Both the position numbers and the translations under genes were made by a program. From NCBI RefSeq assembly GCF_032854445.1, contig NC_088297.1:6839740-6903739 (forward strand): a DNA stretch of 64,000 nucleotides, in the 5' to 3' direction. Under the pieces are notes generated by a model. The model searched no databases and had not been told where the DNA came from. It saw only the letters and a program-made list of their open reading frames with translations. Of this stretch, positions 1-64,000 are shown piece by piece. This stretch comes from Liolophura sinensis (lineage: Eukaryota > Mollusca > Polyplacophora > Chitonida > Chitonidae). Numbering within the stretch: position 1 is the first letter of the stretch; each line of letters begins with the position of its first letter.

Positions 1-1801
1 AAATGTGAGGAAAAAATGGTTCAGTGATCAGAACGCTGACTACGGCAGCAGAGGTGAGCTAGGGCCTGGTAAAATACCTGCAGTTGCTAATCAGGCACTA
101 CAACAATACAGGCACTCCTCAGACATTTCGGGTCAAACTTCAGCTGTGCCCCGAGTTACGCTTCCACAAGACTTGAGAGCAACACCTCCGCTAGAATCAC
201 AACCTGTCCCACCTTCACACTCAAGAACAACAACACAATTTCAGAGCTGAGAACAAATTCACCTGTTGAAACAAGGACAACCCCTCCCTTAGACGCGAGA
301 ATGACCCCTCCCAAAGATACCCGGGTAAGCCCACCTATCGACTCAAGGGTGACACCACCGGTAGACAAAAGAAATACAGATTCCCCTCTCATAGATGCCA
401 GGGCTTCTCCTTTACAGCGAGAGCTGTTTCAGGGCAGAGGTGACACTAAATTCAGATCAACACCCCCCTCCGTATCATCAGCCTGACCCCACAGGAGCAC
501 CGAAAACGACTCCTCCTCTGGATAAACACAGTCAGCCTTTCCCTCATTCATCACCTATTCCTATGACTTCATCCCCCAGAAATATACCAGCTCTGTCCAA
601 GGACGAGCAAGGCAAAGAAATAGAGAATTATGACGAGTATAACTCTTCGCTAGATAAGCTGAACCACAGCTTGTCAGAACTACAGGGTGAAATTATGAGG
701 CTTTCGTTGAAGCAAGAACAGTTAAAAAAGACTTCAGCGGAACCTATTGGCCCAGTTGTTTCCCCGGCCCAGTCCATGGCTGTGGCTGGACAGAATGGGC
801 ACACAGGTCAGCCATCGAGAGTGCCGCCTCCCGCCTCTCTGTGGCAGGGTCAGACTGAAGCCTCCGCCACCCAGGCATACACCAGCCCACCCGCGGCTCA
901 TCCTCAAGCACAGCAAGGTGCCCCAGCACCGTTTGTGATGCACAGTCAACCTCCTGTGAACTTTCCGGCGTCTGGTGCATACACCTCCCCAAGTCAGTAC
1001 TCTGCTGGAGGGTACATCCCACCGCAGCCGCCGTTCAGCCTTCAGTCCCCACCCATGTACCAGCAGATGTATCAGCAGAGTCCACCTTACCCAGGACCGG
1101 CCGGAGCTGCCCCATTCCTCATGCACGTGCAAGGTGCTCCTTCACAGCCATACCTGCCGCCCTCTTCCTCAGGGGCTCAATACCAGGCCCCTGTGCCTGG
1201 GGTCTCTGGCTACCAACCCCATCCCCAGTACAGTGGCACGTGCACAGTGACATCTCACTCTCACCCCCACACTGCCCCAGGCTCTGCTGGTGTACCTAGG
1301 CCTCACCAGCACACATTCCAAAATGTGGGGGACAACGTGAACCCTTACACCATGTCTAACTTACCTGAAGAGCCAGTACAAGAGAGAGTGACCTCAGCGG
1401 CTGATGACAGAGTTCAGGCGGATTTAACAGCAGTTCAACCTCAAAGTGAGTCACACGGTACTCCTTGTGCATACGCAGATAGTAACTCTTATCACACCCC
1501 TGAAAGCCAGCCGGTTCAAAATGATGAGCACAGCTCCGCTGGAGGAAACGAAGGATTTTTCATTTCATTCGGCGAAGAAACGCCAAAACGACCAAAGCCC
1601 AAACTCGGCAAAGACCGTCATAAGGAGGAATCTTATGTGCGGGCAAACTTATCAGAACGCCCTGAAACATCGGGGAATGGGAACGAGGCTTCGGACATGT
1701 CTGGGCACTCGGCCTCTCCTCAGTCTACACACAGCCAGTCTGATGCTAACACGTCAGGGATAGGCTTTGTTGTTGGTGAAGACAACACCTCCATTACCAA
1801 G
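1..1801 (+). CDS. CAMSAP: CAMSAP large linker exon (5' end outside window)
   Basis: This exon is open from base 2 in phase and ends at AAG|GTCAGT (donor 1802) in phase 0. It encodes a TPP-rich repeat (TPPLD-R type units about 165-420), a predicted helix (residues YNSSLDKLNHSLSELQGEIM, about 635-700), a long Pro/Gln/Tyr-rich tract and the family-typical GFFISFGEETPKRPKPKLGK near 1550-1610. The reading frame moves by one base near 215-245, where the local frame ends at TGA 248-250. It moves back at the C run at 461-467, where the intermediate frame ends at TGA 484-486. The two shifts cancel, which is the pattern expected from two indel errors in one exon. Confidence 0.88.
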
Positions 1802-4800
1802 GTCAGTAGCTTGTATTCATAACTGTTCACATCTGCCTTTAATACTTTCTTGAATGAATCACTGATCACATTTTACCGCCACATCATAAAAAAATGTATT
1901 TCCTATATGTATGTATTGTTGTTACTCATGTAAGTAAAATATCGTTTAAATATTAAACTACAACATTATTGCTAAATATTGATTGAACTGTCACACCATA
2001 CATGTACTCACTTGTAGGGGTTAGCACGCAAACATGGGGCAGTGACCCAATGATCAGAGTGGTCGCTGTTCAAATCCAGCTCCAGCCCCGTACATGGAAG
2101 GTCAGCAGGAAATCTGCGGATAGTCGTAGGTTTCCCCAGGCTCTGCCCGATTCTTCCCCCCCCCCCCCGAATGCTGGTTGCTGTCGTGTAAGTGAAATAT
2201 TCTTGAGCACAACGTAAAACACCAATCAAATAAAATAAATAAATATATCCAGGATGACATTATTTATTTATTTGGTGTTTTACGTCGGTACTCAAGAATA
2301 TTTCACTTAACGACGGCAGCCAGCATTATGGTGGGAGGAAACCGGGGAAACCCACGACCATCCGCAGGTTGCTGGCAGACCTTCCCACGTACAGCCGGAG
2401 AGGAAGCCAGCATGAGCTGGACTTGAACTTACAGTGACCGCATTGGTGAGAGGCTCCTGGGTCATTACGCTGTGCTAGTGCGCTAACCGACTGAGCCACT
2501 GAGGCCCCCAGCACGACATTATGTTTTGAATGATGTGGACATAAAGAATTGTGTTCACCAAATCCACTTTAAGGAACTCAAGATGACATGTACATCTCGT
2601 ATCCTTTTACACTCAACTTGCCCAAAGGGCTGAGGTCCTAGTCTTTTCAATTCAGTATTCCACTATAATGATCAAACTGTCAAAAGTCACGTTTCATTTC
2701 TATTTTAGTACATGTTTTGATATGCTTGAATATCCTGGAAGTTTTGTGACACTTCAATACCTGAGTAGTATCGATTTGTAGTTTTTTTTTTCACTTCTAT
2801 ATATCACAGGAGGGTAAGCTGACAATTGAAACACAATTAATTTCTTAACGTTTTAACACCATAAATATTGTCCTCGTGAAAGAATAAATTGTAACCGACT
2901 GGCTTATTTGATGTTAATTGGTGGTTGATGTTCTCCGGTTGTACGTGGGACGGTCTGCTAACAACCTGTGGATGGTTGTGCATTTCCCCTGGGCCCTGCT
3001 CGGTTTCCTCCCACCATAATTGCTTGTCGCCGTCGTATAAGTGAAATATTGCTAGGCACGGGTACTTAGGAAGGTCTTGCCAGCAACCTGCGAATGGTCG
3101 TATGTTTCTACCCGGGCTCTGCTTGGTTCCTCCCACCATAATGCTGGTTGCCATTGTATAAAGTGAGAAATATTCTTGACTACAGCTTAAAACCACCATC
3201 AAATCAATCAATCAGTCTAATTAGTCAATCAGTCAATCAATGTATCAGATGAATACATAAATAAATGGAAAACTTGTATTCATTGGAACTGCAAGTAAAT
3301 ACATGTAGATGGTACTGTGTGGTGATTGTTTCCAAAAAGTCATACATGTACACATTCATTTATCTTGTATAGTGAAGTTTGAATGGTAGAAATATTTATG
3401 GAAGTGAAAGGTGAAGCATAAACTCAACATGTCATGCATCATAATTCTTATACTACCTTGTGGGTAAGAAGAAGCAAAAGCGTAATTAAGAAAGGTGATA
3501 TCTGTAGAGGGTGTGGGTCGATATTTTGTGTTTTCCTCTGTGCTCTGTGAGGCAGATTTCCCCATCCAGTACACAGTGCTGATATTTTGTGTTTTCCTTT
3601 GTGATCAGCGAGGCAGATTTCCCCATCCAGTACACAGTGCTGATATTTTGTGTTTTCCTCTGTGATCAGTGAGGCAGATTTCCCCATCCAGTACACAGTT
3701 CTGATATTTTGTGTTTTCCTCTGTGATCAGTGAGGGCAGATTTCCCCATCCAGTACACAGTGCTGATATTTTGTGTTTTCTTCTGTGATCAGTGAGGCAG
3801 ATTTCCCCATCCAGTACACAGTGCTGATATTTTGTGTTTTCCTCTGTGATCAGTGAGGCAGATTTCCCCATCCAGTACACAGTTCTGATATTTTGTGTTT
3901 TCCTCTTGATCAGTGAGGCAGATTTCCCCATCCAGTACACAGTGCTGATATTTTGTGTTTTCTTCTGTGATCAGTGAGGCAGATTTCCCATCCAGTACAC
4001 AGTGCTGATATTTTGTGTTTTCCACTGTGATCAGTGAGCAGATTTTCCATCCAGTACACAGTGCTGATATTTTTGTGTTTTCCTCTTTCCAGTCCCTGGA
4101 GGATGAGATGCTGAAGAAGCGTGAGAAAATGCTACACTTACCAGCAGAAACGTCGGGAGGAGCAGGAGCGTAAGCGGCAAGAGAAAGAACAGGCTGAGGC
4201 GGAGAGGAGGGAGAAAGAACGGTAAGCTGAGTTGGGAATGAAGTCCAGAGCTTGGTGGTGGGATGCTGTGAGGGAAGCGGGCAGTTACGGAGGAGCGTAC
4301 AGTGTGAAGGACAGACTGATGTTCGATGCATCTCAGCAGAAGGGTTGTCACAGATCATCAGTAGTCTGTAATGCCAGCTGTACTCATTGTTTGTGTCATG
4401 GATTTGTTTAAATATGTTAACTCAGAGAGGTTTCTGCGTTTCCATGCAACTGTAGCAGACACCAATACATGAACATAGTGCTCAAATGTATGTGTACATC
4501 TGGGATTTAATAGAACACCTATCCGCTTTCCTCCCACATTTGTTACTGATGTCATGTCATCTCAGTGTACAGCTGCAGGTACATTTGGTACTGATGTCAT
4601 GTCATCTCAGTGTACAGCTGTAGGTTATGTGTTACTGACATCATGTCCATCTCAGTGTACAGCTGTAGGTACATGTGTTACTGAAGTCATGTCATCTCAG
4701 TGCACAGCTGTAGGTACATGTGTTACTGATGTCATGTCATCTCAGTGTACAGCTGCAGGTACATTGGTTACTGACATCATGTCATCTCAGTGTACAGCTG

Positions 4801-7800
4801 CAGGTACATTTGTTACTGATGTCATGTCATTTCAGTGTACAGCTGTAGGCACATGTGTCACTGACATCATGTCATCTCAGTGTACAGCTGTAGGTACATG
4901 TGTTACTGATGTCATGTCATCTCAGTGTACAGCTGTAGGTACATTTGTTACTGTTGTCATGTCATCTCAGTGTGCAGCTGTAGGTATAAGTGTATCTGTT
5001 TACTGATGTGTTCGCATCTCTGTAGGTAGATGTACATCTGTAATTTGTGATGTCCTGCCATGATGCTGGATGCAGGCATATAAGCAAAATATTCTTGCAG
5101 ATATTCTAAAATTTTACAGATAAATAAAGACATATATGGATATAGATAAGTTGAGGAATGAGTGAGAATTTAGGTAAGAGAAGAAGAGTGACTTGTTAAT
5201 AGATCAGTATGGATGAGAGAATGTAGGGGTGGCAAGAGTGGAAAATGGTGAAGGATATGAGAAGAGGAGTTGATGGTAGGAGGGCGGTGCAGTAGATGTG
5301 GCATTAAGGGTAATGGGAGGAGAATGAATTGTGCACGGAAGGTTCGTGTACTGTCATAGCATTGGGAAATCCCAAGTGTCAAGATGAACAATCTTCAAAA
5401 TGATAGAACGAACAGGTCAAGTCTTAACTCGCATGGATTTCACACCATTTAGACATGGAAGCTTGTCAACTTTTTATGTGAAGTTTTTGCCTGTAGTTCA
5501 GATTTGATGATGGAATATATATTTCTGAAGTATAAAAATAGTACCGCATAATTAAATTTTACTGATTTAGGCCATTGTTGTATAAGTGAAACTTTTTTGT
5601 GTACTCCGTAAGCACGAATCAAATAAATACATGTACATAAATACAGAGTTGGACAGCCCTTGGAAAGGAAATTTTAAAAAATCAAGACTTGTATATGTCT
5701 ATGTAATTCGTAGACGGAAGCAGGAAGAAACAGAGCAGCGCAAGGCAGAGGAGAGAGCCCGGCGAGATGCCATTTTCCAGAAGTACAAGGAGAGAAAGGC
5801 CAAGGATGACCAAGAGGATTCCAGTGATGAAGTCCGCACAAGGAAAGAGCGTCCTCGCGATCGCCCCAGACCCAAATCCATGATTGTGAAGACACGAACA
5901 CCCATCCAGCAGAATGGTGGAGGCCCAGTAAGGGCAGGTAACTCTCACGATGACCTGCACACAAGTTCAGCCAGAGATCTGGCTACACCATCACCAGTGC
6001 CATGTAAGCTATTTTTTGTCACAGTTTTGTCACATTTGACTGTTTTGTGATAAATTTCCTGGTTTCAAATGTTTTCATTTGTGTGAATTATTTTTGTTTT
6101 CTTTCTGTCTATATTCTTTGGTGTTTTTAGCACTATCAGTGAAGCCGTTAACGTGAAGAGTGATGACTTTCTATGTGATGTGCAGTTAAACGTCACTTTC
6201 ATGTACTTGTTCTAAAATTTCAGCATTTACATTTATGATTTTTTGGTAGGCAATCCCTGAGCATTTATTTATTTCTCTAGTTACGTATTGAATTTTTTTT
6301 TGTACCTTTAAATTATCACTGTGTTTATTTTCAGATGTATGTCTCACAAACATCTCTGACATGTCTGCAGGCTTTGAAACTAGTGCTCCATCTCCTCTCT
6401 CTCTCCCCCCCCCCCCCCCTTCCCCCCCTTCCCTATTTTTCTGCATGAGTTACCCTTCTTCATGGAGAATTAACCTGCATTTTATAAAGTAGACTGCATT
6501 TAATCTGAATGCATCATGGGCATGTGGGCCTTTACCTTCTTCGCTCAGTCTGATGTAATTTGACACCTTGTAGAAAACCAACATTTGCTTGCTTACTAAA
6601 GACAAGACATTTTCTTGTCAATTCTGTCCTTTTGGACAAACATGCTTTTGGTGGTCTTGCACAAAGCAGTTGTAGCCGAAGTTGACTGCAAGTATCATGG
6701 TAACATGTTCTCTTAGCATGTGCCTTGGTAGTAGTTACAGTCATCTTAGCCTCCGATCCCTTGATGCAAGCGTCCCCAGAGGTCAAATACATCTGTGGTC
6801 CTTTCATAAAGGTTGCCTTGTTAGAAACAAAATGTTCTCTATAACATAAAGGGATCCCATAAAGCATGAAATTCCTGTTCTGTTTCTCAGTTCCTGTATC
6901 ATTTGTGTTCTTGTTTAGTTCAGCTGTAGTTTGTTTGATCTAGGATTTGCCAATGGTGTTTTCATTTGTGGTCCTGCTTGGATTGATTTCATATTCCTCA
7001 TGATTTGTAATCTAATCATTGACTACAAAACACGTGGCCCATGCACACTGCTGTGACTTGTCTCAGGTCCATGGTGTGGAACTTGTGATCTTTTTGACTT
7101 AGCTTTTGTCATCAACTTCCATTTTCATTGAAACTCCGGACAATATAAGTACTTAAATATGCGCTTCATTGACTGTGGATGATTCCGCTATGCTGCAGTA
7201 GAAACAAGAGGCCAGAGTGAAGGGAAGTAAATATCATTCCCACCACTGTAACAAATGTTCTGTTATGAATCCCTCAAAAGAATGTATCTTTCCCGTTTGC
7301 CCTGTTACATTTCTTACAAGACATATTAATCTTACCGGTATTCCCACTGTTGTGTTACATTACGTGAGAGTCTCAGTTCCACATGTAAGTTAAATTATTT
7401 TATGCCAGACATTACCTTTTTCACACTGCTTATTCATCCATTGCATTCATACTCAGACAACATGTTTATCATCTCCTCGAATTCCTACATGTACAAGATG
7501 CATAGGTGAAAATGTCAGAATACTGCATTCTAATTTCTCATTCTGACTGTCCAGTAATATTGAAGACACTGAATATCTCCTGCCCGCTCTTCTCTCACAT
7601 TCACAGAAAGTCTCTGTTGTATCCCCACTGTTCTTGTTTATCTCATTTGGACCTGATTTTCACTGATTTTGCCCCGTCTTTGTTTGCTGATTGCAGCGGG
7701 TAGACTCACCCCCAAACGGGGCAAGCTTTATCGACCAGGTTTGTGTATAGATAGATACTAATTAATTGGCTTAACTTTGCATAATGATATATGGTTATGA

Positions 7801-10800
7801 CTCTTCCACAAGGGGCAGTAGTAAAAGTCTCAACTTGGTTTTAATTTGTATTTTTGACTAGCCTACTGATACAGACAATATTTGCGAACCAGATCAAACC
7901 CCGTCCTTCAGCATGATTCGTCAGTGGTGTTATGGACTCATCCTGCCACAAGAAGACACATTATATGTACATACAGCTAATGACTCCTTGGCGTCATACA
8001 AGCGTAGAAATGTTTCTTTTTAACCCCCTGTGACGGAGACATGTGGATTTTTATTTGTACTTGTCACTTACAGGTATCTACCTGTCCCCATCACTCTGAC
8101 TTTAAGTCTATTCTGTCCTGGCGCTACCGATCACCAATGTTGCATTTTGCAAATATAATTTTAGTTTGAGAAAATTATTTTCGGTCAACATTGCCAGCTT
8201 GGTGAAGCATAATGTCAGTCTACTGTGTTACAAGAATATTGGGTTTCAACAGCATTTTCCTGTTCATTCAATATTCTGTCGGGACCGGATCTTCTGCACA
8301 GTTGATCATCCAAACAAAACTTGCGGAAGTTCAGTCTGTACATGTGTATTCAAGGGAGGTAACAGAGGAAAAAAGCATTTAGTCTGTGTGTGTCTGGAGT
8401 TGCTCCCCTTTACACCTATGATGCCACATGTAGTCCTCGATTCTATACCTGTACACTTTTGTGGGCGATAGGAACAGGCGAGGACTAAAGCTTTTTTCTA
8501 ATGAAAATGGCTTCTTGCAGATCTAATTTTGCCATTGCTATGATAACAGAAGTGCATTCTTCAACGTTGAAGGTACATTTGGTCACTGTATTGAAAGCGC
8601 AAAAACGCTAGGTTCGTTGACAACAGCCTTGTCTGCTAAATGACATTCTAGCTGTGTTGACTTGTTCGAGACAATAATGACAATATCTTGCAACAACATT
8701 TTGATTACTGGAACGCCAAGTAAATATAGAGACTTCACAAACCTAGACACGTGTGGATATTGATTTAAACATGACTGTAAACTTATTGAGCCTCCACGAT
8801 GTTATTCATTTATTTATTTAAACCCAGTCCAAGTAGCCCATTTGTCTGTGTGCTGTGCATTCTCGTGTTACAAAGGACTGTACATGTAATTCTGATATTG
8901 GTTTAAACTGATACATGCAATTGATGCTAGGCTGCCCCGTGTCAACCACTTTGTGGAACAGTTAGCCTGTGTTGTTATGCAAAGTACACAGGCCAGCATG
9001 TTGTACATGTAAAAACATTTTAGTTCAGCATCTAACAAATCTTGTGTATCCCTTGTATTTTTAAGCTCTGTTTTTGTGGCTTGTTATTTTTTTGTTTTTG
9101 TTTGTACGTGTACATATATGTAACCTATACGGATTGCTGCCTAATATGTTGTGCATGTTTGGTTAATTTACCTGTAATATGCTGGTTATATTTGAAAGTT
9201 ACCTCGCACGTATATATGATTGGGGGCATTTCTGATGAACTTTGTTCTCTGTCACCAACACCAACATCTCAACTAACACTACTGTCATGACCGTCATGAC
9301 TGTCATGACCAGATATTCCGTCCATGACAAAGTCGCCCATTTTGCCTGATTTTCAGATTTGTACAAATCTTAGAAAGGTGTTTTGAGCGGTTTTTTGGGG
9401 TTTAGGATTTTATCCTATGAATGGAGTGTTAGAAAATACATGTAGCTGATTGTTTGCTAATTGTATGCTAATGGTGAAGTATTGGTATATTAGTGAGCTA
9501 GTGGTGGGGTTGTGGTATGCTAGTGGTGAGGTTGTGGTATGCTAATGGTGGTATGATATGATGATGACCACTTGTTCTACAAAAGATTACACCTTTATAC
9601 ATGCTCACCAATGCAGTCGATGGGAGTACAAGTCCAGCTCCTGCTGGCTTCCTTTACGGCGGTAAGTGGGAAGATCTGCCAACAACCTGCAGATGGTCGT
9701 GGGTTTCCCCCAGGGCTCTGCCCAAATTCCTCCCACCATATTGTCGGTCGCCATCATATAAGTAAAATATTCTTGAGTACAGCGTAAAACACCAATCAAA
9801 TAAATAAACATATGCACCTGTACATCATCAGTTTTGTGGCGGGGGCATCACTGGCTTAGATGATTTAGGTCACTGTTTCTCAGCTACATGTTTTCAGCAA
9901 AGTTGGTGGTTTCCTCCAGGCACTCAGGTTTCCTCCTGGCACTTAGATTTTCTTTGGGCACTCAGATTTCTCCTGGCACTTAGATTTTCTTCAGGCACTC
10001 AGATTTCCTCGAGGCACTCAGGTTTTCTCCAGGTACTCTCATAATGTTGACGACCAATCAGATATAAAGTCAATAAATAATTTTGTGGTCAGCTTGTAAA
10101 TGAGTTGCATGCTTGTATATTTATATCCCTGGTGATGAGATGCCTGAAGATGAGGTCTATGTTTCGATTTGAAGCCCGTAAAATCTGACTCGTCATCAGT
10201 TATCACGGGAAAAGCTGGAGAAGTTCTTCATCTCTGCACCAATCAGTGAACCAGAACCCGCTCTGATCTCAGCCATATCCTACAGTCTGTGATGTAGAAA
10301 ATGCAGTCCGAAATAACAGTACTGTATTAATGATGTTTGCCTTCCAAGACCAGTTCGCACCATGAACCCATACTAAACCCAGACTGTGCTTTGTAACTAA
10401 CTTTGTGCATATACAGTGTATTTCTAACAAGTGGCATGTTATTGTGGAAAGGTCTGGCGTGACACACAGTGTACAGAGAGATCCATGTGTCAGTATGCAT
10501 GTTTGTGTTACGTGTAAACTGAGTGTTAATGGTTAATACAATAGATGCACAAGTTAGTTAGTCACCTGGCACAAGTACATCTTACAGTTGTGGCATTAAG
10601 GCAGGGTAGATATAACCTGAATTTTCAACAATGGCACATTTTGACTCTATCTAACCTACATGTGACTCTACCTAACCTACATGTGACTGTACCTAACCTA
10701 CGTGTGACTATCTAACCTACATGTGACTCTATCTAACCTATCTGTGACTATCTAACCTATATGTGACTTTGTCTAACCTACATGTGACTCTATCTAACTT

Positions 10801-13800
10801 ACATGTGACTCTATCTTACGTGTGACTCTAACTTACATGTGACTCAGTGTAACCTACATGTGACTATCTAACCTACATGTGATTCTGTCCAACTCACATG
10901 TGACAATCTAACCTACATGTGACTCTGTCTAACCTACATGTGACTATCTAACCTACACGGGACTCTGTCTAAGCTACATGTGACTCTATCTAAGTTACAT
11001 GTGACTCTGTCTGACCTACATGTGACTCTGTCTGACCTATATGTATAACCTACATGTGACTGTCTGACCTACATGTGACTGTCTAACCTACATGTGACTC
11101 TGTCTGACCTACATGTGACTATCTAACCTACATGTGACTCTGCCTAAACTACATGTGACTCTGTTTGACCTACATGTGACTCTATCTAACCGACACGTGA
11201 CTCTGTCTAACCTACATGTGACTCTCTCTAACCTACATGTGACTATCTAACCTACATGTGACTATCTAACCTATATGTGACTCTATCTAACCTACATTTG
11301 ACTATCTAACCTACATGTGTCTCTGTCTAAACTACATGTGACTCTATCTAACCTACATGTGACTCTGTCTAACCTACATGTGACTATCTAACCCACATGT
11401 GACTCTGTCTAACCTACATGTGACTCTATCTAACCTACATGTGACTCTGTCCAACCTACATGTAACTATCTAACCTATATTTGACTGTCTAACCTACATG
11501 TGACTCTATCTAACCTACATGTGACTATCTAACCTACATGTGACTCTGTCTAAACTGTATTTACAAGGAAGTAATAATAAGGCATTCCTGACACCTGATT
11601 GGGCCACTTTTTTGTGAACTTAAAGTAAAGTCTTATCAGAAGAAACTCAGTGGTAGCATCAAAAATATCATTTTAAGGCCTTTTATGTGTTTCTGAGCCT
11701 GCATTTTTGCATGTCAAACTTTAGGTGAAATTCAGTAATCTCAGAAAGGTGTTTTGAGGTTTGTTGGGAAGGTACTTGTACATGTCAGGCTTGCAGGCCA
11801 ATATCCTGCTGCAATGAATCCAAAAGTAATATTTTATAACTTTTTTTAATGAAATTTTGGATCATTTTCCCAAATAATTCCGCATACGACCTTCATTTAC
11901 TGTGTGTATGTAAATATGTACACACACCTAATGACTCCTCGGCTTCACCTGACTGAAAAATTACAAGGTTAAACCCCAAGCATACATATATGTACATACA
12001 TACACACTGCACTTTTAATACATTTGTATGTGGAATAATGCGTCACTAAAATCGGCATATGTAGCATGTTTGACATGCATGTACATGTAGGTATGAAGAG
12101 CATGCCTGTCTTTGATGTGCACAAATTTTCAACTTTTGTTATCAACATGTATACAAATCCTGTCATGCTAACACTTAATGTTCATGTATGTTCTGTACAG
12201 AGCCTTTTGCCACCACCAGTTGTCTTGTTAATGGGTTATCTCCCTTGTTTTAGCTTCATGCCACCTAATGGACACGAGTGATGGCGACCCCAGAACAGCA
12301 TTACCGTACGCAGGGAGTATGACTCACAGACGACCTCCCTCTCCAGGTAGGTACACCTTTATCTGCTAGAGTAATCCCCCACCTATTGACTGATGAGTTC
12401 TTCAGGATTTACGATGTATTCTAACAGTTTAGCCAAAAATATGATAATACATGTAGATGTCTTATTTTTTGTGTCCTGTTTCATTCCTGGATTTATATAT
12501 CAACATAGAACCAACACTGAACACTTTGACCAATTTACGGACCCATTTTTTTTTTCTCCTGATATGCTCGACCGAAGACCAATCATCCCATGAACAATCA
12601 GCGAAAATACATTCTTATTTCTCGAGTAGTTAAACTGACAAACATTTTTTTAGGCCTCCAGTCTATTTTGTTCACTGTTAAGAAGAATCAAGCCCAGATG
12701 ACAAATACGGTAAATGACCGAAGCTTCGCACGTAAGACACGCGGAAATAATGAGTCCTGTGACTGTAAGTGACTTGTATGTACATGTAGATAAAGCTATG
12801 AAGACTGGTGATTCACCAATTTTTAATGGAAATAAAAGTGACCCAAAACTAAGTCACACATGTGAACAGTTCGAGGACTGCTACAAAGACTGAAGTATGG
12901 AACTGGACCATTCTGTGACCAACTAACTCAGAACAATGACCGTTGTCTGAATGGAACAAAACCAACCTAACTGCAAGAACTGCTATTTGAAGGTACCAAA
13001 GAATGCATTTTCCTATGTAGCACAAGCCTCTAGCACCAGTCCAATGAGATGACAGTTTTTTTTAGTTGCGGCTTCGGGTAAGGAGGTTTGTCAGATGCCC
13101 GAAGGTCAGTGGTTTACTCCTGGCACTCTGTGTTCTTCCTACCACAAACCTGACTGCTGTGATTTCAGGGGAAGAATTCTTTAGGGCAGCGTTAAGACCA
13201 GCGAGTTATACGAGTAAAGGATGGCAGAGTACCCTCACTGATATGCAGACATCATTCACTTTTCAGATTTGTATGCACGATACCAGAATCGCAAGGCGTC
13301 TTCAGCGCGTGGAGCAGACAGTAACAGTGAGACAGGCTCGGCAGCTGGGTCAGATTACGCTGGTGAGTTGTCTGCTTGTCGTCCTGGAATGCGTGCACCA
13401 AATTTTGTAAACAATATTTCCACTAGCTTTTCCAAAATAACTACAGTGCCACAAGCAATGTGATCTGCAAAAAAGAGGCGAAAGAATGATTCGCAGAGTT
13501 TTCTAAAAATAGGCCCAGTTCTAAGGGAGATAACTATGAGGGAGTTGAAACAGAGTAATAACTGACTTTGTCACAGACATTCATGTTACATTGTTTATAT
13601 GGTTGCGCAGTACACATGTGAGTCATGGAAGTGAAGGATAATAGGGGACTTTGCAGATCAAACTCTTGTAGGTAAAGGTAAAGAAAGTCTGCTGTATCAT
13701 TTGATTTCTCAAGAATGTTGGGGATTTTTTGATGTTAATTTAGGGATGATCTGTCTTGCTGTGTTCAGTAAGCGTAGATCTCTCTCCTTCAAGAACTTGC

Positions 13801-16800
13801 TAAGGTCACAGACCTTCATCATCTTAGTTTTCTCCATCCTTTCTCTGGTCTTTGTGAAACTTCTTGGCTGTATAGTAAATGTATGGTAATCAAAAATGGT
13901 TGTTCTGATCCCAAACTTTAATGATCGCATTGTGACTCTTCATAAAGATATTTTAAAACTGCAACTCAAACTGATGCTTTTGAAGAGCTTTTAAGTCCGT
14001 GAATGAAACAAATTTATATGAAACTTAACTTTTTTATCGGTAAACTATCAAATTTTTGTTTAATTTATTTGTTAGTTTTTAATACAGCTTGTTTAGTTTG
14101 GGCACCTAAAAATTTGGGAGCCCAGACGTTTCCCAGAGCCTATATAAGTGACTCTAGGTATGGCCTTGTGTATAGTTGACAACAAACTGCGATGACTGAA
14201 AGGTTATCTTGTTTGACCCGGAAACTGTATAATTTAATATATATAAAAATCAAACGCAGATTTGTCTCAGTTATAAAGCGAAATTAAATTGGACAGAACA
14301 GCATAAATTTACTGTTTCTGTGTTGTACGTCTAAGTGAAATGTCTTTTTTTTTTGTGTGTTTTTTTTTTTATTCAGGTCCTAAGTTGTATGTGAAGCCTA
14401 GTCAGAAATCTAACCGTCATATCATCGTGAATGCTATCAGCCATGTTTGTCTGGCGGGGACAGTTAACACAGACATCAAGAATAAAGTCCTGGAGGTGAG
14501 ACATGGTTATGTCGATTGATACATCTGCAAGTCTTCTTCTATACATGATGAATATATACGAGGGTTACAAGCAGAGCCTGCAGAGCCTTGGAAAACCATG
14601 GCCCATTCATATAGACTGCAGCCTAAATTGGTACTTAACCTCCCTCCCTCCCCCTCGCCCCTCCGCTCCCCTCCCCATTCCCATCCCCACTGCACCTGAC
14701 GTATGTCTGACACAGCTCCTGTTAAACTTATTAAATGGGATACATCCACTTTTACTCATGCAGTGTGACATGTTCAAAGCCCGATTTGACCATGGTTCTC
14801 TTCTAATACAGGAGTACTATGTTTATCAGTTTACCCTCAAATTGCCACGGGTTTGCCCTGGGCTCTGTCCGGTCTACTCTCACCATAGTAATGCTGGCCG
14901 CTGTCGTATAAGTGAAATGCTCTGACTACGGCGTAAAACATAAATCAAATTGTTATCTCAAAAGCAAGAGTGAATAATAGACTCTATTGCATAAGTCCAC
15001 ACTACTATAGGCAGGCTCCTCAGTGTCATTAGTGCGTGTAGGGTGTGCTCTGATTTCTATATTTTGAATTCCTTTTAATAAATGAATGCTGCTTTTTAGA
15101 AATGCTATTTCTATTTTCATCAAAGCTGTGGTTTCATTACTTGTAGTCCCATTATGATTGGGCAGTTTATCACTTATCATTTTCTCGCTGGCTATAATTT
15201 CAGGAGATGAGCCGATCAGAAGCCAAGCATTTTGTGATCTTGTTCCGCAGTGCGGGCTGTCAGTTTCGTGGTCTGTACACGTTTGATCCTGATACCGAGC
15301 TCACCTTCAAGTTAACAGGGGCTGGACCAAGACAGCTGACCAACAAAGCCATCGAGACATTCTACAAGTAAGTGGTTGAGACATTCTAAAGATAAGTGGT
15401 CAAGACGTTTTAATAGTACTAAGTGGTGGAGACATTCTACTAGTAAGCAGGTGAGACATTTTACAAGTAAGTAGTCAAAACATTCTGCAAGTAAGCGGTC
15501 AAGAAAATCTAAAGATAAGTGGTCAAGATATTCTGCAAGTAAGTGATTGAGACATTCTGGAAGTACGTAGTTGAGACCTCCTGCTTGCAAGTATAAAAAA
15601 TCTAAAGATAAGTGGTCAAGACATTCTACAAATATGCAGTTGAGACATCCTATTTGTAAGTACTAAGACATTGTACAAGTACCTGTTGACATTTTACAGC
15701 CAAGGGGTCAAGACAGTTGACCAGGAGCAGGTACATGTAGTTAACCATACCCACATGAGATAAGAGAGAAAACGACCTTTGTTATACGAAGTTAGATTTT
15801 TGGCAGGCAGATTTTTGGTGGGGAGTTGGGAGGGTACTGGACTCACCCTGGCTGTCTGTCTGTCTGTAGACACAATTTTCGCCATGAATCTCCACCCAAA
15901 CTGCTAGGCTGATGTTAATGAAGCCTACCATACATCTTGCCAGTCATCTGAACTTGTGCATGCTTAAATTAAATGGCAATCAGATAATTATTTTCATAAT
16001 TACTCCTGTTCAGGTACTCGCAGTAATTAGTGCAGTATTAGTGCAGGAATGGATTTTCATGTACACTGTATTCTCTTCTGATTACTACATTTCTCCATTC
16101 AAACTGGATGTAGCAGTAGTGCAATCAGTGGCCACCACAAATGACCCATGACACAATCTGTATGAAGCCAAAATAAGCAACGTGGTGTCTTGTCATTTAT
16201 TTTGAGATTTTTTTTCTTTGATTATTGAAAATGTAGGGGGATTTTTCTCATTGGGCCATATAAAAATATTTCTGCACCAGTGCTTACAACGCTGTTGTAC
16301 GTGATTATGGTTACAATGGCAGGATTGACACAAAATAGTTTTAGTTTCCTGCTCAGATTTTCGTTTGGAAGCTACAAAAGAATTGATCTAATACATACTT
16401 TTAGACCAGTATAAACAAATTGATCAGGAAGCCATCCCAATTGAGTACAGTTTCTGCACTTCTCCACCTTCCCACTAACATGTCTAGGGTTTGGTAATGG
16501 CTCCCCGCAGTTAGGTCCTCCAATTTCAAGGCCTATCCCACCAGAGTGTTTGACAGGTGAAATGGCAGAGCTGACTGAGCTATATCCTGATTGGGTGTGT
16601 AAGGGTTCATCTGTCGAAAGAAAGCGGTCGTTAAACTGTTAAGAGTTGGAACTGTACCTAGGATTTGGTGTGTTTTGGATTTCTCTATTTGTAATGTCGT
16701 TCAACATTCTATAAGCGAGACATCAAATATAATGACGAACTATTCCCGCATAATTGTAATTCAGTCAAGTATGTGTACATACACATTCATTCCTGGATGT

Positions 16801-17026
16801 AGGATGACGATTTGTTGACAAACTAACGATGTAGTGAAGGAAGATATTTTGCAGTGCGGGCTAATTGATTTTAGGTTAATTTACGTTTTGTTTTGTTTTT
16901 TTCAGGTACAACTCTGGAGCAAAGAAGTTTAACATCGTAGCCTCCACGAAGCATTTATCAGTATCAATTGATGCTGTAGTAGTTCACAATTCTGTGTGGA
17001 AGTCTTCAAAGCAAGCAAAGAGGTGA
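1..17026 (+). CDS. CAMSAP: CAMSAP/Patronin family microtubule minus-end binding protein, 5' end outside window
   Basis: CAMSAP/Patronin proteins bind and protect microtubule minus ends through a C-terminal CKK domain. Nine exons join in consistent phase: 1-1801, 4093-4221, 5714-6003, 7697-7738, 12254-12346, 13267-13362, 14377-14495, 15204-15367 and 16906-17026 (stop TGA 17024-17026). Order seen: a proline/glutamine-rich low-complexity linker, a short helical segment, the conserved block GFFISFGEETPKRPKPKLGK, a charged coiled coil, a Ser-rich linker, then a complete CKK domain (GPKLYVKPSQKSNRHI, NAISHVCLAG, HFVILFRSAGCQFRGLY). The N-terminal CH domain would lie upstream of base 1. Three one-base frame breaks occur: near 215-245 and 461-467 in the first exon, and near 4130 in the second. 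All later exons are clean. Known: the CKK family and its role. Inference: the frame breaks are more likely sequence errors than a dead gene. Confidence 0.93.
2018..2245 (+). mobile_element. SINE-1 copy (tRNA-derived, mollusc-type), degenerate
   Basis: This is a diverged copy of the main SINE of the window. It keeps the internal GTTCAAATCC B-box-like word, the body with CTCTGCCCGATTC, and the family 3' end (GTAAGTGAAATATTCTTGAG, AACACCAATCAAATAAA) with an AT-rich tail. It lies in a CAMSAP intron. Confidence 0.85.
2261..2509 (-). mobile_element. SINE-1 copy, inverted next to the previous copy
   Basis: A near full-length reverse copy. It runs from an AAATAAATAAAT tail at 2261 to the GGGGCCTCAGTGGCTCAGTC head at about 2509. 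Flanks GATGACATTAT (2253-2263 region) and CGACATTAT (after 2511) look like a target duplication. It faces the copy at 2018-2245 with only about 15 bases between. Confidence 0.9.
2936..3205 (+). mobile_element. Two partial SINE-1 3' halves in tandem
   Basis: Two successive 3' parts of the same SINE, about 2940-3058 and 3059-3205. Each runs from the GGAAGGTCTGCCAGCAACCTG region to GTATAAGTGAAATATT. Only the second keeps the AAACCACCATCAAATCAATC end. Both lack the tRNA-like head. Confidence 0.75.
3520..4088 (+). repeat. 61-bp minisatellite abutting a CAMSAP 3' splice site
   Basis: About nine units of 61-62 bp, containing GATATTTTGTGTTTTCCTCT, GATCAGTGAGGCAGATTTCC and CCATCCAGTACACAGTGCT. The final partial unit becomes the native acceptor GTGTTTTCCTCTTTCCAG at 4092. 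Each unit therefore carries a pyrimidine tract followed by an AG resembling the true splice acceptor. Confidence 0.92.
4093..4221 (+). CDS. CAMSAP: CAMSAP coiled-coil exon 2 of window, with internal frameshift
   Basis: The acceptor is CTCTTTCCAG|TCC and the donor is CG|GTAAGC. In phase 0 it starts SLEDEMLKKREKML, then the frame breaks at about 4130-4133. One surplus base moves the rest (TYQQKRREEQERKRQEKEQ) into another frame, which joins the next exon correctly in phase 2. Without that shift a stop follows within about 12 codons. The heptad-like charged sequence matches the CAMSAP coiled coil. The intron just upstream is a 61-bp minisatellite running into this acceptor. Confidence 0.85.
4541..5000 (+). 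repeat. 45-bp minisatellite in CAMSAP intron
   Basis: About ten units of 45 bp containing TTACTGATGTCATGTCATCT and CAGTGTACAGCTGTAGGTAC. Because 45 is a multiple of three and the unit lacks a stop, one plus-strand frame stays open for 150 codons. I regard that as a by-product and not a gene. Confidence 0.92.
5573..5645 (+). mobile_element. SINE-1 tail fragment
   Basis: Only the 3' end is left (GTTGTATAAGTGAAACTTTT, then GCACGAATCAAATAAATACA). A weaker fragment of the same region lies at about 5050-5130. Both are in the intron before the exon at 5714. Confidence 0.6.
5714..6003 (+). CDS. CAMSAP: CAMSAP coiled-coil and basic linker exon
   Basis: The acceptor is TTCGTAG|A (phase 2) and the donor is CCAT|GTAAGC (phase 1). 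It encodes RKQEETEQRKAEERARRDA and onward, then acidic DDQEDSSDEV, a basic stretch with RPRPKSMIVKTRTP, and a Ser/Pro tail. Vertebrate CAMSAPs have the same order (coiled coil, then a KPRPKS-like motif) between the coiled coil and the CKK domain. Confidence 0.9.
6004..7696 (+). other. CAMSAP intron, no further feature seen
   Basis: 1.7 kb of intron with a C-rich run at about 6400-6430. It shows no tandem array, SINE or splice-consistent exon. Confidence 0.5.
7697..7738 (+). CDS. CAMSAP: CAMSAP micro-exon
   Basis: A 42-base exon between TTGCAG and CCAG|GTTTGT, phase 1 in and phase 1 out. It gives SGRLTPKRGKLYRPG across the joins. Both splice phases fit the flanking exons. The donor GTTTGT is weak and the exon may be alternatively used, because its length is a multiple of three. 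Confidence 0.68.
7905..8025 (+). mobile_element. SINE-2 3' fragment
   Basis: This matches the 3' part of the second SINE family (compare 21770-21930). It has GTGGTGTTATGGACTCATCC, CACAAGAAGACAC, then CTAATGACTCCTTGGCGTCA. A second similar tail lies at about 11905-11990 (CACCTAATGACTCCTCGG, TGACTGAAAAATTACAAGG, TTAAACCCCAAGC). The heads are missing. Confidence 0.55.
9600..9808 (+). mobile_element. SINE-1 copy lacking its first 5' bases
   Basis: It starts inside the head at CTCACCAATGCAGTCGATGG. It keeps the B-box-like GTACAAGTCC, the GGTCGTGGGTTTCCCCCAGG body and the AGCGTAAAACACCAATCAAA end with an AATAAATAAA tail. It lies in a CAMSAP intron. Confidence 0.88.
9895..10040 (+). repeat. Short degenerate repeat, about 24 bp
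   Basis: About six imperfect units built on TTTCCTCCAGGCACTCAG. It is pyrimidine-rich and intronic, with no sign of coding. Confidence 0.6.
10640..11556 (+). repeat. 19-21 bp minisatellite (ACCTACATGTGACTCTATCT type)
   Basis: About 0.9 kb of more than 40 short units alternating between CTAACCTACATGTGACTAT and CTAACCTACATGTGACTCTG forms. It is the longest array in the CAMSAP introns and does not touch a splice site. Confidence 0.9.
12254..12346 (+). CDS. CAMSAP: CAMSAP linker exon
   Basis: A 93-base exon with acceptor TTGTTTTAG|CT and donor CCAG|GTAGGT, phase 1 in and phase 1 out. The product reads SCHLMDTSDGDPRTALPYAG then a basic SMTHRRPPSPG. It is also a multiple of three and joins the next exon in phase. 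Confidence 0.78.
13267..13362 (+). CDS. CAMSAP: CAMSAP exon just before CKK domain
   Basis: The acceptor is CACTTTTCAG|AT and the donor is GCTG|GTGAGT. It encodes DLYARYQNRKASSARGADSN followed by SETGSAAGSDYAG. The last residues correspond to the Ser/Ala-rich stretch that precedes the GPKL start of the CKK domain in this family. Phase 1 at both ends. Confidence 0.9.
14377..14495 (+). CDS. CAMSAP: CAMSAP CKK domain exon 1
   Basis: The acceptor is TTTTTATTCAG|GT and the donor is CTGGAG|GTGAGA. It encodes GPKLYVKPSQKSNRHIIVNA then ISHVCLAGTVNTDIKNKVLE, the first third of the CKK fold, with the diagnostic NAISH-CLAG core. No frame problem is seen. Confidence 0.96.
14845..14950 (+). mobile_element. 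SINE-1 3' fragment
   Basis: The last about 100 bases of the SINE (GGGTTTGCCCTGGGCTCTGT, GTCGTATAAGTGAAATGCTC, GGCGTAAAACATAAATCAAA). It lies in the intron between the first two CKK exons. Confidence 0.75.
15204..15367 (+). CDS. CAMSAP: CAMSAP CKK domain exon 2
   Basis: The acceptor is ATAATTTCAG|GAG and the donor is TACAA|GTAAGT. It encodes EMSRSEAKHFVILFRSAGCQ, FRGLYTFDPDTELTFKLTG and the following GPRQLTNKAIETFYK. ILFR-AGCQFR-LY is the strongest CKK signature. The last about 14 exon bases plus the donor are the seed of the tandem array that follows in the intron. Confidence 0.96.
15350..15690 (+). repeat. 27-29 bp array seeded by a CAMSAP exon-donor junction
   Basis: About 12 degenerate units of the form GAGACATTCTACAAGTAAGT. 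The first unit is the last 14 coding bases of the CKK exon plus its real donor (exon end 15367). Later units repeat CAAGTAAGTAG, CAAGTAAGCGG and CAAGTAAGTGA, so they are near copies of the donor inside the intron. Confidence 0.88.
16906..17026 (+). CDS. CAMSAP: CAMSAP CKK domain last exon and stop
   Basis: The acceptor is GTTTTTTTCAG|G. It encodes YNSGAKKFNIVASTKHLSVS and IDAVVVHNSVWKSSKQAKR, then TGA. VDA/IDAxxxHNxxW is the conserved end of the CKK domain. The protein ends within a few basic residues of the domain, as usual for the family. Confidence 0.96.
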
Positions 17027-20000
17027 AAACAGTGATTTCAGTGCAGTCCCGTGCAGAGATGTCTCATTCCCAGTGCTAAAGTTGTCTCCCCTTTATTACA
17101 TGTCCTTTAATGGACTTGTTTTTTTACGCTAATCATGGCTGATGATGGACTGCACCATTGATCTGCAGTCAGTGATAGGCATGCATCCAAACTGTCATTT
17201 TTCTGTGGCATAAGAAACCAACTACGTTAAAAGTGACCTGATTTTGTACTGAATACGCTCACTATATGATTCGTGTCTGTCTGTAAGGTTTCCTTCCTAG
17301 GCCGCGGGGTCAATTGCCCCAGGTACTTGTGTTAAGGGTGGACACATCAAGGCTGTGCCCATCAGTGAAAAACTTGGCTATCTTCATAACTACGTGTAGG
17401 TATCACCTAATCACAGTATTGCCATATCATTCTGTTCATCTTCAGGAAAATGTACCAGTGACAACAGAATAGTTCTGACCTGATTGGTTAACTAACATCT
17501 CGTGACTAAATAATACCAGTGTTTCATTGGTCCAGGAAATTTACACGTAGGTGGGGGCATTTAGTGACCAGAGTTCATACAGGTAGTACTTACTGAATGT
17601 GTAGAGAGAGTTGTGATGCAGATTTTACTGATTCACTACAGGATTCCAACTAGAGTTCGAACGCTTACGTTTGGCCGGTTAGAAGACAAGGTTGTCACTC
17701 ATTCCACAAGTTTGTTCAGATGATGCTTTGTTTGGAAATGTAGCATGTAACCCTATATGTGGAAGTACAAATTTACTGCCTTGAACTATGGTATTCATTG
17801 TGTGACTGGAACCGAACAAATTACGTCTCAAGTTTGAGGTACAATATACCGTGATTGGCTCTGGTCTCCTTGTATTACATGCTATGTGTTATGTTTAACA
17901 TAATTCAGAAAGCAGGCATGTCCATGTTGATGTATACTTGTTGTGGTTGTTGTTGTTGTTAAGCTGTTGTCAGAAGAACTTCCCTTGCAGCTTTCCATTG
18001 TCATTTTACATGTACAAATCTGATAATGAACCACACTCACTTCTAGCGCAGAACACCAACAGGCTCACATGTAGATGCAGTTTAAATACCTTTAAACAGA
18101 TAGCAGAGACTTCTGGTGAGAAAAAGTGCTGACAAATTTTTGCAGAGGTGGATGTAACATAATCTAAAAACAGGTACCGGGTATATCTAAGACACTGGTA
18201 TATGTATGACCTTTTGAAAGAATGTGAACTGTAAATACATGTATTTTCTGGTCAGTGTTTCTCTTCATTGCTCTCTAAGAAGCAGGTTGGACATTATACA
18301 TTTACAAGTTTGCAGAGAATTTTAAGGCACTTTACAATGATTTATGTATCATTGAAATAGACAATTGTCATGACCACAAGTTGTGCTGAAGACAAATGAA
18401 CAAGTTTTAAGACTTTTGACTCAGGCAGTGAGTTACCAGTGCTTTGTGGGATAAAATGGACAGAACAATTGAACAAATCGGTACCATATTGTACTTAAAT
18501 ATTTTGTGCTAAGGGTCATATGTATTTCAGCTGGTAGGAATTTTCTTGTCCGCTTCTGGTGACTTAATCTGGCAGATGTCTGGTCCCATTCTCTGAGAGT
18601 AGGCCTACAGAGAGGGTTAGCATACCGCTAGCTTCTTGTCTCACCAAGACGAATTCTGGTCCTGTTCTCTGAGAGTAGGCTGTGAGAGGGTTTAGCATAC
18701 TGCTAGGCTCTTGTCTCATCAAGACGAATTCTTGTCCCATTCTCTGAGAGTGGGCTGTAAGAGGGTTAGCATACCGCTAGGCTCTTGTCTCACTAAGGCC
18801 ACCTCTGGTCCCGTTCTCTGAGAGTAGGCCTACAGAGAGGGTTAGCGTACTGCTAGGCTCTTGTTTCGTCAAGACGAATTCCGGTCACGTTCTCCAAGGG
18901 TAGGCGTACAGAGAGAGTTAAAATAATGCTAGGCTCTTGTCTCATCAAAACGACCAAGCAGCTGTTTGTTGTTTGATGAATTGTCAGATTTTGCTAGTCA
19001 GATTTTTGATATTCTGTATGTAAAATTTAACATTTAACATTGGACATTCACTTAAAACTGACCCTGATTGCAAGACGACGCAAAAGCATATATTGGTGAT
19101 GTTGGCCGCTGTCGCGAATTTGGCAGATCATTATTGTTGTGTGGAGAAGCCAGAAGTGCATTGATTGAAGTACAGGGATGTTTCAGACATTCTCACAAGT
19201 GTTATAGTGACACACTGAACTCGTGCCTCGTGTTTTTGTTTTGCACTCTGTTGTACTTTTGAATATGACACTAGAGATGTTGGTGGTCTCAGCTAAACCC
19301 AAAATACTGAAATGTGGATTACTTTCAGCTTCTTTGTCTCATCGCATTTCTTCGTTTCATCGCATTTCTTTGTCTCTCTTTCGCTTCATCCATTTGTCTT
19401 TGTCTCATCAGTGATATCATGTCATTATATCATGAATCTTGAGCATAAATAAGCTGTACATGTGTATATTTAAAATGATTATGTAATTACACAACTGTAA
19501 TTAAAATTCGTGCAAACCTGCTAGATATGTACACTGTATATTGAGCCTGTAAATATGCCAAGCCTTAAAGATAAGTTTTAAGTTATTTTTGCATGCCTAG
19601 ATATAGCTAGACTGTTTGGAGTAAGCATTAGCCTTGCCTTGTAAAAAAAAATGCAAGAAATGAGTGTATTTGGGCCTGTATAAAACCTGTTACACCACTT
19701 GTTGTTTTAAGTTTCCAAATGTTGGCTTTAATCTGAATTATGCTGTTTTTCAGAGATGTGCATTTTTTTAATATAAAAGTGCTGACTCTGTTGTTGTTGG
19801 AATTCACAGTACGTGAAATAGCACTGTTTGTGTTGAGTGGATTTGCACAGTCTGGTAATCATTGATTATTGAAATCTGACCCCATTCTGCCGGTAGGCCT
19901 CCTATTGACTGCTGTGTTCACGCCTTTGTCATGGTGTTCCACATTTACAGCTATGTAAAATGAACTAGTTAAACTCATTTACTTTTGTGTGAAATTTGAT

Positions 20001-21500
20001 TCACATTCCTGCAGGTCTTTGCAAACGTCATCGGTTCAGAAACATAAAAAGGATTGTTGTCAGTTTTCGGACAGTAGCTGAGAATGTTGTGAGCTGCTTT
20101 AGTAGAGAGCTTTAACTTTCATCTGTTAAAGACAATTACCTGTCTTAAGGGAACACAGAGGTCTGCACCCATTAGTTTCAGCCTTCCTTACAAATCTTTG
20201 AAAATGTTGTTATCCTTTCAAAAACATGTATGTAATTCATATGCAGTCTTATTGGGTTAAAATTTTATCTTCATTAAATTAAGTGGAAAGAACAAAACAA
20301 CTCAAGACTACCATATTGGTTGTCAGGCATACCTTGCCTCAGTCTAACCGGACACCAAAGTGAAAGCCAATATTAAATAACATACTCAGTAGGTTCAGTA
20401 TGAAACTTTGTCACCTGGAGACTTTCAAAGGTCCTAAGACAACCCTCAAATTTCAAGAAATATCATTGTTCGCGTGGTATTCAAGCTTTGTAGCTCCCCT
20501 CAAACCCTAAACCTAATACCCCCACCCCCTCAACACCAAGCTGTCTGAAACTTAAGTATTCTACTAGTACAGTCGATATTCACATGTACATGTAAGCTCT
20601 GTAAAGGAGCATATCTAAATAAAACTGTACGAAGGTCTACTACAAGTACCTGTATGTGTGAGTATCCAGTGATTTTAAGCTCTTCCATAGTTGCTGATTA
20701 ACTGTGCTACATATTTGTACATTTTGTAAGTAATAACTGTAATTATTTAATTTTTTTTTATGTTGGTTTTGATGGCAAGAGCTAAGCGTTTTTTACAGGC
20801 TGGAAAAATGACAAGTTTCAATAATTATAAACTCAAATTAATGCATGTGTGGTAGACCTACTTAACACAGAATGCATTGTTAATGTTCCCCAGTGTTTTA
20901 CATGCCAGAGATGTTGCAGAATTAGTTGGATTCACCAGAAAAATGGTTTTGTTAATTAATTTGTTTATACTTTTTGTCTACACTGTATTATGCTAAAACC
21001 TGAAACCTCAACGTTTTTCTGAATTATTTGTACATGTACGTGTCATATTTCCATCAAATGACATTTTGGGTTAAATGCATGCCTAATGTTGGCATGAATT
21101 GTAATTAAGTTCCAAGGCATGAGTTACAGGTATTTATAATGTTTGTCAAATTTTACCTGGTGTTTTGTTTTTTAATACTCACAAAGGGAGACAAATTTTG
21201 TGTGGTTTTCCTGAGGCGAACTGTTACCTAAGAGTGCAAAAATAACCTGATTAAAGAGAACAGCATTGTCCAATCAGACTGATTATGTCTGGCCCGCAGA
21301 GTCTATAAGCCGGTTATTTTTTCAGTGTATTTATGCTAATTTATTTGACGATCTCTGCTTTTGTTTGGCCACTGTGAGCACGTGATGAAATCCCTCCTCC
21401 ATGGTGCATTCTGTCTGTACTCTGTTTTTGTTACCATATATAAAACTACCAGCTCTTTGTGACCATATATTGCCTTGACGTTTCATTATGTGGAAATAAA
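17027..21500 (+). other. Probable CAMSAP 3' UTR / 3' flank
   Basis: About 4.5 kb of AT-rich DNA after the stop has no credible coding exon. AATAAA-type signals occur at 20618-20623 and 21495-21500. SINE-rich DNA starts at 21607, so the transcript may end just after 21500. The only structured part is a 76-bp repeat at 18575-18958. How much of this is transcribed cannot be told from sequence. Confidence 0.4.
18575..18958 (+). repeat. 76-bp tandem repeat in CAMSAP 3' flank
   Basis: Five diverged units with CTCTGAGAGTAGGCCTACAG, GAGGGTTAGCATACCGCTAG and CTCTTGTCTCACCAAGACGA. No open reading frame and no known family recognised. Confidence 0.85.
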
Positions 21501-21606
21501 GCTTAAATTGACTTTATACCTTCTTGTTTATATTTCATGAGTCATTTTTTGATACACATGCGCCTTGAATGTTCAGAGTAGAGACTTCCCTGTGACAGCG
21601 TAAGTA

Positions 21607-21930
21607 TTGCTTGGTAGCCCAGTGGTTAGAGCGTGTGCCTCAAGGTGGGGAGACCTGGGGTCAAACCCAGGTCGGGTCATACCAAAGACTTCAAAATGGT
21701 ACTTGCTGCTGCCTCGCTTGGCATTCAGCGCCGAGAGGTTAGAGCAAGGAAACCGGTGTTTCATCATGATACATCATTGGCGGATGCACTTTGGCAGCAT
21801 GGCATGCATGGACTCACCGTGGCACAAGAAGATACAGCGTATGTACAAACACCAATTGGTTTTTACTTGTCATTTGACTGAAAAGTACGACGTAAAACCT
21901 CACGCATACATACATATATACACATATTTT
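21607..21930 (+). mobile_element. SINE-2 copy (second tRNA-derived SINE family)
   Basis: The head is tRNA-like, with A box TAGCCCAGTGGTTAGAGCG and B box GGTCAAACCCAGG. It is followed by GTCATACCAAAGACTTCAAA, a central GGTTAGAGCAAGGAAACCGG, and a tail with TGACTGAAAAGTACGACGTA. The head is shared with copies at 26895 and 35670(-). It shares no body or tail with SINE-1. Confidence 0.82.
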
Positions 21931-22317
21931 TACTTAATCTCGGCTTTAATTTGGATGGTCTTTTTTTTTTTTTTTTTTTTTTGTTCTGCTTCGTGTGTTT
22001 TTGGGGATGTGGTGCCAATAAGCGATCATCAGGATTCTTAATACTCGTCTTCTACCAATATGCTGTAATTCACGTGTAGGGCACTTTGTCAGTAACTCAG
22101 ATGCAAAAGGTTGTACATTTCGGGCTCTGCGATTTTCTCCACCCAATGAAAACTTCGCGATTGTGTACATCTACGAGGATAGTTAGCTTATTATGTGACC
22201 ATGCAGCCGTCCAGTGAGGTATGGAGCAGTAGCTATCTAGTGGGTATTTCCCCACAGTTTGTAGATATAGTTCAATTCCCTGTGTGACCCACACATTCAA
22301 TTCTCCAAACACTAAAC

Positions 22318-22530
22318 TGGTTGGGTCTCTGTGGCCGAGGGAGTTAGCATGCCAGCGCAGCACTGATTCATGAGCCTCTCACCAATGGGGCTACCATGAG
22401 TTCAAGTCCAGCTCATGCTGGCTTACTCTCCGGCTGTACGTGAGAAGATGTGTCCTCCCACCATAATGCTGGCCGCCGTTGTATAAGTGAAATATTCTTG
22501 ATTACGGCGTAAAACACCAATCAAATGAAT
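22318..22530 (+). mobile_element. SINE-1 copy with internal deletion
   Basis: Head (CTCTGTGGCCGAGGGAGTTA), B box GTTCAAGTCC and 3' end (TATAAGTGAAATATTCTTGA) are present. About 70 bases between the CGGCTGTACGTGAGAAG word and CCTCCCACCATAATGCTGG are missing. A further diverged tRNA-like head follows at about 22540-22630. Confidence 0.82.
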
Positions 22531-22639
22531 ATATCCAGGTGTGACCCACACAGTAAATCCTCGATCTACTGAGCTGGTGCCCCTGTAGAGATCCGAGTTC
22601 AAATCCCAGTGAGACCCACAGTAATCCTCATTGAGGAAA

Positions 22640-23830
22640 AAGTTCATACGTTTTACTCCATACCAAATATCTCTGTTTTACAATACCTTTCAAGCCTTTG
22701 AACGACACAATAGTCTGTATGAGTATCTCTGGCGTAGGACGATAGATAATGGGGAAGTTACTGAAACTGTACTTATAGACCTTACGAAGGCATTTTATAC
22801 TGTTAATCGTGATATATTACTTAAAAAAATTAAAGTATACAAATTTCCCGCAACTGTTCTTACTTTCTTTTGGTGCTACCTAAGTAACAGACAACAGAGG
22901 GTTGTTGTTGGAGGAGAAATTCTGATGCTATGGATATTAAGGCCGGTGTCCCGCAAGGCTCCACATTGGGACCTTTACCTTTTATACTATATATAAATGA
23001 TCTCCCGTTATTTACAAAAGACAGTGGCAATTCTATTGACAGCTTTGCTAATGACACAACTACATACTGCTCCTCAGGCAGTATGTCTGACACTGAGCGC
23101 CATATAACCAGCAGTATGGATTGTACTAAAGACTGGCAGGACAAAAAACTCATGTTCATTAATCACCAAAAATGTAAATACATGATACTGGGCTCCAGGC
23201 AACGGCTGCAGTTAATCAAACATGTTCCTTTCTCTGTTATGCTTGATGGAAGTAAACTCGAACGAGTCAGTAATGGTAAATTGTTTGGTATTTATATTCA
23301 CGAACATTTTTACATCTTTACTGGGACACATAAATCAAAAATGTGTGTAAAAAGGTTTCTAAATTGTTAGGGATTCTACAAAGGATGAGAGCTCTTCTAA
23401 CACCTCGTTGTAGTGATAATTTTTATAAGTACTATCTTGATTATTGCTGTGCAGTATTGGGAAACTGTTCAATTAAAAATAGAGAAAGGATAGTCCAGTT
23501 ACAGAAGGCTGCTTGTTTAGTTCTACATGAAAATATAAAAACATGTGAAAAATCTTTACTCCAAAGACTAAAAGGATGCATTTTAATAAAAGGGTAAACT
23601 ACACAATTCTTTGTATTATCTATAAAGCATTACATAATCTGTCCAAACTGTATTAAAAAGCTTTTCCCTCCAAACATCTGCACAATATTGTTCTTAGATC
23701 AACACAACATATAATATCAATAAAGCAAGGACAAATTACAGGACAGAAAGTTTTACACACATAGGCATGAAACTATGGAACTGCCTCCCAGCATATACAT
23801 GATTTTATTTCTTTGTATTTTTTTTTTTTA
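22640..23830 (+). pseudogene. Non-LTR retrotransposon reverse transcriptase remnant
   Basis: Reverse transcriptase segments read in three successive frames. About 22660-22930: VLIDLTKAFYTVNRDILLKK and YLSNRQQRVVV. About 22930-23350: GVPQGSTLGPLPFILYINDL, with FANDTT where active enzymes have a Y/F-x-D-D box. About 23345-23590: YYLDYCCAVLGN and LQKAACLVLHE. Homologous-looking C-terminal DNA continues to about 23820. At least two frameshifts and the loss of the first catalytic aspartate of the pair mean it is dead. The type is CR1/L2-like or a related jockey-group family; I cannot say which. Confidence 0.88.
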
Positions 23831-24360
23831 TTCTAGGTCCTTGTAAAACTCTTCCACACATGTGCATAGTCCAAACCGGACAGGGGATGGGAAAGGGGCC
23901 ATCTCCCACTCACTTGGTTCGTTTTCCGTACATGTGTTGACGGGGTTCCAGCCAGCAGGGGGGCAAGTAGGTGTCGGCAAGATGCTTCTGCTGGTTAGCA
24001 CAGTTGCGGGAACAGCACTATTGCTTGTGTTGTTGCTTTTTGTATGTATGAATGTATGTAACTTCTCTTTTCAAACTACCTGCTGCTTTATCTGGTGTCA
24101 TATACATTGATGTATTTTTTGATTGGACTCCGAAGTACATGTTTCCTATACATTGTTTTCTCAATGAAGTTATTGGGGAAGAACAGTTTCATTGTAAGTT
24201 GACTGAGCTACCTTCAATAAATACAGACGTTATTATACATTATATGTTAAAGTACATTAAGTAAGTTAATACGAACACAGTCATATGTAATATCCCGTCC
24301 TGATATGAATCACTAGTTATGAATTTCTTCCCAAAGTCTTTAAACCTAAATAACACATAA

Positions 24361-24500
24361 GTCTTGCCAAAAAGCAGTCTGGGGATGGTCGTAGGTGTCC
24401 CCTGGGGCCTGCCATCTTTCCTCCCCCTATAATGCTGGGAGCTTTTGAAAAAGTGAAATATTCTTGAGCACGGCATATAACAACGGTCAAACGAATAAAG
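24361..24500 (+). mobile_element. SINE-1 3' half, diverged
   Basis: It has TCTGGGGATGGTCGTAGG, CTCCCCCTATAATGCTGGGA, AAGTGAAATATTCTTGAGCA and CATATAACAACGGTCAAACG. It lies between the retrotransposon remnant and the end of the zinc-finger gene. Confidence 0.75.
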
Positions 24501-24603
24501 AAGTAAAAAAATAAACAGAAATTGGGATCACCTCACCTACTCAATACACCAGGGTGATTTAAACAGTGTGGTATTGGATCCAGGAATTTTGGCAGAGTCC
24601 TTA

Positions 24604-24675
24604 TCATGGCAATCACATGGCAATCACATGGCGATCACATGAAGATCACATGGCAATCACATGTCGACCACATGG
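24604..24675 (+). repeat. Short CATGGCAATCACATGG repeat
   Basis: Five to six imperfect 11-14 bp units. The rest of 24676-25420 is AT-rich and shows no feature. Confidence 0.7.
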
Positions 24676-25424
24676 GAAAATGAATGCACAAAAAAAGACA
24701 AATGCTCCGTTTGCTCCAGATACTGAACCAAACAACTGCATTTTTTTAGGGCTAGAGGGCATAAAATATTACTTTTGATGCTGAAAGTTACATTTTTCAG
24801 ATCATTCTATACCTTCCAAAAAGCTAAAAACATCTTGCTGAGATTAATAGAGCTCAAAATGAGTAACTTTTTGTAGTCATGAACAAAAATTTAGGCTAAT
24901 TACTGGTAATTACTGATGGCATCCTGAAGCCATCTTAGAATTAAGTAATAATTTCAAATCATTTTAAGGTTGCTATTTCTGAAAAAAAAAGGTCCAAATA
25001 TTGCTTTATAACAGAAATTCTGGATAAAAGTTACTGGACAATAAATTTCAGATACATGTAAAATACTGGAAAGAAACATACCAAAATCTAATGATTAAAA
25101 TTTTGACATAGTTTTAGATAGTTTTGTATTCCTGGGGCTATGTGTTTATATACATGCAAAACAATGAAAGACAATAGCAAAACTTTCAATTAACCATAAA
25201 TTAATGTAACTCTTCTTGGGTCATCACTCACCTAGCAATTTTTCATGACACGATCTTGGTGTGTTAGCCTGGACATGACAAACACATCACAAACCCACAC
25301 ATACAACTTGTACATGACCCAGTTCTGTAATCCCTCTAATACGGTTTTTCATCGGTGACTCTGATACATAAACAAATGCCTAGTATTGTGAAGATGACAA
25401 AAAGCATTGTTAGGTGAATATTTA

Positions 25425-26090
25425 TAGCTTGGGCTCATGATCACATACATGTATGTCAAACAAGTATGAAACCTAACACATAAAACTGTGCCTCACGGGC
25501 ACATACATGTTTGTCTAAAAAGCATGAAACATAACATAAAACTGTGCCTCACGGGCACATACATGTATGTCTAAAAAGCATGAAACATAACACATAAAAC
25601 TGTGCCTCACGGGCACATACATGTTTGTCTAACAAGTATGAAAGCTAACACATAAAACTGTGCCTCACGGGCACATACATGTATGTCAAACAAGTATGAA
25701 AGCTAACACATAAAACTGTAGGGGCCTCCGTGGCTCAGTTGGTTAGCGTGCTAGCGCAGCGTAATGACCCAGGAGTCTCTCACCAATGCGGTCGATGTGA
25801 GTTCAAGTCCAGCTCATGCTGGCTTCCTCTCCGGCCGTATGTGGGAAGGTCTGCAGCAACCTGCGGATGGTCGTTGGTTTCCCCCGGGCTCAATCAAAAA
25901 AAAAAAAAATCATAAAACTGTACCTCATGGGCACATACATGTATGTCAAACAAGTATGAAACCTAACGCATAAAACTGTGCCTCGTGGGCACATACATGT
26001 TTGTCTAAAAAGCATGAAACCTAACACATAAAACTGTGCCTCACGGGCACATACATGTATGTCAAACAAGTATGAAACCTAACACATAAA
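25425..26090 (+). repeat. 58-bp minisatellite interrupted by a SINE
   Basis: About eight units containing CTAACACATAAAACTGTGCC, TCACGGGCACATACATGTAT and GTCAAACAAGTATGA. They are split at 25721-25910 by a SINE-1 insertion. The units either side are in register, so the array existed before the insertion. Confidence 0.9.
25721..25910 (+). mobile_element. SINE-1 copy with a 12-bp target duplication inside a satellite
   Basis: The head is complete (GGGGCCTCCGTGGCTCAGTT) with a B box GTTCAAGTCC. The body breaks at CCCCCGGGCTC and jumps to AATCAAAAAAAAAAAAA, missing about 90 bases of the usual 3' end. CATAAAACTGTA at 25709-25720 is repeated at 25911-25922. Confidence 0.95.
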
Positions 26091-26551
26091 TCATGGCACC
26101 TTTAGCTTTTTTTTGTACAGAAAGAAAACACTAACATAAAGTATGCGTATATATATATCAGATGGAAGGCCATTAAACAGTGTCCTGAAAAATAGTCTGA
26201 TTTAATTCTACAGTGAACTGTTGGGAATTGGTGAGTATCAATGTCATCACATCCATGCTACATGCATGTAACTATATGTTTTGCTTGAAATGGTTCGTTT
26301 CAATGTCCATTAACACCTCTTCATGTATATGCATTTTAAATGATCAAATCTACATCTGTGCATGTAGCAGTCGGTGTGAGCTGAGAGACAAAATCCTGAT
26401 GTGACGTCACTTATCCCAATATAGACAGAAAAGGCCACTGTAGAATACAAAGTTTCCAATGCATCAAACAAGTTTGAAAAACATCCTTACCTTGACATTA
26501 ATTAATGGTTTTTCATCCGACATATACTTCACATTAGTGTTTTCTTTGCCT

Positions 26552-26599
26552 TTAATATCCATCTACTTTAATACTGTCAAATGAGCCATTTTCAAAAAA
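26552..26599 (-). CDS. Candidate last exon of the zinc-finger gene
   Basis: The acceptor is CCTTTCTGTATCAG|TTT, with a possible branch site CTTCTAAG just upstream. In phase 0 it reads FFENGSFDSIKVDGY then TAA. A second, overlapping possibility is 26562-26491 (MDIKGKENTNVKYMSDEKPL and INVK before a perfect donor GTAAGG), which is also phase 0 but has a poor acceptor. Confidence 0.45.
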   Translation of the reverse strand, partial: FFENGSFDSIKVDGY

Positions 26600-29500
26600 C
26601 TGATACAGAAAGGCTTAGAAGTGACTGGTAATGAGAGATGTGCCTTGTTCGGTCATTTCTTCACTGTGCCTACAGAAACCTGGGATTCCAATTCATTTTT
26701 TCTGTTCTTGTGTTCCAGACTCTTCAAATGCTGAAAATCAAACTGGAGAGATTATTCTTTGTTTCACCACTTATTACAAAACATTATTACATGGCTGCCA
26801 GGTATAGAGACATCAAAAGTTTACCAATAATGTAGAAAAAATATCACAGCAAAGAAATCTGAAAATTACAAGTTATCCTCACACGTAAAGCCATATTGAC
26901 CGCTTCAGTGGTCTAGTGGTTAGAGCATCTATTTCTAAGTCGGGAGACCCAAGATCAATCCTGGGTCAGGTCATACCAAAGACTTCAAAAAATGGTCCGG
27001 TGTCAGCATAATGTCACTGGGTGAGGTTTCATGTCTGCTGTCTTCACTATGATACTACACTGGCGACATCACTTCGGCAGGATGGATTCGCTATGCGACA
27101 AGAGGACATATATATAAACACACCTACTGATCTACTCGTCCCTATAAGACTGAAAAATTGCTCAGTATGAATTTTGTATGTTTTATTCATATTGCATGCA
27201 TACACTACATCTATACTCCTCTGTTAATTTTGGGAAATTAACCGCGATCTGTTCTATCGTCAAAGCCTTGACACAGGGCAGGTCAACCGAGAACCGACAA
27301 CAACAGATCTGGTAACGCACCATATGGAGAGACAGATGGCAGGTCAGTGGAGACCCGACAAGATCAGATCTGGTCACGTACCACATGGAGAGACAGACAG
27401 CAGGTCAATGGAGACCCGACAAGATCAGACCTGGTCATGTACCACATGGAGAGACAGAGGGCAGGTTAATGGAGACCCGACAAGATCAGATCTGGTCATG
27501 TACCACGTGGAGAGACACACGGCAGGTCAATGGAATTCAGACAAAGATCAGATTTGGTCATGTGCCACATGGAGAGAGACGGCAGGCCAATGGAGACCCA
27601 ACAACATCAGATCTGGTCACGTACTACATGCAGAGACAGACGGCAGGTCAATGGAGACCCGACAAGATCAGATTTGGTCATATACCACATGGAGAGACAG
27701 AGGGCAGGTCAACGGAGACCCGACAAGATCAGATCTGGTCACGTACCACGTGGAGAGACAGACGGCAGGTCAATGGAGACCCGACAAGATCAGATCTGGT
27801 CACGTACCACATGGAGAGACAGACGGCAGGTAAATGGAGACCCGACAAGATCAGATCAGGTCACGTACCACATGGAGAGACAGACGGCAGGTTAATGGAG
27901 ACCAGAGAAGATCAGATCTGGTCACGTACCACGAGGAGAGACAGACGGCAGGTCAATGGAATCCAGACAAGATCAGATTTGGTCACGTACCACATGGAGA
28001 GACAGACGACAGGTCAATGGAGACCGGCCAAGATCAAATCTAATCACGTACCACAAGGTAGCTGTTTTTTTCTGAGAACGCCCTGCAGCACATCTCACAC
28101 GCGAACACTGCGTAACTGTCAGACAGCTGGGAGGGTTTGGTCTTGTGAGTGTTCCTAAATGTCTCACACTTTTCAAGGTTCTGTTTGTGCTTACCACCTA
28201 CAAGATGAAAACAAAGCGTAGTTTCGGCTAGTTAAGCTCGGCAGTGATATTCCACCCAATCTGACAAAATGGCCAAATCAAAACAAGTAAGAAATTTTCT
28301 CCGACTGACTGGTCATGTACAAAAACATGAATACTTTACTGTAAAACAATTTAGAGCATGGATTTAAGGAACATGAGAAAAACGTACATGTATGTCAAGA
28401 AAATCAGAAAATTTAAAAATTATTTTTTTTACATTTCTGAAGATTACATTTATAATTCTTGATAACTCCTTTATTTTATGCATATTTTGAGTCTATTTTC
28501 AGAAATGACTTAATCAACGAGCACACACGAAACACATGACCACCTGAATGCCCCAATCCAGAATCTACCCGCCCAATCTTGATTCTATCCCCCAATCCAG
28601 ACTCTATCCCCCACAACAAAGATGCTTTGATAGCTATCGTCACTGATATCACAGCAGACTTCATAATTTCCAAACTGGCGTCTGGTGCCTTAGGAAACTG
28701 TAGATGAAAGGCATTTTTATATCCTCAGCAGAATGCTCAGAAAATTTATGTACACTTCTGCTTTGGGCCACAGCACAGAAGTGTACTCTGTATTCAGTCC
28801 TTAAAGGAAGTACTTGCAGATTTATTTGAGTGGCAGGCTAATTGATTTGGATGCTGCGTAACACAATCATTTTCTCCTTAAAAAACGATGTTTCGTTTTC
28901 ATGGGTGGAATAAGCAAGAGTGTCTGGGTAAACCACAGAAACAAGTGATTCACTGGTGACCTATATGCGACAAGTGACGAGTGACAGACAGGTGACACGC
29001 GATGTGACATAAACGGGACCAATGACGTGAGAGGGACAGGTGACATGTGACATACAGGTGACAAGTGAAGTGTGATGTACAGGTGGCATGTGACATACAT
29101 GTGACAAGTGACGTATGATGTACGGGGGGACGTACGACATACAGGTGACAAGTGACGTGTGATGTACAGGTGACATGTGACATACAGGTGACAAGTGACG
29201 TATGATGTACGGGGGGACGTACGACATACAGGTGACAAGTGACGTGTCATGTACAGGTGACATGTGACATACAGGTGACAAGTGACGTGTGATGTACAGG
29301 TGACATGTGACATACAGGTGACAAGTGACGTATGATGTTCAGGTGACATGTGACATACAGGTGACAAGTGACGTGTGATGTACAGGTGACATGTGACATA
29401 CAGGTGACAAGTGACGTATGATGTACAGGTGACATGTGACATACAGGTGACAAGTGACTTATGATGTACAGGTGACATGTGACATACAGGTGACAAGTGA

Positions 29501-32500
29501 CGTGTGATGTACAGGTGACATGTGACATACAGGTGACAAGTGACGTGTGATGTACAGGTGACATGTGACATACAGGTGACAAGTGACGTATGATGTACGG
29601 GGGGACGTACGACATACAGGTGACAAGTGACGTGTGATGTACAGGTGACATGTGACATACAGGTGACAAGTGACGTGTAATGTACAGGTGGCATGTGACA
29701 TACAGGTGACAAGTGACGTGTGATGTACAGGTGGCATGTGACATACAGGTGACAAGTGAAGTGTGATGTACAGGTGACATGCGACATACAGGTGACAAAT
29801 GACGTGTGATGTACAGGGGGACGTACAACATACAGGTGACAAGGTGACAAGTGACGTGTGATGTACAGGTGACATGTGACATACAGGTGACGTGTGACGT
29901 ACAAGTGACGTGTGACATACAGGTGACATGTGACATACAGGTGACAAGTGATGTGCGATGTACAGTTGACATGTGACATACAGGTGACAAGTGACGTGTG
30001 ATGTACGGGGTGACGTGTGACATACAGGTGACAAGTGACGTGTGATGTACAGGTGACGTGACATACAGATGACAAGTGACGTGTGATGTACAGTTGACAT
30101 GTGACATACAGGTGACAAGTGAAGTGTGATGTACAGGTGACATGTGACACACAGGTGACAAGTGACGTGTGATGTACGGGGGGACGTACGACATACAGGT
30201 GACAAGTGATGTATGATGTACAGGTGATATGTGACATACAGGTGACAAGTGACGTGTGATGTACAGGTGACATGTGACATACAGGTGACAAGTGACGTGT
30301 GATGTACAGGTGACATGTGACACACAGGTGACAAGTGACGTATGATGTACGGGGGGACGTACGACATACAGGTCACAAGTGACGTGTCATGTACAGGTAA
30401 CATGTGACATACAGGTGACAAGTGACGTGTGATGTACAGGTGACATGTGACATACAGGTGACAAGTGACGTGTGATGTACAGGTAACATGTGACATACAG
30501 GTGACAAGTGAAGTGTGATGTACAGGTGACATGTGACATACAGATGACAAGTGAAGTGTGATGTACAGGTGACATGTGACACACAGGTGACAAGTGACTT
30601 ATGATGTACGGGGGGACGTACGACATACAGGTGACAAGTAACGTGTGATGTACAGGTGACATGTGACATACAGATGACAAGTGAAGTTTGATGTACAGGT
30701 GACATGTGACATACATGTGACAAGTGACGTATGATGTACGGGGGGACGTACGACATACAGGTGACAAGTGACGTGTGATGTACAGGTGCAATGTGACATA
30801 CAGATGACAAGTGACGTGTGATGTACAGGTGGCATGTGACATACAGGTGACAAGTGACTTGTGATGTACAGGTGGCATGTGACATACAGATGACAAGTGA
30901 CGTGTGATGTACAGGTGGCATGTGACATACAGGTGACAAGTGACGTGTGATGTACAGGTGACATGTGACATACAGGTGACAAGTGACGTCTGATGTACAG
31001 GTGACATGTGACATACAGGTGACAAGTGACGTATGATGTACAGGTGACATGTGAGACACAGGTGACAAGTGACGTGTGATGTACAGGTGCAATGTGACAT
31101 ACAGATGACAAGTGAAGTGTGATGTACAGGTGGCATGTGACATACAGGTGACAAGTGACTTGTGATGTACAGGTGGCATGTGACATACAGATGACAAGTG
31201 ATGTGTGATGTACAGGTGGCATGTGACATACAGATGACAAGTGAAGTGTGATGTACAGGTGGCATGTGACATACAGATGACAAGTGACGTATGATGTACG
31301 GGGGGACGTACGACATACAGGTGACAAGTGACGTGTGATGTACAGGTAACATGTGACATACAGGTGACAAGTGACGTGTGATGTACAGGTGGCATGTGAC
31401 ATACAGGTGACAAGTGACGTGTGATGTACAGGTGGCATGTGACATACAGATGACAAGTGAAGTGTGATGTACAGGTGACATGTGACATACAGGTGACAAG
31501 TGAAGTGTGATGTACAGGTGACATGTGACATACAGGTGACAAGTGACGTGTCATGTACGGGGGGACGTACGACATACAGGTGACAAGTCATGTATGATGT
31601 ACAGGTGACGTGACATACAGGTGACAAGTGACGTATGATGTACGGGGGGACGTACGACATACAGGTGACAAGTGACATACAGGTGACGTGTGACATACAG
31701 GTGACATGTGACATACACGTGACAAGTGATGTGTGATGTACAGTTGACATGTGACATACAGGTGACAAGTGACGTGTGATGTACGGGGTGACGTGTGACA
31801 TACAGGTGACAAGTGACGTGTGATGTACAGGTAACATGTGACATACAGGTGACAAGTGACGTGTGATGTACAGGTGACATGTGACATACAGGTGACAAGT
31901 GACGTGTGATGTACAGGTAACATGTGACATACAGGTGACAAGTGACGTGTGATGTACAGGTGACATGTGACATACAGGTGACAAGTGACGTGTGATGTAC
32001 AGGTGGCATGTGACATACAGGTGACAAGTGACATGTGATGTACAGGTGACATGTGACATACAGGTGACAAGTGACGTGTGATGTACAGGTGGCATGTGAC
32101 ATACAGGTGACAAGTGACGTGTGACGTTCAGGTGACAAGTGGTCTCTTTCACAGATTATTATCCAGATAAACTATGATCATACCTCGTCTGTGCTGATCG
32201 AGCTGTAGCAGAGAGTTCAGGTGAATCTCGCAGAAGGAGCAGTAGAACCCTGTAGAACCCTGCTTTGTCACATCAGTCATGGCTGTTCCTCTTTCTACAA
32301 TTTTAATCATAGAACACAACAACTGCATTTTACTTCTTTAAATAAGAATCACAGAACACAACAACTGCATTTTATTTCTTTAAATAACAATCACAGAACA
32401 CAACAACTGCATTTTATTTATTTAATTTTTGTTAAAAGCTTATACTCACAAATTGTTCACATATATAATGGAGGTCAGGTAAACTAGTGGAGAAAACTGC

Positions 32501-35500
32501 AGAGCTCTAGATAATCCAGTCTCTGACTATCGGGACTGAACACTTTATACAGCCATTTCCTACGAGTGAAGGCAAAAAGAAGAACATTACAAGGGATACC
32601 GCTAAATGCACAGATCAGCCAATCAGGGGTCAACATGCTGTGATGACCTTGACAAACTGTGGTCAAGCAAAAAGACTTGTGACATGTCTAACTTGGATGT
32701 AATGTAACACAACATAAAAGTGGATAAAGTTTAACAAATCATTATCCATGCTGATCATTTATTATGAATATCTGCATGATACAAAATCGCATTTCAGATG
32801 ATCTAGGCTCAATTCGAGGTCATCCTTTTTATTTTGACCTCTTTTTTTATCCAGACACAAATATAAATCCGTTACCACACATTTACCCGACATCAATTCA
32901 AAGTTTAACATCTGTGTCTTGACACGCTTGGCATGTTTCCCTCCCCTGAAATGCGCCTCGGCTTGCTGATGTGACGTCAACTCTGCCTTACACAGGGTAC
33001 AGAAACATGGCTCACTCCTACGCTTTGCCGGGGCCGACCAAGACATGGGGCTTGTACTCTGATTGGCTGTGGGCTGGTGGGGAAGCAGAACCAGCCTGCT
33101 TGTCAGTGTTTCTGATGGTAAAGGCGGGGCTTTCAGTGCAGGCACAAGAATGGATGAGAGTGAGGGGAATGAGGGAGGAGGCACAAACAGGAAAGGCTTT
33201 TCTTCTGTACCATTTCCCGTACCGGCACTGTATTCAGTGTAACCTGAAAGAACAATACAGACCTCATTTATGTATTTGATTCTTGTTTTAATGCTACATG
33301 TGCACTGGAGAATTTCTCCCTTATCTGATGCCAGTCAATTGTACAGAATGTAAATCTTCCTTACATATTGGAAGGAAACCACCGATAATTGGTAAGTTTG
33401 ACAACCAATTTTGCAAAATGTGTGATGTACAGATAAAAAATGTGTGGTGTCAGATGCTGACACCACAGAGGTGAAAGACAAATGCTCTTGACTGAACTTC
33501 AGACAGCACAACCAACCACACTTCAGACAGCGCAACCAACCACACTTCAGACAGCACAACCAACCACACTTCAGACAGCACAACCAACCACACTTCAGAC
33601 AGCACAACCAACCACACTTCAGACAGCACAACCAACCACACTTCAGACAGCACAACCAACCACACTTCAGACAGCACAACCAACCACACTTCAGACAGCA
33701 CAACCAACCACATAAGCTTAGCCATCGACTTGTATGAAAATAATCGTGAGTATAACAGGGGAAAGTTCTGGAATATGCTGTTGAGCAGACAAAGAAAAAA
33801 GAAAAGAAATTTATTGACGTACCTAAAGTGTGGCCAGTGAAAGTACTGTATACATCGCAATACGTCTTATGTGGCCCTACAAGGTGGGTGAAAAAAGCTA
33901 ACCTTTAATAATACATGTTGCTGTAATACAGTCATTTATTATGGTTCATTCCAAGGTTGGACATGATATATTCATGGCTGAAATATTATCTTGGGGCCTC
34001 TTGGCCTAGAGGTTAGCCTCCCAGCCCAGCCTAATGACCCAGTGTCAGGGGGCCTCGTGGCCTAGAGGTTAGCCTCCCAGCCCAGTTTAATGACCCAGTG
34101 TCAGGGGGCCTCGTGGCCTAGAGGTTAGCCTCCCAGCCCAGTTTAATGACCCAGTGTCAGGGGGCCTCTTGGCCTAGAGGTTAGCCTCCCAGCCCAGCCT
34201 AATGACCCAGTGTCAGGGGGCCTCGTGGCCTAGAGGTTAGCCTCCTAGCCCAGTTTAATGACCCAGTGTCAGGGGGCCTCGTGGCCTAGAGGTTAGCCTC
34301 CCAGCCTAGCTTAATGACCAAGTGTCAGTGGGCCTCGTGGCCTAGAGGTTAGCCTCCCAGCCCAGCTTAATGACCCAGTGTCAGGGGGCCTCGTGGCCTA
34401 GAGGTTAGCCTCCCAGCCCAGCCTAATGACCCAGTGTCAGGGGGCCTCATGGCCTAGAGGTTAGCCTCCTAGCCCAGTTTAATGACCCAGTGTCAGGGGG
34501 CCTCGTGGCCTAGAGGTTAGCCTCCCAACCCAGTTTAATAATCCAGTGTCAGGGGGCCTCGTGGCCTAGAGGTTATCCTCCCAGCCCAGTTTAATAATCC
34601 AGTGTCAGGGGGCCTCGTGGCCTAGAGATTAGCCTCCCAGCCCAGTTTAATGACCCAGTGTCAGGGGGCCTCGTGGCCTAGAGGTTAGCCTCCCAGCCAA
34701 GCTTAATAATCCAGTGTCAGGAGGCCTCGTAGCCTAGAGGTTAGCCTCCCAGCCCAGCCTAATGACCCAGTGTCAGGGGGCCTCGTGGCCCAGAGGTTAG
34801 CCTTCCAGCCCAGCTTAATGATCCAGTGTCTGGGGGCCTCATGGCCTAGAAGTTAGCCTCCCAGCCCAGTTTAATGACCCAGTGTCAGGGGGCCTCGTGG
34901 CCTAGATGTTAGCATCCCAGCCCAGCTTAATGACCCTGGAGCCTCTCACCAATGCGATCAGTTCAAGTGCAGCTCGGGATGGCTTCCTCTTCAGTCATAC
35001 GTGGAAAAATTCAGCAGCAACTTGTGGATGGTTGTGGGTTTCCCCCGGGATCTGCCCAGTTTCCTCCCACCATAATGCTGGCTGCCGTGGTACAAGTGAA
35101 ATAGTCTTGAGCAGAGCATAAATCTCAACACAAATAAATAATTAAATAAACAGAAATATGTCAGCCACAATCAGTGTCAGTCATTCATCACCAGGCCAGC
35201 ACACTGCATAAACATTTACTGTTGCCCTACCTGCTTCATGACCGGCAGATATGCGAACGTTGCTGTACTGCTGAGCAGCTCTCTGTCTCTTGGCATGTCT
35301 GCTGCCATGATAATGATCATCTGCTTGAGACTGCGAGGAGAAGGTCAGCTGACAGAGGTTACAGGTCAAAGGGTTGCTGGCAGGGTTGCACAGATTTACA
35401 TCCCTCACATGCTGCTTTGACCAGGGAGGGGCAGTGGGAGAGGGGTGCTGCTTTGTGATGGCATGAGCCAGACTGTCCAGAGAAGCATAACCTGCCCAAA

Positions 35501-35999
35501 AATGGGAAGAAAAAAAAAACAAACTTATCTCTACATACTAATTTGGTCTCATAATTGTACGTGGGTTCAATGATAATAATCAAGAAATCAGTGATAAAGA
35601 AAATAAATGAATTAAATAAATAAAAAAATAAATGAATTAAATAAATAACATATGAACAAAATATCATTTTTAAAGTGTTTGGGATGACCTGACCCAGGTT
35701 TGATCCCAGGTCTCCCGACTTTGAGGTGGGTAAGTGGTCATTGGAATAGTGCTCTCTTTTCTATAGAAGCAATCAATTAGTGAATCACATCATCCATACC
35801 TCCTGACAACTTGAACCTTTTGAGGTGGGCCTTTCCTTCCAGATGTTGTTGATACTGTCGTTGGGAGTTGACAGTCAAACTGCACACAGCACAGTGAAGA
35901 AACATTGTTGTATACACATCCAATGTAAACACAGGGGTTGTACCGTCTGCTATGGTCACATTGGTGGACTCAATAAGGGCAGAAATCAGCAATGTCTGG
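26552..35999 (-). CDS. Matrin/U1-type multi-zinc-finger protein (ZNF385/ZMAT/ZNF346-like), 5' part not resolved
   Basis: Seven minus-strand exons join in phase: 35999-35800, 35491-35231, 33243-32887, 32249-32184, 28197-28052, 26730-26680 and probably 26599-26552. They encode five zinc fingers, all C-x2-C-x12-H-x5-H: CAVC...HLEGKAH, CNLC...HYHGSRH, CTLC...HFRGGKH, CSFC...HRRGGKH and CEMC...HLKSLEH. The spacing and the K/R-rich tails after each finger are typical of the matrin/U1 class, which in ZNF385, ZMAT and ZNF346 relatives binds structured or double-stranded RNA and is usually nuclear. Fingers 4 and 5 are each completed across an intron. The introns hold large minisatellites. The first coding exon was not found with confidence. 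I infer an RNA-binding role and cannot assign orthology. Confidence 0.85.
26680..26730 (-). CDS. Zinc-finger gene exon completing finger 5
   Basis: The acceptor is TTTGATTTTCAG|CAT. It encodes HLKSLEHKNRKNELESQ, supplying the two histidines (H-x5-H) that finger 5 lacks in the previous exon. The donor would be CAG|GTTTCT (weak). If it is not used, translation continues for eight residues to TGA. Confidence 0.85.
26895..27180 (+). mobile_element. SINE-2 copy
   Basis: Head with CTTCAGTGGTCTAGTGGTTA, a B box GATCAATCCTGG, GGTCATACCAAAGACTTCAA, a body (GGTGTCAGCATAATGTCACT, GGTTTCATGTCTGCTGTCTT) and a tail with GACTGAAAAATTGCTCAG. It lies in an intron of the zinc-finger gene, antisense to it. Confidence 0.82.
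27305..28050 (+). repeat. 61-bp minisatellite seeded by a zinc-finger gene donor site
   Basis: About 12 units of 61 bp (GGAGACCCGACAAGATCAGA, TCTGGTCACGTACCACATGG, AGAGACAGACGGCAGGTCAA). On the minus strand each unit contains TGTGGTACGTGACC, a near copy of the true donor TTGTG|GTACGTGATT at 28051. As 61 is not a multiple of three and no frame meets a stop, several long overlapping frames appear on the plus strand. They are not genes. Confidence 0.95.
28052..28197 (-). CDS. Zinc-finger gene exon: end of finger 4 and start of finger 5
   Basis: The acceptor is TCATCTTGTAG|GT. It encodes GGKHKQNLEKCETFRNTHK, then FACEMCCRAFSEKNSYLV, and ends at the strong donor GTACGTGA in phase 0. The exon stops exactly one residue before the first histidine of finger 5. 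The 61-bp array begins at this donor. Confidence 0.9.
28200..28940 (-). other. Intron of the zinc-finger gene, nothing further seen
   Basis: 0.7 kb of unique-looking sequence between the finger 4/5 exon and the 43-bp satellite. A short CCCCAATCCAGAATCTACCC-like repeat occurs at about 28548-28612. Confidence 0.5.
28945..32135 (+). repeat. 3.2-kb satellite of 43-bp units (25 + 18)
   Basis: About 75 units made of GACAAGTGACGTGTGATGTA plus CAGGT and GACATGTGACATACAGGT. A GTACGGGGGGACGTACGACA variant recurs irregularly. Because 43 leaves remainder one on division by three and the minus strand has no stop in the unit, all three minus frames stay open for hundreds of codons with a Cys/His/Thr/Ser-rich cycle. 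This is the repeat, not a protein. The hexamer CAGGTG occurs about twice per unit. Confidence 0.96.
32184..32249 (-). CDS. Zinc-finger gene 66-bp exon, first part of finger 4
   Basis: It encodes GFYCSFCEIHLNSLLQLDQH plus RR. The donor is GAG|GTATGA, phase 1. The acceptor TTCTACAG|GG lies in a small tandem duplication (GGTTCTACAGGGTTCTACTG) and has a weak pyrimidine tract. The frame choice is fixed by the finger and by the fit to the next exon. Confidence 0.82.
32308..32420 (+). repeat. 45-bp repeat, three units
   Basis: Three units of CACAGAACACAACAACTGCA plus TTTTATTTCTTTAAATAA. It lies just upstream (in transcript sense) of the 66-bp exon, in the intron. Confidence 0.85.
32887..33243 (-). 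CDS. Zinc-finger gene exon with finger 3
   Basis: The acceptor is TTGTTCTTTCAG|GT and the donor is TCGG|GTAAAT, phase 1 in and out (357 bases). It has a Pro/Ser-rich linker (PFLFVPPPSFPSL and onward), then SAPAKRRSEPCFCTLCKAEL and HFRGGKHAKRVKTQ. Confidence 0.93.
33497..33715 (+). repeat. 24-bp minisatellite, nine units
   Basis: Nine almost identical units of CTTCAGACAGCACAACCAAC plus CACA. Both strands read open through it (24 is a multiple of three). No start context or neighbour supports coding. Confidence 0.95.
33994..34884 (+). repeat. 56-bp tandem array derived from a SINE-1 head
   Basis: About 16 units of GGCCTCGTGGCCTAGAGGTT, AGCCTCCCAGCCCAGTTTAA, TGACCCAGTGTCAGGG. This is the first about 56 bases of SINE-1, including the A-box-like word but not the B box. 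The last unit runs straight into a full SINE at 34885. Confidence 0.93.
34885..35150 (+). mobile_element. SINE-1 copy at the end of the SINE-head array
   Basis: A complete copy: head, B-box region (GTTCAAGTGCAGCTCGGG), GGTTGTGGGTTTCCCCCGGG, CACCATAATGCTGGCTGC, TACAAGTGAAATAGTCTTGA and an AAATAAATAATTAAATAAA tail. It lies between zinc-finger exons and is antisense to that gene. Confidence 0.92.
35231..35491 (-). CDS. Zinc-finger gene exon with finger 2
   Basis: The acceptor is TTTTTGGGCAG|GT and the donor is GCAG|GTAGGG, phase 1 in and out. It encodes YASLDSLAHAITKQHPSPTA, then the finger CNLCQLTFSSQSQADDH with YHGSRHAKRQRAAQQY. Confidence 0.92.
35670..35740 (-). mobile_element. SINE-2 head fragment
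   Basis: On the minus strand it reads CTCAAAGTCGGGAGACCTGG, GATCAAACCTGGGTCAGGTC. This is the tRNA-like B-box part of SINE-2 only. Confidence 0.65.
35800..35999 (-). CDS. Zinc-finger gene exon with finger 1
   Basis: The acceptor on the minus strand is CCTTTCTTTCTCAG|C and the donor is GGAG|GTATGG. One base completes a codon from upstream. It encodes QTLLISALIESTNVTIADG, then finger CAVCSLTVNSQRQYQQH with LEGKAHLKRFKLSG. It ends in phase 1, fitting the next exon. Confidence 0.88.
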
Positions 36000-36129
36000 C
36001 TGAGAAAGAAAGGCATAATGATAGGGAGAAACTGACAAAAACACATCAAATAAATGGTCAATAATGATCATGTGACGTTTGTACAGTCCAATGACAATGT
36101 TCACTGAAGACCACTTGTTTTTCACCAAC

Positions 36130-36975
36130 TTGGTGTGCATGTCATACATGGGAAACATTTGTCAGTAGCTTGGCATGCATGTCATATGTGGGAAACATTT
36201 GTCAGTAACTTGGGGTGCATGTCACACGTGGAAAACGTTTGTCAGTAGCTTGGTGTGCACATCATACGTGGGAAAAGTTTGTCAGTAACTTGGTGTGCAT
36301 GTCATACGTGGGAAAAGTTTGTCAGTAACTTGGGGTGCACGTCATACGTGGAAAACATTTGTCAGTAGCTTGGTGTGCATGTCATAGGTGGGAAAAGTTT
36401 GTCAGTTACTTGGTGTGCACACCATAAGTGGGAAAAGTTTGTCAGCAGCTTGGTGTGCATGTCATACGTGGGAAACATTTGTCAGTAGCTTGGTGTGCAT
36501 GTCATACGTGGGGAAAATTTTGTCAGTAGCTTGGTGTGCATGTCATACGTGGTAAAAGTTTCTCAATAGCTTGGTGTGCATGTCATAGGTGGGAAAAGTT
36601 TGTCAGTTACTTGGTGTGCACATCATAAGTGGGAAAAGTTTGTCAGCAGCTTGGTGTGTACGTCATACGTGGGAAAAGTTTGTCAATAGCTTGGTGTGCA
36701 CGTCATACTTGGGAAAAGTTTGTCAGTAAGTTGGCATGCATGGCATACGTGAGAAAAGTTTGTCAGTAGCTTGGTGTGCACGTCATACGTGGGAAAAGTT
36801 TGTCAGTAACTTGGGGTGCATGTCATACGTGAGAAAAGTTTGTCAGTAGCTTGGTGTGGATGTCACACATGGGAAAAGTTTGTAAGTAAGTTGGGGTGCA
36901 TGTCATACATGAGAAAAGTTTGTCAGTAGCTTGGTGTGCATGTCATACGTGGGAAAACTTTGTCAGTAACTTGCC
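36130..36975 (+). repeat. 40-bp minisatellite, about 21 units
   Basis: Units of GTCAGTAGCTTGGTGTGCAT, GTCATACGTGGGAAAAGTTT with moderate divergence. It lies upstream of the finger 1 exon, within the probable 5' intron of the zinc-finger gene. Confidence 0.93.
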
Positions 36976-37273
36976 AAAGGTTGGTGGTTTCCCCGGGTTC
37001 CCCACCCATACATATGCCATTAAGCTGACTGCCAAAAAATCTCAAATATTGTGTTATACAACAGTCAAGAAAATAGCCTAAATGGGTGTTATTAATCAAT
37101 CTTTAATTTATTTAGCATTCAAAACATATATGCGGGTAATATTAGCTCAACTGCAAAAGTATTTTTAACAAAATTAAAACCAAACTAAGTTAAGTGTAGC
37201 CCATAAAGCCATGCTATACCAGCTTTGTATGTATATCAGGGGCAGATCTACACAAGGGGTCAGAGTGGTCCCG

Positions 37274-37550
37274 GGGGCCTCCGTGGCTCAGTCGGTTAGC
37301 GCGCTAGCGCAGCGTAGTGACCCAGAAGCCTCTCACCAATGCGGTCGCTGTGAGTTCAAGACCAGCCCATGCTGGCTTCCTCTGCGGCCGTACGTGGGAA
37401 GGTCTGCCAGCAACCTGTGGATGGTCGTGGGTTTCCGCCGGGCTCTGCCCGGTTTCCACCCACCATAATGCTGGCCGCCGTCGTATAAGTGAAATATTCT
37501 TGAGTACGGCATAAAACACCAATCAAAAAAAACAAAACAAAAAAAAAAAA
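37274..37550 (+). mobile_element. Full-length SINE-1 with perfect 10-bp target duplication
   Basis: The best preserved copy. Head GGGGCCTCCGTGGCTCAGTC, A-box-like GTTAGCGCGCTAGCGCAGCG, B-box-like GAGTTCAAGACC, 3' end GTACGGCATAAAACACCAAT and an A-rich tail. AGTGGTCCCG at 37264-37273 is repeated at 37551-37560, so the insertion is recent. Confidence 0.97.
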
Positions 37551-37560
37551 AGTGGTCCCG

Positions 37561-39350
37561 ACCCTCCCCACCCCAAAAAGTGGCGAATAAAGAAAATCAT
37601 AATGGATCTAGATAAAAGAAATAGAAATATAACATCAATAAATGTGCTAATTGCAGAATGTTCCCTTTTTCATACTTAGCATTACATGTACATACATTTA
37701 TAGCACGACCAGGACCGCCCACTTCTCTGTTTATCTATAAATGTGTCGGGCTAAATACACAACTTGGGTTACTATAGGCCTACATTTTTGAAGAAGAATC
37801 TCTTTTTCTTTTCATAATTAACGTGAAATCAGAAAGTTTTCAAAACTACAATAAGAATTTTGAAATTCTTTATCATCTATCGATCAGATAAGGCTCTTTT
37901 ATGAAGCCTTTAACATAGTAAAAAACTTTCACCCAACATGTAGGCCTACATCTGTGGCTGCCATATAAAAGTCAGGTCCTGGGCTCCTTGCAGCCTTGAT
38001 CACGATTGCATAAATGCACCACACCTAAAATTCAGCTGAGGCAAGGCAGAGCCTGGTCATGGGGCAGATTACATGTCACTTGTATTAGCCTGTGGTTCGT
38101 GTTTTTTTTTCCCCCCACTAATATGACAACTCCATGTGTTTTAGCAAATATGCAGAATAATATCATCCAACAACGAACACAGCAATAACTGCTTTAAGAG
38201 ACATCTTGCTACAGGATGTGTATTAGATTTACCACAGTTACTTCCCTTCAGCACTCTCTAGCATTTAAGTCCAGTTTGCATATTTTACATTTCAAAATCT
38301 ATGTTTTATTTTGAAGTGCCATTAGTGAGACTCCAAAGTGTGCTGAAATCTAGATATTTACCAATATTTCTGGCTGACAGGATGTGGTTTATACATCAGA
38401 GTCAGTACCAGGTTGATTACAGCAACAGAGGAAGGTTTTATCGGTCAAAAAAGTTTGGCATTCAGAAAAGCATGTGTCACCAGTTAAATGTCTGCCAGAC
38501 GAATGAATGTCGGTAGGTTAGAAGAGAACTGTATACTTGAGCTTAGCTCTTTAAATAGTGTTCAGCATCAGAAAATTTAACTGACCATCTTTTATCAGTA
38601 ATTAATCCAGCAGTTTAAACTTTTGAATAAAACAAGTTGAATCAACATCTGCCATGTTTTAAATTCGAAATTTCCGACCCATCACTTTGCCAGTTGTTTA
38701 AATTTAAAACATGGCAAGCATGTTTTAATGGACATGTTTAATGTTGCCGTTTTTAAGGTCTTGTTTGTGGCAATGTCTTCTATCACAAGGCTATATATAG
38801 CAATGCAGGGAGGAAAATGACAGATTTGGCCAGAAGGTTCACCGTGATTTTCTGGGGAAAAGCCGTCATCTACAATAGCAAGTTCTTATAGATTCACAGT
38901 ATCTAGAGGGCTTACATGAAGAAATCTTTGCACTGTTTGTAGGCCTACACAAAATATAAGGATGGGTGAACTTAGGCTTCAAGTTTTTAAGATATGTCAG
39001 TGACATTTTCCGCATGAAGCTGGGCGTGAGCTGTAAGAAGCGTCTCATCTGCTTTGAGCTAAGCTAAGTGACACAGACAGATAAGAATACAACACAAACC
39101 ATGCAAGGGCGTCAAGGAATACTTTCGTTCACCATTTGAGGCTCAGTTTTCGACATATAAACAACGCCGAATTGCTCTTATTTCGTACAGTTTAAATAAC
39201 AACTTTCGATCTACTCTGGTCCACCACTTCCGACAAATGTATTCTCATGAATCGATGATGATTGTCGATAATTGAGCCATTTAAACGATTTAAAAATACT
39301 TATCGCACAAATCATGTGACTTTCTCTGCTGGTGGTGTTGTTGCTTGACA
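37561..39350. other. 1.8 kb with no clear gene
   Basis: AT-rich sequence between the last SINE and the promoter region. The only candidate is a 29-base minus-strand exon at 38916-38944. Confidence 0.4.
38916..38944 (-). CDS. Candidate upstream micro-exon of the zinc-finger gene
   Basis: On the minus strand, TATTTTGTGTAG|GCC and AT|GTAAGC bound 29 bases reading AYKQCKDFF plus two bases. Joined to the exon at 35999 the phase fits exactly (AT+C). There is no homology support, so this is a splice-phase guess. Confidence 0.28.
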
Positions 39351-39359
39351 AGAGAAAGG

Positions 39360-39472
39360 AGGATTTCCATTGGTTAGAACGGCCCTAGCGGTTTTCTCCA
39401 CGTAGGCGTGGCTTAAGCTATAGTCATGAATATTAACGAGTACGTTGTACACGCAACGTCAATGGTTTGTTC
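39360..39472 (+). promoter_or_regulatory. Probable promoter, possibly bidirectional
   Basis: Immediately upstream of the ATG at 39473. It contains an inverted CCAAT box (ATTGG at 39370-39374) and GGCGTGGCTTAAGC, and is more GC-rich than the neighbourhood. The zinc-finger gene is transcribed the other way from somewhere to the left. No TATA box is near the start. This is inference from position and motif only. Confidence 0.35.
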
Positions 39473-39592
39473 ATGGCGGGAAAAGAAGAATTTAAACAGA
39501 TGGAGCAAAGTATTTCAGCCGCTGACAGCTACGTCAGTGACCAGATTTTGACCATGACAGTTATCATGCCTGTCGTCAGCACACTGACTGAG
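39473..39592 (+). CDS. First coding exon of an unrecognised plus-strand gene
   Basis: ATG in context TTCATGGCGG opens a 40-codon frame MAGKEEFKQMEQSISAADSY then VSDQILTMTVIMPVVSTLTE. It ends precisely at GAG|GTAAGT (donor 39593), phase 0. A clean start, no internal stop and a consensus donor support a real first exon. I do not recognise the protein. No exon that continues it in phase could be identified up to the window end. The following DNA is a nuclease remnant, a solo LTR and the nested transposon, so the first intron may be very long. Confidence 0.6.
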
Positions 39593-40274
39593 GTAAGTTG
39601 TAGTTAATCTGTTTTTTAAACTAACTTCCATTTAGTGTGATTTATACTTACACAGTAATGTAAAATTGCAATCTGTTTTGCTGTTCTACATGTAGCTCTG
39701 ATGACAGGGTTTGTTAAATCCACTGTTGATTAAGTTTTTTTTTTTATATAACTGAGCATAATCTTTGCCGTGGATTCCCGATGACGGTAGACACAAGCAT
39801 TGCATGTCAAACACACCCGAAACACTGTAAACATAGTCATGTATAGATTGAACCAAGCTGCAATGCTATGACAACCTTTCACTTATATACAGAGCTGTCT
39901 CGTACACCTATTACCTTTCCGACGCGCCCGATGCATCGCTTAGGGGTTTCCGCACTTGAAACTTCCTTTTCATAATGATGTCGACCGGAACTCTTCGTAC
40001 ACCGCTCGGGTGTTTCCGCCTACCAAACTGTAACCAGTGTGGAACAGAACCCGGCATCGTCTGACCAGGACGACTGTTGTTTCTCAGCAAGCCGCACTCC
40101 ATGTATGAGTGACATTTATGCCGCCAATGTACGAAAAAAAAAAATCACGTCCCGATTTCTACATTAGACAAAGGCTTATCACTTAAAGTGTTTGTATTTT
40201 CTACTGGCCCGTCCAACCTGGTCTGACAGAAAATCCACTGGCCTCGGACCACCGGACCAGCATTAATTTCGAGC

Positions 40275-40455
40275 CCTGCGTTTAATATATGGTAGATTCA
40301 CATCCTCGGTTGCAGGATTTAAATGGACGACAGTAAGTGAGCCCTGACCACAGCACTGACATTCCACAAAACTGGCATCGGGACTGGCCGCTATGAAAAT
40401 GTTGTCCCTGGATACGCAAAGTCCACTTGCAGAAACACAAACGTGGGAATGACCT
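40275..40455 (-). pseudogene. YqaJ-like nuclease domain fragment
   Basis: The minus frame reads GLCVSRDNIFIAASPDASF then VECQCCGQGSLTVVHLNP. This follows the YqaJ/lambda-exonuclease-like pattern of transposon- or virus-derived animal genes, in which ASPDG is followed by a CCG turn and an E-x-K. Here the glycine is alanine and the E-x-K position reads TVVH, so key catalytic residues are missing. It has no start and is cut off about 90 bases from the solo LTR. Assignment is by motif from family knowledge. Confidence 0.55.
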
Positions 40456-40543
40456 GTTGATGTTAATAAAGAGATATTTATTCCTAGTTGTATTCTCCAG
40501 GGTTCTACCATACTTTAAGGCAAATAGATATTCTGGAGGATGT

Positions 40544-41298
40544 TGTTATGTGCACGACTGCCGTCAGTTTCTAAATTTAGCTTGCCATTGTTTACATACG
40601 CTGAGTTCGGCGCCTGCTGTCTGCCTCTGCCTTAGAGTGTTCCAGAATGTGCGCAGTTCGGTGCCTGTTTGTTTACATCAAGTGTTCAGGAATTTTCTTA
40701 TTCTAGACAATTCCACCAGGCTATATAAGACCTATGAAAGGGGAGAGAACGGAGAACGGAGAATTATTGAGAGCTTGGATGCTTTTGCTGTGTATTACTT
40801 TAGTAGGCCATTTGTGCTCAATTTTGGTGTCTCTATAGCCTCTGGCTTTTTTTTATATCCTATCTCCACCGAGCACTTGTTCAGTCTGAATTTGTATGTT
40901 TAATTTGTGCTCTTGTATACACAGTGCTTATTAGTACAAGGACCCTGTCCGTGGAATTTTGTGTAGATTTCGTCATACACTCAGTTATACTGTGGATTTT
41001 CCCTCTTGTGAATTTGCCTCTGAGCATTTATGCCTGTGTGGTATATATATTGTGGAATAGATGCGTCCGTTTGGACTTGACACCGTAAGTACTTTAGTAT
41101 TTGTATAGATACTGCTATCCTTTCTTGTTAAACTTAAGTACTTTAGTATTTGTATAAGTGTTATTATCTGTTCTTGTTAAGCTAATAAATTGTTGTAAAA
41201 TAAAATCTGCTGGTTTTGGTTACTTTTTTGTGCGGCTAAACTGTCGTGTATTTCGAACAAGCCATCTCTTTATAATACAGACAGTTTGGGTCGTAACA
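40544..41298 (+). mobile_element. Solo LTR (Gypsy/BEL-type LTR retrotransposon)
   Basis: 755 bases starting TGTTATG and ending GTAACA (TGTTA/TAACA inverted tips). They are flanked by a perfect 4-bp duplication ATGT (40540-40543 and 41299-41302). Inside are a TATA box (GGCTATATAAGACC near 40722), a downstream purine-rich start region, and AATAAA signals near 41180-41205. There is no internal coding region, so the element recombined to a solo LTR. Strand is set from the TATA-to-AATAAA order. Confidence 0.93.
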
Positions 41299-41622
41299 AT
41301 GTTTACAGCCCATAATCTGATTTAAACTGAACAAAAATATAAACGCACCAACCTATATATCCAAATCAAACTGACCATTATTTGGAAATGGTCAAACCAG
41401 TGATATATTTGTTTAATGGGTCCTTCGTGTTGCACAACACAAGTGGTCCCATTGCAATTGACCATTCTGAGTGGGTATACTCATATGCTGAAAAAGTCAA
41501 CCCATGTGACCAATGGGCCGTGACAGTGCGATGGTCAGTGTGCGTGAGCAACACGCAGACATTCCTTACAGCTTGCTCAGTAAAAGACCACCCCAAAGTG
41601 TGGATTTGTGCCACATGCCAAC

Positions 41623-41731
41623 ATGCCACAGATGTCACAAATCATGAGGGAGCGTGCCATTGGCATGCTTAATGCTGGGTTATCTGTTACTGCTGTGGCC
41701 TATCTGTTATCTGGTTATCTGTTACTGCCAC
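41623..41731 (+). pseudogene. Tc1-like transposase, N-terminal fragment
   Basis: Starts MPQMSQIMRERAIGMLNAGL then SVTAVA, the usual start of the paired helix-turn-helix region of Tc1 transposases. After that the sequence becomes a small duplication of TTATCTGTTACTG (41680-41692 and 41715-41727) and then the inner transposon. The rest of the DNA-binding domain is missing. Confidence 0.85.
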
Positions 41732-41739
41732 CCCAAGAA

Positions 41740-42070
41740 ACATAAAAGCATTGGACCAATATTGGCACGCTGACACGTATTCAATTGGGCCATTTGGGGA
41801 AACAATTATCGGACCAATACACGTTTTGCACAGTGGCGCAGCACTGGTCCAGTACTGGTTTGGGAATTTCACCATTATGTATCCATTTTTAAACATGCAT
41901 TGGACCAGTGTAGTAATACATTGATTGGCCCAGAGTTGCATAAAGTTATTAGGCCAATACAGCGCCAATCTTTGTAAGAATAGGGCCAGTACAGCACATT
42001 TAGAATTGGGCCAATGTACTCTTTGCTCATAACTGGTCCTAAACAGATATAGTGAAGACCCAGAATGCTT
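41740..42070. repeat. Left subterminal repeat zone of the CACTA-type element
   Basis: About ten copies of a short word in both orientations, including TTGGACCAATATTGG, CGGACCAATAC, ACTGGTCCAGTACTGG, TTGGACCAGTG, AGGCCAATAC, GGGCCAGTAC and TTGGGCCAATGTAC. Such clusters at transposon ends are binding sites for the accessory protein in plant CACTA elements. Confidence 0.75.
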
Positions 42071-42475
42071 ATCCCCAATCAAATCCATTGCTTTTCCTAG
42101 GAATAAAAGTAATCATTCAGCGACATTTGTTAAATTGATATTTGCAGTAACCCTACCTTGATATTTTTTTAACCTTTTTCTATTGGTCGACAAGAAAGCA
42201 ACATATATGCCAAACAGTACGACTGTCAAAACCTTTGGCTTTAAGGTTGAAAATGTTACCATAGCAGCTCTTGGCAAAAGGTTTGATGAAGAATACAAAC
42301 TGGTGGGAGACCAGTGAATCACCAAAACAGTTTCAGAACTTATTTACATTTATAAAGTAAGGAACTCAACCAACATGTATATGTAAGTTTCAAATAGTTT
42401 AATTGATCCCACCTGCACCAATGGCACAAAAAGAGTTGACTCTTAAATCAAGCACAGGAAAATAGCTCGGACCGA

Positions 42476-42666
42476 TCAAAGTTCATTTTCAGTGATTTCA
42501 GCGATTTTGCTGTTTTCCGAAACAGTCACTACTGACACAGTGGCTTGAGACTCAGCGCGCCTCTTCCTGCCCCCATGCCTGTCGCAGGCGTTGCGAAGCC
42601 ATATCATCATTTCTCTCTCGACCTGGTCTTCTGTTGTTTTGAAGGCAACGTTCTTCAGCATCGCTT
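42476..42666 (-). CDS. DUF4806 gene last exon
   Basis: The acceptor is TGTGTTCACAG|AA. It encodes AMLKNVAFKTTEDQVEREMM, IWLRNACDRHGGRKRRAE and a short Ser/Thr/Val tail, then TGA at 42478-42476. The intron before it is 3 kb and contains three foldback elements. Confidence 0.92.
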
Positions 42667-45600
42667 CTGTGAACACACATTTCACAAGGCAAATTAACTG
42701 CCAGTTTCTTTGAATACAACTGTATCGAAATAACTACACGTCAACGTGTATAGAATCATCCTAGGCAAACTGAAAGTTTCTGAGAATAAGCCCATTTAAA
42801 GAAACAAAACAACTGGCTTTCAAATTATCCAATTCGAGATGGTTTGAGATCACGGGATGTCTTTATGAGGCCAGCTTGTACTACTGATCATGTGAATAAT
42901 TTGTATGCATTCACACTCAAAAAATATCACATAGGCCTTACTCAAGATGCTGAGGGGCAAGCATACTTAAACTAAAGGGGCACCTCAGACGGTTGGGTAA
43001 CCTAACTTTACCCATTTATAGCTACTTCTGATAAAAATGGCACTTTCAAGGCAAATTTTGGAAGGACAGTGTCAAGAGGTCGGATTCTGTAATACGGTTG
43101 ATTAGAACTGGTCATAATTTTTCATGAACATTATTCATTCGCCTGTTTGCCGATCCCATTCTGCTACTCTTGTCGGAATAAAATACTGTTTATTGTTTTC
43201 TCACAATAGCGTACCTTATACCGACGACACAACACAGCATCAAGACAAACACCAGTGTAAATGACGTCACAGTACAATGCACAAGTGACATTAAGCCATC
43301 TTTCCTACGTCGGTTACACTATTAAGGTTTTGTATATGCCGCTCTTTTAATGTATCTGTTTTTCCAATCTTATAAAATGACAAGTTCAACTAAATCCCTT
43401 TATAGTATGTAACGAGTTTTGTAACCAGCAGTAATTGACCAATCCAATAACCAAGAAATTACTTAAAGGGGCTATACCGGATATTTTCAGCAAAAAAAAA
43501 TTGATAGTCACAAATCAATCAAATCTTATGTTATTGGTAAAGAACTAGGCAAAATAATACTTCCCACCAAAAATCAGCCTCATCCATGCACGTTTTAGCC
43601 CGTTGATTAAGTTGATAAAATTGCTAATTCGACCCGAATTAACGGTTTTATTGAACTTTATCTGCTGTTCTAAACACTAAGGCGTGCATCAATGAGCCTG
43701 ATTTATGGTAAAGGGCAATATTTTGGGCTGTTCTTTAATAATGGCATAGGATTGGATTGATTTGCGACTACCACTTCCACTTTTTGCTGAAAATGTCCGG
43801 CATAGCCCGTTTAAAAGAAAAGAAAATAAGGCCTCACCGAAGTTTATCGTCATATGAAAGGCAATAAAAAATTGTTGGTAAAAATATTTTTATTATTTTT
43901 CTACGATTTTTCCTCACCAGGTTATAAGCGTTTGAAATTTTAGATTCAATGGAGGCCTGTTTCGGCCATAAAAAGGTCCAGTGATGTCATAATTCTGCTT
44001 TCATTTCTGTAGATCATACATGTTGGATGGATACTACGTCTTCGATTAAAATGATTTGGGTGATATTGGCTTGCGTATTAAATCATGAAAGTTTGATGCC
44101 GGAATAAACAATTGCTGCGGAATTAACAAATTCCTGTGACGTCACTGGTTCTTCGGTTCTCAATAGGCTTCCATAAAGTCAAATTTTCAAATCCTCATAA
44201 CTTTGTAAGAAAAAATCGCAGACAATAAATAAAAATATTTTTGTGAACCATTTTTCATTTGAGACTAACTTGTTATCAACCCTTACTATGCTTTTAAGGT
44301 CTTTGTGGCATAACAAAAGAATTGGCAGAATACTCTGTGTTCAATTCGGAATTGCAATACCCTTTGTATAATTTGCGAAATGTAGCAAGGTACCTAAATA
44401 TAGAGTCAAAATGAATTGTATGTCTTTTCTCGGAGTTGTTAACTTGCTATAATAGCAATGTTGATGAGTGGAAATTCTAATATTATAATTTGCGCCCTGC
44501 ATACTATTACAGGTACTGTTGTGTTATTTGTGTCAACTAACAGCCTAGATAATGGATTATCAAACGGAATTAAGGGAGAAGCCAAGCAACGTTCCAACTG
44601 GATAGGCAAAAATGAAACTGGTCCCATTTTATCGGGCTATTTTCAACAGTTTTAACATGAGTGAGATAGGAAAATTTCAATTTTGGACACCCTTCTCAAG
44701 AAAAATGACCTCTAAACGGGCAAATTGGACACCTTGCTTCAGATTTCTGGCTAAACCCCTGAGCCGAAGGCTGGAGCCCAAAAACAACTGGTCAATTCAT
44801 CAAGGCGACCTGATGACCCTGACAGGATTTATTATGGGAAATAGAAATAAAAGTCTCCTTCAGGGCCTCTAATCAACTACATAATGGACAATCAGTATGG
44901 ACCAGTTGTTTGAGCGTTCATGCCTGCCGCTTTGCCTGTCAAACAAAAGGTCAATTCTGTAAGATAGTCCATTATTTAAGCGATTGAATCACCTGACAGG
45001 ATTTTATTTCATTAAGTGTAAGAAAACTAAAGAACCACAATTATCCTAGCTTAAAGGCCTTTCATTCCACCTGTATAGTTGCACGCACTTTGAAATTACG
45101 ACTTGCAACACCACAATCAACTGCCAATTATGGTAGTTACTTGGAGCTGCCATTTTTGATCTCCTAGACTCTTCTTCTTTGTAGGTAGGGATTGTTTCAA
45201 GCACTTTTTATGATCAGGACAGTTCAACTTATATTTCTAAAAGCACTGTTACGATCTCCCATCTCTATTAAATGTAACAAAAAGCAACAACAATATTTGA
45301 AGGGGATAGTACATAAAGAATTTTTTTAACTTATTCCACGACAGAACATAGTTCAGTTCAATGTTGGCAGCTCCCAGTAATTAGCATAATTAGCAGTTTA
45401 CCATGCTACCAAAAGTACAACCAACTATAGAATGAGGAACGAAAGCCCTTTTAGCTAGGATACTTGTGGTTCTTTAGTTTTCTTCCCCTCAAAATACAAG
45501 ACTGAGGTAAAACAGACAAAATGAACATTCTTCAACTCCAATTAGGTCATGAAAAAAAAAGAGAGAATGAAAAACTATAATATTTAACCCACCAATCACC

Positions 45601-48600
45601 AATGCGATAGATGGGAAGCAAATTGCCAAGGACCAAAATGCAGGCACATAAACTTTGTCCAGGATACATTAATATCAAAAACAAATGCTCAGTAAAATGC
45701 TTACTTTTCATTGCAGCGCATAGGCGCAGACCACCAAATGCTCTCTTCGGTTCAGTCTGCTGACCTTTCCAGCCCTTCCTCCCTGCCCAATTAAGGTTCA
45801 GAGCAACATTATGGGATATGGTTTGAGACATCACCCGTCTGGTCGCCTCCTTAAGATTAGAACCCCCGATGAGGCTGAGTTGATTGACCTACAATAATAT
45901 TACATACTGGTATAATAACCTTGTGTTGTAAAGCCAAAATAGCATTGATGGTTACCTATATTGTTTTTTTTACATCCTGAAGGTGATGCTAAGTGAAAAT
46001 TTTCAAGCTGTAAAGCAATACAGTTGTTTGCCAAAAGTTGGCTAGGGTGGTGATGGGTTGGGTGGGAGTCAAGTGCTACTTCTTTGAACATGAAGCTGCG
46101 CTAACAAAAAACCCCTGGACCCGAGGGTTCAAGTAATACTAAGTGAATTCATCCCTCCTAATGCTTATCTGAGCCATGTTTATATGTGAGTATAAATTGT
46201 GCTTGAATAATAAATTGAAATTGAAATTATCACTCTAACTCCCCATACTAATTCTATTCATCAATCCTTAAGGTGAAACATCTCATGTTCCTGAAATATC
46301 ATCTTGCAAATTCTGTGATGTTACTCAAGCTGCCTTACCTTATTTTCTTTCTTAACGGCACCTTAACATACTGCCACACCCAACCCCCTGTCCATTTTCC
46401 ATAATAGACCATCTTTATGTACTGCCATTGCCCTTCCAATCCTCTTCCGTTAATCATTATTATGTACCAAGCCTCTCCCCTAAATCCCCCGCCGCTGATA
46501 ATAGTAGGCCTAATGTACCATGCTTCCCCCCCCCCTCCCCATCCAAATCAGCCGCTGTGGACCATATTTATCTATGTACTCCCTCCTCCATAGATTATTA
46601 TGTACCATAAGACCTCCCACCCATGTCCCCCGCCCTCTACATCTACCGGCAGCCATAGGAAGGTAGAAAAAACACATAGAATAAAGTATAAGGCACAATA
46701 GTGACATAAAATTGCCATACCAGTACAAAAAAATTATCAGCCCACCAAGTTTCATTGAGGTAACTCAATTGGTTTTGACCACGACAATACCATTTGGAAA
46801 ACACTGTAGCAGCTGGATCCAAATAAGAAATCCATCATGTCCACGAAGTTTCAACTCCGGAAATATCTGCAGCCATGTAACACCCAAGACGAGATGACCA
46901 TCCCAGCATGGCATCCGTTTTGTTTACCACGTTACAAGAGAATCCTGTGATGAGTTTAGGAGCAGATGCGTTGACAAGCTCTCTTGCAGGTATAGGCACA
47001 TACTGTCCAAAATCGGACAAGAATTTACTATCATTAATATCTATCATAATAGGGCAAAAACTTCAGAAATAATTGAAGCAGCATCTTGAAGTACGAGAAG
47101 ATGAGTTGTCAGCTTAAGCTTGCTTACAGATAGATGAACAGACAGACATCAACAAACTTACCAGTGATTTAGCAATTTCTTTATCTTCAATTTTGTTTTC
47201 CATTCCATCCAGCTCTTCCATGGACTTTATTGGAAAGGTATCCATCACATCTATGGTGCCACTTGATGCCTCTTTGCTGATCATCATGTTCAGCAGCTGT
47301 CTTTGGGACAAAACCTCTTTGCGGACTTCATCCAAAGATACCTGGACAGCACTGATAGCCTTTAGTATTTCTCTGTCTGTGGCTGAAAAAAGAGCATTAT
47401 AACTATATTTAATGTACACGCTGTTTAGATTTAATGAAATCTGTCTACAGCTAGTGTTATTTGTTGTCACACAACTTTCAAGATCAGGCTGTTGATTTTG
47501 TTACATCATCGGTCCTTTCAGTGCGATGTGTCAGTGCGTGATGTACCAGTATTTATGCTGTTGACTAATCACATTACCTGCACAATGATTGTCTTTTTGC
47601 ATTTTTGATACTATTTTGTGTACTTCACGCCTGTATTCTCGAATTCCGACTCATATCTATCGACCACAGCCTTGTGGCACTTGAATGTAAACAAATCTCC
47701 CTTGCTTGTCGCCCCTGCTTTTCAGAACGTCGCGACGTCATCAGTACGCTGCTTTATTCATACTTGCCCCTGATGACACATATTCCAGTTGATGCTGTTT
47801 ATGGTTGTTTTAACAAATATTAAAAATGTGGCATTTGACCTTGAACTCCAAAAACAAGCCTTACATGTTAAATTTGTGTAAGATAGGACACGGTACCTTG
47901 TCGATTGTCCAGTTGTATACCAGCAGGAACATGGAGGCTTGGAAAAGGTGGGACTGGCGGGGCTGGGGTGAGATGTTTGCGTTTAACTGGTCCGGCAACA
48001 GCTTCATCATCACCATCATCGTCTGTGTCGCTGTATAGTGTTCGCTCTTTGCGCCTGTACAGTAAGGCAATCGGTGCATTATAACATGTGTACATTATTG
48101 TTCACTATCAAATTATGATAGTGCTCTTGTCAGAAAAAAAATGCGAGTTTGGAAGCAGCGCGATCTTAATTTGCTCTGTGAAGCAAGGCTGAGATCGTTC
48201 CTTTCAGTATTTCTGTTATATGATGGCGAGTCAGTATTTCTGGGCATCCCCGGGTGGAAGAAACCCCTGGAAGAAACCAGGGTAAACCACCGACCATTGG
48301 CAAGTCACTGACAACTTCTCCACATAATCAAAGGTGGACAGCAGGAGGTCTCAAACGAATTGCAGTCCATTAATACCAATATTACCTGATTTTTCTTGGT
48401 ACTTACAAGCGTTGTCGTCCACCTTGCAAAAGATAGCCTCATAACCAATCAGCCAAACGGCCTGGAATGAGAGAAACATTCCCTGACACTATGGGAAATC
48501 GATCCCGGGATGTCTTGACCAGCACTTCAGCAGCCAAGAGCGCTAGCCACTACTCCATGGCTGTGGGCGATAGTGTTTTAAGTTTTGATTTGTTTCTCTT

Positions 48601-50321
48601 TATTCTTTACAGGAGACTTATTGTTGTAATAGTGTTGTTTTAATGCTGTTCTCTCTATGTACCTTCTTGCACCCTTCCCCATTCCAACTTCATCATCTGT
48701 TTGTATGTCTGAGGTTTCCTCGGCCATTCGAAGCTTTCTTCTGCCATCCTCATAGCTATCTGCATGGAAAATGCAGAACATTTGACTGACTGACTGATTA
48801 CAGTCCATTTTTATTACACCGTACTCATGAGTATTTCCCTTATATGACAGAAGGTCAGTATTTATGGTTGGGTGGAAAAAAACCAGGGAAAAACCACCAG
48901 TTGACCACCAGTTGACCTTTGGCAAGTCACCGACAACTTCCCTCCTGTATTATACAGTGATGGAATGCGCTAGTTCTCCAGCAAATGCGGCTCTGTTTTC
49001 ACAGCGCTACTAGCATCATTGTTCTCGAAAAGTTTGAATTTGCATCCCAACATGTTGATCACTGGCTTCCCTGCGCCACGGCCCACAGGCAAGAATATCT
49101 GAATTAGGCGATAAGATGATAGATCAATTGTGGTTTAAACCTGACTGACCAATTGTGGTTTATCCCAGCATATTCTGGGACTTTGCTGTGGGGGGCATTT
49201 GTTCCCCAAGGCCTGGCACCTATGCATTTCATTTTCATATTGTCCATTGTTATGTGTAAACAATACAGCGAACCGAGTTTTCTCAATTTCTTAGTTGTCA
49301 ACACTTAAACAAGTATTTATTTTTACCTAATTCTGTTCAAACCGCGCTGCTAAGGGGCATGTGTGGTAGTATATTTGCAATCACATGAACAGTTAGAATA
49401 AAACTCTGTCTGAGGTAAGTGACAGGGAGACATTTTCATTCGGCTGTGTGAGCCAAATATCCCAATGTCTCACACACGTCACTGCTTTGGTTATTCTCTT
49501 TCCGCTGTACGTTCATTTTGTTTTGTTTTAACATCATTTAAGTATTCAATATTACCTTACATGTATTTGCACAACGGCCACCAACTTCATACATTGAGGA
49601 AACTAGAGCACTAGAAGTAAACCATTGCTTTGTTGCACACTTGTGATACCAGTGAAACATTGCTGCACCAATATAAGATGCTTAATTGCTATCGTTAGAG
49701 GCTATCGGTGCAGCACCTGAGATGAATTTTTTGCATGACACTTTCTGCACGACCTGTAAAACAATGCATGGAAAACCTGCCTCAAGTCATTCATCTGAGT
49801 GTGTTGTCGGCGAACATGATTGTAATGATTCACCATCACAGAGGTTTTTTTCATTTTTTGATATCAAAAAGGAATACATTGGAGCTATTTTCTGATGGTT
49901 TGAAGGTCAAAACTGCCCCATGAATGTACAGTTCTGCAGCCTGCAGGTAACAAGAGACTAATTAATATGTGGTTTACACGTCTTAAAATGGTTAGTTTTT
50001 CCCTTTGAAGTATATGCAGCATTATTTAGAACCTTAGAATCACCATTTTCTGAACTGTATGTCTGACATGTAATATAATGAGTTAAAATTAATAATGAAA
50101 CGTTTTACATGATACTCACCACAAGCAGACAGGATGCGAATGCTGTAACTTGGCCAAGTTTTGTCAGCTGCTACTCTGTCTTTTACAGATTTAGTTACGT
50201 TAGACATATTGCGATACGGTGGCCAAAAAGTTTTTGTCTGAGACTGTAACCAGTTGGAAGCAACAAGCTCTACTTCATCCGTCTCCACAAAAACTACGAC
50301 GGCATACATTGTCAATGACAT
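42476..50321 (-). CDS. DUF4806-domain protein, six exons, 350 aa, carried by the transposon
   Basis: Minus-strand exons 50321-50120 (the exon starts at 50327 after a good acceptor), 48759-48663, 48054-47897, 47382-47162, 45888-45705 and 42666-42476. All phases fit and the total is 351 codons with stop. Order: N-terminal domain (MYAVVVFVETDEVELVASNW, FWPPY), a short charged block DSYEDGRRKLRMAEETSDIQ, an acidic patch SDTDDDGDDE and basic Pro-rich linker, a predicted coiled coil (about 155-190), then DUF4806 (about 198-330: FPIKSMEELDGMENKI, VNQLSLIGGSNLKEATRRVM, LNLNWAGRKGWKG, WLRNACDRHGGRKRR). This order is common in expanded families of cnidarians, amphioxus and molluscs. Its function is not established. 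It is transcribed in the same direction as the transposase downstream of it in the element. I infer an accessory DNA-binding role. Confidence 0.9.
43467..43810. mobile_element. Foldback MITE with TTAA target sites
   Basis: 344 bases flanked by TTAA (43463-43466 and 43811-43814). The tips GGGGCTATACCGGATATTTT and (opposite strand) CGGGCTATGCCGGACATTTT both continue into TCAGCAAAAA. Similarity between the arms goes on for more than 130 bases, so the whole unit can fold into one hairpin. TTAA points to a piggyBac- or Kolobok-type source. It lies in the last intron of the DUF4806 gene. Confidence 0.9.
43856..44265. mobile_element. Second foldback element
   Basis: Arms about 43856-43956 and 44170-44262 are imperfect inverted copies (GTAAAAATATTTTTATTATT and CACAAAAATATTTTTATTTA on the other strand, then TACGATTTTT/TGCGATTTTT and TTATAAGCGTTTGAA/TTATGAGGATTTGAA). 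Exact ends and target duplication are not clear. It is directly adjacent to the TTAA MITE. Confidence 0.6.
45020..45484. mobile_element. MITE with about 50-bp inverted tips
   Basis: The tips AAGAAAACTAAAGAACCACA at 45020 and the same sequence inverted at 45465-45484 are identical for 20 bases. Similarity continues through TATCCTAGCT and CTTTC. Further in, ACTGCCAATTATGGTAGTTA and ACTGCTAATTATGCTAATTA pair across the centre. No coding capacity. Confidence 0.85.
45705..45888 (-). CDS. DUF4806 gene exon 5 (domain core)
   Basis: The acceptor is TATTATTGTAG|GTC and the donor is AAAA|GTAAGC. It encodes VNQLSLIGGSNLKEATRRVM, SHNVALNLNWAGRKGWKG and AFGGLRLCAAMK, the most conserved part of DUF4806. 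Confidence 0.94.
46371..46650 (+). repeat. C-rich degenerate repeat
   Basis: A loose repetition of CCCCTCCCCATCC-type and TATGTACCAT words in intron 4 of the DUF4806 gene. A minus frame at about 46835-47047 is open, but I see no splice or family support for it. Confidence 0.5.
47162..47382 (-). CDS. DUF4806 gene exon 4 (coiled coil, start of DUF4806)
   Basis: The acceptor is GCTCTTTTTTCAG|CC and the donor is TCACTG|GTAAGT. It encodes ATDREILKAISAVQVSLDEV, a coiled-coil-like run, then DTFPIKSMEELDGMENKIED. Phase 1 in, phase 0 out. Confidence 0.93.
47897..48054 (-). CDS. DUF4806 gene exon 3
   Basis: The acceptor is TTACTGTACAG|G and the donor is CAAG|GTACCG. It encodes RRKERTLYSDTDDDGDDEAV, then a basic and proline-rich linker (VKRKHLTPAPPVPPFPSLHV). 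Phase 2 in, phase 1 out. Confidence 0.88.
48190..48560 (-). mobile_element. SINE-3-like element
   Basis: On the minus strand it begins with a tRNA-like head (GAGTAGTGGCTAGCGCTCTT and B box GGGATCGATTTCC), followed by a body ending in CCTGGTTTCTTCCAGGGG and GACTCGCCATCATATAACAG. A related tail fragment is at about 48800-48970. Both are in the DUF4806 gene introns. The family is not SINE-1 or SINE-2. Confidence 0.6.
48663..48759 (-). CDS. DUF4806 gene exon 2
   Basis: The acceptor is TTTTCCATGCAG|AT and the donor is AGAAG|GTACAT. It encodes DSYEDGRRKLRMAEETSDIQ then TDDEVGMGKGAR. Phase 1 in, phase 2 out. Confidence 0.9.
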
Positions 50322-50327
50322 GTATGT
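50120..50327 (-). CDS. DUF4806 gene coding exon 1
   Basis: The acceptor is TTCTTATTTACAG|A, then the start codon at 50321 (MSLTM, with a second in-frame ATG four codons on). The donor is TTGTG|GTGAGT, phase 1. The acceptor before the ATG implies at least one non-coding exon further upstream. Confidence 0.88.
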
Positions 50328-50850
50328 CTGTAAATAAGAAAGGATTCACAAATTCAATACATTTACACAAATCACAATTACATTTGGGGTGTATGTCACA
50401 TACAACATTGTTCTTCAATTCTTTTATAGTCCTTCACTAGACTTTTAGAAACAATAATTAAACAGTGTCATGATTAGGCTAGTTCAAGCTTGGAAAGGTT
50501 TAAATACATGTATGTACAGTATGTAGATATTTATTGTCTAATAACTGAAGTACATTTCCATTTTCAATGACAATCCCTCTAGTTGGTCCTCTAATGTTTT
50601 CACAAATATTAGAAACTTGAACCACAGTATCATTAAATCAATATACATACATACATATATATTGGCAATGTCTGGGAAATAGAAAGTTATGGTAAGGCAG
50701 GCATTTGGGGCTTTCTCAACAAAAAGATTTGATCAAATTATCGCTCTTGGATTAAATTTAAAAAACACACAAAAAAGACTATTGCTACTGATTCTACATG
50801 TATAAGACTCCAACCCTGCATAATGTCACGTGTATATCACTTTTCTGTAC

Positions 50851-53046
50851 CTAACAGCTGTGAATAAGAGGAATTGCGACATGTACAGTTTTATATGGCA
50901 ACAACACATATTTCCGAACCACTTCCTGGATGGGAGCAACATGGAGTTTGTCACAGAGGTCGGTGACCATGTGGATGTTGATTTCACTTGAATTGAGAGG
51001 GTAAGAGAAAAATGGTCTACATGATCTGAATGACTGATAAACCACCAGTACATCTCCACCACAATACAAAATATTTTTGATGAGGCAAACCTTTGACCCT
51101 ACCCCAACACAATTGTTGCCGGTTTCTGTTACAACACAGAAATGGTCCAGTTCAACTTCTGTGTATTGGACACAGTTCTGGTATTTATATCCCTGTGGAA
51201 TTGGACCAAGAAAATGTTGCTTTTTCAGTCCACCATCAGCAGCTGTGGGCAATGTAGCAGCTGAGGGAGATATCTGAGAGATCTCTTTCAGTCTTGCGAC
51301 AAGCTGCTGTAATGGCAAGCTTTTCTTCCGCACAAGCCGCTTCAGAGTTTTCAGGTGGTTTTCAAAAGGAAATGCTGATATTGTGTCAAGAGGACCATGT
51401 ATTTTCACCTCTTGAGCAAGGTGGACCAGATTATGGACATTGTACACGACCTGGTCAGCACCGTAAAGGTGCGCAAAGTGTTGGACAAAGCTTACTAGAA
51501 GCTCATGTGCATAGCCCACTAACTGATAGCAGAGAGACGGACTTATAAGTATGGTAATTCCGACTGAGAGCAGAAGAAAGTTTTTGTACAACTCATCAGC
51601 GATACTGTCCTTTAAAACAACAGTTCCTGTGTACAAAAGAAACATGCGGAATTCTGTTGCCTTCCATCGGTCTATCTCTGACAGTGAACGGGGTTTTCGT
51701 GCAAACTCCTTAGGTATAAATTTACACATGTGAAGCAAGGCAGCTGAAATGCGTAATTTTGTCTGAGGCCCTAAGCGAATTGTAAGTGGACCCCTTATCA
51801 ATAACACAAGGATACGACGCATTACACCGAGGCACACTAAGTGCATATAGTCAATTGGAAACTGTGACACCATAGAGAACAAATTGCAAAGCGGACTTGT
51901 TCCAGTGTGATGGTTCTTATCTTCCTGCTTTTCAAATGATTCATCAGTTCGCAGCGTTGCATGAGTTTCAGGAAATGTCATTTTCCCATTATACACGCCT
52001 TTTTGCGTACATTTTTCACATGCGGAATAACCTGCGTGACACTTGATTTGTTTGATAAAGGCACGTGCTGGTGCATCACAGATGAAGGATGTTATGTTAA
52101 TCTGGTAATGCCTACCTTTGTATTGTATCCCCTCTAGTTTTAGCTTTGTATACTCTGTGATAAAATCTTTCAAAAATTCAGAAGGATCCTTTGGTTTTTC
52201 TTGTCCAACAAACAACCCAATGACAAACGGCTGGCATTTTGCTTCATTTTGTATTATTCCCAAAATAGGCCACAGCTGAGTGTTACTACTTTTGAAAATG
52301 GGGAGTCCATCCGTATTCACCTGAACATCTATGACTTTGATACATTCCATATTTTTGTTCAATTCTATCCTTCGAATTACACAACCTTGGAGTCCAAAAT
52401 GATAGTAAGAACCCCCACATATCTGCTTTATCCCCACAACATGTCCAGTATCCAAAAGAGTCCTGGGGTCTTTAGGTAAATTTGGATGATGGTTTCTAAG
52501 TAAGACTAATAGCCTGCCAACTGCTGTGTGAGTGATGTTATTTTCAACTGCCCATGCAGCTAACAAATCTGACGACAAAACATTTTCTTCCTCTGAATCA
52601 GTACTACCGCAATCATTAAATCTATCACTGTCTACATCCATTGTTGGTATGCTGTTAGGAAATGTCCCTTCATTGTCTATTATGTCATATAATACATCAT
52701 TGGTTTCTGCTTTGTCTGTGAATGTATTATTTTGTTTGGAGCTAGCATTAATGTCGGTAGTGGTATTGTCAACGGAACAAGTGGCAGTATTGATAGAGAC
52801 ATCGGCTGTAGTACGGCTACTACTGCCAATGCCAGATGGAGTAGTACTACTGGTACTTCCACTAGATTGATCATTGTTAATACAGACAAATTCTTGACCT
52901 TTCACCAAACCATGCTCCAAAGCTGTCTGTCTACTTTGCTGGCCTTTAAGCTGACATGACCTTGAACTATTTTGAGCAATGCTTATATTGGACAGATATT
53001 TATTTACATTTTCATGTATCCGCCTTCTTTTAGTCCAGTACGACAT
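50851..53046 (-). CDS. tnp2/CACTA-type transposase, intact single-exon, 731 aa
   Basis: An uninterrupted frame from ATG at 53046 to a stop at 50851. The N-terminus is basic (MSYWTKRRR) and followed by a Ser/Thr/Asn-rich low-complexity tract (about 55-150). Then come a conserved LLRNHHPNLPKDPRTLLDT block and a putative RNase H-fold catalytic region: NTDG with D246, ICDAPARAF with D324, then C343 and C346 in YSACEKCTQKG. DYMHLVCLGVMRRIL follows at about 399, with KEFARKPRSLSEIDRWKATE and YNVHNLVHLAQEV further on, and FPFEN with E562. These blocks are typical of the transposases of animal EnSpm/CACTA-like elements. Assigning individual catalytic residues is inference. No stop or frameshift is seen, so the element may be young or active. 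Confidence 0.93.
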   Translation of the reverse strand: MSYWTKRRRIHENVNKYLSNISIAQNSSRSCQLKGQQSRQTALEHGLVKGQEFVCINNDQSSGSTSSTTPSGIGSSSRTTADVSINTATCSVDNTTTDINASSKQNNTFTDKAETNDVLYDIIDNEGTFPNSIPTMDVDSDRFNDCGSTDSEEENVLSSDLLAAWAVENNITHTAVGRLLVLLRNHHPNLPKDPRTLLDTGHVVGIKQICGGSYYHFGLQGCVIRRIELNKNMECIKVIDVQVNTDGLPIFKSSNTQLWPILGIIQNEAKCQPFVIGLFVGQEKPKDPSEFLKDFITEYTKLKLEGIQYKGRHYQINITSFICDAPARAFIKQIKCHAGYSACEKCTQKGVYNGKMTFPETHATLRTDESFEKQEDKNHHTGTSPLCNLFSMVSQFPIDYMHLVCLGVMRRILVLLIRGPLTIRLGPQTKLRISAALLHMCKFIPKEFARKPRSLSEIDRWKATEFRMFLLYTGTVVLKDSIADELYKNFLLLSVGITILISPSLCYQLVGYAHELLVSFVQHFAHLYGADQVVYNVHNLVHLAQEVKIHGPLDTISAFPFENHLKTLKRLVRKKSLPLQQLVARLKEISQISPSAATLPTAADGGLKKQHFLGPIPQGYKYQNCVQYTEVELDHFCVVTETGNNCVGVGSKVCLIKNILYCGGDVLVVYQSFRSCRPFFSYPLNSSEINIHMVTDLCDKLHVAPIQEVVRKYVLLPYKTVHVAIPLIHSC

Positions 53047-54069
53047 ATTGTCAACTGACTTTGTTTAATAAGTCACATGTACTCACTATTTTAGTGATTC
53101 ACTGATTGCAATCTGTGTCAATAAATAAGCATGGCATCAAAAACGAAGTAAAGAATGCAGCATGTCTGCTTTAGCCTTTACAATTTCAGTGCTTCCCAAT
53201 GATTGACAATGTCCCCATGTAAATTTATCCTTGTCCGTGCCAAACTGATAATATAGGTAGACAGGGCCTTCGTTTGGCCTACTCGTATGTATCTATAATC
53301 TAGAAATTGAAAATGGAAAGTGAAAGTGAAATGTACTGAATTGCCGTCACTCATTATGTTTTTGTAACAGTCTGTAGTTTTTACGTTTTCGTGATAAAAG
53401 TTCGAGACAATCTTACCGTAGCTCTAGGTAGCAGCCGACAGCTTTCTTGGCGCCAGATCCCAGAATTCACTGTTACAGAATGTTCGTTAAGGAATGGCTA
53501 TCCTCCGGTCCGGCATTGGCCCGGTATCACGCCGGTGAGCGCGCCGGAACAGAACGTCTCGTACATTTTAGGTCTCGTACTTTTGTGCTCGTTAACCCAA
53601 CAGTACTCGTCAGCCTACATCTTTCGGAGATTTCGCTTAACTCCGGTCAAGGTACGGAAACTCCGAACGTTTTTCCGAGCGCTTACGAGCGAGTCAAATC
53701 GGAACATCGCTCGGAGGTTTTCGCTCAACTCCGGTCAGGTGCAACAAGGCACGGAAATCCCCGACCAATGTTTCGAGTTGTGCGAAAACAAAATATGTCA
53801 TATTTTTATAATATCTACATGCAGCTTTAGCTCCAGAAAACAGTTATTTTCACGTTCCATGTAAACAGAAACTCACATTTGGTTATGTTGAAATATCTCA
53901 AGTTTAAATCAGTTGTAATAATCTGCCACTGTATGCTGATAAAAAATAAATAGCCCCCCCCCTAAAAAAAGCAAACAAACAAAAAAAAAAGCAGAAAAAA
54001 GACACACACACACAAAAAATCAAAACAAACAAACAAACAAAAAACAAAACACAACTCAATATTATTCTT

Positions 54070-54440
54070 TTTATTTCTTTGGACCCAGGCCTGTGCAAAC
54101 TTATCTAAAGAAAATTTTGCGCTTCGTGGGACTTGACGGGATTTTTTAAAGTCTCCATAACGGCAAAGCTTCATTGGGTCAGCAACGGGCAAGTTACGGC
54201 GATATTTAATGGCTCAATAATGGCCAGCCAATAATGGCCCGAGGGTGGGTCAGTACATGCTTTGAATATCGGTAAAACTAAACTGGGCCAGCGCTGGGCC
54301 AGATATGGCGATCATAACACTGGCAAAATAGCGGCAAGCCGGAAATGGTTCAGCACTGGCCTTGTTAAACTCTCCAACTGCCGGTACTGCCGTAACAAAC
54401 CGGTTAAGTCCCGGAATTGGACCAGTACATTCATGTTTAT
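54070..54440. repeat. Right subterminal repeat zone of the CACTA-type element
   Basis: Related words: TTGGGTCAGCAACGGG, AATGGCCAGCCAATAATGGC, GGGTCAGTAC, ACTGGGCCAGCGCTGGGCCAG, TTCAGCACTGGCC and TTGGACCAGTAC. They are fewer and more diverged than at the left, but of the same type. Confidence 0.65.
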
Positions 54441-54441
54441 T

Positions 54442-55263
54442 GGGACGTGTGACCACGCCCGCACAAGACCAGCACATGCGGCTCCAACACCAGCAACCAG
54501 AACTGCTGATGAGACTGTCGGTCTTCACAACAGGCGGATTTCAGCCCAGACAGTCAGGAACCGGCTGCGGGAGGCTCATTTCCGGTCACGTCGACCACAC
54601 CAGGGCATCGGCCTAACGGTAGCCCGACTTCGGACACGACTGGACTGGGCCAATATTCATGTGCGCTGGACACTTGCTCGTTGGAGGAGTGTGCTCTTTA
54701 GTGACGAATCTCGCTTCCAGCTGCACCATGCTGATGGCAGAGTTCGGGTTTGGCGCCGTGCTGGTGAGCGGTATGCTGACGCTAATGTCCTGCGACGTGT
54801 GGCTTATGATGGTGGAAGTGTCATGGTGTGGGCAGGCATTTGTCATGGACAGCGCACACGTTTGCATTTCATCGACGGCAACCTTAATGCACAACATTAC
54901 AGAGATGAAATCCTTAGACCTATTGTTGCGCCCTTTGTGGTGCTCCATCATTTGACTTTCCAACACGACAACGCCCGCCTACACACTGCCAGGATATGCA
55001 GGGACTTCCTTGAGGAGGAGGATATTCCTGTCCTCAACTGGCCGCCGTATTCACCAGACATGTCACTCATTGAACACCTCTGGGATGTTCTGGATAGGCG
55101 TGTCCGCCATCGGGTTCCAGTTCCCCAGAACATTCGCCAAAGGCGAGTGGCACTCCAGGAGGACTGGGACAACATCCCCCCAGCCCACAATTGACAACTT
55201 GATGTCCATGCGTCGCCGGTGTACAGCTCTACGCGTGGCTAATGGTGGTCACACGCGTTACTG
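54442..55263 (+). pseudogene. Tc1-like transposase, DD34E catalytic part, frameshifted
   Basis: It starts GRVTTPAQDQHMRLQHQQ in one frame and passes near 54495 to another with TADETVGLHNRRISAQTVRN. The catalytic residues are all present: D in VLFSDESRF, D in QHDNARLH and E in MSLIEHLWD, with 34 residues between the last two. A second frameshift near 55180 moves the end (IDNLMSMRRRCTALRVANGG, HTRY stop) to another frame. It cannot be functional as it stands. Confidence 0.93.
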
Positions 55264-55990
55264 ACGTCTGTGAACTTGGCCCATTGACCCCCACTGTCCT
55301 CTTCCTGCCATTACTGCAGGGCTGTTGCTTGAGAATTGATTAATATTAAAGCTGAATTGTTCAGAAATATGTCCCATTGTTTTGGGATATGTACTATATT
55401 TTGTGACATAAAAATAACAGAAAATATTTGTTCGTGCGTTTATATTTTTGTTCAGTGTAGTAACACTGAAGTGTCATGTGATCTAGATGATTCAGACCTT
55501 AATGTGTGTACTTTTGTCATAACTCTGTTCGCTGCGGAACTCGTCACACGACGAACCCTCTGTCGCTTCCACTCCTCACTGTGACGTTGATTTCGTGTTA
55601 TCTTCTCTCACACTCCTTAGCAGTTTCACTGAATGTTGGTAATTTTGACAGGAAGGTGTCCGCACTAGTCTCCCCAGCAGCCGTCTCAACTAAACTTGGT
55701 GGAAGTAGAACACAGGAAGTCACTTCAGCTGTATGACTGACATTAAAGTCTGCAGCAGGTTAATACTGGGGCACATGTCTAGTTGGATAACTTGGGTACA
55801 TGGCAGTCATTACACCATGTATCGTGGGATTGATACCAATCGCCTCCTGAAAACAAGTGTATTATATCTTTAATGTTCACATTTTCAAATTGGTGTTTAA
55901 GAAAGAAGAGTTTCAAAATGATGGAATACTTGATTTACAAATATTTTGATCACATTCGGGATATTATTTTCGCAATGACATGTGAACTTG

Positions 55991-56265
55991 GGGCCTCCGT
56001 GGCTCAGTTGGTTAGCGCTCTAGCGCAGCGTAATGACCTAGGAGTCTCTCACCAATGCAGTCGCTGTGAGTTCAAGTCCTGCTCATGCTGGCTTTCTCTC
56101 CGGCCGTATGTGGGAAGGTCTGCCAGCTACCTGCGGATGGTCGTGGATTTCCCCCGGGTTCTGCCCGGTTTCCACCCACCATAATGCTGGCCGCCGTCGT
56201 ATAAGTGAAATATTCTTGAGTACGGCGTAAAACACCAATCAAAAAAAAAAAACAAACAAAAAAAA
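55991..56265 (+). mobile_element. Full-length SINE-1
   Basis: A complete copy with an A-rich tail. CATGTGAACTTG at 55979-55990 recurs as CATATGAACTTG at 56266-56277, a 12-bp target duplication with one change. 56280-56830 shows no feature. Confidence 0.96.
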
Positions 56266-56829
56266 CATATGAACTTGTACAATCCAGTGCTGGAATGCTG
56301 AGCTAGTCAACAGGCAAGCATCTTACACCACTCGTCCTCAAAGAGAGCAAAATAAGAACTCAGTTTACATGTAACTAACACACTTGTCATACCTGATTTC
56401 TGTAACGGGGTTTTCTCCACTCCATCTCAGTCACTCGTTTTGGCTCTACCCTTGTTTTCGCTCCATAGTTATTCCATTCACAAGCCTAGATGTGCCAGCT
56501 TAATAAGTCCATCCTCGCGTCCTGCATCCATGCCACGAGGGGTTTTCCTCAACAAGATTATTTACATCTAATTACAACATTTGAGAAATGGTATTTTGAA
56601 AATAATATCTGCTAACTTACAATTATATAGTAATGAAATAGAATAAAGCGAAATAAGCGCAAGAATTAAGCCTTACAGATATTCACAATAAAAAACTATG
56701 ACCGTTTAAAATTATATGGTTAAACCTTAGTTTGGAATAAATAAATCGTATTGTCTACATAAGTAAGTGTACATGTGCATACATGCATACTAGCATATGA
56801 AGTAAAATGTAATACCAATAGCGAACATC

Positions 56830-57240
56830 ATTGGTATTAATGGCTGAATTTGTTGGTGGTCAGGAGGTAATTGTGGATGGTTTGAAATAATTTAATGTTA
56901 TCTAAGAGTACCAAATCTTTAGATCCATAAAGTAACACTTTATATAGGTATTTGGAAATGAGTGAATCAGCCAAAAGTAAAGATTGGTGAAGTTCTGGAC
57001 ACATGATTTTTGCTATGTCTACAGGAATATGCCTGTAAAGAATGTTCAATTTATCAAATTTTGAGGTTAGAAAACATTGTTGGCTGAAAAACGATGAATT
57101 TCTGATGGTAGAGGGTAAGTCGTTCCAGTCTTTGTCGTTTGTGGGAAAAATGAGGATGAAAAGATATGTATCCTACATTTAAAGAGGTGACGATCATAAC
57201 GGTTTCTAAGCCTGTACGAATGGTCAGCATCATTATTCCT
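56830..57240 (-). pseudogene. Non-LTR retrotransposon C-terminal remnant
   Basis: Minus-strand reading YRLRNRYDRHLFKCRIHIFS, then after a frameshift NDKDWNDLPSTIRNSSFF and CPELHQSLLLADSLISKYL. RxxRLRNRYDxH...DWNxLP is the usual end of reverse-transcriptase proteins of CR1/jockey-group elements. No catalytic region is left. Confidence 0.6.
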
Positions 57241-58069
57241 GTCTGACTTTTCCTCTTTTAAACTTAAAAATAAACCACTTTAGGCATATAGTTGTCATGG
57301 CATGTGTGTATTCATTCCTCTAATAAACTACATGTGCACTGACACATTATGTACAGAATTGACAGCCATGGAAGAAAAATGATCAGTTTCAAGAATCTAG
57401 CATACATGTAAGTGTAATGTGTTGGAATATTGCCCTTGTGAAAATGCGACCCTCCTCCACCAGGTGTCTGTTTCTCCACCAGAACATAATATGCTGTTCC
57501 TGCGACACCTTAAGCAGTTTTTGTTGTAGTGTCTGGCCCAGTGTGGCATGCACCTCCCTGGGTAGCTGTAATTCTTTTTTATGTTTCCAATGTCCTCACA
57601 TACAAGTTGAGAAAATAGACAGATACGCACGGCTTTCACGTCCTATTAAAGGGTTTTGTCATGTGAATCAGTATGTAAAAGGGATACTAGTCTTTTCTTA
57701 AGCCCCATCCATGGAAACACTGCCTATAAGCATTTCTATATCAATCTGGATTCATATGTTTACTTTGATGTTGACCAATGTGGAATTTTCTGGAATTTTG
57801 AAAATCTGTTTTGCTACCCCACTGTATCACTGTAAGTGAAATTTTGCAAAAAGTTGCTAAAAGGCATGTCCTATATTTGTAAGTTTATTGTCAAATAAGT
57901 TACCTATCTCTTGATATATATTTTGACACTTTTGGCCTTGAACTTACAGCACTGTTGTAAAGAAGAAAATCTTTTTAAAATCCTTAATTTTCTTAAAGTT
58001 TGTTATTGGAAAATGTTAAATACTTGAACATTGGCATTTTTTTCATTTTTCTTGCAGATATACACGAAA

Positions 58070-58240
58070 GCTTTCCAAAACATTTAACCTGGTTGAGATA
58101 TTTTGAACAGTATGCGCACTACAAAGCTCTGAACTTGATGCTTGAGTTACCAGAATTGAATTCCTCCTACTCCAAAGTTTTTGCAGTTTTTACTCCAGAG
58201 TCAAGCCCTAACTTTGTGTGTGAGGTTGAGAGGTGTTAGG
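58070..58240 (+). CDS. Possible isolated exon, unknown protein
   Basis: The acceptor TTTTTCTTGCAG|AT, read in phase 1, opens 56 codons DIHESFPKHLTWLRYFEQYA, HYKALNLMLELPELNSSYSK to a stop at 58238. The composition looks protein-like and the acceptor is good. Its phase does not follow the exon at 39592 directly and no partner exon was found. It could be terminal or spurious. Confidence 0.3.
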
Positions 58241-58582
58241 AGTTATGTTGGTGCGGGGGGGGGGGCGAATTATTGATTTTGACAAAAGTTGGCTGGTGTG
58301 ATAGAATAGAGTACCCCATTACAACTACAACGAGTGTAATTTTGTGTATTTTAGGGTGTAAAATCTTTTTTGGCTGCCAGCCTGCCATATTTTGGTGTAC
58401 AGGTGCATGCTTGGTATGAAAATGATGGAAACTGTCTAATCTTTGGGCAGGTACGAGTTTTAATGATGAAAGTTTGAAACTCTGGGCCAGAGGTCACAAG
58501 GAGACAGGCTCACCTGATGAGGCTGCGAGTGACATCCCCTTGGCATGGCTTAACCCCAGTGAAGCCACATGATGATTGACTT

Positions 58583-59060
58583 CATGAACAGTCATCAAAA
58601 GTTCACGTCAAGGCTTTTTTTTTGTTCGTGAACTCTTCTTGAATGACTACACTGTCAATCTATTGTACAATTCAAGAATAATTCGTGAACTATATATATA
58701 TACTCCAGTCATGGCTTAAAAATCCTGTAACTGTTCATGAACTGTTTTTGAACCACAACACTGAGTTTACTGTACAATTCTCGAGTAATTCATGAACTAT
58801 ACTACAGTCATGGCTTAAAAATCCTGTAACTGTTCATGAACTGTTTTTGAACCACAACACTGAGTTTACTGTACAATTCTCGAGTAATTCATGAACTATA
58901 CTACAGTCATGGCTTAACAATCCTGTAACTGTTCATGAACTGTTTTTGAACCACAACACTGAGTTTACTGTACAATTCTCGAGTAATTCACGAACTATAC
59001 TACAGTCATGGCTTAACAATCCTATACCTGTTCATGAACTGCGAGGGCTAAATGGCCAAG
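58583..59060 (+). repeat. 99-bp tandem repeat
   Basis: Three nearly identical 99-bp units (TCATGGCTTAAAAATCCTGT, AACTGTTCATGAACTGTTTT, TGAACCACAACACTGAGTTT, ACTGTACAATTCTCGAGTAA) from about 58710, with one diverged unit before and one partial after. GTTCATGAAC within the unit is a palindrome. Confidence 0.93.
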
Positions 59061-59322
59061 AAATCCTTGCAGAGTTCATGAATTGAGCACTAATTAGCCA
59101 GTTATACATCATACAAAATCCCTGAACAGTGCAGTAACGTAATTTTATAATGTAAAAAAAAAATAATAAGACACACAACGTTTTTTCTCAAAACCCCTTT
59201 ACTGCATATTGCTTATTTGTACAGAATGAAATACGTTAATGAATTTTCTTTTCTCTTCGAAGTACTTTCTGAATGTTTTGCAGTTTGTCATTGAATTGTT
59301 TGTGGGTCAGTTTTAGGCTCTT

Positions 59323-59508
59323 TTACCTTACGCAGCGTTCCAGCAAACTAAGTTTAGTAGGCTCCAGGGGAATACGGGCCACATCTCCTCTTTTAGCAGA
59401 TCTTTTTCCGCTTATGGAATTATTGACAAATTCATCTTTATCAAATAGCTTGAAAGTTAGAAATTTTAGAACTTCCCTTTCCACTTTCATGTATACAACC
59501 GTCGTCAT
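59323..59508 (-). pseudogene. BEN-domain-like C-terminal fragment
   Basis: Minus frame KVEREVLKFLTFKLFDKDEF then VNNSISGKRSAKR and LEPTKLSLLE. The L--LF--EE--NSS-SG--------L-P-KL pattern resembles the second half of a BEN domain (DNA-binding, often in transposon-associated or chromatin proteins). The upstream half is missing: a SINE lies only 12 bases away. Resemblance is by pattern only. Confidence 0.4.
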
Positions 59509-59519
59509 AAGGATTTCGT

Positions 59520-59780
59520 TGGCCTCCGTGGCTCAGTCGGTTAGCGCGCTTGGGCAGCGTAATGACCCAGGAGTCACCCACCAATGCGGTCGCTGTGAGT
59601 TCAAATCCAGCTCATGCTGGCTTCCTCTCCGGCCGTTATGTGGGAAGGTCTGACAGCAACCTGCGGATATTCGTGGGCTTCCCCCGGGCTCTGCCCAGTT
59701 TTCATTCACCACAATAAGTGAAAGTGAAATATTCTTGAGTACGGCGTAAAACATCAATCAAATAAATAAATAAATAAATA
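59520..59780 (+). mobile_element. SINE-1 copy
   Basis: GGCCTCCGTGGCTCAGTCGG to AAACATCAATCAAATAAATA, with a small deletion in the CACCATAATGCTGGCCGCCG region (CACCACAATAAGTGAAAGTG). It ends in an (AAAT)n tail. No clear target duplication. Confidence 0.92.
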
Positions 59781-60074
59781 ACTCCTAATAAAATTTTAAT
59801 GAGCACCGCAATGGCAACCCTCATTGAAAAATTACGGATATTATTTCTCTAATCCACATGTATGGGCCGTATTGACGATTATTGAAATGTAATATTAAAA
59901 AATGGTTGTGTGAAAAAGTGTCGATACTGAAAAATCCCAAGATGGCATAGCAAACAATTCAACAGCGTAAATAACTGAATCTTGAGGAATTTATGCATGC
60001 ATAAAGTTTCCTTTGATTTTCTCAATATAAGCGTCAAGTCCGACATTCCTATACCATTCGTAGTCCGTAAAGGG

Positions 60075-60148
60075 CGTTCCAGGTCGATAATCGCAAGATC
60101 CATTTCCAAAACAACGTTTAACACCAACTCCCGAAGACAAAGGTATGG
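60075..60148 (-). repeat. About 75-bp duplicated segment (partner 62501-62575)
   Basis: Both copies contain GATAATCGCAAGATCCATTT, CCAAAACAACGTTTAACAC and AACTCCCGAAGACAAAGGTA, with few changes. On the minus strand both read VKRCFGNGSCDY in frame. They bracket the pogo-like gene remnant. A direct repeat of this size suggests a segmental copy or two copies of an unrecognised element. Confidence 0.8.
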
Positions 60149-61354
60149 GGGAGGCTTGAGAGAGTTGGGCCACTTTTCATAAATCTGAGTGAGGTTTCTT
60201 TCCTACAGATGACACAACAACTCTTTAAGTGTTTATAACTAGAGAATGTACTAGGGTATTTTGTCATACTAAATATTTTAACTTCATGATAAAACTTTTG
60301 AGGAAAAAACGTAATTTCCATGACTTGGCAGATCGGTCCAAGTCTCTCCGGGGGTGGTGAGAGTTGGGCCAGACTCGAGGAGAGTTGGGTCATTCAGCAA
60401 ATGGTATGGGATACATGAGACATCAAAAATAAATTCCAACAAACATGTTTTTATTTTCCTTCAGCGAATACATGTAGATGCATGACACAATATTGGAACG
60501 TGCATTTAATTATAGAAATTATCAGTAACACTAGACTACTGGCTTAGCATCCTTAATCAATGAAACCGCGTATCCTCAAAAGTCAACAAAATTATAGGCT
60601 ACACTGTGAACATTGCAAGTTAACACATTTAGGCAAATGTCAGACGAACAATACTTCTTAACAGTTACAGTAAAAGTAAGAGTCACCCTGACTATAATTA
60701 GGCGTCACCATTTAATGTGGTGAAACATGAAACTCCCATCGATTGAAATCACAGGGAAATTGCAGCTTGCCTTCCCGACGAGCGGTGCCGCCAAGACGTT
60801 TAGGAACAGGGAGCTTTCTGATCACATCACTCTGTGGAAAGGAGGCCCTGTCATTCTCATTGATCATGAATGTAGGAATCGTATTTAGGCGACTAACCTC
60901 TCGCTGCAAGAAAACACCTTCGTATTCATCATTGCCAACCACATCCACTCTTGCAATGTAATGTGCAATGTTAGACTTAGCACCCTTAAACTGCACAACA
61001 AGAAAATCACCCTCAATAATTTCGTCATTTAGATCCGAGTCAATTTCAGTCTCGCTACTGTCCCTTAAACTCATGTCATCACTGTCATATTCACTTGATG
61101 TTGACGGTGATTTTGAGCGACATGCCATCAAATCTGCTTGGAACAAAGACTTCTTCCCTTTTTGGTTTACATTTGTTTTAGCCTTACGCTTCTTACTCGC
61201 CTTTTCGGCCTGAGCTGCAGCTATGCCGTTGCAAACTGGGGTGTCTGAGGATTCTTGTAGAACCTTTCTTTCAGCCCCTGTTGGTAGCCTTTCGGGGCCC
61301 AGCTTTTGGGAATGGAACAATATCAGCAGGTGAGACATAATGAGATGGTCTTGG

Positions 61355-62065
61355 CGGGGGAGCTGGTGTTGCACTTGGACCTGGCTGGGAAGCTAGTGTT
61401 GCACTTGGACCTGGCTGGGGAGGTAGTGTTGAACTTGGACCTGGCTGGGGAGGTAGTGTTGCACTTGGACCTGCCTGGGGAGCTAGTGTTGCACTTGGAC
61501 CTGGCTGGGAAGCTAGTGTTGCACTTGGACCTGGCTGGGGAGGTAGTGTTGCACTTGGACCTGGCTGGGGAGGTAGTGTTGCACTTGGACCTGTCTGGGG
61601 AGGAGCTAGTGTTGCACTTGGACCTGGCTGGAGAGCTAGTGTTGCACCTGGCTGCGGAGCTAGTGTTGCACCTGGCAGGGGAGCTAGTGTTGCACTTGGA
61701 TTTTTTTTTTTTTTTTTTTTTTTTTTTGATTGGTGTTTTACGCCGTACTCAAGAATATTTCACTTATACGACGGCGGCCAGCATTATGGTGGGTGGAAAC
61801 CGGGCAGAACCCGGGGGAAACCCACGACCATCCGCAGGTAGCTGGAAGACCTTCCCACATACGGCCGGAGAGAAAGCCAGCATGAGCTGGACTTGAACTC
61901 ACAGCGACCGCATTGGTGAGAGACTCCTGGGTCATTACGCTGCGCTAGCGCGCTAACCAACTGAGTGTTGCACTTGGACCTGGCTGGGGAGGTAGTGTTG
62001 CACTTGGACCTGGCTGGGGAGGAGCTAGTGTTGCACTTGGACCTGGCTGGGGAGCGGGTGTTGCA
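61355..62065 (-). repeat. 30-bp coding repeat (QPGPSATL-type) split by a SINE
   Basis: About 15 units of GGCTGGGGAGGTAGTGTTGC plus ACTTGGACCT, in two blocks (61355-61698 and 61966-62065). On the minus strand they read PPQPGPSATL in frame. The array lies where ordinary pogo transposases have a short linker before the PFPKAGPRK box. Confidence 0.9.
61701..61965 (-). mobile_element. SINE-1 inserted in the pogo proline-rich repeat
   Basis: A T22 run (poly(A) on the minus strand) followed by the reverse complement of SINE-1. It ends at CGCTAACCAACTGAG, short of the first 13 bases of the head. TGTTGCACTTGGA at 61688-61700 is repeated at 61966-61978. Confidence 0.96.
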
Positions 62066-62817
62066 CGTGGTTCTTGTTGATCAGCTGGTGTTGTGTTTTC
62101 ACCAACTTCAATATTCCGATCCGTCACTGATGATGCTTCAAAATCGACTTCGGAGAATACATCTCTGTTGAAGGGAAAAATTCCTGTAAACTGGAATCCT
62201 GATAAGATGTTCTGAACTGTGAGGCCGTGCAACTGGGCATGCGCTGTAAATTCAGGTATTTCGTATATTGTAACAGTTTTGCCTGGATTGGACCGCATCC
62301 AGTTTTCTATTTGCCCGGCAATATGCCGCCTTAAATGATTTGAAGCAGCACCTGTCCAGCGGCTGCAATTTGTGACTGGTGTGTGGGGGTATTGTTAGCA
62401 ATACTATACCATTCTCTTTTGCAATGTCAATTGCTGCTAGTAAGATATGTGTGTCGTGGTTGTCCAGAATGAGTAGAACTTTTTTTCCTGACATAAAGAG
62501 CGTTTCGAGTTGATAATCGCAAGATCCATTTCCAAAACAACGTTTAACACTAACTCCCGAAGACAAAGGTATGTAAGAATTATACAAATAAGAAATAAAG
62601 CCGGTAACACACAAGAGAGAAGCGGTCATCAGTTTTCAATGATGCCGGGCAGACAATGAATATTCCAGGCATGAATTCCATATTAAAGTTCAAATTCGTA
62701 ATCCGTGAATGAGTTCCATGTCAAATTACAGCTAAACAAGTATCTCAGTCGCGCTTTAATTGCAACTGTTCATAAAGGCATCATGCTGATGTAATTAGCA
62801 TGGCTACCATTAGGTGT

Positions 62818-63525
62818 AGTCTCATTTCGCCTACTTCTTTTGTTTGAAATTAGAAATTGGAGGTAGGCGAAATGATAATCCCCAAGGTGTGAAGATAACC
62901 ATTTAATGGGATTAAAACTCCAGGGTGTAATCCGATTAAACCTCAGGGACCGTGTGGACAAAAGAATGACCCAAAGATGGACGCATAGATCATACTAAAA
63001 AACATATTGTTAGGAATGTAATACATAAGAGTGGTAAATAGATAAGTGATAAATGATGACAGTTAAAAATTACAAGTGTAGCAAGAACGATGCTTTGTCG
63101 GCAAATTCCACCAATGTCAGTTGTTCTCCCTGCAACTGTTCTTTCAATCTTTGTAACTTCTCGTCCAGAGTCCGATAATCAGATTTTTTTCTGTTCAGTC
63201 GGTATTCGTAATTATTCCACACAAGAGTTACCCCACCTCTCGTAGTTGGTATGAATTCAAGCTGTGCTTGCACTGCTGCCATGATGTTACTTAATGATTG
63301 TCTCGACGTCTGCGATCGTATTTATTGTGATAAGTGAGTAAAGTTCTGCCAGTGTCACTCTGATGCAAACGGTATTCACCATCAAGACTTCAGTGAGCAT
63401 TGCGCTTCTACTAAGTTCACTCAGCCGATGAGTGAGAGACGCTCAGTAGGAACCCATTAGGGGGCGTGCCCCCAACCATCTACAGGATGCCTGTCCGAAA
63501 AATCTGAAGTAGGCGAAATGAGACT
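62818..63525. mobile_element. Candidate element bounded by 20-bp inverted repeats
   Basis: AGTCTCATTTCGCCTACTTC at 62818-62837 is matched exactly in inverted form at 63506-63525. Further TAGGCGAAATGA words lie at about 62874 and 63544. The 0.7-kb interior holds the FLYWCH-like frame. No target duplication identified. Confidence 0.5.
63070..63282 (-). CDS. FLYWCH-like N-terminal fragment, 70 aa
   Basis: Minus frame MAAVQAQLEFIPTTRGGVTL then VWNNYEYRLNRKKSDYRTLD, ending in a short helical stretch (EKLQRLKEQLQGEQLTLVEF). F-P--RGG--L-W--Y-Y---RKK is how FLYWCH zinc-finger modules of transposon-derived genes begin. The WxC...HxH part does not follow, so this is either a truncated module or a spliced first exon. 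Confidence 0.4.
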   Translation of the reverse strand: MAAVQAQLEFIPTTRGGVTLVWNNYEYRLNRKKSDYRTLDEKLQRLKEQLQGEQLTLVEFADKASFLLHL

Positions 63526-63714
63526 CATAAAGGTGTGAAAGTAGGCGAAATGAGGCTAAACCCTACCATTACGGCCCCTAGCCCCAGGTTAAGCGGTATT
63601 AGATACAGTTTGAAAATGACAAGCGTTACAGACCCTAACCGATCAGGTTATGATTCAAAAGTAACGGACGATTACGTCTTCCCCGTTAATATGTAAAGAT
63701 CTCATGCTACAAGA

Positions 63715-63850
63715 GGCGCCATCTATGATGTTACACATGACATACAAGATAGACGGTTACACTGGGCAACCAGCGCCATCTATGTTGTTAAATACCATGT
63801 ACGTGATAGATATGTACATAGGAATGACGGCGCCGTCTATGTGGTTGATC
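63715..63850 (+). repeat. Three imperfect about 63-bp repeats with GGCGCCATCTATG-like core
   Basis: Cores at about 63716, 63774 and 63830 (GCGCCATCTATGATGTTACA, GCGCCATCTATGTTGTTAAA, GCGCCGTCTATGTGGTTGAT), each followed by a CATG-containing spacer. No gene recognised in 63530-64000. Confidence 0.6.
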
Positions 63851-64000
63851 ACAATGCAGATCGCCACAGATTCTCAACGCTGTGTCCATACCTGCCAACG
63901 AGAGTGTTATACTCATTGTAAAATTTGAGGAACTTAGAATGAAGGCGTTTGATGGAGTATCCTTGACAAACTAGTTTTTGAACTAGCAACTTCTGACGCA

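Follow-up and report, generated by a model that had tools for sequence, protein, structure and literature searches.

The question raised by this locus is which mobile elements lie between two Tc1 tips that face each other in the window (the whole 64,000-nucleotide stretch of DNA analysed here), and in which order they arrived. Our analysis very strongly favours a nested insertion, in which an autonomous 12,713-bp animal CACTA transposon of the TRC / CMC-EnSpm kind would have inserted, by cut-and-paste transposition, into an already diverged Tc1 copy, with formation of a 2-bp target duplication, AC, and with a scar at one junction. The transposon encodes a DDE transposase, followed in the same orientation by a five-exon gene for a DUF4806 (BEN-like) protein, and three intronic foldbacks already belonged to it ahead of its recent spread.

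The outer element is a typical member of the Tc1/mariner family, with a TA target duplication, terminal inverted repeats and Tc1 transposase domains, and no oddity was noticed in its TA target, inverted tips or domain content. The TA duplication occupies positions 41323–41324 and 55458–55459. As the earlier note had proposed, Tc1 tips lie beside TA at 41325 and 55457; they are part of inverted arms of 36 nt that are 89% complementary, the arms of the detected pair beginning at 41323. The left part (41325–41699, plus strand) is 96–99% identical to close relatives, whose matches end at query position 375, corresponding to 41699, and the right part (54445–55457, plus strand) contains the HTH_Tnp_Tc3_2 and DDE_3 domains. 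Fifteen other Tc1 copies without the insert were retrieved from the same genome and aligned across the junction site, which is uninterrupted in 13 and affected by deletions in the remaining two (L031 and L033). The two halves match these empty copies, and the nesting is therefore real. The same note had singled out this Tc1 copy as badly frameshifted, a description that does not set it apart: its right part keeps an open frame as far as 55194, and frames longer than 300 aa are likewise missing from 12 of the 15 other copies.

The inner element spans 41732–54444 and has both of its genes on the minus strand. It has CCC...GGG ends and is flanked by the dinucleotide AC at 41730–41731 and 54445–54446. 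The left terminal inverted repeat (CCCAAGAAACAT..., 41732–41760, plus strand) matches the right one (CCCAATAAACAT... as read on the minus strand, 54416–54444) at 23 of 29 positions. Both borders are start or stop points of other copies of the element as well. A CCCAA start is found in all 11 copies examined and the exact right end ...TATTGGG in 10, the eleventh being unscored; matching 2-bp duplications flank 10/10 scorable copies, with one of the 11 unscorable at its right end. The transposase presumably cleaves at these CCC termini. The earlier note had named two findings that would speak against nesting, Tc1 copies elsewhere with non-matching halves and inner borders unique in the genome, and neither occurred.

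The subterminal regions (41732–42181 and 53995–54444) contain the same GGNCCA/TGGNCC words. In counts that score each TGGNCCA site twice, the left 450 bp contain 15 word starts (mean of 0.40 and maximum of 5 in 2000 base shuffles) and the right 450 bp contain 8 (shuffle mean 0.55, maximum 7), with 20 starts in the 11,813 bp between them. Their lower density at the right end was counted against the proposal, described below, that the second protein binds them. The borders, the match between the ends and the word enrichment bear out the description of the middle as a 12.7-kb element with related inverted tips and subterminal words.

The left border, contrary to what had been supposed, is not clean. 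About 96 nt of Tc1 sequence beside the left end are replaced by a filler of about 30 nt (41700–41729, plus strand), part of which is copied from Tc1 sequence nearby: positions 41713–41728 are a 16-nt exact copy of 41678–41693, and 41701–41709 are a 9-nt copy of 41681–41689. The exchange may have taken place at insertion or through an adjacent break before or after it, and the filler would in part have been copied from the Tc1 sequence immediately upstream. This arrangement suggests microhomology-type end joining as the origin of the filler. It is possible, if rather unlikely, that the Tc1 copy already had the 96-nt loss and the filler when the inner element arrived and hit the scar by chance. 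Such a history is in keeping with deletions in or near the same stretch in four Tc1 copies (L021, L026, L031 and L033) and with the AC duplication, which is intact on both sides and indicates that the loss did not begin at the element's end. However, the scar edge lies no more than 5 bp from the insertion point, which would require a coincidence, and among the scored Tc1 matches no other reaches beyond query position 375 into the filler.

The transposase gene (50851–53046, minus strand) is a single exon encoding 731 aa, with D, D, C(2)C, H(3)H and E motifs in order. The motifs begin at residues 244 (NTDG), 323 (CDAPAR), 343 (CEKC), 538 (HNLVH) and 561 (FENH), and the assignment of catalytic residues within them is putative. 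DG, CDAPAR, CExC, HNLxH and FEN are also present in a diverged locus of the genome (L037), and the CMC motifs are conserved in order in a relative at 40.7% identity. The protein matches the DUF4218 profile at 28.9 bits (cut-off 27), the sole Pfam match, and no match to Transposase_21 was found up to an E-value of 10. We take this to reflect the reach of the profile, not exclusion from the TRC group. A structure prediction from the single sequence was too poor for use (mean pLDDT 33.7).

These features fit an animal CACTA element in a nested arrangement of known kind. The element is filed as TRC because of its motifs, its CCC...GGG ends and its 2-bp duplication, and not because of Transposase_21, which was not detected. 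Membership of the plant CACTA (En/Spm) group was considered and rejected, given the CCCAA ends and the 2-bp duplication; plant CACTA elements have CACTA ends and a 3-bp duplication. CCC ends and 2-bp duplications have been published for animal TRC elements (PMC1636069, PMC4298943). The closest described system, SmTRC1, resembles the inner element in its CCC ends, its 2-bp duplication (seen in 7 of 14 copies), its CACTA-type transposase and a transcript with two tandem open reading frames, and its insertions into other repeats were likewise compared with empty copies (PMC1636069). SmTRC1 differs in its size of ~4.7 kb, its 54-bp terminal inverted repeat and its Transposase_21 domain, whereas the inner element is 12.7 kb long with a short imperfect repeat, DUF4218 only and a DUF4806 gene; the other protein parts of SmTRC1 are reported to lack detectable conservation (PMC1636069). 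Spongebob_HMa / EnSpm-4N1_HM of Hydra, also filed as TRC, shares the CCCA-type end and 2-bp duplication but has a 5,836-bp consensus from which the exact transposase is unreadable, and the available text does not mention a second gene (PMC4298943). Maize En/Spm (TNPA/TNPD) is similar in having two gene products (PMC1636069).

The second gene follows the transposase in the same orientation and encodes 294 aa in five exons: 50120–50321, 48673–48759, 47162–47382, 45705–45888 and 42476–42666, the last including the stop codon. These are the boundaries of model A; in model B the second exon ends at 48663 and the third starts at 47402. All four introns have GT/AG boundaries. The element contains two complete genes, as first described, namely a one-exon transposase and a five-exon gene. 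The assembled protein matches DUF4806 at 39.6 bits (cut-off 25). A search of the genome with the DUF4806 profile returned no match, not even in the window, and no positive control responded; recognition of the gene therefore rests on the assembled protein, which was used as the query instead. A sequence search of the PDB with this protein gave no match.

In 8/8 diverged loci retrieved, a homologue of the second gene lies downstream of the transposase and is read in the same direction. Six of these loci were chosen with a match to the second gene already known, and the other two (L037 and L038, which are sister copies) without such a signal. CCCA...TGGG ends with a 2-bp duplication were found around 0/6 of the diverged relatives scored, out of eight, although the retrieved stretches may stop short of the ends. 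These loci bear on whether the second gene was captured from the host by this element alone, rather than being one of its working parts, a reading to which the annotation of zebrafish DUF4806 genes as zebrafish-specific (PMC11075544) would lend itself. We regard such a capture as very improbable, since all eight loci, including the two chosen blind to it, have the homologue after the transposase in the same orientation.

The DUF4806 protein, a member of a little-studied family, probably acts with the transposase as a DNA-binding partner. By analogy with TNPA in plant En/Spm, it would bind the GGNCCA-type subterminal repeats and gather the ends. To our knowledge, no relation between TNPA and DUF4806 has been described. 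More broadly, and tentatively, with the balance somewhat against it, animal CACTA (TRC) elements may have a conserved DUF4806/BEN-type gene whose product binds the subterminal repeats and is required for movement, an independently arisen counterpart of TNPA. DUF4806 has been described as a BEN-type DNA-binding fold (BEN subtype; PMC11075544), and a tabulation of domains enriched in Hydra places DUF4806 and DUF4218 among transposase domains, although the available sections of that paper contain no statement about a transposon gene (PMC7642931). In the literature searched, we found no report of a DUF4806/BEN gene paired with a CACTA/EnSpm transposase; in the available part of one paper retrieved for BEN domains and CACTA elements, BEN occurs only in the references (PMC5704228). 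Repbase, which was outside the scope of the search, may describe the pairing.

We identified 10 full-length copies of the inner element, including this one, and a 766-bp derivative (L019); maize En/Spm offers a parallel, with subterminal repeats and deletion derivatives. Eight of the nine other full copies differ from this one by only 0.22–0.66% and the ninth by 3.79%. Because the eight are so similar, the element appears to have moved recently, and the family would be very young, perhaps still mobile. This inner copy has a terminal branch of 0.0013, compared with 0.0166 for the Tc1 copy in a tree from which the filler was left out (0.026 with the filler included). The view that the inner insertion is much younger than the Tc1 element is thus upheld, by divergence and not by frameshifts. 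The transposase frame is open in 6/10 full copies, and both genes are intact in four (model A). Relative to the 3.8% copy, the transposase differs at 1.9% of positions (34/1782) and the second-gene exons at 2.1% (19/885), the introns at 4.0% (273/6884), and the flanking stretches at 3.0% (22/741) and 7.7% (88/1147). Counted by codon position, the transposase has 9, 12 and 13 of these differences and the second gene 7, 3 and 9. The comparison gives weak signs of selection on the two genes.

The three foldbacks (43463–43814, 43863–44259 and 45012–45492) all lie within one intron of the second gene (42667–45704), in agreement with their earlier placement inside introns. Each folds better than all 100 of its shuffles, with z-scores of −12.7, −3.4 and −9.2, respectively. 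The order of insertion had been given as Tc1, then the CACTA-type element, then the MITEs. The first step stands, but the last does not: all three foldbacks are present in 10/10 full-length copies, and no full-length copy without them was found among the ten. That three MITEs inserted in place after the CACTA element is practically excluded, even though the foldbacks do sit in its intron and foldback 1 resembles a TTAA-type MITE, since every full copy contains all three, with 0–5 differences each in the eight close copies and 7, 12 and 11 in the 3.8% copy. Being common to all full copies, the foldbacks were present in the element before its spread and travelled with it.

Where the foldbacks came from is a separate matter. 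Foldback 1 is bounded by TTAA on either side, and of 30 matches to its ends four lie outside the element, compared with 0 in controls; one of the four belongs to a separate 247-bp foldback that also has TTAA. It is a probable MITE, and the only one of the three to show signs of independence, and no empty site was observed for it. Foldback 2 has just two short matches outside the element in a DNA search (63 and 55 bp). For the arm of foldback 3, 28 of 37 pattern matches lie in copies of the element and nine elsewhere, a number not above the control level (8 in the reversed control). The results for foldbacks 2 and 3 would suit an origin within the element, possibly with a function in how the long intron folds or is spliced. 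For the three as a group we consider such an origin the less probable reading, given the independent matches of foldback 1, and missing copies are weak evidence here because highly frequent words are ignored in the DNA search.

Nesting among DNA transposons is commonplace, and the empty Tc1 copies provide a clean ruler for this case. The inner element would represent a very young animal CACTA family of 12.7-kb elements that has intact genes and may still be mobile. A DUF4806 protein occurs alongside the transposase in diverged families within the genome, which opens the role of this little-studied protein family to direct testing. If the proposed function is correct, the scattered DUF4806 genes of animals would in part be transposon genes or derivatives of them.

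The outer Tc1 element (41325–55457) of the window (C3:6839740–6903739), whose two tips adjoin TA, was compared with 15 other copies from the same 609-Mb genome; these are close relatives, distant ones at ~65–84% having been left out. In an alignment against the joined window flanks, 13 of the 15 are continuous across the insertion site of the inner element (41732–54444), and two (L031 and L033) have deletions of their own there. The window Tc1 is therefore interrupted, as the earlier note had proposed. Matches to other copies extend only to 41699 in the left part and begin at 54445 in the right part. The Tc1 frame of the right part is open to 55194, and length changes occur near 54489, 55176, 55199 and 55342. 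The earlier note had described the window Tc1 as badly frameshifted. The longest frame exceeds 300 aa in 3 of the 15 other copies, and broken frames are therefore a property of the Tc1 family and do not set the window copy apart.

The left border of the inner element is not simple. In the uninterrupted copies, 96 nt of Tc1 sequence (97 nt in one of the 13) separate the positions equivalent to 41699 and 54445; in their place the window has 30 nt of filler (41700–41729) and the AC duplication. An alignment of the replaced Tc1 sequence with the filler shows that both end in GCC, so the exact break is uncertain by 3 bases. Within the filler are a 16-nt exact copy of 41678–41693 and a 9-nt copy of 41681–41689; filler derived from nearby sequence is characteristic of microhomology-type end joining. 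No other scored Tc1 match runs beyond 41699 into the filler, and there is thus no sign of a scar common to other copies. With the filler excluded, the window Tc1 departs from the majority base in 23 of 1387 alignment columns (1.66%); for the other copies the figure is 0.75–1.98% in 14 and 3.96% in L032. The branch of the window Tc1 measures 0.0166, against 0.0013 for the inner copy, which is about thirteen times shorter.

Searches with both inner edges show that other copies of the inner element begin at the equivalent of 41732 and end at that of 54444. Of the ten fetched, nine are close to full length; the tenth (L019; C4:19448743–19449508) is a 766-bp derivative with an internal deletion, a non-autonomous form in which both ends and a GT/GT duplication are preserved. 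Among the nine, eight match the window copy end to end at 98.6–99.7%, and one (C2b) aligns piecewise at ~91–97%. Of these eight, C3b lacks 94 bp. The sister copies C8 and C10b lack exactly the same 352 bp (42903–43254), with which the losses of 198 bp in C13 (42839–43036) and 47 bp in C2b (43233–43279) overlap; this region is a spot of repeated loss. All 11 copies, including that in the window, start with CCCAA. The two bases outside the ends match in all ten copies readable at both ends (AC, CC, AA, TA, CT, TC, GT, TT, CT and GT); C2b, whose right end has no exact match, was left out of this scoring.

The transposase is encoded by one exon (731 aa) and keeps an open frame in 6 of 10 full-length copies. 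The frame is also intact in a further near-complete copy (L049; C10:24869900–24874000), which runs into an assembly gap of 200 N in its left part. The protein has a weak match to DUF4218 (28.9 bits, cut-off 27) and contains the motifs D, D, C(2)C, H(3)H and E, arranged as in the definition of the CMC group (PMC12730594). The second gene comprises five coding exons separated by GT/AG introns, and its product (294 or 304 aa in models A and B, which differ in exon borders) matches DUF4806 (39.6 bits, cut-off 25). Under model A, both genes are intact in 4 of 10 full-length copies: the window copy, C11, C2a and C10b. Relative to a copy 3.8% diverged, exons have changed by 1.9% (transposase) and 2.1% (second gene), about half the 4.0% of introns. 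Selection is only hinted at by these values, because the pattern by codon position is weak (9, 12 and 13 differences in the transposase; 7, 3 and 9 in the second gene), divergence in the flanking stretches is 3.0% and 7.7%, and the comparison copy is itself broken.

If each TGGNCCA site is counted twice, GGNCCA/TGGNCC words start 15 times in the left terminal 450 bp and 8 times in the right, versus 20 times in the 11.8 kb between them; at both ends they exceed base shuffles. In the likely mechanism, the transposase would make its cuts at the CCC ends, and insertion would involve a 2-bp stagger. On the simplest reading, the second protein would bind the GGNCCA/TGGNCC words and gather the ends, like TNPA for plant En/Spm.

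Three foldbacks (43463–43814, z −12.7; 43863–44259, z −3.4; 45012–45492, z −9.2), each folding better than 100 of 100 shuffles, lie within the second-gene intron 42667–45704. They had been taken for MITEs that inserted last. All three are present in 10 of 10 full-length copies, which places them in the element ahead of its spread and reverses the proposed order for them. Each differs from the window copy at 0–5 positions in eight close copies, and at 7, 12 and 11 positions in the diverged one. Both ends of foldback 1 carry TTAA. A search with its end pattern gave 30 matches (reversed control, 0), of which 26 fall in element copies and 4 lie outside them. One outside match, L046, is itself a 247-bp foldback that likewise carries TTAA at each end; for the other three, the fetched stretch showed a single end or no clear second one. 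Foldback 2 has two short matches outside the element. For the arm of foldback 3, 28 of 37 matches fall in element copies; the 9 outside them are not above chance, as the control gave 8. Related repeat pieces in second-gene introns (48206–48318 and 48830–48940) and just outside Tc1 (56196–56230) are perhaps a dispersed SINE-like repeat.

Transposase searches also revealed diverged relatives in the genome, with ~33–74% identity by piece. Eight loci were fetched; C75, C8:22.3 Mb, C3:16.4 Mb, C3:18.08 Mb, C3:18.205 Mb and ten array fragments (C3:18.09–18.17 Mb) were left out. A second-gene homologue lies downstream of the transposase on the same strand in all eight (tblastn, E up to 0.01), six of which already had such a match when picked and so are not independent choices. 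The two picked without one, L037 and L038, are sister copies ~98% alike; L037 has an open 697-aa transposase frame (40.7% identity). The fourth second-gene exon of L038 is interrupted by a stretch, absent from L037, with a 637-aa open frame (2399–4309, minus strand) containing the piggyBac-type DDE_Tnp_1_7, which is another nested insertion. At C3:18088883–18168433, ten equal-scoring related-transposase fragments spaced ~8.74–9.13 kb apart suggest a long tandem array whose unit holds a piece of a related element. Second-gene-like exon pairs occur five times at C3:16385383–16404678 (spacing ~3.9–5.5 kb), possibly a tandem array of a related element.

Animal TRC elements (PMC1636069), and also Spongebob in Hydra (PMC4298943), are described as having CCC ends and 2-bp target duplications. 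The inner element shares both and so represents a new family within a known kind, differing in one TRC feature, a Transposase_21 match, which it lacks. The SmTRC1 transcript is described as having two tandem ORFs, with other protein parts reported there as lacking detectable conservation (PMC1636069). SmTRC1 is likewise reported within other repeats (PMC1636069). The nesting of transposons seen here is ordinary, and the pairing of transposase and DUF4806 genes is the part worth following.
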